NCBI RefSeq assembly: GCF_003710105.1
Contig: NZ_CP033325.1
Location: 868,001-932,000, forward strand
Origin: Georgenia faecalis
GTDB taxonomy: Bacteria; Actinomycetota; Actinomycetes; Actinomycetales; Actinomycetaceae
Direction of reading: 5' to 3'
DNA length: 64,000 nucleotides
This document shows, piece by piece, positions 1 to 64,000 of the stretch. Each line of letters begins with the position of its first letter. Within the stretch, counting starts at the first letter, position 1. Both the position numbers and the translations under genes were made by a program. The notes under the pieces were generated by a model. That model saw only the letters and a list, made by a program, of their open reading frames with translations, made no database searches and was not told the origin of the DNA.

Positions 1-1
1 G

Positions 2-364
2 CAGCTCACCCGGGGTGCCCGCCTCATGGAGCTGCTCAAGCAGCCGCAGTACTCGCCGTACCCGGTCGAGGACCAGGTCGTCTCGATCTGGGCCGGCACG
101 AAGGGCTACCTCGACGACGTCGAGGTCTCCGACGTCGGCCGGTTCGAGACGGGGCTCATCGAGCACCTGCGTCGCCACACGGACGTCCTCCCGACGATCG
201 CGACCACGGGCAAGCTCGACGAGACGACGACGGAGGCCCTGCGCGCCGCCGTCGAGGCGTTCCGCGCCGACTTCCTGGCCGGGGTGGGCGGCACTGCCGG
301 CGACGACGAGGGTGCAGACGCCAACGTCGAGCAGGAGCAGATCGTCCGGACCAGGCGGGGCTGA
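2..364 (+). CDS. atpA: F1 ATP synthase alpha subunit, C-terminal part (cut by window edge)
   Basis: The last 120 residues of the alpha subunit of F1Fo ATP synthase, the non-catalytic nucleotide-binding partner of beta in the F1 head. The frame is open from base 2 and contains the family's C-terminal helical region, with [16 protein letters not shown] followed by an [12 protein letters not shown]-type stretch. The tail ([14 protein letters not shown]) is acidic and lineage-variable. Gene order atpA-atpG-atpD-atpC follows, with only 2 bases before atpG, so this is the distal half of an atp operon whose upstream genes lie outside the window. The identification is firm; the start is not visible. 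Confidence 0.97.
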
Positions 365-366
365 GC

Positions 367-2779
<2,413 letters not shown>

Positions 2780-2811
2780 GCCGGCGTGACGACGACGAAG
2801 GGAACGGCGAC

Positions 2812-3105
2812 GTGGCGCTGACCGTGCACATCGTGGGACCGGAGCGGACGCTGTGGCACGGGGAGGCGAGCGGCGTCAGCGTGCCCGCCCACGACGGTGA
2901 CATGGGGATCCTCTCGGGCCACCAGCCCGTGCTCGCCGTGCTGCGGCCCGGCCACGTGCGCATCACGCCGACCGGTGGCGGTGCGGCGGAGGTCGTCGAC
3001 GTCGCCGGGGGCTTCTGCTCCGTGGACGACGACGTCGTCATGGTGGTCGTCGACAACCCCGACGAGCCGCGCGCGGGGGACACCGAAGCCGCGGCCGGGC
3101 GCTGA
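2812..3105 (+). CDS. atpC: F1 ATP synthase epsilon subunit
   Basis: Epsilon sits at the foot of the rotor and regulates ATP hydrolysis. The 97-residue product has the N-terminal beta-barrel domain (LTVHIVGPERTLWHGEAS, then GDMGILSGHQPVLAVLRPG), but like many actinobacterial forms it is short and lacks most of the C-terminal inhibitory helical hairpin, ending soon after the DDDVVMVVVDNPDEP segment. The GTG start is preceded by GAAGGG at a suitable distance. It is the last atp gene, and DUF2550 follows after 14 bases. Confidence 0.95.
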   Translation: MALTVHIVGPERTLWHGEASGVSVPAHDGDMGILSGHQPVLAVLRPGHVRITPTGGGAAEVVDVAGGFCSVDDDVVMVVVDNPDEPRAGDTEAAAGR

Positions 3106-3119
3106 TACCCGGACGCGTC

Positions 3120-3539
3120 ATGGGCTGGCTGGGTGTGGTCCTGCTCGCCCTGCTCCTCGTCGTGGTCCTCGCGGGCGCGCTGCTGCTGTGGCGCGCCCGC
3201 GCCCTCGGCCGGCGCGTGGGCTCGTTCGAGTGCGCCCGCCGGATCGACGGGGCATGGCGCTCGGGCATCGCGAGCTACGGCGCCGGCCGCCTGGACTGGC
3301 ACCGGCTCGTCTCGCTCTCCTGGCACCCGGCGGCGCGCTGGCGCCGACGGGACCTCGTGCTGGTGGGCTGGGACCAGCGGGTGCGGCCCGGTGGGCCGAG
3401 CCACGTCGTCGAGGCGCGCTTCGCCTGCGCGGACGCGACGTTCGAGCTGGCCATGCGGGCCGAGGCGTTCGCCGGGATGACGAGCTGGCTGGAGGCGACC
3501 CCGCCCAGCGAGCGTGGGCTGGTCTACTCCGAGGACTGA
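3120..3539 (+). CDS. DUF2550 membrane-anchored protein
   Basis: A 139-residue protein with one N-terminal membrane segment (about residues 4-22, GVVLLALLLVVVLAGALLLW) and a compact soluble domain containing RVGSFECARR and SLSWHPAARWRRRDLVLVGW. This matches the actinobacterial DUF2550 family, which regularly follows atpC; its biochemical role is unknown. The gap of 14 bases to atpC suggests co-transcription with the atp operon. Family membership is confident, function is not. Confidence 0.85.
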   Translation: MGWLGVVLLALLLVVVLAGALLLWRARALGRRVGSFECARRIDGAWRSGIASYGAGRLDWHRLVSLSWHPAARWRRRDLVLVGWDQRVRPGGPSHVVEARFACADATFELAMRAEAFAGMTSWLEATPPSERGLVYSED

Positions 3540-3598
3540 CCCGCTCGCAAGGACCCGACGACCCGCCGTAACGCCGCAACCACCAGGGAGGACCATCC

Positions 3599-4294
3599 GT
3601 GCGCACCGTCGTCGCGACGTGCTCGGTCGACTACACCGGGCGCCTCGACGCGCACCTGCCGCTGGCGACCCGGCTGCTCATGGTCAAGGCGGACGGGTCG
3701 GTCCTGGTCCACTCCGACGGCGGCTCGTACAAGCCGCTCAACTGGATGAGCCCGCCGTGCAAGGTGGCGGTGTCCGCGCCCGACGCCGACGCTGGCGCCG
3801 CGGGGGTCACCCAGGTGTGGACCGTGCAGAGCACCAAGGGCGACGACCGCCTGGTGATCTCGATCCACGAGGTGCTGCACGACGCGACGTTCGACCTCGG
3901 CGTCGACCCCGGGCTGGTCAAGGACGGGGTCGAGGCACACCTGCAGGAGCTGCTCGCCGAGCAGATCGACCTCCTCGGTCCCGGCCACCGCCTGGTGCGA
4001 CGGGAGTTCCCGACGGCGATCGGCCCGGTGGACATCATGGCGCGCGACGCCGGCGGGGCGAGCGTCGCCGTGGAGATCAAGCGCCGCGGGGACATCGACG
4101 GCGTCGAGCAGCTCACGCGCTACCTCGAGCTCCTCAACCGTGACCCGCTCCTCGCGCCGGTCCGGGGGGTCTTCGCCGCCCAGGAGATCAAGCCCCAGGC
4201 GCGCGTCCTCGCCACCGACCGGGGCATCCGCTGCGTCGTCCTCGACTACAACGCCATGCGCGGCCTGGACGACCCCGGCACCCGGCTCTTCTAG
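3599..4294 (+). CDS. nucS: Endonuclease NucS (mismatch-specific)
   Basis: A 231-residue NucS/EndoMS homologue. In actinobacteria and archaea this enzyme cuts both strands at mismatched bases, and it provides mismatch repair in lineages without MutS/MutL. The N-terminal DNA-binding half ([11 protein letters not shown]) is followed by the C-terminal nuclease core with [26 protein letters not shown] and the YLELLNRDP segment, i.e. a RecB-like D-x(n)-ExK site. The GTG start has GGGAGGAC upstream. It lies 59 bases after the DUF2550 gene, the usual neighbourhood in actinobacteria. Confidence 0.94.
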
Positions 4295-4372
4295 GGCGAG
4301 CGGACCGCGTCCGGACCGGCAGGCCGGGACCTCCTGCCCGGCGCGCACCGGCATCGGGGGGAGAATAGGCGT

Positions 4373-5599
4373 ATGACCCCCGAACCCGTCCTCGCCCTCC
4401 GCGGGCGCGTCGTCGCCCCCTCCACCGTCATCGACGACGGCGTCGTCGTCCTCCAGGGCGAGCGCATCGCCTTCGTCGGCACGCGCGCCGACGCCGCGGG
4501 AGCCGGCTGGCAGGAGGCCGTCGAGGCCGCCGCCCCGGCCGCGGAGGGCGCGCTCGTCCTGCCGGGGCTCGTGGACGTCCACAACCACGGCGGCGGCGGG
4601 GCCAGCTTCCCCGACGCGGAGGACGCGGCCACCGCCCAGGTCGCCATCGACGAGCACCGTCGGCACGGCACCACCTCCCTGGTGGCGTCCCTCGTCACCG
4701 CCACCCCGGACGTCCTGCGCCAGCGCGTGCAGGTCCTCGCGGACCTGGCCGACGCCGGGGAGCTCGCCGGGATCCACTTCGAGGGGCCGTTCATCTCCGC
4801 CGAGCGGTGCGGGGCGCAGAACCCGGCGGCCATCCAGGAGCCGGATGCGGCCCTCACCGCGGAGCTGCTCGAGCTCGGCCGCGGCCACGTCGTCACCATG
4901 ACCCTGGCCCCCGAGGCGCCGGGCGTCCGCGGCACCGACGGCGTGGTGGCGGCGCTCGTCGCGGGCGGCGCCCTGCCATCCTTCGGGCACACCGTCGCCA
5001 CCGCCGCGCAGACGCGCGCGGCACTCGCTGAGACCGTCGAGCTGCTCGCCGGCACGCCGGGGGCCCGCTCCGCGCGAGCGACCGTCACCCACCTGTTCAA
5101 CGGCATGAACCCCATGCACCACCGCGCGCCCGGGCCGATCCCGGAGTTCCTCGCCGCCGCCTCCCACGGGGACCTCCTCGTCGAGCTCATCGACGACGGC
5201 ACCCACATCGACCCCGAGCTCGGCCGGGCCGTCTTCGAGCTCGTGGGCCGGGACAACGTCCTCCTCGTCACCGACGCCATGGCCGCCGCCGGCATGCCCG
5301 ACGGGTCCTACCAGCTCGGCTCGCTCGCCGTCACGGTCGCCGACGGCGTCGCGCGCCTCACCGGCGGGGAGTCCATCGCGGGCGGCACCGCACACCTCCT
5401 CGACGTCGTCCGCTCGTGCGTGGCCGGCGGCGTCCCGCTCGTCGACGCCGTCTACGCCGCCTCTGTGACGCCGGCCGGTGTGCTCGGCCGCACCGACATC
5501 GGCGCGCTCGAGGCCGGGCGGCGTGCCGACGTCGTCGTCACCGATGCGGAGCTGCGCCCGGTGCGGGTGCTCCGCGGCGGGATCGACCAGGGACGGTGA
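4373..5599 (+). CDS. nagA: N-acetylglucosamine-6-phosphate deacetylase
   Basis: Removes acetate from GlcNAc-6-phosphate in amino-sugar and peptidoglycan recycling or chitin use. The 408-residue protein has the amidohydrolase fold with DVHNHGG near residue 70, the metal-binding Glu in HFEGPF, FGHT, the THLFNGMNPMHHR motif and the catalytic Asp in LLVTDAMAAAG. The ATG start has a G-rich GGGGGGAG ribosome site 8 bases upstream. Its stop overlaps the next start as GTGA, so it is translationally coupled to the GH1-like gene. No nagB or PTS gene is visible here. Confidence 0.93.
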   Translation: MTPEPVLALRGRVVAPSTVIDDGVVVLQGERIAFVGTRADAAGAGWQEAVEAAAPAAEGALVLPGLVDVHNHGGGGASFPDAEDAATAQVAIDEHRRHGTTSLVASLVTATPDVLRQRVQVLADLADAGELAGIHFEGPFISAERCGAQNPAAIQEPDAALTAELLELGRGHVVTMTLAPEAPGVRGTDGVVAALVAGGALPSFGHTVATAAQTRAALAETVELLAGTPGARSARATVTHLFNGMNPMHHRAPGPIPEFLAAASHGDLLVELIDDGTHIDPELGRAVFELVGRDNVLLVTDAMAAAGMPDGSYQLGSLAVTVADGVARLTGGESIAGGTAHLLDVVRSCVAGGVPLVDAVYAASVTPAGVLGRTDIGALEAGRRADVVVTDAELRPVRVLRGGIDQGR

Positions 5600-6723
5600 C
5601 CGCCCTACGGTGGGCCGCCGCCGGTGCGACGCCCGACCCCCGGGTCGTCGAGGCCGTGGCCGGCCTCGGTGTCGACGCCTACCGCCTCACCCTGTCCTGG
5701 GCACGCCTGCAGCCGGCGCCGGACGGGCCGCTCGACGATCGCGAGCTCGACCGGCTCCGGGCGGCGACCCGCGCCCTGCGCCGCGCGGGCGTCGACCCGG
5801 TGATCGCCCTGGGCCACGACGCGCCGCTCGGTGCGGGCTGGGGCGACCGGGCGACGGCGCAGGCCTACGGGCGGCTCGCCGGCCGGGTCGCCGGCGCCCT
5901 CGGCGACGACGTCGCCGCCTGGACCACCCTCACCCGGCCGTGGCGCCTCGCCTTCGCGGCCCCCACGGGCGCGGAGGCCCTCGCCGCGGCGCACCACCTC
6001 AGCCTCGGGCACGGCCTCGCGGCCGCCGCCGTGCGCGCGGAGCTCGGGGCGGCCGCGGTGGTCGGCGTCGAGCTGGACCTCCACGTCACCCACCCGGCCA
6101 ACGCCACGTCCTCGGGCGACCTCGAGGCGGTCGCCCGCATCGACGCCGCCGGCAACCACGTCTTCCTCGGTCCGGTGCTCGACGGCAGCTACCCGGTGCG
6201 CCTGCGTCGCCAGACGGTCGGCGCGAGCGACTGGTCGTTCGTCCGCCCCGGCGACCTCGAGGTGACCCGGCAGCGGGTGGACGTGCTCGGGGTGAGCTAC
6301 GACGGCAGCCGCCTCGTGCGCCGTGGCCCCGGCAACGGCGGGGCGCCCTGGGTGGGCGCCGACGACGTCGAGCACGTCGCCGGCCCTGGGCCCGACGGGC
6401 TGTTCCCGGACCCCGAGGGGCTCACCGAGCTCCTCACGGCCCTCGACAACGCCTACCCCGAGCTCCCGCTCGTCGCCGTCCCCACCCTCACCGGGACCGG
6501 GACGGCAGCCGTCGGGCACGCGCGCGCGCTCGTCGCGGCGACCGCTGAAGCGGGGGCTGCCGGCGCCGGCGTGCGCGGCTTCGTCGCCGGTCCCGCGGTC
6601 GGTGGCCCTGGCGAGGACGGGCTGCTCCGCGAGGCGGGCGGCGCCCTCGTGCCGACCGAGCTGGGGCAGTGGTACGCCGCCACGGTCCGTGCCGGTGCCC
6701 CGACGACGCGCTCGGTGGGCTGA
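5596..6723 (+). CDS. GH1 (beta-glucosidase)-like protein lacking catalytic glutamates
   Basis: A 375-residue relative of glycoside hydrolase family 1. GH1 landmarks are visible: DAYRLTLSWARLQP (strand 2), GVDPVIALGHDAPLG, and AAWTTLTRPWRLAF, where a true GH1 has the acid/base motif T-L-N-E-P. Here N-E is replaced by T-R. The nucleophile motif (I/V)TENG is also absent: the region ELPLVAVPTLTGTGTA has no Glu in the right place. The protein is shorter than usual (family about 440-470). The GTG start overlaps the nagA stop. I infer a pseudo-glycosidase, perhaps a sugar-binding or regulatory partner; function is unproven. Confidence 0.75.
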   Translation: MTALRWAAAGATPDPRVVEAVAGLGVDAYRLTLSWARLQPAPDGPLDDRELDRLRAATRALRRAGVDPVIALGHDAPLGAGWGDRATAQAYGRLAGRVAGALGDDVAAWTTLTRPWRLAFAAPTGAEALAAAHHLSLGHGLAAAAVRAELGAAAVVGVELDLHVTHPANATSSGDLEAVARIDAAGNHVFLGPVLDGSYPVRLRRQTVGASDWSFVRPGDLEVTRQRVDVLGVSYDGSRLVRRGPGNGGAPWVGADDVEHVAGPGPDGLFPDPEGLTELLTALDNAYPELPLVAVPTLTGTGTAAVGHARALVAATAEAGAAGAGVRGFVAGPAVGGPGEDGLLREAGGALVPTELGQWYAATVRAGAPTTRSVG

Positions 6724-6726
6724 GGC

Positions 6727-7032
6727 GTGCCCTCCTCCCGTCGTTCGCAGCGGCGCCCGTACAGCCAGGGCCACACCCCGCTGGACCCCGACCGGCTGCG
6801 CGGCATCGCCCGCACCGAGCACGGGCCCGGCGGCGAGGAGTACGTCGTCCGGCAGGTCCGTGGCTCCGAGAAGGCCTACCGGTGCCCGGGCTGCGACCAG
6901 CTCGTCCCGCCGGGCGTCTCGCACGTCGTCGCCTGGCCGTCCGACCACCTGCTGGGCGCGCAGGCCGCGCTCGCCGACCGTCGGCACTGGCACACCTCGT
7001 GCTGGTCGGGGCGGCGGCGACCCACGCGCTGA
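6727..7032 (+). CDS. Conserved actinobacterial protein with Cys/His zinc-like motif
   Basis: A 101-residue basic protein with an Arg-rich N-terminus (PSSRRSQRRPY), then YRCPGCDQLVPPGVSHVVAW and a terminal RRHWHTSCW. The C-x2-C and H-x-x-C pairs suggest a small zinc-binding fold. Proteins of this type are widespread in actinobacteria and are often mislabelled ATP/GTP-binding; no P-loop is present. The GTG start lies 3 bases after the GH1-like stop, so it is probably in the same transcript. Function unknown. Confidence 0.75.
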   Translation: MPSSRRSQRRPYSQGHTPLDPDRLRGIARTEHGPGGEEYVVRQVRGSEKAYRCPGCDQLVPPGVSHVVAWPSDHLLGAQAALADRRHWHTSCWSGRRRPTR

Positions 7033-7125
7033 GCCCCGCGGAGCGGCCCCCGGGGCGGGGGCGCGCGACGGCGGCCGGGTCCGGGGTGCGCTGCGCCGCC
7101 GGCGGGTGGGTGCCATCCTCGGGCC

Positions 7126-7941
7126 ATGGACCTCGCACTCCACCGCCACGGCCCCGCCGACGGCGTCCCCCTCGTCCTGCTCCACGCGTTCCCGTTCGAC
7201 TCGCGGATGTGGGACGGCGTCCTCGCGCACCTGCCCCACGACGTCCCCGTCCTCACGCTCGACGCCCCCGGGTTCGGGGACTCGCCCGCCTTCGACGTCG
7301 TCGCGGGTGCGCTCGGGCGGCGCGGCGAGCCCTCGCTCGAGACCTGCGCCGACGCCGTCGCCGCCACGCTGCGGGGGGCCGGCGTGGAGCGGGCCGTCGT
7401 CGCCGGGCTGTCCATGGGCGGGTACACCCTGCTGGCGCTCGCCGAGCGCCACCGCTCGCTGCTCGCCGCCGTCGGGCTGCTCGACACGAAGGCGGAGGCG
7501 GACACCGACGAGGCGCGCGCCAAGCGCCTGCGGGTCGCCGACGAGGCGGCGACCCGGGGGGCCGACGTCGTCGCGGGCTCCCTCGAGGACATGCTGGCGC
7601 CCGGGACGCGGGCGGAGCGCCCCGACGTCGTCGCGCGCGTGCGGACGTGGCTGGCGCAGGCGCCGCCGGCCGGGATCGCGTGGGCGCAGCGGGCCATGGC
7701 GGCGCGGCCCGCGCGGCTCACCGCCCTGGAGGACCTCGAGGTGCCCGGCCTCGTCCTGCGCGGGGCGCAGGACACCCTGAGCCCGCAGGAGGCGGCCGAG
7801 GCGATGGTCCAGCGCCTGTCGGCCGGCGGGGAGCTGGTCGTCGTCCCGCGCGCCGCCCACCTCAGTGCGGTGGAGGACCCAGCGGCCGTGGCCGCCGCCC
7901 TCGCCCGCCTGCACGCCCGCGCCGTCGGCCACCGCCCGTAG
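7126..7941 (+). CDS. Alpha/beta-fold hydrolase
   Basis: A 271-residue single-domain alpha/beta hydrolase. Visible are the oxyanion-region LLHAFPFDSRMWDGVL, the nucleophile elbow GLSMGGYTLLALAE, a strand-associated acid in LRGAQDTLSPQEAAEAM and the catalytic His in PRAAHLSAVEDP. The order Ser-Asp-His is intact, so the enzyme should be active, but the substrate cannot be told. The N-terminus (MDLALHRHGPADGVPLVLLHA) is typical of haloperoxidase or esterase-like members. It is convergent with the next gene, 24 bases away. Confidence 0.88.
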   Translation: MDLALHRHGPADGVPLVLLHAFPFDSRMWDGVLAHLPHDVPVLTLDAPGFGDSPAFDVVAGALGRRGEPSLETCADAVAATLRGAGVERAVVAGLSMGGYTLLALAERHRSLLAAVGLLDTKAEADTDEARAKRLRVADEAATRGADVVAGSLEDMLAPGTRAERPDVVARVRTWLAQAPPAGIAWAQRAMAARPARLTALEDLEVPGLVLRGAQDTLSPQEAAEAMVQRLSAGGELVVVPRAAHLSAVEDPAAVAAALARLHARAVGHRP

Positions 7942-7965
7942 GAGCGGGCCCGGGGGACGGCGAGG

Positions 7966-8391
7966 TCAGTCCCGCGGGGCGCGGTCCCAGCCCGGCAGCA
8001 GCCGCTCGAGGGCGTCGGGGAGGTCGATGGACTCCCCGTCCTTGCCGCCGGCGCCGAGCACCATCGGCGGCGGGGTCTCGCGCAGCTCCACCCCGCGCAG
8101 CCGCTCGCGGAGGCCGAGGGGGGCCGTGAGGACGTAGAACCGGCCGTCCGTGCCCAGGCCCGCCGCGCGGTCCGCCCGCAGGTACCAGCCGGTGACGTCG
8201 CTGCGCGCCGAGCCGGCGCCGCCGTACCCGCGGACGCGGAGAGGTTCGGCGGGAAGCCTCTCGCGGGCGACCGCCGCGAAGCGCTCGAGCAGCGCGCGCG
8301 CCCGCGCGTGCTCGGCCTCCTGCCGGCGGGCGAGCATGTCCGCGTGCACCGCCGCGGCCTCGCGCCGATCGTCCGACCAGCTCGTCGTCAT
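7966..8391 (-). CDS. Conserved hypothetical protein
   Basis: A 141-residue soluble protein that I do not recognise by name. The first 50 residues form a charged helix rich in Arg, Glu and Ala (RREAAAVHADMLARRQEAEH). A compact region follows, with RGYGGAGSARSDVTGWYLR and GRFYVLTAPLGLRERL, then a Pro-rich segment before DLPDALERLLPGWDRAP. No signal peptide or membrane segment is seen. Codon use fits the genome. It is convergent with the hydrolase and divergent from the GNAT gene, with 34 bases between starts. Confidence 0.7.
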   Translation of the reverse strand: MTTSWSDDRREAAAVHADMLARRQEAEHARARALLERFAAVARERLPAEPLRVRGYGGAGSARSDVTGWYLRADRAAGLGTDGRFYVLTAPLGLRERLRGVELRETPPPMVLGAGGKDGESIDLPDALERLLPGWDRAPRD

Positions 8392-8425
8392 CGCCCCAGG
8401 CTACGCGCGCCCTACGCTGGTCGCC

Positions 8426-8911
8426 GTGACCGCGCCCCACGCCCGCATCCGCCCCGCCACCGCCGACGACGCCGCTGGGCTCGCCGCCCTCCAGGCGACC
8501 TGCTGGCGGCAGACCTACGCCGGGACCGTGCCCGAGCACGTGCTCGCCGACCGGGAGCGCACGGGCCTGGAGTGGTGGCAGCGCCGGCTCGCCGACCCCG
8601 GTGGCGCCAGCACGTGGGTGGCGACGCGCGCGGGGGAGCTCCTCGGGTTCGCCGTCGCTGAGGCGGTCGGCCCGGGAGACGTGCGCCCGCTCCGGCTCCG
8701 CGCGCTCTACGTCCTCGCGCAGGAGCACGGCACGGGCCTCGGCCAGGCCCTCCTCGACACCGCGGTCGGGGACGCCCCGTGCTTCCTCTGGGTCGCCGAG
8801 GAGAACCCCCGCGCCCACGCGTTCTACCGCCGCAACGGCTTCGAGCCGGACGGCGCCCGCGAGATCGCCGAGCGCTGGGGAGGCGTCGCGGGCGTGCGGC
8901 TGGTGCGCTGA
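8426..8911 (+). CDS. GNAT family N-acetyltransferase
   Basis: A 161-residue single GNAT domain that transfers an acetyl group from acetyl-CoA to an amine. It begins RIRPATADDAAGLAALQ and has the Q/R-x-x-G-x-G/A-like pyrophosphate loop EHGTGLGQALLDTA and the C-terminal strand FLWVAEENPRAHAFYRRNGF, which is diagnostic of the family. The GTG start at 8426 is chosen because the homology begins right after it; the open frame extends further upstream without support. The substrate is unknown. Confidence 0.88.
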   Translation: MTAPHARIRPATADDAAGLAALQATCWRQTYAGTVPEHVLADRERTGLEWWQRRLADPGGASTWVATRAGELLGFAVAEAVGPGDVRPLRLRALYVLAQEHGTGLGQALLDTAVGDAPCFLWVAEENPRAHAFYRRNGFEPDGAREIAERWGGVAGVRLVR

Positions 8912-8999
8912 CCGCACCGGCCGGGCGCGTGCGCCGTGGAGCCCGCGTGCGTGCGCCGCGCGCGCCCGCGCTGCGCCTTAGGCTGCGGGCGCCCGGACC

Positions 9000-10445
9000 C
9001 TAGGCCCGCGGCTTGCGGCCGCGCGGCTTCTCGGCCGCAGGCTGGTCGACGGCCTCGATGACCGTCGTGTCGTCCACCGCCTCGAAGGTGGCCGTTGCGT
9101 CGACCGGCTCCAGGGTCGCCGTGTCGTCCGGCAGGGCAGCGACCGTCGGGGCAGCGACCGTCGCGGCGGGAGCGTCCTGGGCCGGTGCCCCGGCGGCGTC
9201 GTCGGGGGCCTCCGTCGCCACCGCTGGGTCGGCGGGTGCCGCGGCACCGTGGTCGTCGGCGGGGCCGCCCGGCGCGGCGGGGGCCGCGTCCTCCGTGGCG
9301 CCGACGTGCTCGGCGAGGGCACCGCGCAGACCGGCGACGTACTCGGCGATGTCCTCGCGCTGCCGGGCGAGAGCGGCCACCTCGCGCTCGGCGGCGGCGC
9401 GGTCCGCCTCGGCTGCCGCGCGTGCCTCGGCCCGCAACCGGTCGGCCGCCTGGGCCGCCTCCGCGGCGAGGCGGTCCGCCTCGACCCGGGCGGCATGCAA
9501 CCGGTGCGCGGCCTGGGTGTCGGCGTCGGTGAGGACGGCCTCGGCGCGCTGCAGCGCCTCGGCCACCCGGGCCTCGGCGGCGGCCGCCCGGGCTTCGGCG
9601 TCGGCGACGAGCGCATCGCTGGCGGCACGCGCCTGGGCGTGCGCGGCCGCGTTCGCCCGCTCGGCCGCCTCCCGGCTGACGACGATCTCCTGCTCGGCCT
9701 CGACCTGCGTGCGGCGCGCGGCGGCGCGCGCCTCGTCGAGGAGTCGTTGGGCCTCGGCCCGCAGCTCGGCGGCCTCGCTGCGCGCCTGGCTCGCCTCCGC
9801 GTGGAGCCGGCCGGCCTCCGCCGTCACGGCCGCGCTCTGGGCCTCCGCGTCCGCGCGCAGCTGGGTGGTGGCGGTGGCGGCTTCGGCCCGTAGGACGGCC
9901 AGCTCATGCTCGAGCCCGGCGCGCCGGGTGGCCTCGGCCTGACGGGCCGCGTCCGTGATGCGTGCGGCCTCGCGCTCGGCCGAGCCGACGAGCTCCTGGG
10001 CGCGGCGGGCCGCCGCGTCCAGGGTGGTGCGGGCCTGTGCCCCGGAGCGCTCGAGGATCTCGCCCGCCTCGCGGCGCGCGGCGCCGACCCGTGCAGCGGC
10101 TTCGGCCTCGGCGCGGTCGGTGAGGTCGGCAGCCTGGGCGCGGGCGCCGGCCAGGTGCCGGGCGGCCTCCGCCTCGGCGCGTTCCACGACCCCGGAGGAC
10201 TGCTCCTCCGCCGAGCGGAGGAGCTGCTCGATGCGCGCGCCGAGCCCGGTGTAGGTGGGGCGCTCGTGCTCGCGGAGGGTGCGCTGGGCCTCCGAGAGCT
10301 CTCCCGCGAGGTGCATGGTGCGCTCGTCCAGGGCCGCCACCTGGGCACGGGCCCCCGCCAGCGCCTCCTCCAGCTCGTGCATCCGCTGGTCGACCTGGGC
10401 GCGGTCATACCCCCGCATGACCACCGGGAAGGCGTCCTCGGTCAT
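9000..10445 (-). CDS. DivIVA-like coiled-coil protein
   Basis: A 481-residue protein with an N-terminal DivIVA-type motif (FPVVMRGYDRAQVDQRMHEL), about 300 residues of nearly uninterrupted Ala/Glu/Arg coiled coil (for example EAAELRAEAQRLLDEARAAA), then a low-complexity Pro/Ala/Thr/Asp tail and a basic end KPRGRKPRA. DivIVA-family proteins sense membrane curvature and organise polar or septal growth in actinobacteria; a scaffold role is inferred. The ATG is preceded by AGGAGGATCC, a strong ribosome site, so the long upstream extension of the frame is not used. Divergent from the envelope operon. Confidence 0.8.
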   Translation of the reverse strand: MTEDAFPVVMRGYDRAQVDQRMHELEEALAGARAQVAALDERTMHLAGELSEAQRTLREHERPTYTGLGARIEQLLRSAEEQSSGVVERAEAEAARHLAGARAQAADLTDRAEAEAAARVGAARREAGEILERSGAQARTTLDAAARRAQELVGSAEREAARITDAARQAEATRRAGLEHELAVLRAEAATATTQLRADAEAQSAAVTAEAGRLHAEASQARSEAAELRAEAQRLLDEARAAARRTQVEAEQEIVVSREAAERANAAAHAQARAASDALVADAEARAAAAEARVAEALQRAEAVLTDADTQAAHRLHAARVEADRLAAEAAQAADRLRAEARAAAEADRAAAEREVAALARQREDIAEYVAGLRGALAEHVGATEDAAPAAPGGPADDHGAAAPADPAVATEAPDDAAGAPAQDAPAATVAAPTVAALPDDTATLEPVDATATFEAVDDTTVIEAVDQPAAEKPRGRKPRA

Positions 10446-10691
10446 GGATCCTCCTGTCGCCGGGCCGGAGTACGACAGCGTATCCGCGTCCACGGTGCCC
10501 GACCCCTCGGGCGGGCGGCCCGCCCGGCGGAGGGCGGGGGGCGGCCGTGGCGAGCGGCCGGCACCGGGCGCCCCGCGTACCGCCCGCACCCTTTTGATCA
10601 CGGTTGGGTAACACACCGGGGCAAAGGACGGCGTATCCTGGCATGTCGTCCGCACCCGCGGGCGATCCCCGACGTCAGGACTGCATCACTC
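10446..10691. promoter_or_regulatory. Divergent promoter region between DivIVA-like gene and envelope operon
   Basis: A 246-base non-coding stretch between two divergent genes. It contains AT-richer patches (TTTTGATCACGGTTGGGTAA at 10591-10610) and a TATCCT hexamer at 10634-10639 that could be a -10 box for the rightward operon, giving a 5' leader of about 45 bases. No -35 match of good quality sits at 17 bases upstream. Assignment is by position and composition only. Confidence 0.35.
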
Positions 10692-12196
<1,505 letters not shown>

Positions 12197-12200
<4 letters not shown>

Positions 12201-13207
12201 CCACGAACTCATGGACGCGCCGAGGCGCACGGACGGCGGCGGCCGCCGTCGTCGTCCTCTCGCTGGGCGCCTGCGCCGGCGAGGTGCCCCAGCCCGACCC
12301 CGACCCGGTCGCCAGCACGCCCGCTCCCGTCCTCGACGAGGACCGCATCGACCGGGTGCTCGCCGACATCGACGAGACGATCGCCGAGGCCGACGCCGCG
12401 CTCGACCCGGCCCTGCTCGCGGAGCGCTTCAGCGGTCCCGCGCTCGCCATGCGGGAGGCGGAGTACCGGCTCGCCGCGGCGTCCGACGGCGAGTACACAC
12501 CCACGCCGCTCACCACGGACAGCCAGGTCGAGGTGGTGGCGGCGACCGACACGTGGCCGCGGACCGTCCTCGTCGTCTCCCACCCGCCGGAGGGGTCGAA
12601 CCTCCCGCTGCTGATCGCCCTCACCCAGCCCGATGCCCGCAGCCAGTACACCGTGTGGCTCTGGACCCGGTTGCTGCCGGGGGTGGCGACGCCGCCCACC
12701 GCGAACCCGGAGACCGGCAGCACGCCGCTGGCCGGCGACGCCGAGGGCCTGCGGGCGACGCCCGACGAGACTCTCGCCGCGTACGCCGAGACGCTCAACA
12801 ACCCGGACAGCGCGAACGCCGGCCTGTTCGCCGAGGACGCCTACAAGACGGCGTACCGGGAGGAGCTCACCACCCTCGCCGCCACCATCGAGGCGGCCGG
12901 TTCCGTCGCACGCACCAACGAGGTCATCCCCGGTAGCGTCGCGGCGCTGTCCACCTCCGACGGCGGCGCCATCGTCGTGGGGGCGCTGCGCTCCCAGCTG
13001 ACGCTGAGCCGCACCGTCGAGGGTGCGACCCTCCACGCCGGGGGCTCGATCGGCACGCTCCTGGGTGACGACACGATCGTCGAGAACGCCGTCGACGGCG
13101 TCTACGACGTCACGCTGGCGTTCCACGTGCCGCCGGCGGACAGCGACGAGCCGATCGAGGTGCTCGGTGCCGACCAGATCCTCGTCGAGGTCGTCGAGCA
13201 GGAGTAA
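12197..13207 (+). CDS. Envelope lipoprotein of unknown function
   Basis: A 336-residue secreted lipoprotein. It has an N-terminal basic stretch (WTRRGAR), a hydrophobic core and the lipobox LSLGAC, then a Pro/Asp linker. The mature part divides into two halves around a central linker with PPTANPETGSTPLAGDAEG. The second half (TPDETLAAYAETLNNPDSAN onward) resembles a domain of unknown function common in actinobacterial lipoproteins of this locus. ATG overlaps the upstream stop, and the thioredoxin/TPR gene follows after 45 bases, so these three form one operon, probably working at the cell surface. Confidence 0.8.
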
Positions 13208-13252
13208 CGTCCGCGCGGACGTGACGGTGAACGAACGAGGAGAAGGACCCGG

Positions 13253-14227
13253 ATGAGCCAGCCCCCCAGCCACCTCAACCTGCACGGCGCGGTCGACCTG
13301 TCGAGCCTGGCGCGACCCGCGGCACCGGCTGGTGGTGGCGCCCCCGGCCCCGCCGGTGCCCGGGGCCCGGCATCCGCGCCGACGGGGGCGGGCGGCGCGA
13401 TCGACGCCCCCGTGGTCGTCGACGTCACGCAGGAGACCTTCGCCGAGACCGTCCAGCTCTCCACGCAGGTGCCCGTCGTCCTCGTCCTCGGGGCTTCCTG
13501 GGCGGAGCCCAGCACCCAGCTCGGGGACCTGCTCGAGCGCCTGGCCGGCGAGTACGGCGGGCGCTTCCAGCTCGGCCGGGTGGACGTCGAGGCGAACCCG
13601 CAGATCGCCGCCGCCTTCCAGGTGCAGTCCGTACCCACCGCCGTGGCCGTCATCGGCGGGCAGCCGGTGCCGCTCTTCCAGGGGGTCTACCCCGAGGCGC
13701 AGGTCCGCCAGGTCCTCGACGAGCTCCTCCGGGTCGCCGCGCAGAGCGGTGTCGCCGGCGTCGTCTCGGGGGCGGTCGAGGAGGTCGAGGAGGCCCCCGA
13801 GGAGCCGCCGCTGCCCCCGCTCCACGCGGAGGCGCTCGACGCCATCGACCGCGGTGACCTCCCCGCCGCCGCCGACGCCTACCGCCGCGCGATCGAGGAG
13901 AACCCCGCGGACGAGGAGGCCAAGGCCGCCCTCGGGCAGGTCGAGCTCATGATCCGGGCCTCCGCGGACGACCCGGCCGCGGTCGTCGCGGCGGCCGACG
14001 CCGCCCCCGCCACCGACGTCGCCGCCCAGCTCGGCGCCGCGGATGTGGAGATCGCCTCGGGCCAGGCGAGCGCCGGGCTCGAGCGTGTCCTCCGGGTGGT
14101 CCGCGCGACGCGCGACGAGGACCGCGAGACCGCCAGGCTGCGGCTGCTCGAGCTGTTCGAGGTCGTGGGCCCCACGGCGCCCGAGGTCATGACCGCACGC
14201 CGGGCGCTCGCCAGCGCGCTGTACTGA
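13253..14227 (+). CDS. Thioredoxin-fold/TPR co-chaperone (YbbN/CnoX-like) without CxxC
   Basis: A 324-residue cytoplasmic protein. After a Pro/Gly/Ala-rich lead, residues about 60-165 form a thioredoxin fold (VTQETFAETVQLSTQVPVVL, then VDVEANPQIAAAFQVQSVPT). The active-site WCxxC is replaced by W-A-E-P-S, so it cannot act as a disulfide reductase. The C-terminal half carries tetratricopeptide-like helices (LDAIDRGDLPAAADAYRRAI, NPADEEAKAALGQVEL). Family relatives act as holdases or co-chaperones. ATG with GAGGAGAAGG upstream. Last gene of the operon; two hairpins follow. Confidence 0.88.
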   Translation: MSQPPSHLNLHGAVDLSSLARPAAPAGGGAPGPAGARGPASAPTGAGGAIDAPVVVDVTQETFAETVQLSTQVPVVLVLGASWAEPSTQLGDLLERLAGEYGGRFQLGRVDVEANPQIAAAFQVQSVPTAVAVIGGQPVPLFQGVYPEAQVRQVLDELLRVAAQSGVAGVVSGAVEEVEEAPEEPPLPPLHAEALDAIDRGDLPAAADAYRRAIEENPADEEAKAALGQVELMIRASADDPAAVVAAADAAPATDVAAQLGAADVEIASGQASAGLERVLRVVRATRDEDRETARLRLLELFEVVGPTAPEVMTARRALASALY

Positions 14228-14257
14228 CCCCCGCAGCCCCGTCGGGGCACGAGCACG

Positions 14258-14292
14258 AGAGAACGCCGGCGCGTGGAGCGCCGGCGTTCTCT
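14258..14292. terminator. Bidirectional terminator hairpin 1
   Basis: A perfect 15-bp stem (14258-14272 with 14278-14292, arm AGAGAACGCCGGCGC) and a 5-base loop, between convergent genes. No strict T-tract follows. It lies 31 bases after the thioredoxin/TPR stop, and on the other strand downstream of glgB. Confidence 0.75.
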
Positions 14293-14337
14293 GTCGGCGC
14301 ACCGGGCCGGTGAGGTCACCGGTGAGCCGGCCACCGA

Positions 14338-14376
14338 GCAGAAAACGCCGGCGCATGGTGCGCCGGCGTTCTCTGC
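14338..14376. terminator. Bidirectional terminator hairpin 2 (same arms as hairpin 1)
   Basis: An 18-bp stem with one mismatch (14338-14355 with 14359-14376) and a 3-base loop. The core arm AACGCCGGCG is shared with the hairpin 65 bases upstream. It sits 28 bases beyond the glgB stop on the minus strand, so it probably ends the glgE operon transcript while hairpin 1 ends the opposing one. Confidence 0.75.
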
Positions 14377-14403
14377 GTGATCACGAAGGGGTGGTCCCCG
14401 GCG

Positions 14404-17400
14404 TCAGTCCTTCGCCGGGGTGAGCCAGACCGCGCCGAGCGGCGGCACGCGCAGGCTCGCCGACGCCGGACGGCCGTGCCAGGACAGGTCCTCGGCCGTC
14501 ACCCGCCCGAGGTTGCCCACGCCCGAGCCGCCGTACTCCTCGGCGTCGGTGTTGAGCACCTCGATCCAGTCGCCGCCGTGGGGCAGCCCCACGCGGTAGC
14601 CCTCGTGGGGCGCACCCGCGAAGTTGACGACGCAGACCACCATCTCGCCCGTGGCCGGAGCCTTGCGGAGGTAGACGAGGACGTTGTGGTCGCCGTCGCC
14701 CGCCTCGATCCACTCGAACCCGGCGGCGGTGAAGTCGTCGGACCACAGGGCCGGCTGGGAGCGGTAGACGTCGTTGAGCCGCCGCACCAGGTCGGCGACG
14801 CCCGCGTGCGCGGGGTTGTCGAGCAGGTGCCAGTCGAGGCTGCGGGACTCCGCCCACTCCTGCTCCTGGGCGAACTCCGAGCCCATGAAGAGCAGCTGCT
14901 TGCCGGGGTGGGACCACTGGTAGGCCAGCAGCGCCCGCACGCCGGCGAGCTGCTGCCAGCGGTCACCGGGCATCTTGCGCACGAGCGAGCCCTTGCCGTG
15001 GACGACCTCGTCGTGGCTCAGCGGCAGGACGAACTGCTCGGAGAAGGCGTAGACCAGGGAGAACGTCAGCTCCCCGTGGTGGTAGCGCCGGTTGATCGGC
15101 TCCTCCGACAGGTAGTGGAGGGTGTCGTTCATCCACCCCATGTTCCACTTCAGGCCGAAGCCCAGGCCGCCGGCGCTCGTGGGGGCGGTGACGCCCGGCC
15201 ACGCCGTGGACTCCTCGGCGATCATGACGACACCGGGGGAGCGCCGGTAGGCGGTGGCGTTGGCCTCCTGGAGGAAGCTGATCGCCTGGAGGTTCTCGCG
15301 GCCGCCGCGCTCGTTGGGGCGCCACTGGCCGGGCTCGCGCGAGTAGTCGAGGTAGAGCATCGACGCCACGGCGTCCACGCGCAGGCCGTCGACGTGGAAC
15401 TCCTCGAACCAGTACGAGGCGTTGGCGACGAGGAAGTTGCGCACCTCGCGGCGGCCGAAGTTGAAGATGAGCGTGCCCCAGTCGGGGTGCTCGCCGAGCA
15501 TCGGGTCCGGGTGCTCGTACAGCGGGGTGCCGTCGAAGTTCGCCAGCGCCCACTCGTCCTTGGGGAAGTGCGCGGGCACCCAGTCGACGATGACGCCGAT
15601 CCCCGCCTGGTGGAGGCGGTCGATGAGGTACCGGAGGTCGTCGGGGGAGCCGTACCGCGACGTCGGCGCGTAGTACGACGTCACCTGGTAGCCCCACGAC
15701 CCGCCGAAGGGGTGCTCGGCCACGGGCATGAACTCCACGTGCGTGAAGCCGAGGCCGGAGACGTAGGCGACGAGGTCGTCCGCGAGGTCGCGGTAGCTGA
15801 GCCCCTGCCGCCAGGAGCCGAGGTGGACCTCGTACACGCTCATCGGGCCGCTGTGCGGGTCGCGCCGCGCCCGCCGGGTCATCCAGTCCTCGTCCTGCCA
15901 CTCGTACGAGGAGGAGGCGACGACGGACGCCGTCAGCGGCGGTACCTCGGCCGCGCGGGCCATCGGGTCGGCCTTCTCGTGCCAGGAGCCGTCGCGGTAC
16001 TGGATCTCGTACTTGTACCGCGCGCCCTCGCCCGCACCGGGGACGAAGACCTCCCACACGCCGGTGGAGCCGAGGGAGCGCATCGAGGCGAGCCGGCCGT
16101 CCCAGCCGTTGAAGTCGCCCTTGACGCGCACCGCGCGGGCGTTCGGGGCCCAGACGGCGAACGAGGTGCCGTGCACGTCGCCGAGCTCGCTGGGGTAGTG
16201 GCGCACGTGGGCGCCGAGCACGGTCCACAGCTGCTCGTGGCGGCCCTCGCTGATGAGGTGCTGGTCCACGTCGCCGAGCGTGGGCAGGAACCGGTAGGGG
16301 TCGTCGACGACGACGGTGTGCTCGCCGTACGTGGCGCGGATCCGGTAGTCCGGGACGTCGTCGCCGGGCAGGACGCCCACCCAGATGCCCTCGAGCTCGT
16401 GGGTGAGGGGGACGGCGCCGGCGGTGGTGACGACCTCGACCGCGTCGGCGAGCGGGCGCAGCGTGCGCACCGTGACCCCGCCGGGGCCGGGGTGGGCGCC
16501 GAGGACGGCGTGGGGCTCGTGGTGGCCACCGTGGGCGACGGCGCGCAGCGCCTGCTCGTCCACGTGGACCGGCTGCGGGGTCGGCCCGTCGAGGGCGTCC
16601 GAGCCGGGAGTAGCGGAGTCGTTCATAGCTGTCACTGTGTCATCACCTTTGTGGGTGCGCGCGGGGTCGTCCTGCGCGGGGTCGCCGAGGAGGCGCAGGG
16701 CCCCCGCGAGCGGGATGGGGAGCCAGTCGGGGCGGTTGCGCACCTCGTAGACGGCTTCGTACAGGGCCTTGTCGAGCTCGAGGGCGGCGAGCAGGGCCGC
16801 CTCGGCGCGCGGGTCGTGCCCGGCGCGCGCGGCGTACCCCCCGAGGAACGACTCGCGCACGTCCGCCGCCCAGGAGGCGGCGTCGACGGCGGAGGCGTCG
16901 GGCGCGGAGCCGGCGACGTAGTCGAAGGAGCGGAGCATGCCGGCGACGTCGCGCAGCGCGAGGTCGGGGGCGGTGCGCTCGGCCAGCGGCCGGATGGGCT
17001 CGCCCTCGAAGTCGAGGAGCACCCAGCCGCGGCCGGGTGCGTCGAGGACCTGGCCGAGGTGGAGGTCGCCGTGGATGCGCTGCAGGCGGGGCCACGAGGC
17101 GGCCGCCCCGGCCTCGAGGACGGCGGTGATCTCCGACTCGCGGGCGGCCAGCTCGGGCACCTCGCGCATCGCCGTGGCGGCGCGGGTGCGCCAGGAGGCG
17201 ACGACGGCGTCCCGGGTGGGGGCGTCGGCGTCGCGGCCCTCGAGGGTGCGGGCGAGGATGCCGTGGACCTCCGCCACGGCCTCGCCGAGGGCGCGGGCGC
17301 GATCCGTGAAGTCCTCACCGGCGCTCGCCGCGCGCAGCGCGACCCGCCACGCGTCCTCGACGCCCGGGAGGAACTCCGAGGCGAAGGCGAGGTGGCCGCG

Positions 17401-18071
17401 GGCGGACCCGTCGGGCGTCGGCCAGGAGCCGAGGACGTCGCCGGCGGGGGCCGGGACCCGGGCGGACCCGGCCGCGGCGAGGGCCTGCTGGACGACGACG
17501 TCGGGGTTCTCGCCCTCGGCGAGGACCCGGAAGACCTTGCAGATGAGGGGCCGGTCGGTGCCGTCGGCGGTCGCGTCGACGACGATCGAGGTGTTCGACT
17601 GCTCGCCGCCGAGGACGCGCGTCCCCCGCACGACGAGGGTCCCGGCCACGGCCCCGGCGCCGCGGGCACGGTGGCCCCGGCCGGTGGTGCCGTCGCCGGC
17701 GAGGTCACGCTCGTCGAGCAGGGCCCCGAGCAGGGCGCGGGCACCCGCAGGGTCGTGGCAGCCGTCGTAGACCCACCGGGGCCCGGCGCCGGCGTCCTCG
17801 ATGCGGGCGACGAGCGCGTGCTCGAGGCCGGTCACCGGGGACTCCCGCTCGACGAGCGGCACCTGGTAGAGCGTGCCGCCCGACGGGGCGGCGCCGGCGG
17901 TGTCCCGCAGGAACCAGGTGCGCACGCGGGCGTCACCGTCCCCGGCGGGGACCGCCGAGGGATCCGCGAGGTCGAGGACGCCGACGACGTCGAGCACGGG
18001 GACGTGCCCCTTGCCGGCGTACCAGCGCTGGGTCGCGACCCAGCCGGGCAGGGCCCGGGCGAGGTCGGGGC

Positions 18072-18081
<10 letters not shown>
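14404..18081 (-). CDS. glgB: Maltokinase-GlgB fusion (maltokinase / 1,4-alpha-glucan branching enzyme)
   Basis: One uninterrupted 1225-residue frame. Residues 1 to about 480 are maltokinase (Mak/Pep2, ATP + maltose to maltose-1-phosphate): [33 protein letters not shown] and [11 protein letters not shown]. From about residue 486 it is GH13 branching enzyme with an N-terminal early-set domain ([20 protein letters not shown]), nucleophile Asp in [18 protein letters not shown], acid Glu in [11 protein letters not shown] and [14 protein letters not shown]. The junction [18 protein letters not shown] holds an AAAGGTGAT ribosome-site-like sequence before GTG 16635 and ATG 16626, so a separate 740-residue GlgB could also be made. 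The ATG at 18081 overlaps treS by 10 bases. Confidence 0.88.
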
Positions 18082-19861
<1,780 letters not shown>

Positions 19862-19865
<4 letters not shown>

Positions 19866-22045
19866 AGGGCCCTCACCGCGAGGACGTGGGCGCACTGGCC
19901 CTGCGGGTCGAGCCGGACGTACGGATGGGCGTCCCAGTAGTACGTCTCACCGGACAGCTCGTCGTGGGCGGCCACGACGGGCGTGCCGCCGGTCGTGGCC
20001 GGCTCGACGCCGAGGGCGGCGAGGTCGAGATGCACGAGGCCCTCCCGGGTCGTGTAGGGGTCGAGGTTGACGACGACGACGACGGTGTCCTCCGTACCCG
20101 TGGGGGACAGGTGCGCGGGCACCCGCCGGGAGAAGCAGAACAACGCGTCGTCGGTGGTGGGGTGGATCGTGATGGTGCGCAGCCGCTGGAGCGCGACGTG
20201 GTCGCGGCGGATGCCGTTGAGCATGGTGAGGAGCCGGGCGATGCCGATGCTCTCGGCCCGCGCCCAGTCCCGGGGCTTGAACTCGTACTTCTCGTTGTCG
20301 AGCTGCTCCTCGGCGCCGGGGCGCGCGACGTGCTCGACGAGCTCGTACCCAGAGTAGATGCCCCAGGTGGGTGCCCCGGTCGCGGCGAGGACCGCGCGGA
20401 TGGCGAAGGCCGCGGCGCCGCCCTGCTGCATGTACGGCGTGAGGATGTCGTGCGTCGTCGGCCAGAAGCTGGGGCGCATGACCGCGGCGGACTCGCCGGC
20501 GAGCTCGGTGAAGTACTCGCCGAGCTCCTCCTTGGACGTGCGCCAGGTGAAGTACGTGTACGACTGGTGGAAGCCGATCGCCGCGAGGGTGCGCATCATC
20601 GCGGGGCGGGTGAACGCCTCGGACAGGAAGATGACCTCGGGGTGGGTCTGGGCGAACTCCTCCAGCAGACGCTGCCAGAACGGCAGGGGCTTGGTGTGGG
20701 GGTTGTCCACCCGGAACGCCGTGACGCCGTGGGCCACCCAGACCTCGAGGACGTCGCGGATGGCGGTGTAGATGCCCTCGGGGTCGTTGTCGAAGTTGAG
20801 CGGGTAGATGTCCTGGTACTTCTTCGGCGGGTTCTCGGCGTAGGCGATCGACCCGTCGGCGCGGGTGGTGAACCACTCCGGGTGCTCGCTCACCCAGGGG
20901 TGGTCCGGGGACGCCTGGAGGGCGACGTCGAGCGCCACCTCCATGCCCAGCTCCCGGGCGCGGGCGACGAAGGCGTCGAAGTCCTCGAAGGTGCCCAGCT
21001 CGGGGTGGATGGCGTCGTGGCCGCCGTCGGCCGAGCCGATGCCGTACGGGGAGCCCGGGTCGCCGGGCTTGGTGGTGAGGGAGTTGTTGCGGCCCTTGCG
21101 GTTGGTGAGGCCGATGGGGTGGATCGGCGTGAGGTAGACGACGTCGAAGCCCATCTCGGCGACCGCCGGGAGGCGCTCGGCGGCCGTGCGCAGGGTGCCG
21201 GAGACCCACCGGCCGGTCTCGGCGTCGAAGCGGGCACCCTCGGAGCGGGGGAACATCTCGTACCAGGAGCCGTACAGCGCGCGCTCGCGGTCGACGGCGA
21301 GCGGGTAGGTGGCGCTGGGGGAGAGCATCTCGCGCACGGGGTGGGCGTCGAGGACGGCGACGACCTCGTCCGACAGCCCGGCCGCGAGCCGGGCCGGCGC
21401 GGGCCGGGAGGCGTCACGGAGGCCGGCGACGGCGTCGGTGAGGACCGCGCGGGCGTCGTCGGGCAGGGGCCGGTCGGCCGCGCGCTCGAGGAGCAGTGCC
21501 CCCTCGGTGAGCATGAGCTCGGCGTCGACGTCCGCGGCCACCTTGATGGCGGCGTCGTGCGACCAGGTCCCGTACGGGTCGGACCAGCCCTCGACGCGGA
21601 AGGACCAGCGGCCCGGCGCGTCAGGGACGAGCCAGCCCTCGTAGCGGTCGTTGCCGGGGGAGATGTCGCGCATCCGCACCGACGAGTGGTCGCTGCCGTC
21701 GGGGGCGACGAGCACGGCGGTGGCGGCGACGGCGTCGTGGCCCTCGCGGAAGACGGTCGCCTGGATCGGGACCGCCTCGCCGACGACGGCCTTGGCCGGC
21801 CACCGGCCGCCCTCGACGACGGGGGCGACCTCGATGACGGGGATGCGCCCCACGGGCGCCGGCGGCGCGGGCTGGGGGACCTCCCCGCTCCACGGCCGGG
21901 CTTCGGGCGCGGCCGGTGGGCGCAGGGGCTCGGCGGCGGCCGGGGCCGCGGCGCCGGCCGGGGCGGTGCCCGGGGCGGAGGGCGTGGCGGGGACAGGTGC
22001 GACGGGGGCGGGCTCGGGGGAGGAGACCTGATCGGGGCGGCTCAC
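19862..22045 (-). CDS. glgE: Alpha-1,4-glucan:maltose-1-phosphate maltosyltransferase GlgE
   Basis: Extends linear alpha-1,4-glucan with maltosyl units from maltose-1-phosphate. The 727-residue GH13 protein has a Pro/Ala-rich N-terminus, the beta-sandwich domain starting GRIPVIEVAPVVEGGRWPAK, then the barrel with VVYLTPIHPIGLTNRKGRNN, nucleophile Asp in GVTAFRVDNPHTKPLPFW and acid Glu in FLSEAFTRPAMM. The GTG at 22045 is chosen with GATAAGTT about 10 bases upstream, which could be a -10 box of a leaderless message; an ATG at 22120 in the same frame is possible. First gene of the operon, divergent from glgP. Confidence 0.94.
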
Positions 22046-22274
22046 GCCAGAGAACTTATCGACGCTCGGGGGCCGGGTCGACCGCAGGGCGCTCGGGACG
22101 CGGCGGGCGCCGTCCGGCACTACGATGATCAGCCGCCGCGCGGCGGAGCTTTCGGGAATCGCGAACGGTCACCACGGGGAACGCCCGCGGATTGCCGTGG
22201 CAGGACCGCGCCATGGGCGTTGCAACGTGTCCGAAAATAGATGTAACGCTTGCGACGCCCCTACACTCCTTCTC
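22046..22274. promoter_or_regulatory. Divergent promoter region glgE/glgP
   Basis: 229 bases between divergent starts. Towards glgP, TACACT at 22262-22267 lies about 7 bases before GTG 22275, where a -10 box for a leaderless transcript would be. Towards glgE, GATAAGTT lies just before its GTG. The segment 22225-22255 is unusually A-rich for this genome. Linked control of glucan synthesis and breakdown is plausible but not shown. Confidence 0.4.
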
Positions 22275-24863
22275 GTGAGAGCAATCCGACGTTTTACCGT
22301 CCGCACCGTCCTTCCCGAGCCGCTGGCGCCTCTGGACACCCTCGCGCAGAACCTGCGTTGGTCGTGGCACGCGCCGACCAGGGAGCTCTTCGCCTCGTTG
22401 GACCGCGACCTGTGGCGCGACCTCCACGGCGACCCCGTCGCGCTCCTGGGCGCCCTCGGCCGTCAGCGCCTCGACGCGCTGGCCGCCGACGCCGAGCTCG
22501 TCGCCCGCGTCAACGAGGTCGCCGAGGACCTCCGCCGCTACCTCGAGGAGCCGCGCTGGTACCAGGCGGCCTACGACTCGCCCGACAAGCCCGACGCCAT
22601 CGCCTACTTCTCCGCGGAGTTCGGCATCACCGCCGTGCTGCCGCAGTACTCCGGCGGCCTCGGCATCCTCGCCGGCGACCACCTCAAGTCCGCCTCCGAC
22701 CTCGGCGTGCCGATCATCGGCGTCGGCCTGCTCTACGGCGCGGGGTACTTCAGGCAGTCGCTCACCCGCGACGGCTGGCAGCACGAGACCTACCCCGTGC
22801 TCGACCCCGACAACCTCCCCCTCAGCCTCCTGCGCGAGGCCGACGGCACGCCGGCTCGGGTGAGCCTGCCCCTGCCCGGGGGCCACGTCCTGCACGCGCA
22901 GGTGTGGCGGGCCGACGTCGGCCGCGTGCCCCTGCTCCTCCTCGACTCCAACGTCACCGAGAACGACGACAGCGTCCGTCGCGTCACCGACCGCCTCTAC
23001 GGCGGGTCCGCGGACCACCGGCTCAAGCAGGAGCTCCTCCTCGGCATGGGCGGCGTCAAGGCGCTGCGCCTGTACGCGCGGCTCACCGGCACGCCCGCCC
23101 CCCAGGTCTTCCACGCGAACGAGGGCCACGCCGGGTTCCTCGGCGTCGAGCGCGTCCGCGAGCTCGTCCAGGGCGAGGGCGTGGACGTCGACACCGCGCT
23201 CGAGGCCGTGCGCGCCGGGACCGTCTTCACCACCCACACGCCGGTCCCCGCCGGCATCGACCGCTTCGGCGTCGACCTCATCCGCGAGTACTTCTCCGGC
23301 TCCGCCGAGATCCCCGGCGTGCCCGTGGAGAAGATCCTCGCCCTCGGGGCCGAGGACTACGACGGTGGCAACCCGGCCGTGTTCAACATGGCCGTCATGG
23401 GACTGCGCACCGCGCGCCTGGCCAACGGCGTCGCCCAGCTGCACGGCAAGGTCTCGCGCGGGATGTTCCACTCGCTGTGGTCCGGCTTCGACGTCTCCGA
23501 GGTGCCCATCACCTCGATCACCAACGGCGTCCACGGCCCCACGTGGACCGACCCGCTGTTCGCCCAGCTCGCCGCGTCCCACCTCGACGCCGAGGCCATC
23601 GCCTCGGGTGCCGGCTGGCACCTGGGCGAGGAGGACGGCGGCGTCCCCGACGCCGAGCTGTGGGCCGTGCGCCGCCAGCTGCGCAGCAACCTCGTGGAGT
23701 CGGCCCGCCAGCGGGTGCGCTCCTCCTGGACGGAGCGGGGCGCGTCCCCGGCCGAGCTGGGCTGGGTGGACGACGCCCTCGACCCCGACGTCCTCACCAT
23801 CGGGTTCGCCCGCCGGGTGCCGACGTACAAGCGGCTCACGCTCATGCTCAGCGACCCCGAGCGCCTGCGCCGCCTCCTCACCGACCCCGAGCGGCCCATC
23901 CAGATCGTCGTGGCGGGCAAGTCCCACCCCGACGACGAGCAGGGCGTCGGGCTCATCCAGAAGCTCGTCCAGTTCGCCGACGCGGAGGGCGTGCGCGAGC
24001 GCATCGTCTTCCTGCCGAACTACGACATCGAGATGGCGCAGACCCTCATGCCGGGCTGCGACGTCTGGCTCAACAACCCGCTGCGTCCGCTGGAGGCCTC
24101 CGGCACGTCGGGGATGAAGTGCGCGCTCAACGGGGCGCTCAACCTCTCCATCCTCGACGGCTGGTGGGACGAGTGGTACGACGGCAACAACGGCTGGGCG
24201 ATCCCCACGGCCGACGGCGTCGAGGACCAGGCCCGCCGGGACGCCCTCGAGGCGGCCGCGCTGTACGACCTCATCGAGAACACCGTGGCGCCCCGCTTCT
24301 ACGACCGTGACGCCGACGGGATCCCGCGCCGGTGGATCGGCATGATGCGGCACACCCTCGCCACGCTCGGCCCGAAGGTCCAGGCCACCCGCATGGTGCG
24401 CGAGTACGTCGAGCGCCTGTACACCCCGGTGGCCGCCAGCTACCGGGCCCTCGACGGGGTCGGGTACTTGGGCGCCGCCGAGCTCGCCGCGTGGAAGCGT
24501 CGCGTCCGCGAGCAGTGGCACGCCGTGCGCGTGGACCACGTCGAGTCCAGCGGGGCCGAGGGCACGGTGAGCGTGGGCGACGCCCTCAACGTCCACGCCT
24601 ACGTCACCCTCGGTGAGCTCCGCCCCGACGACGTCGAGGTCCAGGTGGTCTACGGGCACGTCACCGAGAGCGACACGCTCGAGACCTTCTCCGTCCGCGC
24701 GCTCGAGCTCACGGACACCTACGAGGGCGGGCGCTACGCCTTCGGCGGCGACGTCGTCCTCGAGGCCTCCGGCGCCTTCGGCTACTCGGTGCGGATCGTC
24801 CCGCGCCACGCCGGCCTGGCCGGGCCGACGGACCTCGGGCTCGTCGTCAACGCCGAGCAGTAG
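22275..24863 (+). CDS. glgP: Alpha-glucan (glycogen/maltodextrin) phosphorylase
   Basis: Phosphorolysis of alpha-1,4-glucan to glucose-1-phosphate. The 862-residue protein is of the actinobacterial type, with an N-terminal DUF3417 region (LDTLAQNLRWSWHAPTRELF) before the GT35 catalytic domain. The substrate segment AYFSAEFGITAVLPQYSGGL, HANEGHAGFLGVER and the PLP-binding lysine in SGTSGMKCALNGALN followed by LDGWWDEWYDGNNG are visible. The GTG at 22275 is chosen because homology begins there. It opposes the glgE operon, so synthesis and degradation diverge from one region. A terminator follows directly. Confidence 0.95.
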   Translation: MRAIRRFTVRTVLPEPLAPLDTLAQNLRWSWHAPTRELFASLDRDLWRDLHGDPVALLGALGRQRLDALAADAELVARVNEVAEDLRRYLEEPRWYQAAYDSPDKPDAIAYFSAEFGITAVLPQYSGGLGILAGDHLKSASDLGVPIIGVGLLYGAGYFRQSLTRDGWQHETYPVLDPDNLPLSLLREADGTPARVSLPLPGGHVLHAQVWRADVGRVPLLLLDSNVTENDDSVRRVTDRLYGGSADHRLKQELLLGMGGVKALRLYARLTGTPAPQVFHANEGHAGFLGVERVRELVQGEGVDVDTALEAVRAGTVFTTHTPVPAGIDRFGVDLIREYFSGSAEIPGVPVEKILALGAEDYDGGNPAVFNMAVMGLRTARLANGVAQLHGKVSRGMFHSLWSGFDVSEVPITSITNGVHGPTWTDPLFAQLAASHLDAEAIASGAGWHLGEEDGGVPDAELWAVRRQLRSNLVESARQRVRSSWTERGASPAELGWVDDALDPDVLTIGFARRVPTYKRLTLMLSDPERLRRLLTDPERPIQIVVAGKSHPDDEQGVGLIQKLVQFADAEGVRERIVFLPNYDIEMAQTLMPGCDVWLNNPLRPLEASGTSGMKCALNGALNLSILDGWWDEWYDGNNGWAIPTADGVEDQARRDALEAAALYDLIENTVAPRFYDRDADGIPRRWIGMMRHTLATLGPKVQATRMVREYVERLYTPVAASYRALDGVGYLGAAELAAWKRRVREQWHAVRVDHVESSGAEGTVSVGDALNVHAYVTLGELRPDDVEVQVVYGHVTESDTLETFSVRALELTDTYEGGRYAFGGDVVLEASGAFGYSVRIVPRHAGLAGPTDLGLVVNAEQ

Positions 24864-24891
24864 CAGCACGACCCAGCAGGACAGCCGGACC

Positions 24892-24935
24892 ACGAGGGGC
24901 CGGGTCGGGGCACACGCCCCGACCCGGCCCTTCGT
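24892..24935 (+). terminator. Rho-independent-type hairpin after glgP
   Basis: A 14-bp perfect GC stem (24897-24910 with 24917-24930, arm GGGCCGGGTCGGGG) with a 6-base loop, flanked by ACGA/TCGT pairing. It starts 28 bases after the glgP stop. There is no long T-run, as is common in actinobacteria. Confidence 0.8.
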
Positions 24936-24957
24936 CCATCCGGCCTCCGCCTTCTTC

Positions 24958-25180
24958 GTGATGATGCAGAAACGCTGGCCGTGCGCCCTTTGCTGCTGGT
25001 CGTGCGCCCTTTACTGCGCCGTGCGGGGTGGCGGGCCACGCCCACCGGGACAGGAAAGGGCGCACGGCGGGGCTCGTCCGGGCGAAATGTGGACCGGACG
25101 AGCGCGGTGGGGCCGTCCCCCGGCGTTTTCTGCACGATTGCCAGGGGAAAGCGGCGTGCCCCGGCATTTCTGCATGATCA
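24958..25180. repeat. Intergenic cluster of inverted repeats
   Basis: A 220-base gene-free block built of nested dyads. The outer arms GTGATGATGCAGAAA (24958-24972) and TTTCTGCATGATCA (25167-25180) are inverted copies with one mismatch, and a third related copy TTTCTGCACGAT lies at 25127-25138. GTGCGCCCTTT occurs at 24981-24991 and 25002-25012, with its inverse AAAGGGCGCAC at 25055-25065. A 10-bp stem (25072-25081 with 25094-25103) lies inside. This resembles a REP-type or small non-autonomous element; no protein is encoded. Confidence 0.6.
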
Positions 25181-25244
25181 CAGGGGGGCACCTCAGGGGG
25201 ACGGAGCTCACCACCCCAGGCGCACCCCCTCCGCGGTCTCCGGC

Positions 25245-26930
25245 CTAGAGGTCGGTGAGCTCCCGCTCGAGGTCGTCGAGGCCGAGGGAGCCGAGGCCGA
25301 GCGCGGCGGTGTGCCACGCCTTGGCGTCCCACGCGCGCCCGGCAGCGGTGGCGCGCTCCTGGGCGGCCGCTCGCCCCGCGAGCCAGGCCCGCTCCCCGAG
25401 CTTGTAGCTGATCGCCTGGCCCGGCCAGCCGAGGTAGCGGTCGATCTCGGAGTCGAGGAAGTCGTCCTCGCGCCCGCAGTGGCGGCCGAAGAACTCCCGC
25501 GCCAGCGCCGGCGTCCACCGGGCGCCGGCCTCGAGGCCGGCGTCGGCGAGGAACGCGGCCGCGATGGGATCGGCGGCGGGCACCTCGAGCTCGAGGTGCA
25601 TGCCGATGTCGATGATGATCCGCACCGCCCGCATCCGCTGGGCGTCGAGGTAGCCGAGGCGCTCGGCGGGGTCGGTGAGGTACCCGCGCTCGTCCATGAG
25701 CCGCTCGGCGTAGAGCGCCCAGCCCTCCGTCGTCGCCGACACCGACCCGATGCTCACCTGGTACCGGGACAGCTGGGGGGCGAGGTGCACCCACATGGCG
25801 AGCTGGAGGTGGTGGCCGGGGACGCCCTCGTGGTACCAGGTGCTCACCAGGTCCCACAGGGGGAAGCGGTCGCGGCCCAGCGTGGGCAGCCACGTGCGGC
25901 CGGGACGGGCGAAGTCGAGCGACGGGCGCGTGTAGTACGGCGCGGCGGCGGACCCGGGCGGGGCGATCCGCGCCTCGACCGTGCGGACCGGCTCCGGGAT
26001 GTCGACGAGCGTGCCGTCGAGCTCGGTGATGGCCGTGTCCATGAGGTCTTGGAGGTGGCGGCGCACCGCCTCCTCGCCCTCGATCGCGGGCCCGTGCGTG
26101 CCCAGGTGGGCGAGCACCGCGCCGACGCTCTTCCCCGGCAGCACCTGTGCGGCCTCGGCGACCATCTCCGCCTCGATGCGCCCGAGCTCGGCCCAGCCCC
26201 AGGCGTAGGCCTCCTCGGGGTCGACCCGGGCGCCCGTCGTCGAGCGGGCGGCGAGGAGGTAGCGCTCCCGGCCGACGGCGTCGGGCGTGCCCTCGGCCGC
26301 GGCGGCGTAGTCGGCGGCGAGCCAGGCCCGGAGCTCGCCGAGGGCGACGGCGGCCGCGGCGGCGGCGTCGTCGAGCTCGGTGCGCAGGGCGTCGGGTCCG
26401 GCGGCGACGAACTCGGCGTACCAGTCCGCCTCGAGCCACGCCTCGAGCTGGGCGACGGCGGAGGCCACCTGCCGGGGCGCGCTGAGCATCCCCTGGGCGA
26501 TGCCCTCGGCGAGCGTCGCGCGATAGTCCTCGGCGGCGCGGGGGACCTCGGCGAGGCGGTGGGCGATGTCGGCCCAGTCCTGCGGCGTGGCGGTGGGCAT
26601 CATGAGGAAGATCGAGCGCAGGCCCTGCAGCGGGGAGCCGATGGGGCGCAGTGAGCGCAGGTCCTCGCCGGCGTCGTGCACGTCGAGCTGGGCGGTGAGC
26701 CGCTCGGACAGCAGCCGGGCGCACCGGCGGTCCGCGTCCGTGTCCGTCGCGGCCGACCCCAGCGCGGCAAGGGTGCGCCGGGCCAGGTCTGCCCGGGCGG
26801 CGAGCCCGGCGGGGGACAGGTCGGGCATGCGGTCGGAGCGCACCCCGAGGGCGGTGGCGACCGACGGGTCGAGCTCGGTGAGCGCAGCGACGTAGTCGTC
26901 GGCGACGGTGCGGGCGGTGACGGGACTCAT
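25245..26930 (-). CDS. DUF885 family zinc metallopeptidase-like protein
   Basis: A 561-residue cytoplasmic protein of the DUF885 family, which resembles M32/M3-like zinc peptidases. The metal site H-E-x-x-x-x-H is seen in TWYHEGVPGHHLQLAMW and the third ligand region in TTEGWALYAERLMDERGYL; the C-terminal RYLGWPGQAISYKLGERAW is also typical. No signal peptide. The ATG at 26930 has GGAGA upstream and is preferred to extensions reaching 27035. It lies 159 bases downstream of trpS on the same strand. Substrate unknown. Confidence 0.85.
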   Translation of the reverse strand: MSPVTARTVADDYVAALTELDPSVATALGVRSDRMPDLSPAGLAARADLARRTLAALGSAATDTDADRRCARLLSERLTAQLDVHDAGEDLRSLRPIGSPLQGLRSIFLMMPTATPQDWADIAHRLAEVPRAAEDYRATLAEGIAQGMLSAPRQVASAVAQLEAWLEADWYAEFVAAGPDALRTELDDAAAAAAVALGELRAWLAADYAAAAEGTPDAVGRERYLLAARSTTGARVDPEEAYAWGWAELGRIEAEMVAEAAQVLPGKSVGAVLAHLGTHGPAIEGEEAVRRHLQDLMDTAITELDGTLVDIPEPVRTVEARIAPPGSAAAPYYTRPSLDFARPGRTWLPTLGRDRFPLWDLVSTWYHEGVPGHHLQLAMWVHLAPQLSRYQVSIGSVSATTEGWALYAERLMDERGYLTDPAERLGYLDAQRMRAVRIIIDIGMHLELEVPAADPIAAAFLADAGLEAGARWTPALAREFFGRHCGREDDFLDSEIDRYLGWPGQAISYKLGERAWLAGRAAAQERATAAGRAWDAKAWHTAALGLGSLGLDDLERELTDL

Positions 26931-27089
26931 GGGTCTCCAGGTCCGGGGTGGGCAGGACGCGCCGGGAACGCCAGGGACCGGCGCGGGCCGGACGACGGTA
27001 CGACGGCAGGGCGGCGGCGGCGAGGCGACGCTCACCAGGCGGCTGCGCCGCGCCGCGGGACGCTCCCGCCCGGCGTCACGGTGGCGCCG

Positions 27090-28205
27090 TCAGTACGCCA
27101 TGTGCATGGCCTCGCGGACCTCGCCCAGGGTGGCCTCGGCGATGGCGTTCGCGCGCGCGTTGCCGTCCCGCAGCACGCGCAGGAGGTAGCCGGGGTCGGC
27201 GGCGAGCTCGGCCCGCCGCGCGCGGATGGGGGCGAGCATCTCGTTGACGGCCTCGGTGGCGGCGCGCTTGAGCGCCGCGCCGCCGCCGTCACCGATCTCC
27301 GCAGCGACCGCCTCGGGGTCGCGGCCGGAGGCGAGCGCCGTGAGGAGGACGAGGTTGGAGACCTCGGGGCGGGCCGCGGGGTCGTAGGTGATGTGCCGGT
27401 CGGCGTCGGTGACCGCGCGCTTGAGCACGCGGGCCGTGGTGTCGGCGTCCATGCCCAGCTCGATGGTGTTGCCGCGGGACTTGCTCATCTTCTGCCCGTC
27501 GGTGCCGAGCACGCTGGCGGCGTCGGACAGGAGGGCCTCGGGCTGCGGGAAGACGGGCGCGTCGGTGCCCTCCGGGCGGCCGTACCGCTCGTCGAAGCGG
27601 CGGGCGACGACGCGGGCCTGCTCGAGGTGGGGCAGCTGGTCCTTGCCCACGGGGACGAGGTTGGCCTTGCAGAAGAGGATGTCCGCGCTCTGGTGCACGG
27701 GGTAGGTGAGCATGAGCCCGGACATGGGGCGCTCCCCGGTGGCGTCGAGCTCGGACTTCACCGTGGGGTTGCGGCGCAGCTCGGCATCGGTGACGAGGCT
27801 GAGGAACGGCAGCATGAGCTGGTTGAGGGCGGGCACGGCGGAGTGCGTGAAGATCGTCGCGGCGTCGGGGTCGATGCCCACCGCCAGGTAGTCAGCGAGG
27901 AGGGAGAGGACGCGATCGCGGATCGGGCCGACGCCGTCGCGGTCGGTGATGACCTGGTAGTCGGCAATGAGGACGAACGTCTCCACGCCGGCCCGCTGCA
28001 GGCGCACCCGGTTGAGCAGTGAGCCGAAGTAGTGCCCGAGGTGGAGGTTGCCCGTGGGCCGGTCCCCGGTGAGGACGCGGAAGCGCCCGGGATCGGCGGC
28101 GATCTGCTCCTCGATCTCGGCGCTGCGGCGCCGGGTGCGGGCGAGGGAGGCGTCCGAGGTGGACTCGGCGATCTCGGTGGCGGCGGGGGCTGGGTGCGTG
28201 GTCAT
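27090..28205 (-). CDS. trpS: Tryptophanyl-tRNA synthetase
   Basis: Charges tRNA-Trp. The 371-residue class I synthetase shows the HIGH-type motif in GDRPTGNLHLGHYFGSL and KMSKS in DGQKMSKSRGNTIELGMD, with MLTYPVHQSADILFCKANLV between. The N-terminal 40 residues (TTHPAPAATEIAESTSDASL onward) are an unconserved lead. The ATG at 28205 with GAGAGAT upstream is favoured over one at 28247. The 160-base leader was checked for a T-box or a Trp-rich peptide; neither was seen. Confidence 0.94.
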   Translation of the reverse strand: MTTHPAPAATEIAESTSDASLARTRRRSAEIEEQIAADPGRFRVLTGDRPTGNLHLGHYFGSLLNRVRLQRAGVETFVLIADYQVITDRDGVGPIRDRVLSLLADYLAVGIDPDAATIFTHSAVPALNQLMLPFLSLVTDAELRRNPTVKSELDATGERPMSGLMLTYPVHQSADILFCKANLVPVGKDQLPHLEQARVVARRFDERYGRPEGTDAPVFPQPEALLSDAASVLGTDGQKMSKSRGNTIELGMDADTTARVLKRAVTDADRHITYDPAARPEVSNLVLLTALASGRDPEAVAAEIGDGGGAALKRAATEAVNEMLAPIRARRAELAADPGYLLRVLRDGNARANAIAEATLGEVREAMHMAY

Positions 28206-28366
28206 CGGATCTCTCGTCTGTCGGGCCGCGCCACGGGGGCCGGACATGACGGCGGCCGCCTCGTGGGACGGCCGGAGGTGGGTGCCGTGCCGTCCGTCAG
28301 GACGACTGCCAGGAGGTGAGCACGGGCCCTACCGTAGTCCGTCCGGCCCGCCGCGGGAAAGGCCGC

Positions 28367-30634
28367 TCAGCGGGTCGAGAGGTACAGGCGCATGCTCAGG
28401 GGCGCAAGGGTGGCACGGGCCTCGGCGGGGCGGGGCGCCTGCGGGCTCTCCCACACCGAGTCCCACACGAGGACCCGGCCTGCGCCGGGGCGGCCCGGGG
28501 GGAGGGTGACCTCCACCGCGCCGAGGGAGCCGTTGAGGACGAGGAGCGCGTCGACGTCGCCGACGGGCTGGCCCGAGCGCTGCATCTGCAGGACGCGGGT
28601 GTTCGGGTCGTACCACGCCGCCGCGTCCATGCCGCGGCCGTCGGCGTCGTACCAGGCGAGGTCCGCGAGGGCATCGCCGTGCGCGGTGCGGCCGGCCGCG
28701 AACCGCTCGGGGCGCAGGACCGGGTGCTCGCGGCGCAGGCGCAGCAGGTGGCGCGTGGTCGCCAGGAGGTCGTCCCGTTCTGGCGCCGGCGCCCAGTCCA
28801 TCCAGGAGATCTCGTTGTCCTGGCAGTAGGCGTTGTTGTTCCCGCGCTGCGTGCGCCCCCGCTCGTCGCCGGCGGTGAGCATGGGCGTGCCGGCGGAGAG
28901 GAGGAGCGTGCCGAGGAGGTTGCGGGCGGAGCGGCGACGGGCGGCGGCGATGTCGCTGGTCCCCGCGAGCCCGCTGCGGGCCTCGAGCGCGACGCCCCCG
29001 ACCACGCCGCCGTCGTCGGCGGTCACCGGTCCTTCGACGCCGTGGTTCCACGACCGGTTGTCGTTGGTGCCGTCGCGGTTGCCCTCGGTGTTCGCCTCGT
29101 TGTGCTTGCCGTCGTAGGTGACGAGGTCCGCGAGGGTGAAGCCGTCGTGGGCGGTGACGAAGTTGATGCTCGCCAGGGGGCCACGGCCGCCAGGGACCTC
29201 GCCGTGGCTGAACAGGTCCGCGGAGCCGGCGAGGCGGGTGGCGAGGTCGCGCAGGTCGTGGCCGACGCGCCCGTGCGAGGCGGCCGCGGGGTCGGTGAGC
29301 CAGAAGGTCCGGACCGCGTTGCGGAACCGGTCGTTCCAGTCGGCCATGGGCGGGGGGAAGGCGCCCGTCTGCCAGCCGTCCGGCCCCAGGTCCCACGGCT
29401 CGGCGATGAGCTTGGTGCCGGCGAGCACGGGGTCGGTGGCGAGGGCGACGAGGAAGGGGTGGTCCGGGCTGAACCGGGAGCCGTGCCGCCCGAGCGTGAC
29501 GGCGAGGTCGAAGCGGAAGCCGTCGACGCCCACCTCGCTCACCCAGTAGCGCAGCGAGTCGAGGACGAGCTGGACCACCCGCGTGCGCCGGAAGTCGAGG
29601 GAGTTCCCGCACCCGGTGACGTCGACGAGGGCGCCGGGGTTCGCGGGGTCGTGGAGGTAGTACAGGAGGTTGTCGAGCCCGCGCAGGCTCAGGGAGGGGC
29701 CGCCGACGCCGCCCTCGCTCGTGTGGTTGTAGACGACGTCGAGGATGACCTCGATGCCCGCCTCATGGAGGAGGTGGACCATCCCCTTGACCTCGGTGAG
29801 CACGGCCGCCGGCCCCGCGGCCTGCGCGGCCAGCGTCGCGTAGCGCGGCTCGGGCGCGAAGAACGCCAGGGTGTTGTAGCCCCAGTAGTTGGTCAGGCCC
29901 CGCTCGACGAGGAACGGCTCGGGGCTTCCCGCGTGGATGGGCAGGAGCTCGACGGCGGTGACCCCGAGGTCGCGCAGGTGCGCGATGGTCGCGGGGTGGG
30001 CCAGCCCGGCGTAGGTGCCGCGCAGGTGCTCGGGCACGCCGGGCAGGCGCATCGTCAGCCCGCGCACGTGTGCCTCGTACAGGACGGTGCGGCCCCACGG
30101 GACGCGCGGGCGGCGGACCGGGGCGGGGAACGCGTCGTCGACGACGACGCCGTGCGCGACGAAGGGCGCGGAGTCGTGGGGGTCGGCGGCGAAGCCGGGC
30201 AGGGGGTGGAGCCGGTCGTCGACGCGGTGGCCGTACACCGGGGGGACGAGCTCGACCTGCCCGGAGACGGCGCGCGCGTAGGGGTCGAGGAGCAGCTTGG
30301 CGGGGTTGTGGAACAGCCCGGCGGCAGGGTCCCACGGGCCGTGGACGCGCAGCCCGTAGTGCTGCCCCGCCCGTACGCCCGCGACGTGACCGTGCCAGAC
30401 CCCGCCCGCGCCGCGCAGGAGGCGGAAGCGCCGCTCGGTGAGGCCTTCGCCGCCGTCGTCGAGGAGGCACAGGTCGACGGCGTCGGCCCGCGAGGCGACG
30501 ACGGCGACGTCGATCCCGTCCCCGGCGAGGTGGGCACCGAGGCGGTACGGCTCGGCAGCGCCGGGCACGCTCGCAGCCGGCTGGTCCGCGAATGACGGCC
30601 AGGCAGGCGCGGGGTGCTCGACGGTGCTACTCAC
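28367..30634 (-). CDS. glgX: Glycogen debranching enzyme GlgX (GH13_11)
   Basis: Hydrolyses alpha-1,6 branches of phosphorylase-limit glucan, completing glycogen breakdown with GlgP. The 755-residue protein has the N-terminal CBM48-like part (YRLGAHLAGDGIDVAVVASR), VLYEAHVRGLTMRLPGVPEH, nucleophile Asp in GVDGFRFDLAVTLGR, acid Glu in KLIAEPWDLGPDGWQTG and FVTAHDGFTLADLVTY. The GTG start at 30634 has only a weak ribosome site. It is slightly longer than usual (about 700). Separate from the glgE cluster but on the same strand, and divergent from etfB. Confidence 0.94.
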   Translation of the reverse strand: MSSTVEHPAPAWPSFADQPAASVPGAAEPYRLGAHLAGDGIDVAVVASRADAVDLCLLDDGGEGLTERRFRLLRGAGGVWHGHVAGVRAGQHYGLRVHGPWDPAAGLFHNPAKLLLDPYARAVSGQVELVPPVYGHRVDDRLHPLPGFAADPHDSAPFVAHGVVVDDAFPAPVRRPRVPWGRTVLYEAHVRGLTMRLPGVPEHLRGTYAGLAHPATIAHLRDLGVTAVELLPIHAGSPEPFLVERGLTNYWGYNTLAFFAPEPRYATLAAQAAGPAAVLTEVKGMVHLLHEAGIEVILDVVYNHTSEGGVGGPSLSLRGLDNLLYYLHDPANPGALVDVTGCGNSLDFRRTRVVQLVLDSLRYWVSEVGVDGFRFDLAVTLGRHGSRFSPDHPFLVALATDPVLAGTKLIAEPWDLGPDGWQTGAFPPPMADWNDRFRNAVRTFWLTDPAAASHGRVGHDLRDLATRLAGSADLFSHGEVPGGRGPLASINFVTAHDGFTLADLVTYDGKHNEANTEGNRDGTNDNRSWNHGVEGPVTADDGGVVGGVALEARSGLAGTSDIAAARRRSARNLLGTLLLSAGTPMLTAGDERGRTQRGNNNAYCQDNEISWMDWAPAPERDDLLATTRHLLRLRREHPVLRPERFAAGRTAHGDALADLAWYDADGRGMDAAAWYDPNTRVLQMQRSGQPVGDVDALLVLNGSLGAVEVTLPPGRPGAGRVLVWDSVWESPQAPRPAEARATLAPLSMRLYLSTR

Positions 30635-30753
30635 GAGACGATTCTCTCATCGCGGCGGGGCCCTTTCGTCGTCACTTGCGGGTGACCGAGCGACCGGAGC
30701 GGGGCCCCAGGCGGAGAGAGCAGCACCCGGCCCTAGCGTGGCAGGCTGAGCAC

Positions 30754-31551
30754 ATGAGGATCGTCGTCTGCGTGAAGCATGTTCCCGACCTGCAGTCCGA
30801 GCGCGCGCTGGACTCGCGCGGTTTCACGGTGCGCGGTGAGGACGACGTCCTCAACGAGCTCGACGAGAACGCCGTCGAGGCGGCCGTCTCGCTCGCGGAG
30901 GAGCACGGCGGTGAGGTCGTCGCCGTGACCATGGGCCCCGCCGACGCCGTCGACGCGCTCCGGCGCGCCCTGCAGATGGGCGCCCACTCCGCCGTCCACA
31001 TCGACGACGACGCGCTCGCGGGCTCCGACGTCGTGGGGACCGCGCGGGTCCTCGCCGCGGCGGTGCGCGCCATCGGCGCGGAGGACCCGGTGGACCTCGT
31101 CGTCACCGGCATGGCGGCGATGGACGGGCTCACCTCCATGCTCCCGGCCGCGCTCGCGGCCTGCCTCGAGCTGCCGCAGCTCACGCTCGCCACGCGCATC
31201 GACGTCACGGGTGGCACGCTCCGCGTGCGCCGGGAGATCGGGGAGGCCGTCGAGACGCTCGAGGCGCCCCTGCCCGCCCTGGTCTCCGTGACGGACCAGG
31301 CGAACGAGCCGCGCTACCCGAACTTCCGCGCGATCATCGGCGCGAAGAAGAAGCCCGTCACCCGGTGGACCCTCGCCGACCTCGAGCCGTACCTCGGCGC
31401 GGACGTCACCGTCACCGGCGCCGCCGGCGCCGGCACGCGCATCCTCCGGTCGGCGGCCCGTCCCGGGCGGCAGCAGGGCCGCATCGTCACCGACTCCGGT
31501 GACGGCGGAGCCCAGCTCGCCGCGTACCTCGTCGAGAACAAGCTTGTCTGA
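30754..31551 (+). CDS. etfB: Electron transfer flavoprotein beta subunit
   Basis: With EtfA forms the soluble FAD protein that takes electrons from acyl-CoA and other flavin dehydrogenases. The 265-residue product begins RIVVCVKHVPDLQSE and has the AMP/adenosine-binding region AVTMGPADAVDALRRALQMG and GMAAMDGLTSMLPAALA. The signature PLPALVSVTDQANEPRYPNF is present. ATG at 30754 is selected by homology. etfA follows after 25 bases with the same orientation, so they form a two-gene operon. Confidence 0.95.
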   Translation: MRIVVCVKHVPDLQSERALDSRGFTVRGEDDVLNELDENAVEAAVSLAEEHGGEVVAVTMGPADAVDALRRALQMGAHSAVHIDDDALAGSDVVGTARVLAAAVRAIGAEDPVDLVVTGMAAMDGLTSMLPAALAACLELPQLTLATRIDVTGGTLRVRREIGEAVETLEAPLPALVSVTDQANEPRYPNFRAIIGAKKKPVTRWTLADLEPYLGADVTVTGAAGAGTRILRSAARPGRQQGRIVTDSGDGGAQLAAYLVENKLV

Positions 31552-31576
31552 CGCCCGCCCCACGAAAGAGGCTGCT

Positions 31577-32557
31577 GTGACCCACTCGCTCGTCGTCGTC
31601 GACGACCACGCCGGACTGCCGTCCGTCCCCAGCACGGAGGTTCTCACCGCGGCCCGCGGCCTGGGCAGCGCCGTCGACGCCGTGTGGCTGGGTGCCGCGG
31701 CGCCCGGGCCCGAGGCGCTCGACGTCCTCGGGAGCTACGGCGCGCGGACCGTCTACGTCCCCGAGCTCGGCGGGCTCACCCCCGACGTGGCGGCGGTGGC
31801 GGCCGAGGCGGTCCTCGCCGTCGTCGGCCAGGCGGACGGGCCGGACGCGGTCCTCCTGGTCTCGACCTTCGCGGGCAAGGAGATCGCCGCGCGGCTCGCG
31901 GTCGGGCTCGGCTCCGGCGCGGTCGTCGACGCGGTCGGCGTGGAGCGCGCCGACGACGGCTCGTTGGCCGCCCGCAAGGTCGTCTTCGCCGGCACGTGGG
32001 AGAGCGTGTGCACGGTGACGCGCGGCGTCCCGGTCGTCGCCCTCAAGCCGGCGAGCGTCGAGGCCCGGCCCGTGACGGAGGCCGTCGCCCCCGCGGTGGT
32101 CGACGTCCCGGTCGCCTTCTCGCCCGCGGCGCGCGGGGTGCGCGTCGTCGAGCGCACCGAGCACGCCGGTGGGGGACGGGTGCCGCTGTCCGAGGCGAAG
32201 GTCGTCGTCGCCGGCGGCCGGGGCGTCGAGGGCGACTTCAGCGCCGTCGAGGAGCTGGCCGACCTGCTGGGCGCGGCGGTGGGCGCCACCCGCGTCGCCA
32301 CCGACGAGGGCTGGATCGGCCACCACGCGCAGATCGGGCAGACCGGCGTCACCATCGCGCCGCGCGTCTACATCGGCGTCGGGGTCTCCGGCGCCGTCCA
32401 CCACACCGCCGGTATGCAGGCCGCGGAGACGATCATCGCGGTCAACACCGACCCGGAGGCGCCGATCTTCGAGATGGCGGACTTCGGCGTCGTCGGTGAC
32501 GTCACCGACGTCCTCCCGCAGGCCATCGCCGAGCTGCGCCGCCTGCGCCAGGGCTGA
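31577..32557 (+). CDS. etfA: Electron transfer flavoprotein alpha subunit
   Basis: The FAD-binding partner of EtfB, 326 residues. The N-terminal domain (HSLVVVDDHAGLPSVPSTEV) is followed by the C-terminal FAD domain with VVVAGGRGVEGDFSAVEELA, GWIGHHAQIGQTGVTIAPRV, GAVHHTAGMQAAETIIAVNT and DPEAPIFEMADFGVVGD, the classical ETF-alpha signature. GTG start with GAAAGAGG upstream. No acyl-CoA dehydrogenase or ETF:quinone oxidoreductase gene is visible beside it, so the electron partner is encoded elsewhere. Confidence 0.95.
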   Translation: MTHSLVVVDDHAGLPSVPSTEVLTAARGLGSAVDAVWLGAAAPGPEALDVLGSYGARTVYVPELGGLTPDVAAVAAEAVLAVVGQADGPDAVLLVSTFAGKEIAARLAVGLGSGAVVDAVGVERADDGSLAARKVVFAGTWESVCTVTRGVPVVALKPASVEARPVTEAVAPAVVDVPVAFSPAARGVRVVERTEHAGGGRVPLSEAKVVVAGGRGVEGDFSAVEELADLLGAAVGATRVATDEGWIGHHAQIGQTGVTIAPRVYIGVGVSGAVHHTAGMQAAETIIAVNTDPEAPIFEMADFGVVGDVTDVLPQAIAELRRLRQG

Positions 32558-32590
32558 GCGCTGCGGCCCCGCCGCACGCCGCACAGACGA

Positions 32591-32626
32591 CAACCGGGCC
32601 GCCCCCCGACGGGGACGGCCCGGTTG
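32591..32626. terminator. Terminator hairpin between convergent etfA and FKBP gene
   Basis: Arms beginning CAACCGGGCCG (32591 onward) and ending CGGCCCGGTTG (to 32626) form a stem of about 16 bp with one mismatch. Located 34 bases after etfA and 28 bases from the convergent FKBP gene stop, so it can serve both. Confidence 0.75.
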
Positions 32627-32653
32627 CTGCGCGAGCGGCGCTCGCGTGCGCGG

Positions 32654-33598
32654 TCAGGCGGCGTGGAGGATGTCGACGACGAAGACGAGTGTCGATCCCG
32701 CGGGGATCGGGCCGTTGTCGGTGTCGCCGTAGCCGAGCGCCGGCGGGATGACGAGCATGACCTGGCTGCCGACCTTCTGGCCGACCAGCCCGGTGTCCCA
32801 GCCCTCGATGACGGCCCCGGTCCCGATCGCCGTGGTGAACGGCGCGCCGTTGGCCCACGAGGAGTCGAACTCGGTGCCGTCCCAGAGCCAGCCGGTGTAC
32901 TGCATGGTGACGGTCTGGCCGGACTCGACGACCGGCCCGTCGCCCTCGATGAGCGGCTGGACGACCAGCTCGGCCGGCGGCTCGCCGTCGACGACCTCGA
33001 TGCTCGGTGCCCCGTTGTCCGCGAGCGTGACGGTCGGGAGGCCTTCGGCCGGCTCGACGGCGGTCCCCTCGGCGCGCTCCGGCACGGTGACGGCGTCGAT
33101 GACGTCGATGACCATGACCGCGGCGGCCTCCGTGTCAGGGGCGGCGAAGATGAGGCGGGCGCCGACCTTCTGGCCCTGCAGCGCTTCGGTGAGCGCGGGG
33201 ACGATGCCCTCGTCGCCCAGCGTGAGGCTCTGGGGCGTCGACTCGTAGGTGGAGCTGACGGTGGAGCCGTCGGCGCCGCTCACGGTGACGAAGTGGAGGG
33301 AGAGGACCTGGCCGTCCTCCAGGTCGGCGCCGTCGCCCTCGGCGACGACGGTGGCGACCGCGCCGGAGACGGTGAGGGGCGCCTCGAACGTCACGGTGGG
33401 CTCGGCGCCCGGCTCGCCCTCGACGGTGATGCCCTCGAGCGCGGCGAGGTCGGCCTCGCTCGCGGTGGCCGCCTCGGAGGCGGTCGAGCTGGGGCTCCCC
33501 GTCTCGCCGGCGTCGCCGGAGTCGGAGCTGCCGCACGCGGCGAGGAGGAGAACGGTGGCCAGGGCGGTGGCGGCCACGGAGGTGGCGGATCGGCGCAA
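32654..33598 (-). CDS. Lipoprotein FKBP-type peptidyl-prolyl isomerase (two FKBP domains)
   Basis: A 314-residue surface lipoprotein that likely speeds folding of exported proteins. It has a signal peptide with the lipobox LLLAACG, then a Ser/Thr/Ala linker. The C-terminal FKBP domain is complete: YTGWLWDGTEFDSSW, VIEGWDTGLVGQKVGSQVML and ALGYGDTDNGPIPAGSTLVF keep the catalytic pocket residues. A first FKBP-like repeat (residues about 65-170, LSLHFVTVSGADGSTVSSTY) lacks the Y and F-D positions. The TTG start at 33598 has GAAGGG about 7 bases upstream. Confidence 0.9.
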   Translation of the reverse strand: MRRSATSVAATALATVLLLAACGSSDSGDAGETGSPSSTASEAATASEADLAALEGITVEGEPGAEPTVTFEAPLTVSGAVATVVAEGDGADLEDGQVLSLHFVTVSGADGSTVSSTYESTPQSLTLGDEGIVPALTEALQGQKVGARLIFAAPDTEAAAVMVIDVIDAVTVPERAEGTAVEPAEGLPTVTLADNGAPSIEVVDGEPPAELVVQPLIEGDGPVVESGQTVTMQYTGWLWDGTEFDSSWANGAPFTTAIGTGAVIEGWDTGLVGQKVGSQVMLVIPPALGYGDTDNGPIPAGSTLVFVVDILHAA

Positions 33599-33848
33599 GA
33601 CAAGCCCTTCGTCGTAGGGGTCGGCCGCGGCGGTCCCGCCGACGGCCTCGGCCAGCGTAGGGGCTGTTCCTGGATGTTCGCTGGGTGGCCCGGCCGGTGA
33701 GCGCGGCGGGTGGCGCAGCGGCGGCGCCGTCGAGCGGATCGTCTAGCGTCGCGGTCCCCGGTGATCAGGTACGTTGTGCCTCCCAACCCGGTCGTGCCCA
33801 GCACTGACGCGCGTGGTGGTTCCTTCTTCACGACGACCGGGAGACCCC

Positions 33849-34871
33849 ATGTCCCTCACCACCGACGCCGCGTCGGCCCCCTTCCCGCCCGGCCTCCCCG
33901 TGGCGGACGTTGTCGCCGCGACGTGGACGCCCATGCCGACGGCGACGGCGCTCGCGCCGACGGGCGCTGCGCCGAGTCACGCGCCCCGGCGGCCCGCGCT
34001 CGAGGTCGACGAGCCGCTGCCCATGCCGCTCGCCTCGTGGGGTGTGCCGGAGGCGCGGCTCGCGCTCGACGAGGCCCGGCTGGCCTGCCACGTCCCGCTG
34101 GCCCCGGTCACGCTCATCAGCGCCCTCACTACGGTGGTCTTCCGCTGCGGCGACCACGCGGTGAAGGTGTACCCGCCCGGCACGGACCCCGGCCACCTGG
34201 CGCGGCTCGCCACCGCCCTCACCGGTTCGGCGAGCGCGCTGCTGCCCATCGCGCCGCCCATCGTCACCTCGTGGGGCGTGGCGACGCTCACCCCGTGGGT
34301 CGGCGTCGCACCCCGCAGGGGCCCGGCGCCGACGCCGGCCGCCGGGTGGGCGGGCACCGGGGCGCTGCTGCGGGCGTTCCACGCCGAGCACCTCGACGCC
34401 GACGTGCCCGTGTGGGACCCGCTGCGCCGGGTGGTCACCCAGACCCGCGACCTCCCCGACGCCGCCGCGGCCGTCCTCCTCGACGCCCGCGGCACGCTGC
34501 TCGAGGAGCTGGCGCGCCTGCGCTCGCCGCTGGGCGTCGGCGTGGTGCACGGTGACGTCTCGCCGTCGAACGTCCTCGCCGGGCCGGGCGGACCGGTCCT
34601 CATCGACCTCGACTTCGCCGCGCGCGCGCCGCTGGAGTACGACCTGTCCAGCGCGGCCCGCCGGGCCGACGCCGGCGAGATCGACGCGGTGACCTACCTG
34701 GCGTTCTGCCGCGCCTACGGCCACGACGTGCGCACGTGGGACGGGCGGGTGGTGCTCGACGCCATCGCCGCGCTCGGCGGGGTGGCCTTCCGGATCTGGG
34801 ACGACCGCCGGGCCGGGCGGGAGCTCACCTGGCTCGACGGCGCGGTGGCCCGCTGGCGCACGCCGCTCTGA
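33849..34871 (+). CDS. Aminoglycoside phosphotransferase (APH) family protein
   Basis: A 340-residue protein with the APH kinase-like fold. The catalytic loop GVVHGDVSPSNVLAG and the metal-binding PVLIDLDFAARAPLEYDLS are visible, as is the small-lobe strand VFRCGDHAVKVYPPG. The N-terminal 60 residues are Pro/Ala-rich and unconserved. Family members phosphorylate antibiotics, choline, fructosamines or other metabolites; nothing here tells which. The ATG start has GGGAGACC upstream. A dyad downstream (34951-34989) probably ends transcription. Confidence 0.85.
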   Translation: MSLTTDAASAPFPPGLPVADVVAATWTPMPTATALAPTGAAPSHAPRRPALEVDEPLPMPLASWGVPEARLALDEARLACHVPLAPVTLISALTTVVFRCGDHAVKVYPPGTDPGHLARLATALTGSASALLPIAPPIVTSWGVATLTPWVGVAPRRGPAPTPAAGWAGTGALLRAFHAEHLDADVPVWDPLRRVVTQTRDLPDAAAAVLLDARGTLLEELARLRSPLGVGVVHGDVSPSNVLAGPGGPVLIDLDFAARAPLEYDLSSAARRADAGEIDAVTYLAFCRAYGHDVRTWDGRVVLDAIAALGGVAFRIWDDRRAGRELTWLDGAVARWRTPL

Positions 34872-34950
34872 CGCGACGCGCCTGCGGCGCGGCCCGTCTC
34901 GCGCCCCTGCATTCCAGCGCCCCTGCGCCCTGGCGCCCCGGCGACTTAAC

Positions 34951-34989
34951 GGGTGAGATCCCAGCGTCATCGCCACTGCGATCTCACCC
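34951..34989. terminator. Dyad between convergent genes, probable terminator
   Basis: A 10-bp perfect stem, GGGTGAGATC (34951-34960) with GATCTCACCC (34980-34989), and a 19-base loop. It lies 79 bases after the phosphotransferase stop and 33 bases from the convergent lipoprotein gene stop. Confidence 0.6.
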
Positions 34990-35022
34990 AGCCGCGGCGG
35001 CACGCGTCCGTCCTACGCCGAT

Positions 35023-35496
35023 TCAGGGGCAACCGAGGTCGAGGTCGTCCCTGGTGAAGGGCACCTCGCAGCGCCGCCACTGCCTGCCCTCGACGTTGCC
35101 GAACTCATCGGCGGACGGGTCGATGACGATCTCCATGGTGTCGCGGCCGGCGCGCGTGCGGAAGTGGTGGACGATCGGGTCGCCCTCGACCGTGGGGTAC
35201 TCCACCCGCAGCTCGGCGTTCGGCGCCGAGCCGTCGATCGGTGCGGCGAGGCAGTCCAGAGCTGCCGGCGGCGGCTGGAACTCCTCCCCTTGCTCGAGGA
35301 TCACCGGGTCGCACTCGGCAAACCGGTCTCGGGCGTCGAAGGCGTCGCGTACCGGGTCAGCGCCGTCGCCGCCGTCGTTACCGCGGTCGCACCCGCCGAT
35401 CGCACTCGCCATGACCAGGACCGACGCGCCCGCGGCGACGAGCCCGCGACAGAACCGGGGGCGTCGTCGGGCCGTCCCGCCCATGCGCTCCGTCAT
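35023..35496 (-). CDS. Small putative lipoprotein
   Basis: A 157-residue protein with a basic N-terminus (ARRRPRFCR), a hydrophobic segment and the lipobox SAIGGC near residue 36. The mature part begins with a Gly/Asp-rich spacer and contains DAFDARDRFAECDPVILEQG, FQPPPAALDCLAAP and a C-terminal CEVPFTRDDLDLGCP, giving four Cys after the lipid anchor that could form two disulfides outside. I do not recognise the family. The ATG at 35496 fits the signal peptide. Confidence 0.7.
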   Translation of the reverse strand: MTERMGGTARRRPRFCRGLVAAGASVLVMASAIGGCDRGNDGGDGADPVRDAFDARDRFAECDPVILEQGEEFQPPPAALDCLAAPIDGSAPNAELRVEYPTVEGDPIVHHFRTRAGRDTMEIVIDPSADEFGNVEGRQWRRCEVPFTRDDLDLGCP

Positions 35497-35593
35497 GCCG
35501 CCATGGTGGCGCAGCCTCGTGGAGCAGGCGTCCTGTTCCGCGGAGGCGGGCGCAACTGGGAGACGACCGCGACGGGCGCCGATCGCGGAGGCG

Positions 35594-36214
35594 TCAGCGA
35601 AGAGTGCCCGCGACCTGCGCCCGGCGCGAGCGCCAGCCGGTGGCGAGCTCGTCGAGATGGTGCGTGAGCACCGCGAGCAGCCGCTCCGCCGGCTCGGGGC
35701 GCATCGCGCCGTGCACCGCCAGTCCGTCTACCAGGGCGAAGAGGCGTTCGGCCTCGATGTCGATCTCCGCCAGCGGGATCTGGTCGGGCAGCAGTCGGCC
35801 CGCCCAGTACCGGCATGCCCCGCGGAGCTGGTCGTAGGCCTCGTCGCGCAGCGCGCGGAGCTCCGGGTCCACCAGGGCGCGGGCGGTGAAGGCGAGCCAC
35901 ACCTCGTTCTCGGCCTGCCGCTCCTCGTCCAGCGGGAGGAGCTCGGCGAGCGCCTGCGCCGCCGCGTGCCGGGGGTCGTCGGGACGTTCCAGCGCCGTCA
36001 GCCGCGCCTCGATGCGCTCGATGACCAGGCGCATCGCGAAGAGGAGGAGCTCGGACTGGGTGCCGAAGTAGTGCCGCAGCGAGCCCATGGAGACGTGCGC
36101 CTCCCGGGCAACCTGCCGCACGGACGCTTGCTCGAGGCCGTCGCGTCGGACCACCCGCCAGACGGCTTGGGCCAGCTCCTGGCGGCGCTCGTCGGGATCC
36201 ACCACCTTGGGCAC
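35594..36214 (-). CDS. TetR/AcrR family transcriptional regulator
   Basis: A 206-residue repressor-type protein. The N-terminal HTH is clear: ELAQAVWRVVRRDGLEQASV, then VAREAHVSMGSLRHYFGTQS. The C-terminal ligand domain contains RLVIERIEARLTALERPDDP and LFALVDGLAVHGAMRPEPA, of a BetI-like subtype. The GTG at 36214 lies 6 bases after TATAAA (minus strand, 36221-36226), so the mRNA is probably leaderless. Two similar 16-bp dyads in the intergenic region point to autoregulation and control of the divergent membrane protein gene. Confidence 0.9.
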   Translation of the reverse strand: MPKVVDPDERRQELAQAVWRVVRRDGLEQASVRQVAREAHVSMGSLRHYFGTQSELLLFAMRLVIERIEARLTALERPDDPRHAAAQALAELLPLDEERQAENEVWLAFTARALVDPELRALRDEAYDQLRGACRYWAGRLLPDQIPLAEIDIEAERLFALVDGLAVHGAMRPEPAERLLAVLTHHLDELATGWRSRRAQVAGTLR

Positions 36215-36224
36215 CTTCTCTTTA

Positions 36225-36268
36225 TAGCAGCCTCGTACTACTCTCGCGTTCGTAGCACGGTCGTGCTA
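36225..36268. promoter_or_regulatory. Two TetR-type operators
   Basis: TAGCACGGTCGTGCTA (36253-36268) is a 7-2-7 perfect dyad. A degenerate copy, TAGCAGCCTCGTACTA, lies at 36225-36240 (12 of 16 bases equal, 28 bp centre to centre). The degenerate copy overlaps the TATAAA -10 box of the tetR gene; the perfect one lies just before the ribosome site of the rightward gene. Binding by the neighbouring TetR protein is inferred. Confidence 0.65.
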
Positions 36269-36290
36269 GTCGGGTCCGCGAGGAGGCGTC

Positions 36291-37364
36291 ATGGTGGTGG
36301 AGCGTGGCCGATCAGTCTCCGGCGCCCCACCCGCGGGAGCCGCGACCGCGACGGCGGACCGGCCGCCGCGCGGCGGTCAGCGCCACGCCCGCCCGCCGCG
36401 GAGCCTCTGGCTGGCGCTCGTGGGATGGATGGGCGCCAACCTCTGGGTGGCGCTCACGGCGGACAGCCTGCCCTTCGACTGGCCTGCCCGCGCCGGCCGG
36501 TCGGTCGCAGAGCACCTTGTGGACGTCAACCTGGGCCTCGTCCAGGTCCTGCTTCTCATCGGCGTCGTCGCCCTCCTGACCCGGAACCGCACCATTCCCG
36601 ACGTCGCCGCGCGGGCACCAGGCCGGGCGCTCGCCATGCGGGAGACGCTGGTGCTTCTCGGCTACGGCGTCGGAGGCCTCGTCGGTGCGTATGTCCTCGC
36701 CCGGGCGTTCGGCTGGCACGCGTTCGGGTGGCACGTAGCCGGGTCGATCTTCGGTACGCACGCCCACGTCGAACCGGCCGAGGTCGTCACCTGGGCGGGC
36801 TACAACCTCGTGGTCTACGCCGTCCTCCCGTTGCTCTACTTCCGGCGTCGGTACACGGCCGAGGCACTGGGGCTGCGCTCGAGCGACCGACGGAACGACC
36901 TGCTCGTCGTCGCGGTCGTCCTCGTCCTGGAGACCGGGTTCCAGGTCCTCGCGGCCCAGCCGCAGCTGGGCGCCGGCTCGCCCGGCTCCCTGCTGCTCGG
37001 CGCCGCCGTCACCTTCGTGGTCTCCTTCGCCGGCGCCGTCCTCCCGGCGATGGTCTTCATCTACGCCATCCTCGTTCCGCGCTACCTCGCCCTCACCGGT
37101 TCTGCGACCACGACCGTGATCCTCGGCGGCCTCACCTACGCCGGGATGCACGTCGGGGACGCGTGGGCGGTCTTCACCGACCCTCGTGGCGCGGCGCTGT
37201 CGGTGGCGTTCCTGCTGTTCACCTACGTCGGTCCGGGCATGGTGAAGACTTACCTCACGCTGCGAACCGGCAACGCCTGGGTCCACGTGTGGGCCTACCA
37301 CGCGTTCGCCCCGCACACCCTCCTCGACAGCAGCCACATCGCCGGCGTCTTCCGGATCCGGTAG
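36291..37364 (+). CDS. Multi-pass membrane protein, distantly CPBP-like
   Basis: A 357-residue integral membrane protein with about eight hydrophobic segments (for example LVQVLLLIGVVALLTR, VLLGYGVGGLVGAYVLARAF and LLVVAVVLVLETGFQVLAA). The last third, ILGGLTYAGMHVGDAW followed by WVHVWAYHAFAPHTLLDSSH, resembles the His motifs of CPBP intramembrane proteases, but the expected E-E-x-x-x-R motif is not found, since FIYAILVPRYLALTG stands there. Peptidase activity is therefore doubtful. ATG with AGGAGG 4 bases upstream. Probably repressed by the divergent TetR. Confidence 0.75.
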   Translation: MVVERGRSVSGAPPAGAATATADRPPRGGQRHARPPRSLWLALVGWMGANLWVALTADSLPFDWPARAGRSVAEHLVDVNLGLVQVLLLIGVVALLTRNRTIPDVAARAPGRALAMRETLVLLGYGVGGLVGAYVLARAFGWHAFGWHVAGSIFGTHAHVEPAEVVTWAGYNLVVYAVLPLLYFRRRYTAEALGLRSSDRRNDLLVVAVVLVLETGFQVLAAQPQLGAGSPGSLLLGAAVTFVVSFAGAVLPAMVFIYAILVPRYLALTGSATTTVILGGLTYAGMHVGDAWAVFTDPRGAALSVAFLLFTYVGPGMVKTYLTLRTGNAWVHVWAYHAFAPHTLLDSSHIAGVFRIR

Positions 37365-37456
37365 GCGGGTGTTCTCGGCCGGACCGATGGTGGACGGTCC
37401 CCGGTGAACATCGCCGGCGAGCGCCTCGTCGACGGCGCCGGGGGGCGGCCGTCGCC

Positions 37457-38701
37457 TCACACGTGGTGCGCCCAGAGCACGTCACCGCCCGCGTCACGGA
37501 TCGTGACGGTCGCGGAGTCGGCGAGGTCGATGGTGACGTCGAGGAACGACGCGCCGTCGGCCGACCGGGTCCGGTACACGTAACGGGTGTTCTCCAGGCT
37601 CACCGGCTCGGTAGTCGCGGTCGTGAGCCAGGGGTGGCGACGGCGCAGCCCGATGAGGTCCCGGTGCACGCGGTAGGTGTCGCGCCCCCAGGGGGCGAGC
37701 TGGGCAGGGGAGTCGGGGAAGGCAGGTCGGACCGCGTCGTCGCCGCCCAGGCGGTCCTCCTTGACTCCGGTGAAGCCCTGCTCGTCACCGGCGTAGACGG
37801 AGGGGATGCCGCCGACGGTCATGAGGACCGCAAGTGCGGCGACCGCGCCGTCGGGCCCGAGGGTGCTGGCGATGCGGGTGACGTCGTGATTGCCGACGAA
37901 GGTCTGGGGGACGAAGTGGTCGAGGAACGCGTTGTGGCGCTGCAGCGCCCAGTCCAGCTCGAACAGGTTCCGGTCGCGGATGCTCGACCAGATCGCCTTC
38001 CACAGCTGGTACTGGGTGACGGAGTCGACCCCGGAGGCGGCGACGAACGCCGGGTAGTCGCCGTGGATGACCTCGCCGAGGAACCACGCCCCGGGGTGCG
38101 CGGCGCGCACCGCGGGGAGCACCCGGGCCCAGAAGGTCGCGTCGACCGAGTAGGCCGCGTCCAGGCGCCAGCCGTCGGCGCCGCGCTCGAGCCAGTGCGT
38201 CATCACCCGGGTTACGTAGTCCGCGGCCTGCGGGCCGGCGTGGTCGAGGCGGACGAGGGATCCGTGCCCTTCGAACACCCGGGGCGTCGCGCCGCCGGGG
38301 TGGTCCCAGTCGATGTCGAACAGCCCCGCGGCGTCGCTGCTGGGACCTTCTCGCAGTGCCCGCAGCACCTCGGGGTGCTCGGCACCCACGTGGCTGAACA
38401 CCCCGTCGAGGACGATGCGGAGCCCCCGCGCGCGGCAGGCGTCGACGAGGTCGTCGAAGTCCTGCTCGGTGCCCAGGCGCGGGTCGATGCGGAACGGGTC
38501 GAGGGTGTCGTAGCCGTGCGTCGAGGAGGCGAACACCGGTCCCAGGAGCAGCCCGGACACGCCCAGCTCGACGGCGTAGTCCAGCCAGGCCAGCAGGCGG
38601 CGCAGCCGGGGTGCGGGCGTCGGGTCGGCATCCCGGACCGGGGCACCGCAGAAGCCCAGGGGGTACACGTGCCACCAGATCGCGTGCTCGGTCCACGACA
38701 T
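37457..38701 (-). CDS. GH13 alpha-amylase family protein
   Basis: A 414-residue minimal GH13 enzyme without N-terminal starch-binding or immunoglobulin-like domains and without a signal peptide, so it is cytoplasmic. The four conserved regions are present: LDGVFSHVG, nucleophile Asp in GADGWRLDAAYSVDATFW, acid Glu in AWFLGEVIHGDYPAF and FVGNHDVTRIAS. It starts MSWTEHAIWWHVYPLGFCG, with AGGAG upstream. Likely a maltodextrin hydrolase. It diverges from a TetR gene, with operator-like repeats between them, so sugar- or ligand-responsive repression is inferred. Confidence 0.9.
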   Translation of the reverse strand: MSWTEHAIWWHVYPLGFCGAPVRDADPTPAPRLRRLLAWLDYAVELGVSGLLLGPVFASSTHGYDTLDPFRIDPRLGTEQDFDDLVDACRARGLRIVLDGVFSHVGAEHPEVLRALREGPSSDAAGLFDIDWDHPGGATPRVFEGHGSLVRLDHAGPQAADYVTRVMTHWLERGADGWRLDAAYSVDATFWARVLPAVRAAHPGAWFLGEVIHGDYPAFVAASGVDSVTQYQLWKAIWSSIRDRNLFELDWALQRHNAFLDHFVPQTFVGNHDVTRIASTLGPDGAVAALAVLMTVGGIPSVYAGDEQGFTGVKEDRLGGDDAVRPAFPDSPAQLAPWGRDTYRVHRDLIGLRRRHPWLTTATTEPVSLENTRYVYRTRSADGASFLDVTIDLADSATVTIRDAGGDVLWAHHV

Positions 38702-38723
38702 CGGACGCTCCTACTAAATAGAG

Positions 38724-38760
38724 TTCACTAACGCTAGTGAGGCTAATTCACTAACGCTAG
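38724..38760. promoter_or_regulatory. Tandem operator repeats between amylase and TetR genes
   Basis: TTCACTAACGCTAG occurs twice as a direct repeat (38724-38737 and 38747-38760, 23 bp apart). The first copy continues TGA to form a TCACTA-x4-TAGTGA dyad. The second overlaps a TAGGCT -10-like box 7 bases before GTG 38771, implying a leaderless tetR message. The repeats sit between divergent starts, so they are likely sites for the adjacent TetR protein. Confidence 0.6.
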
Positions 38761-38770
38761 GCTGAGCAAC

Positions 38771-39382
38771 GTGGCACGCACCGACCGGCAGCCCCGGCAA
38801 CGCCTGGACCCCGACGCGCGACGGTCGGCGATCCTCGACGCCGCTGCGGAGTCGTTCGCCGAGCACCCGTACGCCGAGGTGAGCGTCTCCTCGATCACCT
38901 CTCGAGCGGGGGCATCGGACGCGCTCCTCTACCGGTACTTCGCCGGCAAGGAAGGCCTCTACAGCGCGCTCGTGCGGCGCGGGGTCGACGACCTCGTCGC
39001 CTGCCAGGCCGCTGCGCTGGCGGCCATGCCGGCCGGATCCTCCGCGCGCGACCGGGTCCGCGCGGTGACCAGCGTCTACCTCGACCGCATCGCCGCTCAC
39101 CCGGCGGCGTGGGCGATGCCGCTCCATGCGCCCGGCACCGAACCCGCGGCGGCGGCGGCGATCCGCGCCCAGGCGCGCCACGACTCCGTCGATCGGCTGC
39201 GCGCCCTGCTCGCCCCCAGTGCGCAGGCGCGCCACGAGTACGCACTGTCGGGCTACTTCGGCTTCCTCGACGCCGCCTGCCTGCGCTGGGTCGAGCGTGG
39301 GTGCCCCGACCGGGAACGCGGGTCCCTCGTCGACGCGGCGCTCGGTGCGCTCGAAGGCGCCCTCGGCGACTGGGCCGCCTGA
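38771..39382 (+). CDS. TetR/AcrR family transcriptional regulator
   Basis: A 203-residue regulator. HTH: RRSAILDAAAESFAEHPYAE, then ITSRAGASDALLYRYFAGKE. The ligand domain is all helical, with RDRVRAVTSVYLDRIAAHPA and the C-terminal YFGFLDAACLRWVERG. It diverges from the GH13 amylase gene across 69 bases filled by direct repeats, and ends 3 bases from the convergent DinB-like gene. Start at GTG 38771; no ribosome site is evident, consistent with a leaderless transcript. Confidence 0.88.
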   Translation: MARTDRQPRQRLDPDARRSAILDAAAESFAEHPYAEVSVSSITSRAGASDALLYRYFAGKEGLYSALVRRGVDDLVACQAAALAAMPAGSSARDRVRAVTSVYLDRIAAHPAAWAMPLHAPGTEPAAAAAIRAQARHDSVDRLRALLAPSAQARHEYALSGYFGFLDAACLRWVERGCPDRERGSLVDAALGALEGALGDWAA

Positions 39383-39385
39383 CGG

Positions 39386-40048
39386 CTAGGCCTGGGGCGC
39401 GCCCTCGAGCCGTGCGCGCAACGTCGCCACGCCCGGGCCGGCGAGCTCGTCGAGGTAGGGCGTCCGGCCGGCCATGCTCATCAGCAGGGCGAGGGGCGAC
39501 CCGGTGACCAGGGCGCCGTCGCCCGCCCGGAACGGGCCGTCGTCGGCGTGCAGCCGCAGTCCGGCGACGGCGGAGCGGCTGTTCACGGCGAAGTCGCGCC
39601 GGGCGAAGAAATCGGCCACGGGTGTGAGGGTGGCGGCGCTCGGCGTCCGGAGGAGCCCCAGCGGCCGGCGGATGTCCTGGGCGTGCACCACGACCTCGCC
39701 GAGGTAGGCGGCCGTGTGCCCCGACGGCGCGGTGCAGCTGCCGACGACGCCGCGGAAGCGGGCGAGGGTGTCGGCGGGGCTGGCGCCTCGGTGCTCGAGC
39801 ATCCGGCGCTGGTTGTGGACGTCGGGCCGGAAGCGGGCGCCGAGCATGCTCCGCACCCACTGCCACCGGTTGAGGCTCGCCGCGGCGGTGAGGTGGGCGA
39901 CGATGTCCTCGACGTCCCACCGCCCGCAGAGCGTGCCGTGCCGCCACTGCTCCGCGTCGAGGCCTACCAGGTCCTCCGCCAGGGCCGCCCGTTCCGTGTG
40001 CACCAGCGCCCACAGGTGGTCCTCGTGCGGTCTCGCCATGTCGGTCAT
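39386..40048 (-). CDS. DinB/maleylpyruvate isomerase-like (TIGR03083-type) protein
   Basis: A 220-residue protein of the mycothiol-related MDMPI/DinB fold. The N-terminal four-helix metal site is suggested by EQWRHGTLCGRWDVEDIVAH and VVHAQDIRRPLG, with His residues at the usual spots. The C-terminal domain has DDGPFRAGDGALVTGSPLAL and LMSMAGRTPYLDELAGPGV. Such proteins are common thiol-transfer or detoxification candidates in actinobacteria; no substrate can be assigned. The ATG at 40048 with GAGAGGT upstream is preferred to a TTG at 40105. Its promoter faces a perfect 16-bp palindrome. Confidence 0.82.
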   Translation of the reverse strand: MTDMARPHEDHLWALVHTERAALAEDLVGLDAEQWRHGTLCGRWDVEDIVAHLTAAASLNRWQWVRSMLGARFRPDVHNQRRMLEHRGASPADTLARFRGVVGSCTAPSGHTAAYLGEVVVHAQDIRRPLGLLRTPSAATLTPVADFFARRDFAVNSRSAVAGLRLHADDGPFRAGDGALVTGSPLALLMSMAGRTPYLDELAGPGVATLRARLEGAPQA

Positions 40049-40100
40049 ACCTCTCGTCGTTCGGGACCGATGCGTCATCCCTGGTTGACAGCCGTCCCTG

Positions 40101-40116
40101 GTCAACCTAGGTTGAC
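40101..40116. promoter_or_regulatory. Perfect 16-bp palindrome GTCAACCTAGGTTGAC
   Basis: A self-complementary 16-mer lies 52 bases from the DinB-like start and about 20 bases before the HTH gene; an extra half-site GGTTGAC is at 40083-40089. It is placed as an operator for either divergent gene. The binding protein is unknown; the small HTH protein encoded next to it is the obvious candidate. Confidence 0.6.
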
Positions 40117-40136
40117 GCTACCGGACGAGGAGTGTG

Positions 40137-40373
40137 ATGGGGATGGGTGAGCGGGAGATGAGCGCGTTGGTGGTCCAGGCGGGCGACGACGACCCGTTGC
40201 GGGCGCTCGGGGCGGTGGCCGAGCTCCACCGCGAGGTCAACCGCGCCGAGGAGGTGGCGGTGCGCCGCGCGCGGATGAGGGGCGCGTCCTGGGCTGACAT
40301 CGCCCGCGAGCTCGGGGTGAGCCGGCAGGCCGTCCACAAGAAGTACGGCGGATCGAGGTTCGGCCGTGACTGA
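40137..40373 (+). CDS. Small helix-turn-helix DNA-binding protein
   Basis: A 78-residue protein: about 45 residues of helix (LRALGAVAELHREVNRAEEV), then the HTH ASWADIARELGVSRQAVHKK and a short basic tail. This architecture occurs in actinobacteria upstream of Clp N-terminal-domain genes, as I recall; no such gene follows here. GAGGAG at 40127-40132 could serve the ATG at 40137 (4-base gap) or at 40143 (10-base gap), so the exact start is open. Next downstream is an ABC-transporter remnant. Confidence 0.75.
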   Translation: MGMGEREMSALVVQAGDDDPLRALGAVAELHREVNRAEEVAVRRARMRGASWADIARELGVSRQAVHKKYGGSRFGRD

Positions 40374-40418
40374 GGAGACGGCGCCCACGCTACCGAGGGC
40401 CCGGTTGCGGGACCTCCT

Positions 40419-40628
40419 CAGGCCATCCGTTCCGCCGCGGCCGGGCGGACGGTGGTGATCGTCGCCCACCGGCTGGCCACCGTGACGGACGCCGACCAGA
40501 TCGTCGTCCTCGACGGCGGCCGGGTCGCCGCCGTCGGCACCCACGCCGAGCTCCTCGGCGGCAGCACGCTCTATTGCGACCTCGCTCGCCACGAGCTCCT
40601 CGTCGACCGGTCCGAGGCCGCGCGGTAG
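40419..40628 (+). pseudogene. Remnant of an ABC exporter: C-terminal end of the ATPase domain
   Basis: Translating the frame that ends at TAG 40626 gives [20 protein letters not shown], then [32 protein letters not shown] and CDLARHELL. This is the H-loop and end of an ABCB/multidrug-type nucleotide-binding domain. Walker A, signature and membrane parts are missing, and no start codon or ribosome site precedes it. About 70 codons remain. It marks a deleted exporter gene. Confidence 0.8.
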
Positions 40629-40729
40629 GCGGGGGTCCGACCCGGCGGGGGAGACGTCGGCGCGGCATGGTCGGGGCATCGGGTGGTGCGGGGTTGCTTA
40701 ACCGGGAGGCATGTGAAAGCGTTGCCTGC

Positions 40730-41215
40730 ATGGAAAGTGACCGCGAGAACCCGGAGCACCCCGACGCCGGCCGGGCACGTGCCGACGCCCGCGAGGCGTT
40801 GGCGACCCTGGCATCGGACCGTGCGGCCCTCGCGGACCGGGTCGCGCCCCCGCGCTGGTACTACCCCCTGCTCGGGGCCGCGACGGCCCTCTTCGTCGGC
40901 TCACCGGGCGCCCGCGACGGCTCCACCCAGTCGGTGATGGTGGTGTTCGGCGTCCTGGGCCTGGTCTTCCTCACCATGGAGTACGAGAAGCGGACCGGGG
41001 TGACGGTCAGCCGTGCGGCGGGGCCGCGGAGCCTGGGCGTGGCGGTGGTGCTCGGCGTCGTCGTCGTGGCGCTGCTCGGCGTGTCGTTCGCCCTGGAGGC
41101 GACGGGCCACCGGGCCTGGACCGGGCTGACGGCGGTGGCGGCGTTCGCCGCGATGTGGGGCGGGGGCGCCTGCTACGACCGCGTCTACGACCGGGAGCTG
41201 CGGCATGGCCGCTGA
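40730..41215 (+). CDS. Four-TM membrane protein, paired with winged-helix regulator
   Basis: A 161-residue protein: a polar helical N-terminus (ARADAREALATLASDRAALA), then four hydrophobic segments (PLLGAATALFVGS, VMVVFGVLGLVFLTM, LGVAVVLGVVVVALLGVSFA and GLTAVAAFAAMWGGGA) and a charged end YDRVYDRELRHGR. The family function is unknown. Its last 11 bases overlap the regulator gene, so the two are co-translated. The same gene pair recurs at 47508-48280. ATG at 40730; GAAAGC and a TTGCTT box lie upstream as in the second copy. Confidence 0.8.
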   Translation: MESDRENPEHPDAGRARADAREALATLASDRAALADRVAPPRWYYPLLGAATALFVGSPGARDGSTQSVMVVFGVLGLVFLTMEYEKRTGVTVSRAAGPRSLGVAVVLGVVVVALLGVSFALEATGHRAWTGLTAVAAFAAMWGGGACYDRVYDRELRHGR

Positions 41216-41516
41216 GGGCGGCTTCGACGAGACGATCCACGCGCCGACGCGCCTGCGGCTGTGCGGCATCCTCCGGCACGTCGACAGCGCGGAGTTCGCG
41301 ATGCTCCGCGACGCCCTGGACCTGTCCGAGGCGAACCTCTCCAAGACCCTCCGGGCCCTGGCGGACCTCGGGTACGTCCGGGTCACCAAGGCTGCGTCCA
41401 GCAGCCGCACCGACAAGCGGCGGACGACGACGGTGAGCCTCACCCCCGCGGGACGGCGGGCGTTCGACGGGCACCTGCGTGCGCTCCAGCGCCTGGCGGA
41501 GGGCATCGTCGACTGA
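41205..41516 (+). CDS. Winged-helix transcriptional regulator (MarR/ArsR-like)
   Basis: A 103-residue single winged-helix domain: RLRLCGILRHVDSAEFAMLR, recognition region DLSEANLSKTLRALADLGYV, then the wing with a basic stretch SSRTDKRRTTTVSLTPAGRR. It is homologous to the regulator at 47963 (shared LRDxLxLSxxxLSxxxxALxxxGYV pattern). It overlaps the membrane protein gene by 11 bases. Probably represses its own pair; the signal is unknown. Confidence 0.85.
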   Translation: MAAEGGFDETIHAPTRLRLCGILRHVDSAEFAMLRDALDLSEANLSKTLRALADLGYVRVTKAASSSRTDKRRTTTVSLTPAGRRAFDGHLRALQRLAEGIVD

Positions 41517-41606
41517 CCCGCGGGCCGCCGGCGCCCCGACAGAGGGCGCCGCTGCCGCGCCGTCGCCGCCCGGGCCCGCGGGCCCGCCGCCGTCGGCCCG
41601 CCGCTG

Positions 41607-42104
41607 TCAGCGCGGCGGCGGGAGCGTGCGGAGCCAGTCGGCGAAGCCCTCGTTGTTGACCGTGCCCTCCCGGCGTTCCTGCACGTAGGCCATCGCGTCC
41701 GCGCCGCTCAGCCCGAGCACCTCGCGGACGATGAGCGAGACGATGAGCCCCGAGCGGTTGCGCCCGAACGTGCAGTGGACGAGCACGCGGTAGCCGTCCG
41801 CGACCAGCCCGGCGACGAGCTCGGCGAGGCGCAGGGTGAGGGCCGGGGCGGGCAGGTCCTCGCCGTCGACCAGCGGGGACTTGAGGTAGACCAGGCCGTC
41901 GATGTCGTCGGCCGGCGGGAACGCGTCGGCGTCGGCGATGTCGATGACGGCGGTGATGCCGGTGGCACGCACCCACTCGAAGTCGACGGGGCACCCGCCG
42001 TGCCACAGCTGCCCGGGGAGCATCTCGGTGGGCGGGTCGGCCGGCCGGACGCCGGGCAGGTCGACGGGGTCGGTGGTCAGGTTGAACTCGATGTCGGCGC
42101 TCAC
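41607..42104 (-). CDS. Dual-specificity/tyrosine phosphatase family protein
   Basis: A 165-residue cytoplasmic phosphatase. The P-loop C-x5-R is seen in VLVHCTFGRNRSGLIVSL, with Cys nucleophile and Arg. Upstream lie the entry strand GQLWHGGCPVDFEW and VIDIADADAFPPADDIDG, whose Asp residues could act as general acid. The GTG start is at 42104. It reads toward the winged-helix gene, ends 90 bases from it, and lies directly downstream of the ABC operon, 36 bases after the last ATPase stop, so it may be its sixth gene. Substrate unknown. Confidence 0.85.
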   Translation of the reverse strand: MSADIEFNLTTDPVDLPGVRPADPPTEMLPGQLWHGGCPVDFEWVRATGITAVIDIADADAFPPADDIDGLVYLKSPLVDGEDLPAPALTLRLAELVAGLVADGYRVLVHCTFGRNRSGLIVSLIVREVLGLSGADAMAYVQERREGTVNNEGFADWLRTLPPPR

Positions 42105-42140
42105 CCGCTGAGGGTAACCAGGCCCGAGGACGCCTGCCCC

Positions 42141-42980
42141 TCAGGCGTCGGGCAGCTGAGGGACCGCGGCGAGGAGCTGGCGGGTGTAGGGATGCTCGGG
42201 ACGGGTGAAGACCCGCGCGGTGGGCCCCGCCTCGACCACCCGCCCGTCGCGCATGACGACGACGTCCTCGCACAGCTGGCCGACGATGGCCATGTCGTGG
42301 CTCACCATGACCAGCGCCATCCCCAGCTCCTGGCGCAGGCCGGCGAGCAGCGTGATGATCTGACGGCGGACGGTGACGTCGAGCGCGCTCACCGGCTCGT
42401 CGGCGACGAGCACCGCCGGCGACGGGGCGAGCGCGCGGGCGATGGCGATGCGCTGGCGCTGCCCCCCGGAGAACTCCGCGGGGTAGCGCTCGCCCGCGTC
42501 GGCGTCGAGGCCGACGAGGACGAGGAGCTCGGCGACGCGGGCGGGGTGGTCGCCGGGGATGCGCAGCGAGCGCAGCGGCTCGGCGACGACGTCGGCGACC
42601 CGCATCCGCGGGTCGAGGGAGGAGCGGGGGTCCTGGAAGACCGGCTGGACGTCCGTGCGGAACCCGCGCAGCTGCGCCTTGTTGCGCCGACGCAGCGGCT
42701 CCCCGCGGTAGCGGACCTCGCCCGTGTCGGGGCGGTCGAGGCCGAGCAGCAGGCGCAGGAGCGTGGACTTCCCGGCCCCGGACTCGCCGACGACGCCGAT
42801 CCCGCGGCCCGGGTGGATGTCGAGGCTCACGCCGTCGAGCGCCGTCGTCGTCCCGCGCTGGCTGCGGAAGGTGCGCCCGAGACCGCGCCCGGAGAGGATC
42901 GGGACGCCGCCCACCGGGAGGCCGCCCGCGCCGGGGACGTCCGCGGCGTCGGCCGCGCCCGCGGCGAGTGCGGCGCTCAT
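42141..42980 (-). CDS. Peptide-type ABC transporter ATPase (DppF/OppF-like)
   Basis: A 279-residue nucleotide-binding subunit. Walker A GESGAGKST, Q-loop region VFQDPRSSLDPRMRV, signature FSGGQRQRIAIARAL, Walker B VLVADEPVSALD and H-loop VSHDMAIV are all present. The C-terminal extension TRPEHPYTRQLLAAVPQLP is typical of oligopeptide/nickel importer ATPases. The N-terminal 25 residues are Ala/Gly-rich. ATG overlaps the stop of the preceding ATPase gene. Partner of the 42977-43774 ATPase. Confidence 0.93.
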   Translation of the reverse strand: MSAALAAGAADAADVPGAGGLPVGGVPILSGRGLGRTFRSQRGTTTALDGVSLDIHPGRGIGVVGESGAGKSTLLRLLLGLDRPDTGEVRYRGEPLRRRNKAQLRGFRTDVQPVFQDPRSSLDPRMRVADVVAEPLRSLRIPGDHPARVAELLVLVGLDADAGERYPAEFSGGQRQRIAIARALAPSPAVLVADEPVSALDVTVRRQIITLLAGLRQELGMALVMVSHDMAIVGQLCEDVVVMRDGRVVEAGPTARVFTRPEHPYTRQLLAAVPQLPDA

Positions 42981-43774
42981 CGGGCCGTCCCCTCGGGCAG
43001 GCGGGTGACGGCGCGGGCGGAGTCGAGGAGCTCCTGGGTGTAGGCCTCGCGCGCCCCGCCGAGGACGGCGCGCACCGTCGTGCTCTCCACCACGGCGCCG
43101 TCACGCATGACGACGAGGTCCTCGGCGAGCTGGGCGACGACCGGCAGGTCGTGGCTGACGAACACGAGCGCGGTGCCCGTGCGCTCGACGACGTCGGCGA
43201 GCAGGTCGAGGATCTCCGCCTGGACGGTGACGTCGAGCGCCGTCGTCGGCTCGTCCGCGAGGAGCACCCGGGGCCGGCAGGCGAGGGCCATGGCGAGGTT
43301 GGCGCGCTGGCGCTGCCCGCCGGAGAGCTGCCAGGGGAAGGAGTCGAGGACGCGCTCGACGTCGGGCAGGGCGACCAGCTCGCAGAGCCGGCGGGCCTCG
43401 GCGCGCGCCTCGGAGCGGCCCATCCCGCGGTGCAGGCGCAGCGGGCCGGCGATCTGGCGGCCGATGGTCATGAGGGGGTCCAGCGCCGTGAGCGGTTCCT
43501 GGAACACCATGGCGACCTGCGCGCCGCGCACCCGGCGCAGCTCGCGCGCGGGAAGGGTGAGCAGGTCGGTGCCGTCGAGGAGCACCGAGCCGGTCGCGCG
43601 CATCCCCTCGGGCAGGAGCCCGAGGATCGCCAGTGCCGTCATCGACTTGCCGGAGCCGGACTCGCCGATGAGGCCGAGCCGGCCCCCGGCGTCGAGGGAC
43701 CAGCTGACGCCGTCGAGGATGGTGGCCCCGGACGCCGTGCGGACGGTGAGGTCGCGGACCTCGAGGACGCTCAT
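42977..43774 (-). CDS. Peptide-type ABC transporter ATPase (DppD/OppD-like)
   Basis: A 265-residue ATPase. Visible are LEVRDLTVRTASGATILDGV, Walker A GESGSGKSM, VFQEPLTALDPLMTIGRQIA, signature LSGGQRQRANLAMALACRP, Walker B VLLADEPTTALDVTVQAEIL and H-loop FVSHDLPVV. It overlaps both neighbours by 4 bases (ATGA), so the operon is tightly coupled. The two ATPases form the heterodimeric engine of the importer. Its C-terminal tail is shorter than the OppD form that carries an iron-sulfur motif. Confidence 0.93.
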   Translation of the reverse strand: MSVLEVRDLTVRTASGATILDGVSWSLDAGGRLGLIGESGSGKSMTALAILGLLPEGMRATGSVLLDGTDLLTLPARELRRVRGAQVAMVFQEPLTALDPLMTIGRQIAGPLRLHRGMGRSEARAEARRLCELVALPDVERVLDSFPWQLSGGQRQRANLAMALACRPRVLLADEPTTALDVTVQAEILDLLADVVERTGTALVFVSHDLPVVAQLAEDLVVMRDGAVVESTTVRAVLGGAREAYTQELLDSARAVTRLPEGTAR

Positions 43775-44682
43775 CGCCGGCCTCCCAGGCTGGGGTCGCG
43801 GCGCTCGCGGATGCCGTCGCCGAGGAGGTTGAGGCCGAGGACGAACGCGGCGATGGCGACGCCGGGGAAGATCGCCCCCCACGGCTGCACGCCGATGGTG
43901 CTCTGGGCCTCGCGGAGCATCCGCCCCCACGACGCCTGGGGCGGGGGCGCGCCGAGCCCGAGGTAGGACAGGGAGGCCTCGGACAGCACGGCGCCGCCGG
44001 CGAGCAGCATGAGCTGGACGAGGAGGGTGGGCGTGATGTTCGGCAGGACGTGGCGCAGAACCGTGCCCCAGTAGCCGGTGCCGGACGCCGCCGCGGCGGT
44101 GATGTAGTCCTCGCGCAGGACGCGCGCCGTGTTGACGCGGGTGACCCGCGCGATGACGGCCGAGCCGGCGAGCCCGATGGCGACGATGGCCGAGCTCATC
44201 GACGCCCCGCGCACCGTGACGATGAGCATGGCGAGCAGGAGCGTGGGGAAGGCGATGAGGAGGTCGACGACGGACTGCAGCGCGACGTCGAGCCACCGCG
44301 TCGTCGTCGCCGCGACGATGCCGACGAGGACGCCGATGGCCGCCGCGATCGCCGTCGTCGACGCCGCGACGAGGACGGCGTTGCCGGCGCCGTCGAGCAG
44401 CTGGGTGAACAGGTCGCGCCCGAGGCGGTCGGTGCCGGCCCAGTGCTCCGCCGACGGCCCGCCCAGGCGGGGGCCGGAGTCGTCGGTGAGCGGGTAGGGC
44501 GACCACACGAGGGAGACCAGGCCGGCGAGGACGACGAGGCCGACGAGCAGCGCGCCGACGGTGAAGGAGACGCTGCGGGCGGCGCGGCGGCGACCGCGGC
44601 CCCGGCGCCCGGGGGCGGTGCCGGCGTCGACCGGCGTGGCCTCGGCGCTGGTGGTGGCGAGGATGGTGAGGTCGTCGCTCAT
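43771..44682 (-). CDS. Peptide-type ABC transporter permease (DppC/OppC-like)
   Basis: A 303-residue inner-membrane permease. After a basic cytoplasmic lead (GRRGRGRRRAARS) and first membrane segment (LLVGLVVLAGLVSLVW) comes the OppC-type extracytoplasmic motif EHWAGTDRLGRDLFTQLLDG, then five more segments. The EAA coupling loop is REDYITAAAASGTGYWGTVL. The C-terminal signature is GAVLSEASLSYLGLGAPPPQ. ATG overlaps the upstream permease stop. Paired with the DppB-like permease. Confidence 0.93.
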   Translation of the reverse strand: MSDDLTILATTSAEATPVDAGTAPGRRGRGRRRAARSVSFTVGALLVGLVVLAGLVSLVWSPYPLTDDSGPRLGGPSAEHWAGTDRLGRDLFTQLLDGAGNAVLVAASTTAIAAAIGVLVGIVAATTTRWLDVALQSVVDLLIAFPTLLLAMLIVTVRGASMSSAIVAIGLAGSAVIARVTRVNTARVLREDYITAAAASGTGYWGTVLRHVLPNITPTLLVQLMLLAGGAVLSEASLSYLGLGAPPPQASWGRMLREAQSTIGVQPWGAIFPGVAIAAFVLGLNLLGDGIRERRDPSLGGRR

Positions 44683-45644
44683 GCTGCCCCCACCACGGAC
44701 GAGGACCGCAGGCGCGGGTCGATCCAGCGCTGGAGCAGGTCGATCGCGAAGTTCACGAGGAGGACGACGGCGGTGATCGCCAGGACCAGCGTCTGCACTA
44801 CCGGCAGGTCGCGTCCCAGCACCGAGGACAGCAGCAGCGAGCCCAGCCCCGGCAGGGCGAAGACCGCCTCGACGACGACGGCGCCGAGCAGCGACGTCGC
44901 CAGCTCGATCCCGAGGATGGCGACCACCGGCACCGCTCCGTTGCGCAGGCCGTGGCGGGCCAGGGCCTGGGTGCGGCTGTAGCCCAGGGACCGGGCGGTG
45001 CGGATGTAGTCCTGCCCGAGGACGTCGAGGGTGGCGGAGCGGACGTAGCGGACCATGACGGACGACATCGCCACCGCCACGGTGATGCCCGGCAGGGCCA
45101 GGGCCTCGACCGCCGCGGCCGGGTCCGCCCAGCCGGCGCGGGGGAAGCCGCCCGAGGGCAGCCACCCCAGCCGCAGCGCGAACACCCAGGTGAGCAGGAC
45201 GCCCACCCAGAAGATCGGCACCGCGACGCCGAGCTGGGACAGGGTGGAGACGGCGAGCCCGAGGGCGCTGCGGCGGCGGACCGCCGCGAGGACGCCCACT
45301 GGGACGGAGATCAGCACCGAGAGGACGAACGCCCCCAGGCTCAGCGGCACGGTGATGGACAGGCGGTCCGCGATGAGGTCGGCGACCGGCACCCGCGAGA
45401 CGAACGACGTCCCGGCGTCGCCCCCGAGGATGCCGGTCACCCACTGCGCGTACTGCGTGAGCACCGGCTGGTCGGTGCCGAGGTCGCGCCGCAGCTGCTC
45501 GAGCTGCTCCGTCGTCGTGCCCACGCCCAGGCTCACCCCGGCGCTGTCACCGGGCAGGAGCCGCAGGATGACGAAGACGACGAGGCTGGCGAGGACGAGG
45601 GAGGCGAGGAGCACCCCCAGCCGCAGCGCGACGTAGCGGACCAC
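44679..45644 (-). CDS. Peptide-type ABC transporter permease (DppB/OppB-like)
   Basis: A 321-residue permease with six membrane segments. The first is followed by the DppB-type RLLPGDSAGVSLGVGTTTEQ and LRRDLGTDQPVLTQYAQWVT loop. The EAA motif region is LGQDYIRTARSLGYSRTQAL, and GAVVVEAVFALPGLGSLLLS is the family signature. The GTG start at 45644 sits 5 bases after the stop of the binding-protein gene. With DppC-like, two ATPases and the lipoprotein it makes a complete importer. Confidence 0.93.
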   Translation of the reverse strand: MVRYVALRLGVLLASLVLASLVVFVILRLLPGDSAGVSLGVGTTTEQLEQLRRDLGTDQPVLTQYAQWVTGILGGDAGTSFVSRVPVADLIADRLSITVPLSLGAFVLSVLISVPVGVLAAVRRRSALGLAVSTLSQLGVAVPIFWVGVLLTWVFALRLGWLPSGGFPRAGWADPAAAVEALALPGITVAVAMSSVMVRYVRSATLDVLGQDYIRTARSLGYSRTQALARHGLRNGAVPVVAILGIELATSLLGAVVVEAVFALPGLGSLLLSSVLGRDLPVVQTLVLAITAVVLLVNFAIDLLQRWIDPRLRSSSVVGAA

Positions 45645-45649
45645 GGGGC

Positions 45650-47161
45650 TCAGGACTCCCGGGTGATGTCGGCGACGTAGAAGCTCTCCGTCACCTGGTC
45701 GACCGGGAAGCCGGTGACGCCGGCGGCGGCCACGCGGATCTGCGGCTCGAGGTAGAGCCACGCGGAGGCGGCCTCCTCGGCCATGAGGACGTTGGCCTGG
45801 CTCAGGAGCTCGGCCTGCTCCTCCTCGCTGCCGGCCCGCTCGGAGTCGGCGACGAGCTGCTGGACCTCGGCGCTGTCGTAGCCCCAGTAGAAGTCGGGGT
45901 TGGCGTACCAGAGCATGTCGCGGGGGTTGACGTGCCCCATGAGCGTGGTCTCGAAGTCGTGGTTGGTGTAGATCCGCTCGTACCACGTGGCGTCGTCGAT
46001 GGGGTTGAGCTCGAGGGTGACGCCGACGTCGGCGAGGTCGCTCTGGAGGAGCTGGGCGATGGTCTCCTCGGTGTCCCCGGCGACGTAGTCGAGGGTGATG
46101 GTGAGGTCCTCGACCCCGGCCTCGCCGAGGAGCTGACGCGCGGACTCGGGGTCGTAGGCATGCGTGTCGGCGACGTCGACGAACCACGGGTCGGTGGGGG
46201 GCACCATGGAGCCCACCACCTCACCGCGCCCGGCCCAGACCGCCTCGAGGATCGACTCGCGGTCGATCGCCCGGTACAGGCCCTGGCGCACGCGGACGTC
46301 GTCGAACGGGGCGACGCGGTCGTTGAACGCCCAGATCTGCTTCGTCGTCGAGCTGCCCTCGGAGATGGTGAACGCGTCGTTGCCCTCGAACTGGGCGAGC
46401 TGGTCGGGGGAGTCCTCGGCGATGACGAGGTCGAGGTCCCCGGTGAGCAGCGCGTTGTTGAGCGCGGTGGTGTCGGTGAAGAAGCGGAACGTCACGCCGT
46501 CGTTCGCGGGGGCGTCGCCCCAGTACTCCTCGTAGGGGGCGATGGTGAGGTAGTCGCCCTGCGCCCACTCGACGAGCTCGTACGGGCCGGTGCCGTTCTC
46601 GGTGGTGTGCTCGGTGTCCCCGTCCTTCACGATCGTCACGCCGGCGAGGTAGAAGAGGAGCGAGCGGGTCGGGGCGGAGAGGACCACCTCGACGGTCTGC
46701 TCGTCGACGGCGGTGATCCGGTCCATGACGGCGAGGTCGGACTTGCGGGCGGCCACCGACTCGTCGGAGATGATCTCGGTGAGCGCCCATACGGCGTCGG
46801 CCGAGGTGAAGGGCGTGCCGTCGTGGAAGGTGACGCCCTCGCGCAGGTGGAACGTGTAGGTGAGGGCGTCCTCGGAGATGTCCCAGGTCTCGGCGAGCGC
46901 GGGGACGATCTCGCCGTCGACGTCGATGGCGACGAGCGGCTCGTAGACGTTGCGCGTCATGGTCTGGGAGACGCCGGAGCTGCCCCCGACGAAGCGTTGG
47001 AGGCTGGTGGGCTCGTTGGTGGAGCCGATGACGATCTCGTTCTCGCCGGGCTGGGCGGCACCGGCGGTGTCGTCCGCCGAGCCGCCGCCGCTGCCGCACG
47101 CGGCGAGGGCCAGGGTGGCGACGGCGGCGAGGGCGGTGGTCTTGAGAGTCCGCAAGGACAT
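45650..47161 (-). CDS. ABC transporter substrate-binding lipoprotein (SBP family 5, DppA-like)
   Basis: A 503-residue lipoprotein with signal peptide and lipobox LALAAC, then the family-5 core: PTSLQRFVGGSSGVSQTMTR, AETWDISEDALTYTFHLREG, TFHDGTPFTSADAVWALTEI and NGTGPYELVEWAQGDYLTIA. It binds peptides or related small molecules outside the membrane for delivery to the two permeases; the pocket gives no clear hint of substrate. The ATG at 47161 fits the signal peptide; a TTG at 47206 would add 15 residues. A cysteine-type leader peptide is encoded 141 bases upstream, suggesting a sulfur-responsive importer. Confidence 0.92.
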   Translation of the reverse strand: MSLRTLKTTALAAVATLALAACGSGGGSADDTAGAAQPGENEIVIGSTNEPTSLQRFVGGSSGVSQTMTRNVYEPLVAIDVDGEIVPALAETWDISEDALTYTFHLREGVTFHDGTPFTSADAVWALTEIISDESVAARKSDLAVMDRITAVDEQTVEVVLSAPTRSLLFYLAGVTIVKDGDTEHTTENGTGPYELVEWAQGDYLTIAPYEEYWGDAPANDGVTFRFFTDTTALNNALLTGDLDLVIAEDSPDQLAQFEGNDAFTISEGSSTTKQIWAFNDRVAPFDDVRVRQGLYRAIDRESILEAVWAGRGEVVGSMVPPTDPWFVDVADTHAYDPESARQLLGEAGVEDLTITLDYVAGDTEETIAQLLQSDLADVGVTLELNPIDDATWYERIYTNHDFETTLMGHVNPRDMLWYANPDFYWGYDSAEVQQLVADSERAGSEEEQAELLSQANVLMAEEAASAWLYLEPQIRVAAAGVTGFPVDQVTESFYVADITRES

Positions 47162-47507
47162 GGCAATCCGATCGTGCAGGGCCCGTGAGCGGGCGCGGGG
47201 TCGCAAGGCGGGCGGGAGCCGAGCCGAGCCGAGGGATGACCGCCCGGTAGGGCTGGTCGGAGGCCCCGGGGTGCGGGGCGGGGGAGCCGGGTACGGCTCA
47301 GGTCAGCGGCAGCGCCGACAACACCCCATGCTCTGGGTGCGCTGCAGGTCGATGTGCAGGCGGCAGACCAGGACGAGCTCGCTCATAGTGGGATCAAGCG
47401 TCTCACGGCTCGGAGTAGTCCCCGACTGCGAATGACGAAGATCACCCAAGGCCTCCTCCGATTGCTTGACACTTGCGAAAGTAGAAAGCATCTGCGACGC
47501 TCACGAC
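47162..47507. promoter_or_regulatory. Divergent control region: importer leader and membrane-protein promoter
   Basis: The gap between the divergent importer and membrane-protein genes. Its left part is the attenuator leader described at 47303-47386. To the right, TTGACA at 47466-47471 is a consensus -35, with the dyad-like ACTTGCGAAAGT (47471-47482) and GAAAGC (47484-47489) following; no clean -10 is placed at 17 bases. ACTTGCGAAAGT is a likely operator for the winged-helix regulator. Confidence 0.45.
47303..47386 (-). CDS. Leader peptide of a putative cysteine-responsive attenuator
   Basis: A 27-residue peptide, MSELVLVCRLHIDLQRTQSM then GCCRRCR. It matches the actinobacterial putative-leader-peptide pattern (hydrophobic start, R-x-H-I/V-D-L-x-R core, Cys near the end) found before sulfur and transport genes. 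Four Cys codons, three near the stop, would stall ribosomes when Cys-tRNA is scarce. No ribosome site precedes ATG 47386, so it may be leaderless. Between its stop and the importer gene there are GC dyads (GAGCCG with CGGCTC just after the stop) that could form terminator or antiterminator. Confidence 0.75.
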   Translation of the reverse strand: MSELVLVCRLHIDLQRTQSMGCCRRCR

Positions 47508-47966
47508 ATGATCAACATGGACGCTGCCCTCCGGTCCGCGGACCGCGCAGCCGCTGCTCCCTTCCTCCAGACCCCGCGCATCCCCGCCTGGTACCCGTTC
47601 GCCATGGCGACCTACTTCACGGCCGTCTTCGGCGCCTTCCTCCTGCTGCGGGACGGCCGGGTCGTCCCGGGCGCGGTCCTCCTCCTGCTGGCCGTGGCCG
47701 CCGTCCTGGCCCAGGCAACGCTGACCCGGGCCCGGTGGGGCACCTGGCCACGCCTGTCCGAGGCGCCGGCCGAGATCAGGCGCGCGTTCGCGCTCTACGT
47801 GCTCCTGGCCGTGGCCGCCATCATCGCGTCCGTGGGCGTCTGGTCCTGGGTCGGGGCCGCAGGCGGCCTCGCCGCGGTCTTCCTCACCGCACTGGCCGTC
47901 GTCTGGGCCTACGAGTTCCGGTTGTACCCCGCGGCCGCCCGGCAGGTCCGGCAGCGGCTGGCATGA
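47508..47966 (+). CDS. Four-TM membrane protein (second copy of the module)
   Basis: A 152-residue membrane protein: short polar start (MINMDAALRSADRAAAAPF), WYPFAMATYFTAVFGAFLLL, VPGAVLLLLAVAAVLAQATL, ALYVLLAVAAIIASVGVWSW and GGLAAVFLTALAVVWAYEFR, then a basic end. Architecture and partner gene equal those at 40730, so the two loci are paralogous. The stop overlaps the regulator ATG (ATGA). Start at ATG 47508 (another ATG at 47517). Function unknown. Confidence 0.8.
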   Translation: MINMDAALRSADRAAAAPFLQTPRIPAWYPFAMATYFTAVFGAFLLLRDGRVVPGAVLLLLAVAAVLAQATLTRARWGTWPRLSEAPAEIRRAFALYVLLAVAAIIASVGVWSWVGAAGGLAAVFLTALAVVWAYEFRLYPAAARQVRQRLA

Positions 47967-48280
47967 GCTCCCCCCTGGACGGGCTCGACCCGATCCTCAA
48001 CCAGCCCAAGCGCCTGGCCGCGATCGCCATGGTGGCCGCGAGCACGTCGTGCGACTTCCCGTTCCTGCGCGACCAGCTCGAGCTCAGCGACTCCGACCTC
48101 TCCCGGCACATGACCGCGCTGAGCCAGGCCGGCTACGTGACGATCCGCAAGAGCGGGGGCGGTCGCGGCAGCACGACGACCTACGCGATCACCAAGACCG
48201 GCCGCGCCGCGTACGGGCGGCACCGCGACACGCTGACCGCGTTCCTCGCCGCCCACGACCCCGGGACGTCGTCCCCGTGA
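47963..48280 (+). CDS. Winged-helix transcriptional regulator (second copy of the module)
   Basis: A 105-residue winged helix: LDPILNQPKRLAAIAMVAAS, FPFLRDQLELSDSDLSRHMT, ALSQAGYVTIRKSGGGRGST then TTYAITKTGRAAYGRHRDTL. It aligns with the protein at 41205 over its whole length. Coupled to the membrane protein gene by ATGA overlap. The likely job is repression of its own operon, with the small dyads upstream as candidate sites. Confidence 0.85.
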   Translation: MSSPLDGLDPILNQPKRLAAIAMVAASTSCDFPFLRDQLELSDSDLSRHMTALSQAGYVTIRKSGGGRGSTTTYAITKTGRAAYGRHRDTLTAFLAAHDPGTSSP

Positions 48281-48407
48281 CGAGGGGCGCACTGCCGGGG
48301 AGTGACATGGACCCCGGCCGGCGCGGGCCGGACAATCACCCCGTGACCCCCCTCGTGCCGCTGCCCGCCGACCTCTTCGCCACCCCGCGGACCCGGTGGG
48401 GGAAGCG

Positions 48408-49577
48408 GTGACCTACCTCGACCACGCGGCCACCACCGCCGTCCGGCCCGAGGCCGCGGAGGCGTTCGCCCGCGAGCTGGCCCGCCCGGGCAATCCCTCC
48501 TCCCTGCACGCCGCGGGCCGCGATGCCCGACGGCGGGTGGAGGAGTCCCGCGAGGCCGTCGCCGCGGCCCTGGGTGCCCAGCCGGGTGAGGTCGTCTTCA
48601 CGTCCGGCGGCACCGAGGCCGACAACCTCGCCGTCAAGGGGACGTTCTGGTCCCGTCGCGCCGCCGACCCCGTCCGCACACGTGTGCTGGTCAGCGCCGT
48701 CGAGCACCCCGCCGTGCTCGACGCCACCGACTGGCTCGCCGACCACGAGTCCGCCGACGTCGTCCGGCTCCCGGTCGACGCCGCCGGCCGCCTCGACCTC
48801 GCCGCGCTCGCGGCCGAGCTCCGCGCGCACGGCGAGCGGACCGCCCTGGTCTCAGTGATGTGGGCGAACAACGAGGTGGGGACCGTCCAGCCCTTGCCGG
48901 AGGTGGTCGCCGCCGCCCGCGCCGCCGGCGTGCCCGTCCACTCCGACGCCGTCCAGGCGGTCGGGCACGTGCCGGTGGACTTCGCCGCCTCCGGGCTCGA
49001 CGCCATGACGGTGTCGGGGCACAAGCTCGGCGCCCCCATCGGCGTCGGCGCCCTCCTCGCCCGGCGCGAGCTGGGGCTCGTGCCGGTCGAGCACGGCGGC
49101 GGGCAGGAGCGCGGTGTGCGGTCGGGGACGCTGAGCACGCCCGCGATCTGCGCGTTCGCCGCCGCGGTGGGCGCCGCCGTCGCCGAGCAGGAGGCGGAGG
49201 CCGCGCGCCTCGCCGTCCTGCGCGCCGACCTCGTCCGCGGGGTCCTCGCGGCGGTGCCGGGCGCCCGGCTCAGCGGGCCCGAGGACCCCGCGGCTGCCCT
49301 GCCGCAGACCGCCCACTTCACCTTCGACGGCTGCGATGCCGACGCCCTGCTCTTCGGCCTCGACATGGCGGGCGTGAGCGCGTCGTCGGGGTCGGCCTGC
49401 CAGGCGGGGGTCCAGGAGCCCTCGCACGTCCTCCTCGCCATGGGGCGGGACCTGGCCCAGGCGCGCTCCGCCGTCCGGCTCACCCTCGGGTGGACCTCCA
49501 CGGCCGACGACGTCGCCGCGGTGCTCGCCGCGCTGCCCGGCGTCGTCGAGCGCGCCCGCGCCGCCCGCACCCGCTGA
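48408..49577 (+). CDS. Cysteine desulfurase (NifS/IscS family)
   Basis: Takes sulfur from cysteine as a persulfide for Fe-S clusters or thio-modified tRNA. The 389-residue PLP enzyme shows [15 protein letters not shown], the PLP lysine in [15 protein letters not shown], substrate region [13 protein letters not shown] and the catalytic Cys loop [22 protein letters not shown] 48408 is preferred because homologues begin T-Y-L-D-H-A; GTG 48396 is in frame. mnmA follows after 82 bases, so the enzyme most likely donates sulfur to MnmA (IscS-type role). Confidence 0.94.
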
Positions 49578-49659
49578 CGCCCGTGGGCGCGGGCCCCCGT
49601 CCGTCGGGCGCCCGCGGTTACCCTGGGACGCGCTGAACGAGCCGAGCGAAGGAGGCACG

Positions 49660-50793
49660 ATGCGGGTTCTCGCAGCCCTGTCCGGCGGGGTCGACTCCGC
49701 CGTGGCGGCCGCGCGCGCCCTCGACGCCGGCCACGACGTCGTCGGCGTCCACATGGCCCTGAGCCGCTCCCGGGCGCAGCACCGCACGGGCTCGCGCGGC
49801 TGCTGCTCCATCGAGGACGCGGGCGACGCGCGCCGTGCGGCCGACGTCCTCGGCATCCCGTACTACGTGTGGGACCTGTCGGAGGAGTTCGAGGAGACCG
49901 TCGTCGACGACTTCCTCGCGGAGTACGCCGCCGGCCGCACCCCCAACCCGTGCGTGCGGTGCAACGAGCACATCAAGTTCGCGGCGCTCCTCGACCGCGC
50001 CCTGGCGCTGGGCTTCGACGCCGTCGCCACCGGCCACTACGCCCGCATCGTCACCCGGCCCGACGGCGCCCGGGAGCTCCACCGCTCCGCCGACGCCGCC
50101 AAGGACCAGTCCTACGTCCTGGCGGTCATGGGGCCGCAGCGCCTGGCGCGCTCGCTGTTCCCGCTGGGCGACGTCGCCTCCAAGGCGGACGTGCGCGCCG
50201 AGGCCGCCGCCCGCGGGCTCAGCGTCTCCGCCAAGCCGGACTCCTACGACATCTGCTTCGTCGCCGACGGCGACACCCAGGGCTTCCTCCGCTCCCGCCT
50301 CGGCGCCCAGCCCGGCCTCGTCGTCGACGCCGACGGCGCACCCGTAGGCGAGCACGACGGCGCCTACGCGTACACGGTCGGCCAGCGCAAGGGCCTGGCC
50401 CTGGGCCGCCCGGCCCCGGACGGCCGCCCCCGGTACGTCCTCGAGGTGCGCCCGGCGACGAACACCGTCGTCGTCGGCCCCAGCGAGCTGCTCTCCGTGG
50501 ACGAGGTCCGTGGCCACCAGACCGTCTGGCTCGCCGAGGACGTCCCCGCGAGCGGGTGGACGACGGCGCACGTCCAGGTCCGCGCCCACGGCGAGCCGGC
50601 GGCCGCGCGGGTCCGGCGCACCGGCGACGCGCTGGAGGTGCTGCTCGCCGAGCCCATGCGCGGGCTGGCGCCGGGGCAGTCGCTCGTGGTCTACGCCGGC
50701 ACCCGGGTCCTCGGGCAGGCGACCATCGAGCGGGCCGGCCGCGCCGGATCCCTCGTCGCGGCCCCGGAGGCGGCGACTGCCGCGACGGCCTGA
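49660..50793 (+). CDS. mnmA: tRNA-specific 2-thiouridylase MnmA
   Basis: Places sulfur on U34 of tRNAs for Lys, Glu and Gln, using ATP and persulfide from a cysteine desulfurase. The 377-residue protein has the PP-loop [20 protein letters not shown], the first catalytic Cys in [36 protein letters not shown] and the second Cys in [19 protein letters not shown] with GAAGGAGG 4 bases upstream. Downstream of the cysteine desulfurase in the same orientation. The stop lies 10 bases from the convergent oxidase gene. Confidence 0.96.
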
Positions 50794-50803
50794 GCGGGCT
50801 GGC

Positions 50804-52123
50804 TCAGAGCACCCAGCGGCGGAGGAAGTCGTTGGTGAACGTGCCCTGGGGGTCGAAGTCACGCATCAGCTCGAGGAAGTCGCGGCGGCGCGGGTAGCGC
50901 GCCCGCAGCCGCGCCGGGTCCGCGTCGAACACCTTGCCCCAGTGCGGGACGCCGTCGAGCGCCCCGAACGTGGCCTCGAGCAGGGGCAGGACGGCGCCCA
51001 CGGCGGCGGCGTCGCGGACGAAGGTGAAGTGGACGGCGACGCAGTCGCGCTCGTGCATGGGGCTGAGCCAGGCGCCATCGGCGGCGATCGAGCGCACCTC
51101 GCAGGTCTGGACGAGCCCGGCGATCACGCCGGCCAGCCCGTCGAGGGCGAGGAGCGCCTCGCGGGCCCGGGCGCGGGGGATGAGGTACTCGCTCTGGATC
51201 TCCTCGCCCGCGCTCGGCAGCTGGTCCGCCCGGAAGTGCGGGAGACGATCCCCGGCGGGCCCGGGCACTCCGAGCTGGTCGGTGCAGTTACCGGGGTCGA
51301 CGCCGGGGATGGGATGGACCTTCTCGGGGTAGGCCGGGGCGCCGAGGATCGTGGCCGGCACCGTGGTCGCCGGGTCGTACGCCTGCTTGAGCCACACGGT
51401 GTCGAACACCTGCCCGCGCAAGGTGGTGAACAGGCTCACCGAGTACCCGAGGGCGCTCACCTCCTCGAACCCGTCGATGACGTCCTCGAAGCGGGCCGGC
51501 CCGTAGACGGTCTGGGCGACGTCGAAGGCGGGGACCGTCTCCAGCGTGACGGCGGTGACCAGGCCGAGGGCGCCGAGGGAGACGACGGCGCCGTCGAACG
51601 CGTCGCCGTCGGTGTCCCGGGTGAGGGTGCGCAGGGAGCCGTTCGCGGTGAGGATCTCCAGCCCGGTCGCCGCGGCACCGAGGATGGGGTTGCCCGCGCC
51701 GGACCCGTGGGTGCCGGTGGCGAGGGCACCGGCGACGGCGAGGTGGGGGAGGGAGGCGAGGTTGGCCAGCGTCCGGCCGCGCTCCTCGAGGAAGCGGACG
51801 AGGTCGGCGTAGCGGGTGGCGCCTGCGACGCGGACCCGGCCGGTCGTCGGGTCGAGCTCGGGCTCCGGCCCGGCGGGGACCACCGGGCTGATGCCCTCCG
51901 GGGCGTCCGAGCCGTGCTGGGTGATGTCGGGGTGGCGGTAGGCGAGCGCGTCGAGGCTGACGAGCGCCTGCTCGGAGTCGGCGATGTCGTTGAAGCTGTG
52001 CCGGGAGCCGATTGCCCGCACGCGGCGGGAGCGGGCGACGACGTCGGCCGCCTCGTCGAGGGACGCGGGGGAGACCAGCGTGCCGGCGTAGCTGTGGTTG
52101 CCTGCCCAGTTGCGGACCGTCAT
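50804..52123 (-). CDS. FAD-dependent alditol (xylitol/sorbitol) oxidase
   Basis: A 439-residue VAO-type flavoprotein that oxidises sugar alcohols with O2 to give an aldose and H2O2. Visible are the flavin-binding AIGSRHSFNDIADSE, whose His is the covalent FAD attachment site in AldO, LASLPHLAVAGALATGTHGS, SVSLFTTLRGQVFDTVWLKQ, KVHPIPGVDPGNCTDQLGVP and the C-terminal HWGKVFDADPARLRARYPRR. These match Streptomyces alditol oxidase closely. ATG at 52123 is chosen; an in-frame GTG at 52132 is possible. No sugar-alcohol transport gene lies next to it. Confidence 0.88.
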   Translation of the reverse strand: MTVRNWAGNHSYAGTLVSPASLDEAADVVARSRRVRAIGSRHSFNDIADSEQALVSLDALAYRHPDITQHGSDAPEGISPVVPAGPEPELDPTTGRVRVAGATRYADLVRFLEERGRTLANLASLPHLAVAGALATGTHGSGAGNPILGAAATGLEILTANGSLRTLTRDTDGDAFDGAVVSLGALGLVTAVTLETVPAFDVAQTVYGPARFEDVIDGFEEVSALGYSVSLFTTLRGQVFDTVWLKQAYDPATTVPATILGAPAYPEKVHPIPGVDPGNCTDQLGVPGPAGDRLPHFRADQLPSAGEEIQSEYLIPRARAREALLALDGLAGVIAGLVQTCEVRSIAADGAWLSPMHERDCVAVHFTFVRDAAAVGAVLPLLEATFGALDGVPHWGKVFDADPARLRARYPRRRDFLELMRDFDPQGTFTNDFLRRWVL

Positions 52124-52214
52124 TGTGCGCACGCCTGAGGCTGACAGCCGCGGGCGCTCCTCGCAATGCCGACGGGCGGTCGCCGCGTCAGGAGCTCAGG
52201 AGCGCGACCCGCGC

Positions 52215-52245
52215 GGCGAGGGACGGCCCTGGACCGTCCCTCGCC
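52215..52245. promoter_or_regulatory. Perfect 12-bp hairpin upstream of the reductase gene
   Basis: GGCGAGGGACGG (52215-52226) pairs with CCGTCCCTCGCC (52234-52245) over a 7-base loop. It lies between divergent genes, 38 bases before ATG 52283, not downstream of any gene, so it is more likely regulatory (operator or 5'-leader hairpin) than a terminator. Confidence 0.45.
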
Positions 52246-52282
52246 CATGCGGCGCCGGGGCACCCGCCCTACGCTCGATCGC

Positions 52283-53530
52283 ATGAGCGAGCCCCGGCAG
52301 GACCGCCCGTTCGACGTCGTCGTCTACGGGGCCAGCGGCTTCGTGGGTCGCCTGGTGGCGGAGTACCTCGCGCAGCACGCCGCGGGGGTGCGCGTGGCGC
52401 TGGCGGGACGGTCGGCGGCCAGGCTCGAGGAGGTGCGGGCTGAGCTCGGCCCGGCCGCCGAAGGCTGGGAGATCCTCACGGCCGACGCCGAGGACGACGC
52501 CGCCCTGGCCGCCCTCGCCCGCTCGACCCGCGTGGTGGCGACCACGGTCGGCCCGTACACGCGCCACGGCCTGCCGCTCGTCCGCGCCTGCGCCGAGGCC
52601 GGCACCCACTACGCCGACCTCGCCGGCGAGGTCTTCTTCATCCGCGACAGTGCGGCCCGCTTCGACGACGTCGCCCGCCGCACCGGCGCGCGCATCGTCC
52701 ACGCGTGCGGCTTCGATTCCGTGCCCTCCGACCTGGGCGTCCTCCTCACGGCGGAGCGCGCCCGGGCCGACGCCGCCGGGGAGCTGCGCGAGACCACGCT
52801 CACCGTGCGCGCCCTCGGCGGGGGGATCAGCGGCGGGACGGTCGACTCGGTGCGGGTCCAGGTCGACGCCGCCCGCGACCCGGAGAACCGCCGCACCCTC
52901 GCCGACCCGTACGCGCTGAGCCCTGACCGCGACGCCGAGCCCGACCTCGACCAGCACGTCCCCGGTCGGGCGTTCCGGGACGCCACGACCGGGGAGTGGG
53001 TGGCGCCCTTCCCCATGGGGTCCTTCAACGCGCAGGTCGTGCACCGCAGCAACTCCCTCCAGGGCTGGGCGTACGGGCGCACGTTCCGGTACCGCGAGGT
53101 GGTCGACTGCGGGCGCGGCAAGCGCGGCGAGCGGCGCGCCCGGGCGCTCGCGGCCGGCACCGAGGCGGGGATCCTGGCGCTCGCGCTGCCGCCGACGCGG
53201 TGGGTCGCGGACCGGCTGCTGCCGTCCCCCGGCGAGGGACCCGACGCCCAGACCCGCCACGCCGGCTTCTTCCGGCTCGAGGTCCTCGCGCGCACGACGG
53301 CGGGAGCTCGCTACCGCACCACCGTCGCCGCCCAGGGCGACCCGGGGTACGAGGCGACGGCCGTCATGCTCGGCGAGGCGGTGCTCGCGCTCGCGAGTGA
53401 CGGCGATCGCCTGCCTGGGGGCGGAGGCGTCCGCACGCCGGCGACGGCGGTGGGGATGGTCCTCGCCGACCGGCTGGTCCGCGCGGGGTTCGAGATCACG
53501 ACCGACCGGGTGGGCGAGCCGGCGCCGTAG
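52283..53530 (+). CDS. Saccharopine dehydrogenase-like / trans-acting enoyl reductase family protein
   Basis: A 415-residue NAD(P)-dependent protein. The Rossmann motif is FDVVVYGASGFVGRLVAEYL, followed by VALAGRSAARLEEVRAELG and VVATTVGPYTRHGLPLVRAC. ARIVHACGFDSVPSDLGVLL and GGGISGGTVDSVRVQVDAA are typical of actinobacterial enoyl-reductase-like members of the saccharopine dehydrogenase superfamily (in mycobacteria acting with polyketide synthases). No PKS gene is present here, so the substrate is uncertain. ATG 52283. Confidence 0.85.
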   Translation: MSEPRQDRPFDVVVYGASGFVGRLVAEYLAQHAAGVRVALAGRSAARLEEVRAELGPAAEGWEILTADAEDDAALAALARSTRVVATTVGPYTRHGLPLVRACAEAGTHYADLAGEVFFIRDSAARFDDVARRTGARIVHACGFDSVPSDLGVLLTAERARADAAGELRETTLTVRALGGGISGGTVDSVRVQVDAARDPENRRTLADPYALSPDRDAEPDLDQHVPGRAFRDATTGEWVAPFPMGSFNAQVVHRSNSLQGWAYGRTFRYREVVDCGRGKRGERRARALAAGTEAGILALALPPTRWVADRLLPSPGEGPDAQTRHAGFFRLEVLARTTAGARYRTTVAAQGDPGYEATAVMLGEAVLALASDGDRLPGGGGVRTPATAVGMVLADRLVRAGFEITTDRVGEPAP

Positions 53531-53563
53531 GGCGTCGGCGTCGGCGTCGGGGGCGCCGCCCGG

Positions 53564-54211
53564 TCAGACGCGGACGACCACGTCCGCCCGGTCCCGGGTC
53601 CGGGCGACCAGCGCCGCGTTCGCCTCGTCGGAGCGCAGCACCCACTCGCGGGCGGCGTCCGGCGACTTGCCGTGCGCGACGTGCCGTTGGATGAGCCGGT
53701 CCACGCGCAGGTCGTCGTCGATCTCGACGAACCACACCTCGTCGAGCAGGGGCCGCACCGCGGACCAGGCCCCGTCGCCGTGCAGGAGGTAGTTGCCCTC
53801 GGTGACGACGAGCGGGACCTCGGCGGGGACGGGGATCGCGCCGGCGATGGCCTCCTCGAGGTGCCGGTCGAAGAGCGGGGCGTAGACGGTCTCGGGGCCG
53901 CCGGCCCGCAGGCGCCGGAGCAGGGCCACGTACCCGGCGGCATCGAAGGTGTCGGGGGCGCCCTTGCGGGCCCGGCGACCCAGGCGCTCGAGCTCGGCGT
54001 TGGCCAGGTGGAAGCCGTCCATGGGGACGAGCACGGCCGCGGGGGCGAGGGCGGCGACGACCGCGGAGGTGAGCGTCGACTTGCCGGCGCCGGGGGAGCC
54101 GGTGACGCCGAGGAGGCGGCGCCGGCCGGTCTCCGAGAACCCGGCGAGTCGTCGGGCGCGCGCGACGAGGCTGTCGACGTCGTCCTGGGCCGGGCGCTCA
54201 TTCGTCGGCAT
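53564..54211 (-). CDS. P-loop nucleoside/sugar kinase (uridine kinase-like)
   Basis: A 215-residue kinase of the uridine kinase/phosphoribulokinase superfamily. Walker A is LLGVTGSPGAGKSTLTSAVV; then VPMDGFHLANAELERLGRRA, KGAPDTFDAAGYVALLRRLR, PLFDRHLEEAIAGAIPV and VTEGNYLLHGDGAWSAVRPL. This matches the actinobacterial nucleoside/nucleotide kinase family also compared to fructose kinase-like FrcK; the true substrate is unknown. ATG at 54211 directly follows an in-frame GTG. Convergent with the reductase gene, 33 bases apart. Confidence 0.85.
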   Translation of the reverse strand: MPTNERPAQDDVDSLVARARRLAGFSETGRRRLLGVTGSPGAGKSTLTSAVVAALAPAAVLVPMDGFHLANAELERLGRRARKGAPDTFDAAGYVALLRRLRAGGPETVYAPLFDRHLEEAIAGAIPVPAEVPLVVTEGNYLLHGDGAWSAVRPLLDEVWFVEIDDDLRVDRLIQRHVAHGKSPDAAREWVLRSDEANAALVARTRDRADVVVRV

Positions 54212-54435
54212 CACGGTGCCCGAGCGTACTCGTCAAGGGGATTCGCGCCGGTTACGCAACCGTCAGGTGCGCGCTCCTCGGGGTCGTGCTAAGGGCGACG
54301 ATCCATTGGTGCCAGGAATGTAGACAATGGTCGCACCGCTATTGATCAATGCCCCTGGAACTGATGTGGTGAGCCTTGCGTCGGCCCGTCGGCGCCCGTC
54401 CGGAATTCATAACTTGGGAACAGGGAGATGAGACC
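54212..54435. other. Intergenic leader upstream of the M23 peptidase gene
   Basis: 224 bases between divergent genes, with lower GC than the surroundings around 54300-54360. I looked for a cyclic-di-AMP (ydaO-type) riboswitch, frequent before actinobacterial cell-wall hydrolases, and could not fit its conserved core. GGGAG at 54423-54427 is the ribosome site of the peptidase gene. Nothing else is assigned. Confidence 0.4.
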
Positions 54436-54987
54436 GTGGTGAAGACATCAGCGTTCCGCCGCAAGGTAGGGGCGGGTGCCGCAGCATTGCTCGCGGCAGC
54501 AGGTATGGCGGTGGCCGGCGCAGCCCCGGCGTCCGCCAACAGCTACTACGAGCTGCCCTACCCGGCGGGGGAGTCCTACCTCGTCACGCAGGGCCCGGAG
54601 GGGACGTACTCCCACGTCGGGCCGTACAACGAGTACGCGTGGGACTTCGGGCTCCCGCTGAACTACGAGGTCTCCGCGGCCGCGGCCGGCACCATCGTCA
54701 TTTCCGACTGGTCGCCGTACTGGCAGAACGGGATCGAGGTCATCATCCGGCACTCGAACGGCCAGTGCACCCACTACGCCCACCTCAATGCCGCGCTCTA
54801 CAACACCGGCGACTGGGTGCCGCAGGGGCGCGTCATCGGACATTCTGGGACCACGGGCGCCTCCACCGGTGCGCACCTGCACTACCAGGTCATCAACTGC
54901 AACACCCGCGTGGGGATTCCTTCCCAGCTCCAGGGCTGGACCCCGGCCACCGGGCACTGGCCGGTGAGCGTCAACAACTACGCCTGA
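54436..54987 (+). CDS. Secreted M23 family metallopeptidase
   Basis: A 183-residue exported protein with a signal peptide (FRRKVGAGAAALLAAAGMAV, then AGAAPASANS) and a single M23 lysostaphin-type domain. Zinc site residues are His and Asp in YSHVGPYNEYAWDFGLPL and the final His of HLHYQV; TCTHYAHLNA-type HYAHL holds the catalytic His. GTIVISDWSPYWQNGIEVII and GRVIGHSGTTGASTGAHLHY are typical. It should cut peptidoglycan cross-bridges or a similar glycine-rich substrate. GTG 54436 or 54439 with GGGAG upstream. Confidence 0.88.
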   Translation: MVKTSAFRRKVGAGAAALLAAAGMAVAGAAPASANSYYELPYPAGESYLVTQGPEGTYSHVGPYNEYAWDFGLPLNYEVSAAAAGTIVISDWSPYWQNGIEVIIRHSNGQCTHYAHLNAALYNTGDWVPQGRVIGHSGTTGASTGAHLHYQVINCNTRVGIPSQLQGWTPATGHWPVSVNNYA

Positions 54988-55027
54988 CCGCCCCCAGGTG
55001 CAGGGCAGCGGCCCCGCACCCCGAACC

Positions 55028-55069
55028 GCGCACGCCGTCGCCCCACTCCTCCGGGGCGACGGCGTGCGC
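55028..55069. terminator. 17-bp terminator hairpin after the M23 gene
   Basis: GCGCACGCCGTCGCCCC (55028-55044) pairs perfectly with 55053-55069 over an 8-base loop. It lies 40 bases after the M23 stop and 17 bases from the convergent small gene, so it can stop both transcripts. Confidence 0.85.
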
Positions 55070-55085
55070 CGTCGCCTCGGACCGC

Positions 55086-55244
55086 TCAGGCGCGGGGCGC
55101 CGAGAGCCGGCGCGCGGTCGTGCGCAGCCACTCCGCGGAGCGCTCGGCGGCCTCCGGCGACGCCGAAGCGAGGACGGCGCGGGCGCGGGCGAGGACGTGG
55201 ACGTAGGCCTGGTCGATGGGCCGCGCGTGACCCCCGTCCGTCAT
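55086..55244 (-). CDS. Small conserved-looking protein coupled to the hydrolase gene
   Basis: A 52-residue protein, MTDGGHARPIDQAYVHVLAR then ARAVLASASPEAAERSAEWL and TTARRLSAPRA: one or two amphipathic Ala/Arg helices. Its ATG overlaps the hydrolase stop (ATGA), the same coupling used in real operons of this window, and it has genome-like codon use. No known family. Coding status is supported by position and composition only. Confidence 0.5.
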   Translation of the reverse strand: MTDGGHARPIDQAYVHVLARARAVLASASPEAAERSAEWLRTTARRLSAPRA

Positions 55245-56071
55245 GGCCCGGTGCCGGCCGTCGTCGCCGTGATCCAGTCGAGGGTGAGCGGGAGTGCGGC
55301 GAGGACGGAGACGTGCCCGTCGCGCGGGCGGTACCAGAGCTCGGCGTGCGGGAGGGTGCGGATGAGCCACTCGGAGTGCGAGGCGGGGACCATGCGGTCG
55401 TGCCCGCCGTGGACCACGAGCACTGGGGGCTCGATCGTGGCGGGGTCGAACCCCCACGGCGAGGCGAACGCGACGTCGTCGTCGATGAGGCCGTCCGGCC
55501 CACCGGCCTCCGCCTGGCCGGCGTCGGCACCCAGGGACGACCACGGGCCCTCGAGGGCGGCCCAGTCACCCTCGGTGAAGCTGTCGGGGTCGAACTCGTC
55601 GGTCTCGGCGTAGCGCGCCCGGGCGGCGCGGCCCTCGAGGGCGGCACGTAGCGCGCCCTCGGCGCGCATGCCGGCGGACCAGGTGGGGTGCGAGTGCAGC
55701 GGCGCGAGGCCGGCGAGGCTCACTACTGCCGTCACGCGGTCGGGGAGCAGCGCGGCGCAGGCGAGGGCGTGAGGGGCCCCTCCGGAGGCCCCCACGGTCG
55801 CGACCGTGTCGATGCCGAGAGCGTCGAGGACCAGGACGACGTCGTCCGCCGCCGAGGCGACCGTCCGGCCCGGTGCCGCGGTGGAGGCGGCGTACCCGGG
55901 CCGGGCGTAGGAGATGAGGCGCATGCCCCGCTCGGCCGTCGCGGCGACGAGCGGGGGGAGGAGCGCGCCGGTCTGCGGTGAGCCGTGGTGCCAGAGGACG
56001 GTGACGTCGTCGTCGCTGCCGCCCGTGTCGTGGACCTGGAGCGTGCGGCCGTCGTCGAGGCGGATCAGCAT
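55241..56071 (-). CDS. Alpha/beta hydrolase
   Basis: A 276-residue hydrolase of the serine alpha/beta-fold. Visible are the oxyanion strand VLWHHGSPQTGALLPPL, RLISYARPGYAASTAAPG, nucleophile elbow VGASGGAPHALACAALLP, the acid in LVVHGGHDRMVPASHSEWL and the His in RPRDGHVSVLAALPL. Triad intact. The cap region 145-200 is acidic and variable. Substrate unknown. ATG at 56071. A 52-residue gene overlaps its stop. Confidence 0.88.
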   Translation of the reverse strand: MLIRLDDGRTLQVHDTGGSDDDVTVLWHHGSPQTGALLPPLVAATAERGMRLISYARPGYAASTAAPGRTVASAADDVVLVLDALGIDTVATVGASGGAPHALACAALLPDRVTAVVSLAGLAPLHSHPTWSAGMRAEGALRAALEGRAARARYAETDEFDPDSFTEGDWAALEGPWSSLGADAGQAEAGGPDGLIDDDVAFASPWGFDPATIEPPVLVVHGGHDRMVPASHSEWLIRTLPHAELWYRPRDGHVSVLAALPLTLDWITATTAGTGP

Positions 56072-56173
56072 CGCGCGATCGTACTGACGCCGGTGTGTCC
56101 GGCGGTGGGTTATGGCCGCGTCCGTGGCTCCGGTGTGATCGGGATTTGACGCGCGCCCCGCGGATTTCTCATG

Positions 56174-56203
56174 CTAGACGTCCGTCTAGTAGACGAGCGT
56201 CTA
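56174..56203. promoter_or_regulatory. Double TetR-type operator
   Basis: CTAGACGTCCGTCTAG (56174-56189) and TAGACGAGCGTCTA (56190-56203) are two adjacent dyads with the same arms TAGACG-NN-CGTCTA, centres 15 bp apart. TTGACG at 56146-56151 is a good -35 box; the -10 would fall at 56169-56175, touching the first dyad. The pair therefore should block the promoter of the surface-protein gene. The TetR encoded at 58025-58693 is the nearest candidate. Confidence 0.7.
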
Positions 56204-56281
56204 GGCGACTGTTTCGACGCTCGGCATGCGCCACCGCGACCTCCGCGGGGTACGTGCCGCCCGACTCGAGCTGGAGGATCT

Positions 56282-57940
56282 GTGGTGGATAGTGCGCGCT
56301 CGCTGAAGCGGCGAGCCGTAGGAAGTGCCGGCCTGGTGGCCGTGCTCGTGGCAGCGGGTGCGCTGAGCGGCGCATCGGCAGCCCCGGAGCCGGTCTGGGT
56401 CAACCCCTTCGCCGTCAACAACGGCTTCACGTACGTCGCCCTCGGGGACCTGCGTCTGGGCAACGCGGAGCTGGAGGGTTCGGCCGCCGCCTTCGGGAGC
56501 GTGTCCACGACCAACCCGAACGGCTACGTGGTGGTCCACCACGTGGCGGGCGAACACGACTACCTCGTTCCGTCGATCGACGGGGCACCCGTCCGGATCC
56601 TCGCGGACAAGTTCGTCGGACCCGGCGGGTTCGACATCTCCAACCTCGACTCCTCGGGCATGATCGCGCCCGACTCGCCAGCAGCGACGGCGGTCGCGCG
56701 GTTCGCCGACGTCGACGGGCTGACCGGGTCGGCGCGTGGCGGTGGGGTCGGCCCCGCGGCCGGCCAGGACTTCCTGCGGGTGACCAACGCCGACGGCGGT
56801 GCCCTCGACCTCAAGACGGTGCCCTACGCCGGCGCCGACGTGGCTGACCTCCAGACGGAGCAGGGCAGCGTCGCCGCGTACTTCCCCGGCATTCAGCGGG
56901 GGATCGAGCAGGCGAACCAGTGCCTGAGCACCCTCGACGACCCGGAGCTCGGCCTCGCCAACCACGTGCAGGTGAGCAACGAAGGCGGACTCGTCTTCGT
57001 CGAGGGCTTCGCCACCGACCGGCCGAACGTCCTCGACTACACCGACCTGGCGGGGGCCACCATCAAGCTCGACCGGGCCGACGGGTACAGGCCGACGGCG
57101 GAGGCCCCCCTGGTCGTCAAGGTCCCGGCCGGTACCACGACCATCGGCCCGCTCCATTTCGAGGGGTGGTCCGCCCAGAGCGGCGTCCACCAGTCCTACG
57201 CCCGGTACATCCTCCTCGACCTGTCGGAGGTGACCGGTGAGGTGACGATCGACGGGCTCGAGATGGGTGCCGTCTGGGCGCCGGGGGCGGACCTCAACTT
57301 CGCCTCCGGGGTGACGACGAACGGGCAGTGGCTCGCGCAGAACATCCGCACCAGCGGGGGCGGCGAGCTCCACCACCACGACTTCCTCGCTGCGCTGCCC
57401 TGCGGCGGCGTCCCGGACACCCCGACCGAGGAGCCGACCACGGACGTTCCGACCGAGGAGCCGACCACGGACGTTCCGACCGAGGAGCCGACCACGGACG
57501 TTCCGACGGAGGAGCCGACGACCGACGTTCCGACCGAGGAGCCGACGACCGACGTTCCGACCGAGGAGCCGACGACCGACGTTCCGACCGAGGAGCCGAC
57601 CACGGACGTTCCGACCGAGGAGCCGACCATGGACGTTCCGACGACCGACGCGCCCACCACGGAGGACCCGACGGTCCCGGGTCCCGGCGACTCGACCGAG
57701 GGCACGGGCGACTCCACCGGGCCTGCGCCCGGCGGCCCGACGGAGCCGGGGAAGGCCCACCCGGCCGCGCCGGCGCCGAGCGCCGACGGCGACGCGGTCG
57801 CCGAGGTTGAGACGGCCGACTCGGAGGGGCGCCTCGGTCAGACCGGCGTCGAGCCGACCGGGCTCCTGGTGACGGCAGGGGTGCTGCTCGTCGGCGGCCT
57901 CGCGACGCTCGCTGTCCGCCGCGCCCGCTCGACCCACTGA
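56282..57940 (+). CDS. Choice-of-anchor-A surface protein with PT repeats and LGxTG anchor
   Basis: A 552-residue exported protein. Signal peptide at about 1-37 ([20 protein letters not shown]). A choice-of-anchor-A-type domain follows at about 38-375 ([60 protein letters not shown]). Then eight 9-residue PTEEPTTDV repeats at about 381-452, a Pro/Gly linker, LGQTG at about 518, a membrane segment ([20 protein letters not shown]) and RRARSTH. This layout is that of a sortase-anchored wall protein. GGAGG at 56273-56277 suits GTG 56282 or 56285. Probably under TetR control. Confidence 0.85.
57422..57637 (+). repeat. 27-bp tandem repeat, eight units, in the surface-protein gene
   Basis: Eight in-frame 27-base units encode PTEEPTTDV (the last PTEEPTMDV). 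Units differ only at a few positions (ACCACG against ACGACC for Thr-Thr, GACCGAGG against GACGGAGG), so copies are recent. Copy number is likely variable between strains and is prone to assembly error. Confidence 0.92.
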
Positions 57941-57978
57941 CCGGACGGGGCTCGCGCCTCACCGGGAACGTAGCGCCA

Positions 57979-58009
57979 GAGGGGTCGACACCACGGGTGT
58001 CGGCCCCTC
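57979..58009. terminator. Terminator hairpin after the surface-protein gene
   Basis: GAGGGGTCGACACC (57979-57992) pairs with 57996-58009 with one mismatch and a 3-base loop. It lies 39 bases after the stop and 15 bases from the convergent tetR gene stop. Confidence 0.75.
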
Positions 58010-58024
58010 GCGGCGTACGTGGGT

Positions 58025-58693
58025 TCAGGACGGGGCGCTGAGCCCCATGCTCGGTGGCAGCTCGGTGAGCATGCCGTTGGCACGGGTGGCGAGGACGCCG
58101 TCGACCACGTCGTCGGCATCGGTGACCCCGACGGCCGTGAGGGTGACGCGCATGAACCGCAGGCGCTTGCGGTCCCGGTCGGTGAAGTAGATCCGCGAGC
58201 CGAGGAAGGCGCTCCCGACGGCGGTGACGAGGATGTGCTCCGCGACCTCGTGGGCGCTCAGCCGGCCGCCGACCTCGCCCAGCTCGCGCCCCTGCTCGAT
58301 GAGGCCCTGGATGCGGGCCACCCAGTCGGCGATGACGTCGGCGATCTCGTACGAAGGGGCCGAGCGGTCCGAGAGCAGTACCACGGAGGCTGCCACCCGG
58401 GGGTCCTCGACCCCGCGTGCCGCCATGCCGAGGACGAGCGCGACGACGGCCCGGGCGCCGCTGTCCGGGTACGCGCGGCGGGCGGCCGCCTCCTGATCGG
58501 CGAGCGTCTGCCGCAGGATGGTCATGAGCCCGGCCGCGAGGGCGTCCTTGGTGGGGAAGTGGTGCGCCAACGCGCCCTTGGTGAGCCCGAGGCGCGCGGC
58601 GATGACCGCCAACGAGGACCCGGCGTAGCCATGGACGAGGAACTCCTCCGCGGCGGCACCGAGCATCGCGCGACGCGTCTGGGTCGTCGGCAT
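58025..58693 (-). CDS. TetR/AcrR family transcriptional regulator
   Basis: A 222-residue repressor-type protein. HTH: TRRAMLGAAAEEFLVHGYAG, then VIAARLGLTKGALAHHFPTK. The ligand domain contains LRQTLADQEAAARRAYPDSG and VGGRLSAHEVAEHILVTAVG. The pattern GLTKGALAHHFPTKDAL is close to gamma-butyrolactone-receptor-type TetR proteins of actinomycetes, but no synthase gene is visible. ATG at 58693. Convergent with the surface-protein gene, whose double operator it may bind; only a half-site (TCTAGG) lies before its own start. Confidence 0.88.
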   Translation of the reverse strand: MPTTQTRRAMLGAAAEEFLVHGYAGSSLAVIAARLGLTKGALAHHFPTKDALAAGLMTILRQTLADQEAAARRAYPDSGARAVVALVLGMAARGVEDPRVAASVVLLSDRSAPSYEIADVIADWVARIQGLIEQGRELGEVGGRLSAHEVAEHILVTAVGSAFLGSRIYFTDRDRKRLRFMRVTLTAVGVTDADDVVDGVLATRANGMLTELPPSMGLSAPS

Positions 58694-59010
58694 CAGCGGG
58701 GGTGGGCGCGCGGCAGAGCGGGGCGGTCGGCGTCGTGCACAGCGTGGAAGTCTAGGTGGGGTGGGGTTCGCGGGCACCCACAAGCGCACCGCGCCTCGTC
58801 CCGGTGGGGCGAGGGCACTGGCGGTCGACGCACGCAGGCCCGTGCCGCCACGCCCGCGACCCCGCGCGACGCGGGTGGGACGGGACCGGGGCCGAAACGG
58901 CCCAGGGACGGACGACGGGAGGGCTCTCATCAGCGGCCGCCGCGGGGCGTGCTCCGGGATGGTCAGAGCGGCGGCGTGCCAGCGGGCCGCAGGAGCGCCA
59001 TGATCGGCCC

Positions 59011-60405
59011 ATGGTGCAACCGAGCCCCAGCTACACGATCACGTTGCGGGTAGAGACACCCGCCAGCCAGCGGGCGACGAGCGAGCTCGTCGCCCAGGTG
59101 GCCGCGACGGGTGCGTCACTGACGGGCGTCGACATCGCCCACTCCGGCGCCGACCGGCTGCTAGTGGACATCACCTGCGACGCCGTCGACGGCGCCCACA
59201 GCGACCGGGTGGTCGAGGCGCTCAACGCCCTCGACGGCGTCCGGGTGGTCAAGGTGTCGGACTCGACGTTCCTCATGCACCTGGGCGGCAAGATCGAGGT
59301 GAACCCCAAGGTGCCGCTGCGGACCCGCCGCGACCTCTCCCGGGCGTACACCCCCGGGGTGGCACGGGTGTGCCAGGCGATCGCGGACCGGCCGGAGGAC
59401 GCGCGCCGGCTCACCATCAAGCGCAACACCGTCGCCGTCGTCACGGACGGCACGGCCGTGCTGGGCCTGGGCGACATCGGTGCGAGCGCCGCCCTGCCGG
59501 TGATGGAGGGCAAGGCGGCCCTCTTCAAGCAGTTCGGCGGCGTGGACGCCTGGCCGGTGTGCCTCGACACCACGGACCCGGACGAGATCGTGAGGATCGT
59601 CAAGGCGATGGCGCCGGTGTACGGCGGCATCAACCTCGAGGACATCTCCGCGCCGCGCTGCTTCGAGATCGAGTCACGGCTCCGCGAGGAGCTCGACATC
59701 CCCGTGTTCCACGACGACCAGCACGGCACGGCGATCGTCGTGCTCGCGGCCCTCCTCAACGCCCTGCGGGTGGTGGGCAAGGAGATGGCGGACGTCCGGA
59801 TCGTCGTGGCGGGCACGGGGGCCGCGGGATCCGCGATCATCCGGCTGCTCCAGGCGCAGGGTGCCCGGCACATCGTGGGGTTCGACCGGTTCGGTGCGGT
59901 GCACTGCGGCCGCGTGGCGGACGACCCCTACCTGCGCCGCCTGGCCGAGAGCACGAACCCCGACGGGTTCAGCGGGTCGCTCCGGGAGGGGCTCGCGGGC
60001 GCCGACGTCTTCATCGGGGTCAGTGCGGGGGACATCCTCGACGGGTCCGACATCGCTGCGATGAGCACCGACGCGATCGTCTTCGCGCTGGCGAACCCCG
60101 ACCCCGAGGTGGACCCCCTGGCCGCCGCCGCGCACGCGACGGTCGTGGCGACGGGGCGCAGCGACTACCCCAACCAGATCAACAACGTCCTCGCCTTCCC
60201 CGGGCTCTTCCGCGGCCTGCTCGACGCCGGCGCGCGCGAGGTCACCGACGAGATGCTCCGCGTCGCGGCCGTGGCGATCGCCGGCGTGGTCAGTCCCGAG
60301 GAGCTCAACGCCTCGTTCATCATCCCGGGTGTCTTCAACCCGCGGGTGGCGGAGGCCGTCGCGGAAGCGGTGCGCCGCGTCTGCGAGGCCGAGGCGCACG
60401 CCTGA
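59011..60405 (+). CDS. NAD-dependent malic enzyme with N-terminal ACT domain
   Basis: Oxidative decarboxylation of malate to pyruvate. The 464-residue protein has an ACT-type regulatory domain at about 1-85 (SYTITLRVETPASQRATSEL, VKVSDSTFLMHLGGKIEVN), then the malic core: DLSRAYTPGVARVCQAIADR, NTVAVVTDGTAVLGLGDIGA, PVFHDDQHGTAIVVLAALLN and the NAD-binding VVAGTGAAGSAIIRLLQAQG, with ALANPDPEVDPLAAAAHA later. ACT-malic fusions are known in actinobacteria. ATG 59011. It stands alone, upstream of the rrn operon. Confidence 0.94.
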   Translation: MVQPSPSYTITLRVETPASQRATSELVAQVAATGASLTGVDIAHSGADRLLVDITCDAVDGAHSDRVVEALNALDGVRVVKVSDSTFLMHLGGKIEVNPKVPLRTRRDLSRAYTPGVARVCQAIADRPEDARRLTIKRNTVAVVTDGTAVLGLGDIGASAALPVMEGKAALFKQFGGVDAWPVCLDTTDPDEIVRIVKAMAPVYGGINLEDISAPRCFEIESRLREELDIPVFHDDQHGTAIVVLAALLNALRVVGKEMADVRIVVAGTGAAGSAIIRLLQAQGARHIVGFDRFGAVHCGRVADDPYLRRLAESTNPDGFSGSLREGLAGADVFIGVSAGDILDGSDIAAMSTDAIVFALANPDPEVDPLAAAAHATVVATGRSDYPNQINNVLAFPGLFRGLLDAGAREVTDEMLRVAAVAIAGVVSPEELNASFIIPGVFNPRVAEAVAEAVRRVCEAEAHA

Positions 60406-60418
60406 CCGGACCGTTGCC

Positions 60419-60463
60419 GTGGCGCCCGTGGCGCCCGTGGCGCCGGTGGCGCGGGTGGCGCGG
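60419..60463. repeat. 9-bp tandem repeat (GTGGCGCCC type, five units)
   Basis: Five GTGGCG-plus-three-base units in a row (60419-60463), the last base triplet drifting from CCC to CCG to CGG. It begins 14 bases after the malic enzyme stop and is not coding in any frame with support. Confidence 0.75.
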
Positions 60464-60600
60464 GTGGGCGGCCGAGCGGCGATGAGGCGCGGGTGCGGCG
60501 GAGAGGGCTCGGGCGGGGGCAGCAGGCGTGGGGGCGGCTACGCGCACCTCAGCGGCTCGGTGCGTCGCGGTACCTGCGTCGTCAGCGCGCAGGTACCGGG

Positions 60601-60636
60601 AGCGGCGCCCACCCGGGGAGCGGCGCCCACCCGGGG
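60601..60636. repeat. 18-bp exact tandem repeat, two units
   Basis: AGCGGCGCCCACCCGGGG is repeated exactly (60601-60618, 60619-60636), followed by a partial ACCGGGCGCC. Non-coding, between malic enzyme and the rrn promoters. Confidence 0.8.
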
Positions 60637-61359
60637 ACCGGGCGCCGCGTTCACGGGGCCGGCCACGATGGGCGCAAGGCGGGCGAGGGGGAGCGCGGCC
60701 GACAGAACCGCGCACGCTCCGTCAGACTCCGACGCCCCCGTGTGCGGCCGGTCACAGGATGAGCGCCCACCGCCCCGGATCGGCGGAATCTCAACGATCC
60801 GGCGGCCTGGCGGCGACTTGACCCTCGCTCCGGCGGCTGCTTATAGTTCTCATGTCGCCAGGGAGGCACGGACACCGAGAAGGCTCGCAGAGCCGGGTGG
60901 CCGGTCCCGGGCGGACGAACCCAGAGAGTGCGCGACGACGTCGCTGTGCCATCATAGGTTCGAGATCCGCAGGTCAACAGCTCCACTCGGTCCGGTTCGC
61001 CGGATTTGACAGGGCCAAGACGAAGCGGGTAAGTTGAAGAGGTTGCCCCGGGAGCGGGTCTGGTCGCTGAGACTGGATCACTACGGAGTGCGTCTGTTCC
61101 TTGAGAACTCAACAGTGTGCCAAGTTTGTGATGCCATAATTGGTCTCATGCTGGCTGTGGTTGTGCCCGTCTGGGTGTGGCTGGGGTTGGTGTGGGGTTG
61201 TTGTGGTTCAACGCTCACCGGATGCCGGGGACCCCCGTTCCTGGTGGTGGGTGTTTAGCCATGGATTGGCCTGTGTCGGCTTTGGGTCGGCGTGGGTTTT
61301 CTTCGTATGGATTGTCGGCTGGTGTGCTCCTTCGGGGGTGGCTGGTTGGCGTTGGTTTT

Positions 61360-64000
<2,641 letters not shown>

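Follow-up and report, generated by a model that had tools for sequence, protein, structure and literature searches.

The importer operon and its leader ORF

The window, a 64,000-nucleotide stretch of the Georgenia faecalis genome, carries on its minus strand a short cysteine-rich ORF followed by the five genes of an ABC importer. The features, in window coordinates, are as follows:

47303..47386, minus strand: leader ORF, 27 codons plus TGA, encoding MSELVLVCRLHIDLQRTQSMGCCRRCR; it has counterparts in relatives
47318..47323, minus strand: tandem TGT TGT, codons 22-23, the proposed sensor codons, at which a UGU bias was found
47309..47311, minus strand: TGC, codon 26, third Cys codon of the terminal cluster
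47162..47302, minus strand: spacer of 141 nt between leader stop and importer, C-rich and G-poor
45650..47161, minus strand: substrate-binding lipoprotein, family 5 (SBP_bac_5; 286.6 bits, cut-off 32.4)
44679..45617, minus strand: importer permease 1 (BPD_transp_1)
43771..44679, minus strand: importer permease 2 (BPD_transp_1)
42977..43774, minus strand: importer ATPase 1 (ABC)
42141..42980, minus strand: importer ATPase 2 (ABC)

The first-pass annotation had described a 27-residue Cys-rich ORF in front of a family-5 importer operon, and both were confirmed, the ORF on the minus strand at 47303-47386 and the operon as SBP_bac_5, two BPD_transp_1 permeases and two ABC ATPases, the layout of a family-5 ABC importer (PepT: peptide/nickel/opine). 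The 141-nt spacer runs from the leader stop to the ATG of the substrate-binding protein at 47161. A DSPc phosphatase gene (41607-42104) follows the operon. Divergently oriented on the plus strand (47466-48280) lie a 166-aa membrane-like protein, with no family match in Pfam or NCBIfam, and an HTH_34 winged-helix regulator; this pair and the leader have a short intergenic region in common. Beyond them (48396-50793, plus strand), a NifS-type cysteine desulfurase is followed by an MnmA-like gene (tRNA 2-thiouridylase, by eye), a pair close to the putatively cysteine-controlled importer.

After its ATG, the leader has G or C at the third base in 24 of 26 codons, and the two exceptions are the adjacent TGT TGT. 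Among the matches listed for UGU-UGU-CG in the host genome there were 21 sites, two overlapping each other, and the window leader was the only one with a start codon and a nearby in-frame stop. The start codon of the window leader is ambiguous; its frame is open farther upstream, reaching another ATG. No sigma-70-type promoter was recognized in 47100-47560, and no Shine-Dalgarno sequence was seen by eye for the window leader. TANNNT, starting 13-16 nt before the ATG, was present in 10 of 18 leaders and absent from that of the window.

Cysteine-ending leaders upstream of orthologous importers

Relatives of the binding protein were found at 54 loci, and the 25 with at least 47% identity (L032-L056) were examined. 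Four of these at contig edges (L038, L042, L045 and L052) were left out, which gave 21 loci and, with the window, 22. An upstream region was counted when it held an ATG ORF of 10-40 codons, within 450 nt, with an adjacent Cys pair in its last six codons. Such a mini-ORF was present in 17 of the 22 regions, the window included, while in 200 sets of dinucleotide shuffles the mean was 0.1 and the highest count 1 of 22 regions. The opposite strand gave 1 of 22, and flanking 450-nt segments gave 6 of 1138.

An order-wide search for the binding protein at 1e-120 gave a match in 17 of 396 genomes, host included. The leader rule was looser here (two Cys in the last eight residues, ATG or GTG start, up to 60 codons), and the search added three leaders (L111, L112 and L115), all with ATG and adjacent Cys, as well as seven loci with no CC-ending leader (L113 and L118-L123), L113 having a GTG ORF with two separated Cys only. 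L107 is the host itself; L108, L109, L110, L114 and L116 were dropped as repeats of counted peptides, and L117, a truncated match, was omitted. Combined, a CC-ending leader was present at 20 of 32 assessable loci, host included; L040 (C. telluris) has the leader MRTVLVAPHAARPVLAARASCRG with a single Cys, and the remaining 11 (L050, L053-L055, L113 and L118-L123) have no CC-ending leader. The counts overstate independence because many of the sequences are related, and since several of the 20 come from close relatives (four Oerskovia, several Cellulomonas), they represent about ten independent cases. The more distant matches L057-L085 were not counted, and inspection of five among them brought up nothing beyond chance-type ORFs (L057, L061). 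In the five genomes of L119-L123, all of one other genus, the binding protein stands, by eye, closely behind a same-direction gene, which we take to be DUF1684-like.

The leaders of other lineages at this operon read as follows:

Cellulosimicrobium: MRHTTTSARTRACRPASTAACCCRR
Oerskovia: MFLDLSAPTRTPSTGRHGSTSAARCCRCL
Sanguibacter: MRRDTTVLSHVSPLAQPRHVGAGCCCRCSR
C. cellasea: MRSQTLTTTCLRSFSASSARCCR
Jonesia: MYANTVQKSHAVVRVTATTCCCCCC
Timonella: MHNNTFPVINTVPRVAGTVCCRCC
Scrofimicrobium: MANILVAPISTQHMCTSLMCCCMR

Their ends are alike, and nearly everything else differs between lineages. Even the endings vary, from CCC, CCRC and CCR to CCCCCC and a single C. Across ten representative leaders, Cys occupied 32 of the 80 places of the last eight residues and 6 of the 164 places elsewhere. 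The HxDLxR core of the window peptide was absent from the other 19 leaders of this importer operon, and eight representatives of other lineages scored between -14.1 and -0.1 bits against a core profile that gave the window peptide 17.9 bits. Because only the window leader has the core, it is the terminal Cys codons that evolution has preserved at this operon. Searching the host's own family with the window peptide at E<=1 gave matches in 27 of 200 genomes, the host among them; those outside the host were weak fragments and were set aside.

The first-pass annotation had staked its reading on conservation of the Cys codons in relatives, and these codons were kept. Its claim of a cysteine attenuator is well supported by the comparison, with terminal Cys codons found at 20 of 32 loci as the peptide around them changes. 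Neither of the binding protein's two nearest paralogues in the host genome has a CC-ending leader; at one of them (L142) there is a looser Cys-rich ORF 384 nt upstream. No constant sulfur-gene neighbor was seen by eye in 10 relatives, in which the importer genes recur. A block near GGGAATTCCCGACC-NNNN-GGTCNGGTTCC is common to five of six aligned leader-importer spacers (Cellulomonas, Cellulosimicrobium), L041 being the one that does not have it. The block lies at about columns 311-342 of the alignment and could form a small hairpin with a variable loop.

The core leader family and its proposed UGU sensor codon

The window peptide fits the core R-x-H-I/V-D-L-x-R, with S at +3 and C at +6 after that R. 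The 17.9 bits were obtained against our own profile of 11 actinomycete leaders; none of 1000 shuffles of the window peptide reached that score (maximum 10.6), and no score above 11.4 bits came from the full 4000 shuffles made of four peptides. NCBIfam and Pfam gave no match for the window peptide at E<=1. NCBIfam models of putative or Cys-rich leader peptides matched 7 of 10 leaders scanned. These were the ones that have the core, of which four passed the NF042934 cut-off and three fell short of it; the three core-less leaders had no match.

An order-wide codon pattern for the core, in which Cys is not involved, was present at 18 sites, spread over 17 of 198 genomes. Twelve of these are short leaders, each with Cys near its end, and the other six fall in frames other than short leaders. 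Among eight proteins scanned behind core leaders, the best Pfam families were NMT1, PAPS_reduct (CysD-like in our reading), NlpA lipoprotein, TauD, FMN_red, SDF symporter, SBP_bac_5 and TauE. The first-pass annotation had assigned the RLHIDLQR stretch to a core of actinobacterial leader peptides; the assignment stood insofar as it matches actinomycete leaders that precede sulfur genes, and fell short insofar as the core is not conserved at this operon.

The SBP_bac_5 proteins behind core leaders at L131-L135 are 27-32% identical to that of the window and thus belong to other importers. Class-wide, twelve downstream proteins were chosen by eye among 69 loci, and nine of them matched the window binding protein at 26-30% identity. 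Since family-5 importers recur behind core leaders, the pairing of such a leader with a family-5 importer is not a singleton, and this recurrence suggests more than one origin or recruitment event for cysteine control among family-5 importers. Altogether, family-5 binding proteins with 26-32% identity were observed behind HxDLLRV Cys leaders at L131-L135, L147, L152, L158, L159, L161, L168, L175, L178 and L179.

The host has a second core leader, MYELHLTSRRHIDLLRVRSMSCRP (L002:1501-1575; C1, from 1712709, plus strand), with one TGT Cys codon. It stands 170 nt before an alcohol-dehydrogenase/quinone-reductase-like gene and, by eye, a thioesterase-like gene; these are not an obvious sulfur operon.

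A class-wide search with the core pattern gave 80 sites in 53 of 246 genomes. Sixty-nine were examined (29 loci and 40 stretches), L129 was read separately and 10 were left out. A stop codon follows within 40 codons of the core in all 69, and 55 are non-redundant by tail peptide, of which 53 have Cys after the core. At the S-A-x-C position, hereafter the sensor position, Cys occurred in 47 of the 55, encoded by TGT in 46 and by TGC in one. The other Cys codons of those leader tails were 8 TGT and 15 TGC (8/23), and the downstream genes of core leaders had 36 TGT and 206 TGC (36/242). In Fisher tests, sensor UGU differed from other leader positions at p = 9e-9 and from genes at p = 1e-29, values that are too small because the sequences are related; the contrast within the same leaders is telling. 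The order-wide core leaders repeated the pattern, with TGT at the sensor position in 12 of 12 and, with the second host leader L002, 13 of 13; L129, one of these twelve, is also a class-wide site and lies outside the 47.

The remaining 8 of the 55 non-redundant core leaders have a residue other than Cys at the sensor position. Core leaders of this kind, with ..RVSSAY or ..RVCSAI, were seen at L169, L171, L190-L194, L196 and L197. Several of them precede one family with a GRIxxDxRSGH motif, presumably glutathionyl-hydroquinone-reductase-like.

The importer leaders showed the same codon choice. The window leader has UGU-UGU at the sensor position and TGC for its other two Cys codons, and the Cys codons of ten neighboring genes in the window are TGC in 20 of 20. 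Over the leaders of the window and 17 relatives, TGT made up 52 of 66 Cys codons, the genes at these loci having it in 35 of 187, and the terminal clusters of ten representative leaders had TGT in 26 of 32. UGU was dominant in the core-less poly-Cys tails too, although the genes strongly prefer UGC.

RNA pairing as a cause of UGU was ruled out by folding. The third U of the sensor codon had a mean pairing probability of 0.25 with A and 0.13 with G, and in 36 of 46 leaders the predicted fold gained stability when this U was replaced by C; because the substitution stabilizes the fold, pairing does not explain UGU. UGU is decoded by tRNA-Cys(GCA) through a G-U wobble, and we read the sensor UGU as selection on decoding. 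An idea that we hold at even chances is that actinomycete cysteine leaders sense through UGU specifically, with wobble decoding by tRNA-Cys(GCA) as the tuned slow step. The window importer would then be one branch of a UGU-gated cysteine regulon, in which the core is replaceable wholesale as long as UGU stands near the stop. Among the papers listed by literature searches on leader peptides and cysteine sensing, we saw none on a UGU bias; Canestrari et al. (2020) may mention codon choice.

Control, cargo and known systems

The findings made it very probable, from the sequence comparisons above, that the mini-ORF acts as a ribosome-mediated cysteine attenuator of an organosulfur importer. The leader, in the 5' region of the importer operon, would be translated while its transcription is still under way. 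A shortage of charged tRNA-Cys would hold the ribosome at the tandem UGU, which lies five to six codons ahead of the stop, and this stall would allow expression of the downstream importer genes; when cysteine is plentiful, the ribosome would complete the leader and importer expression would be damped. An organic reduced-sulfur source could thereby be taken up when cysteine is low. We infer the translation, the stalling, the direction of control and the cargo, and it is comparison among genomes that ties the importer, putatively, to cysteine.

The output of the stall may be a block of Rho-dependent termination or the freeing of a ribosome-binding site. No intrinsic terminator was found in the spacer (47162-47302), and the only site resembling one is on the upstream side of the leader. 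For masking of the ribosome-binding site, the predictions showed no consistent change with ribosome position over 18 loci: in the window, the mean unpaired probability of the importer's start region was 0.59 free, 0.68 with a stalled ribosome and 0.60 with the ribosome at the stop, and in the 17 relatives accessibility rose or fell relative to the free state by no more than 0.15, with the largest drop at L035. A local hairpin of 7 bp at the leader stop codon (z -2.2 in the window) is not claimed, since the other 17 loci lent it no support (z -1.8 to +1.6). The spacer is C-rich and G-poor, as is typical of Rho sites, and lies in the top 0.06% of windows in its 12-kb stretch and about the top 0.3% in the 64 kb. 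Comparable C-richness was found in 3 of 6 leaderless orthologues tested (L119-L123 were omitted, their upstream regions being largely another gene) and in one of two paralogues, and 3 of 18 leader-bearing loci (L047, L049 and L051) were not strongly C-rich. The argument for a Rho-type C-rich spacer is weak because leaderless orthologues and a paralogue are about as C-rich.

The cargo was approached through the binding protein and through the sulfur supply of the host. The binding protein fell below the cut-offs of all equivalog models compared (DppA 123/1005, GsiB 143/594 and NikA 168/393 bits, score/cut-off). Its best PDB sequence matches were AgaA (152 bits) and Lmo0135/CtaP (146.7 bits), then AapF, DppA and YliB, and the best 17 Foldseek rows include AgaA, AapF, DppA, sialic-acid-binding, YliB, NikZ, CtaP, NikA and glutathione-binding structures. 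The predicted structure had a mean pLDDT of 75.6, and residues 413-428, the putative pocket motif, were below 50, so no ligand inference was drawn from the model. The protein belongs to the peptide/nickel/opine cluster, within which peptide, thiol, opine and nickel cargo are indistinguishable.

The host genome (3.43 Mb, one contig, 99.98% complete) had no match at E<=0.001 to PF01507 (APS/PAPS reductase, CysD), a search positive in 14 of 14 control genomes, nor to PF01077 (sulfite reductase), positive in 11 of 14. Sulfate assimilation is therefore probably missing, and imported reduced sulfur probably matters to the host. Sulfur-bearing peptides or thiols are plausible as cargo, given these absences and the presence of CtaP among the nearest solved structures. 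The leader-importer pairing itself needs no loss of sulfate reduction, because 6 of 8 other leader-bearing genomes have at least one PF01507 match (weak in G403) and the remaining two, G382 and G468, have none.

It is possible, if improbable, that the leader is real and that the importer carries non-sulfur cargo (an opine, a sugar acid or a peptide for nitrogen), with cysteine serving as a general starvation signal. The closest sequence and fold matches do include AgaA (agropinic acid), AapF and sialic-acid binders. The DppA alignment, moreover, stops just before DppA residue 408, presumably the Asp that binds the peptide N-terminus, and at that position 11 of 11 subfamily sequences have instead the invariant motif H-x-N-x-R-D-x-x-W-Y-A-N-P (H410, N412, R414, D415, W418, Y419, A420, N421 and P422). 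Cysteine-specific control of a general nutrient importer would nevertheless be odd, the host apparently cannot reduce sulfate, and the cysteine-transport protein CtaP, which has the same fold, is related about as closely.

We consider it very unlikely that the ribosome is stalled by the nascent CC-RR-C peptide itself with a metal or thiol bound to it, so that a nickel- or metal-type importer is controlled by metal and not by charged tRNA-Cys. The nearest curated NCBIfam models are of nickel type (nikA for the binding protein, Opp2B and Opp2C for the permeases), and NikA and NikZ are among the fold matches, but every one of these model matches lies below its cut-off. With endings as varied as those of the orthologous leaders, no fixed chelating motif is kept; peptide chemistry does not explain a selected UGU codon, and leaders of the core family stand before sulfur genes. 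That the mini-ORF is a chance frame, with regulation lying elsewhere, for example in the divergent HTH_34 regulator, is barely credible and as a chance ORF is ruled out by conservation (17 of 22 against 0.1), for although promoter and start are weak in the window and the window peptide's core is in none of the orthologues' leaders, the core-profile match and the third-base pattern, with G or C everywhere after the ATG except in the two TGT codons, also speak against it.

A cysteine attenuator at this position would tie an uncharacterized family-5 importer to cysteine supply in many actinomycetes, and would give a guess at the cargo where sequence and fold fail. At this operon two roles that are usually lumped, those of the peptide core and of the terminal Cys codons, are separated: over evolution the core is dispensable and the terminal Cys codons are mostly kept, which points to decoding and not to nascent-chain chemistry. 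The near-invariant sensor UGU bears on the part that codon choice plays in making ribosome-mediated sensors more or less sensitive.

The leaders of NCBIfam NF042934 (cis_reg_atten), NF042936 (Ms4527A) and NF042933 (Ms5788A) resemble the window leader in the HxDLxR..S..C core, in a terminal Cys (UGU) before the stop and in their place upstream of a transport operon. Unlike them, the window peptide ends in CC-RR-C and matches no model at E<=1, and the orthologous leaders tested at this operon are core-less. Polycysteine leaderless short ORFs of mycobacteria, reportedly described by Canestrari et al. (2020), likewise have a run of Cys in a short leader, close to its stop; they differ in that the window leader precedes a family-5 importer operon, in another bacterial family, and that no structure masking the ribosome-binding site was found.

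The available part of PMC1262725 describes candidate Cys leaders before cys operons (Mycobacterium, Propionibacterium) and Bifidobacterium cbs, and its authors suggested Rho for the mycobacterial cys leaders because there were no terminators. Those leaders, so far as that part describes them, are alike in their runs of Cys codons near the stop and in having no conserved terminator, and unlike in that the window leader precedes an importer operon; codon choice does not come up in that part. Translation attenuation of M. smegmatis cysteine genes is cited in the accessible portion of PMC13236596. According to the sections available of PMC8632094, uORFC-8-2 is a tandem-Cys attenuator of cysS in Rhodobacterales, similar in using tandem Cys codons as the sensor; there UGC is dominant and an intrinsic terminator is present, unlike the case of the window, where UGU is dominant and no terminator was found in the spacer. 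CtaP (Lmo0135) of Listeria, which the available text of PMC10269559 associates with cysteine transport, has the same SBP fold family as the window binding protein, with 24% identity over the fold alignment; it is distant and no more than a lead on the cargo, and AgaA scores slightly higher. The importer leader probably adds to a known class, the ribosome-based cysteine regulators, with the UGU rule and the exchangeable core as the parts that specialists may not expect.
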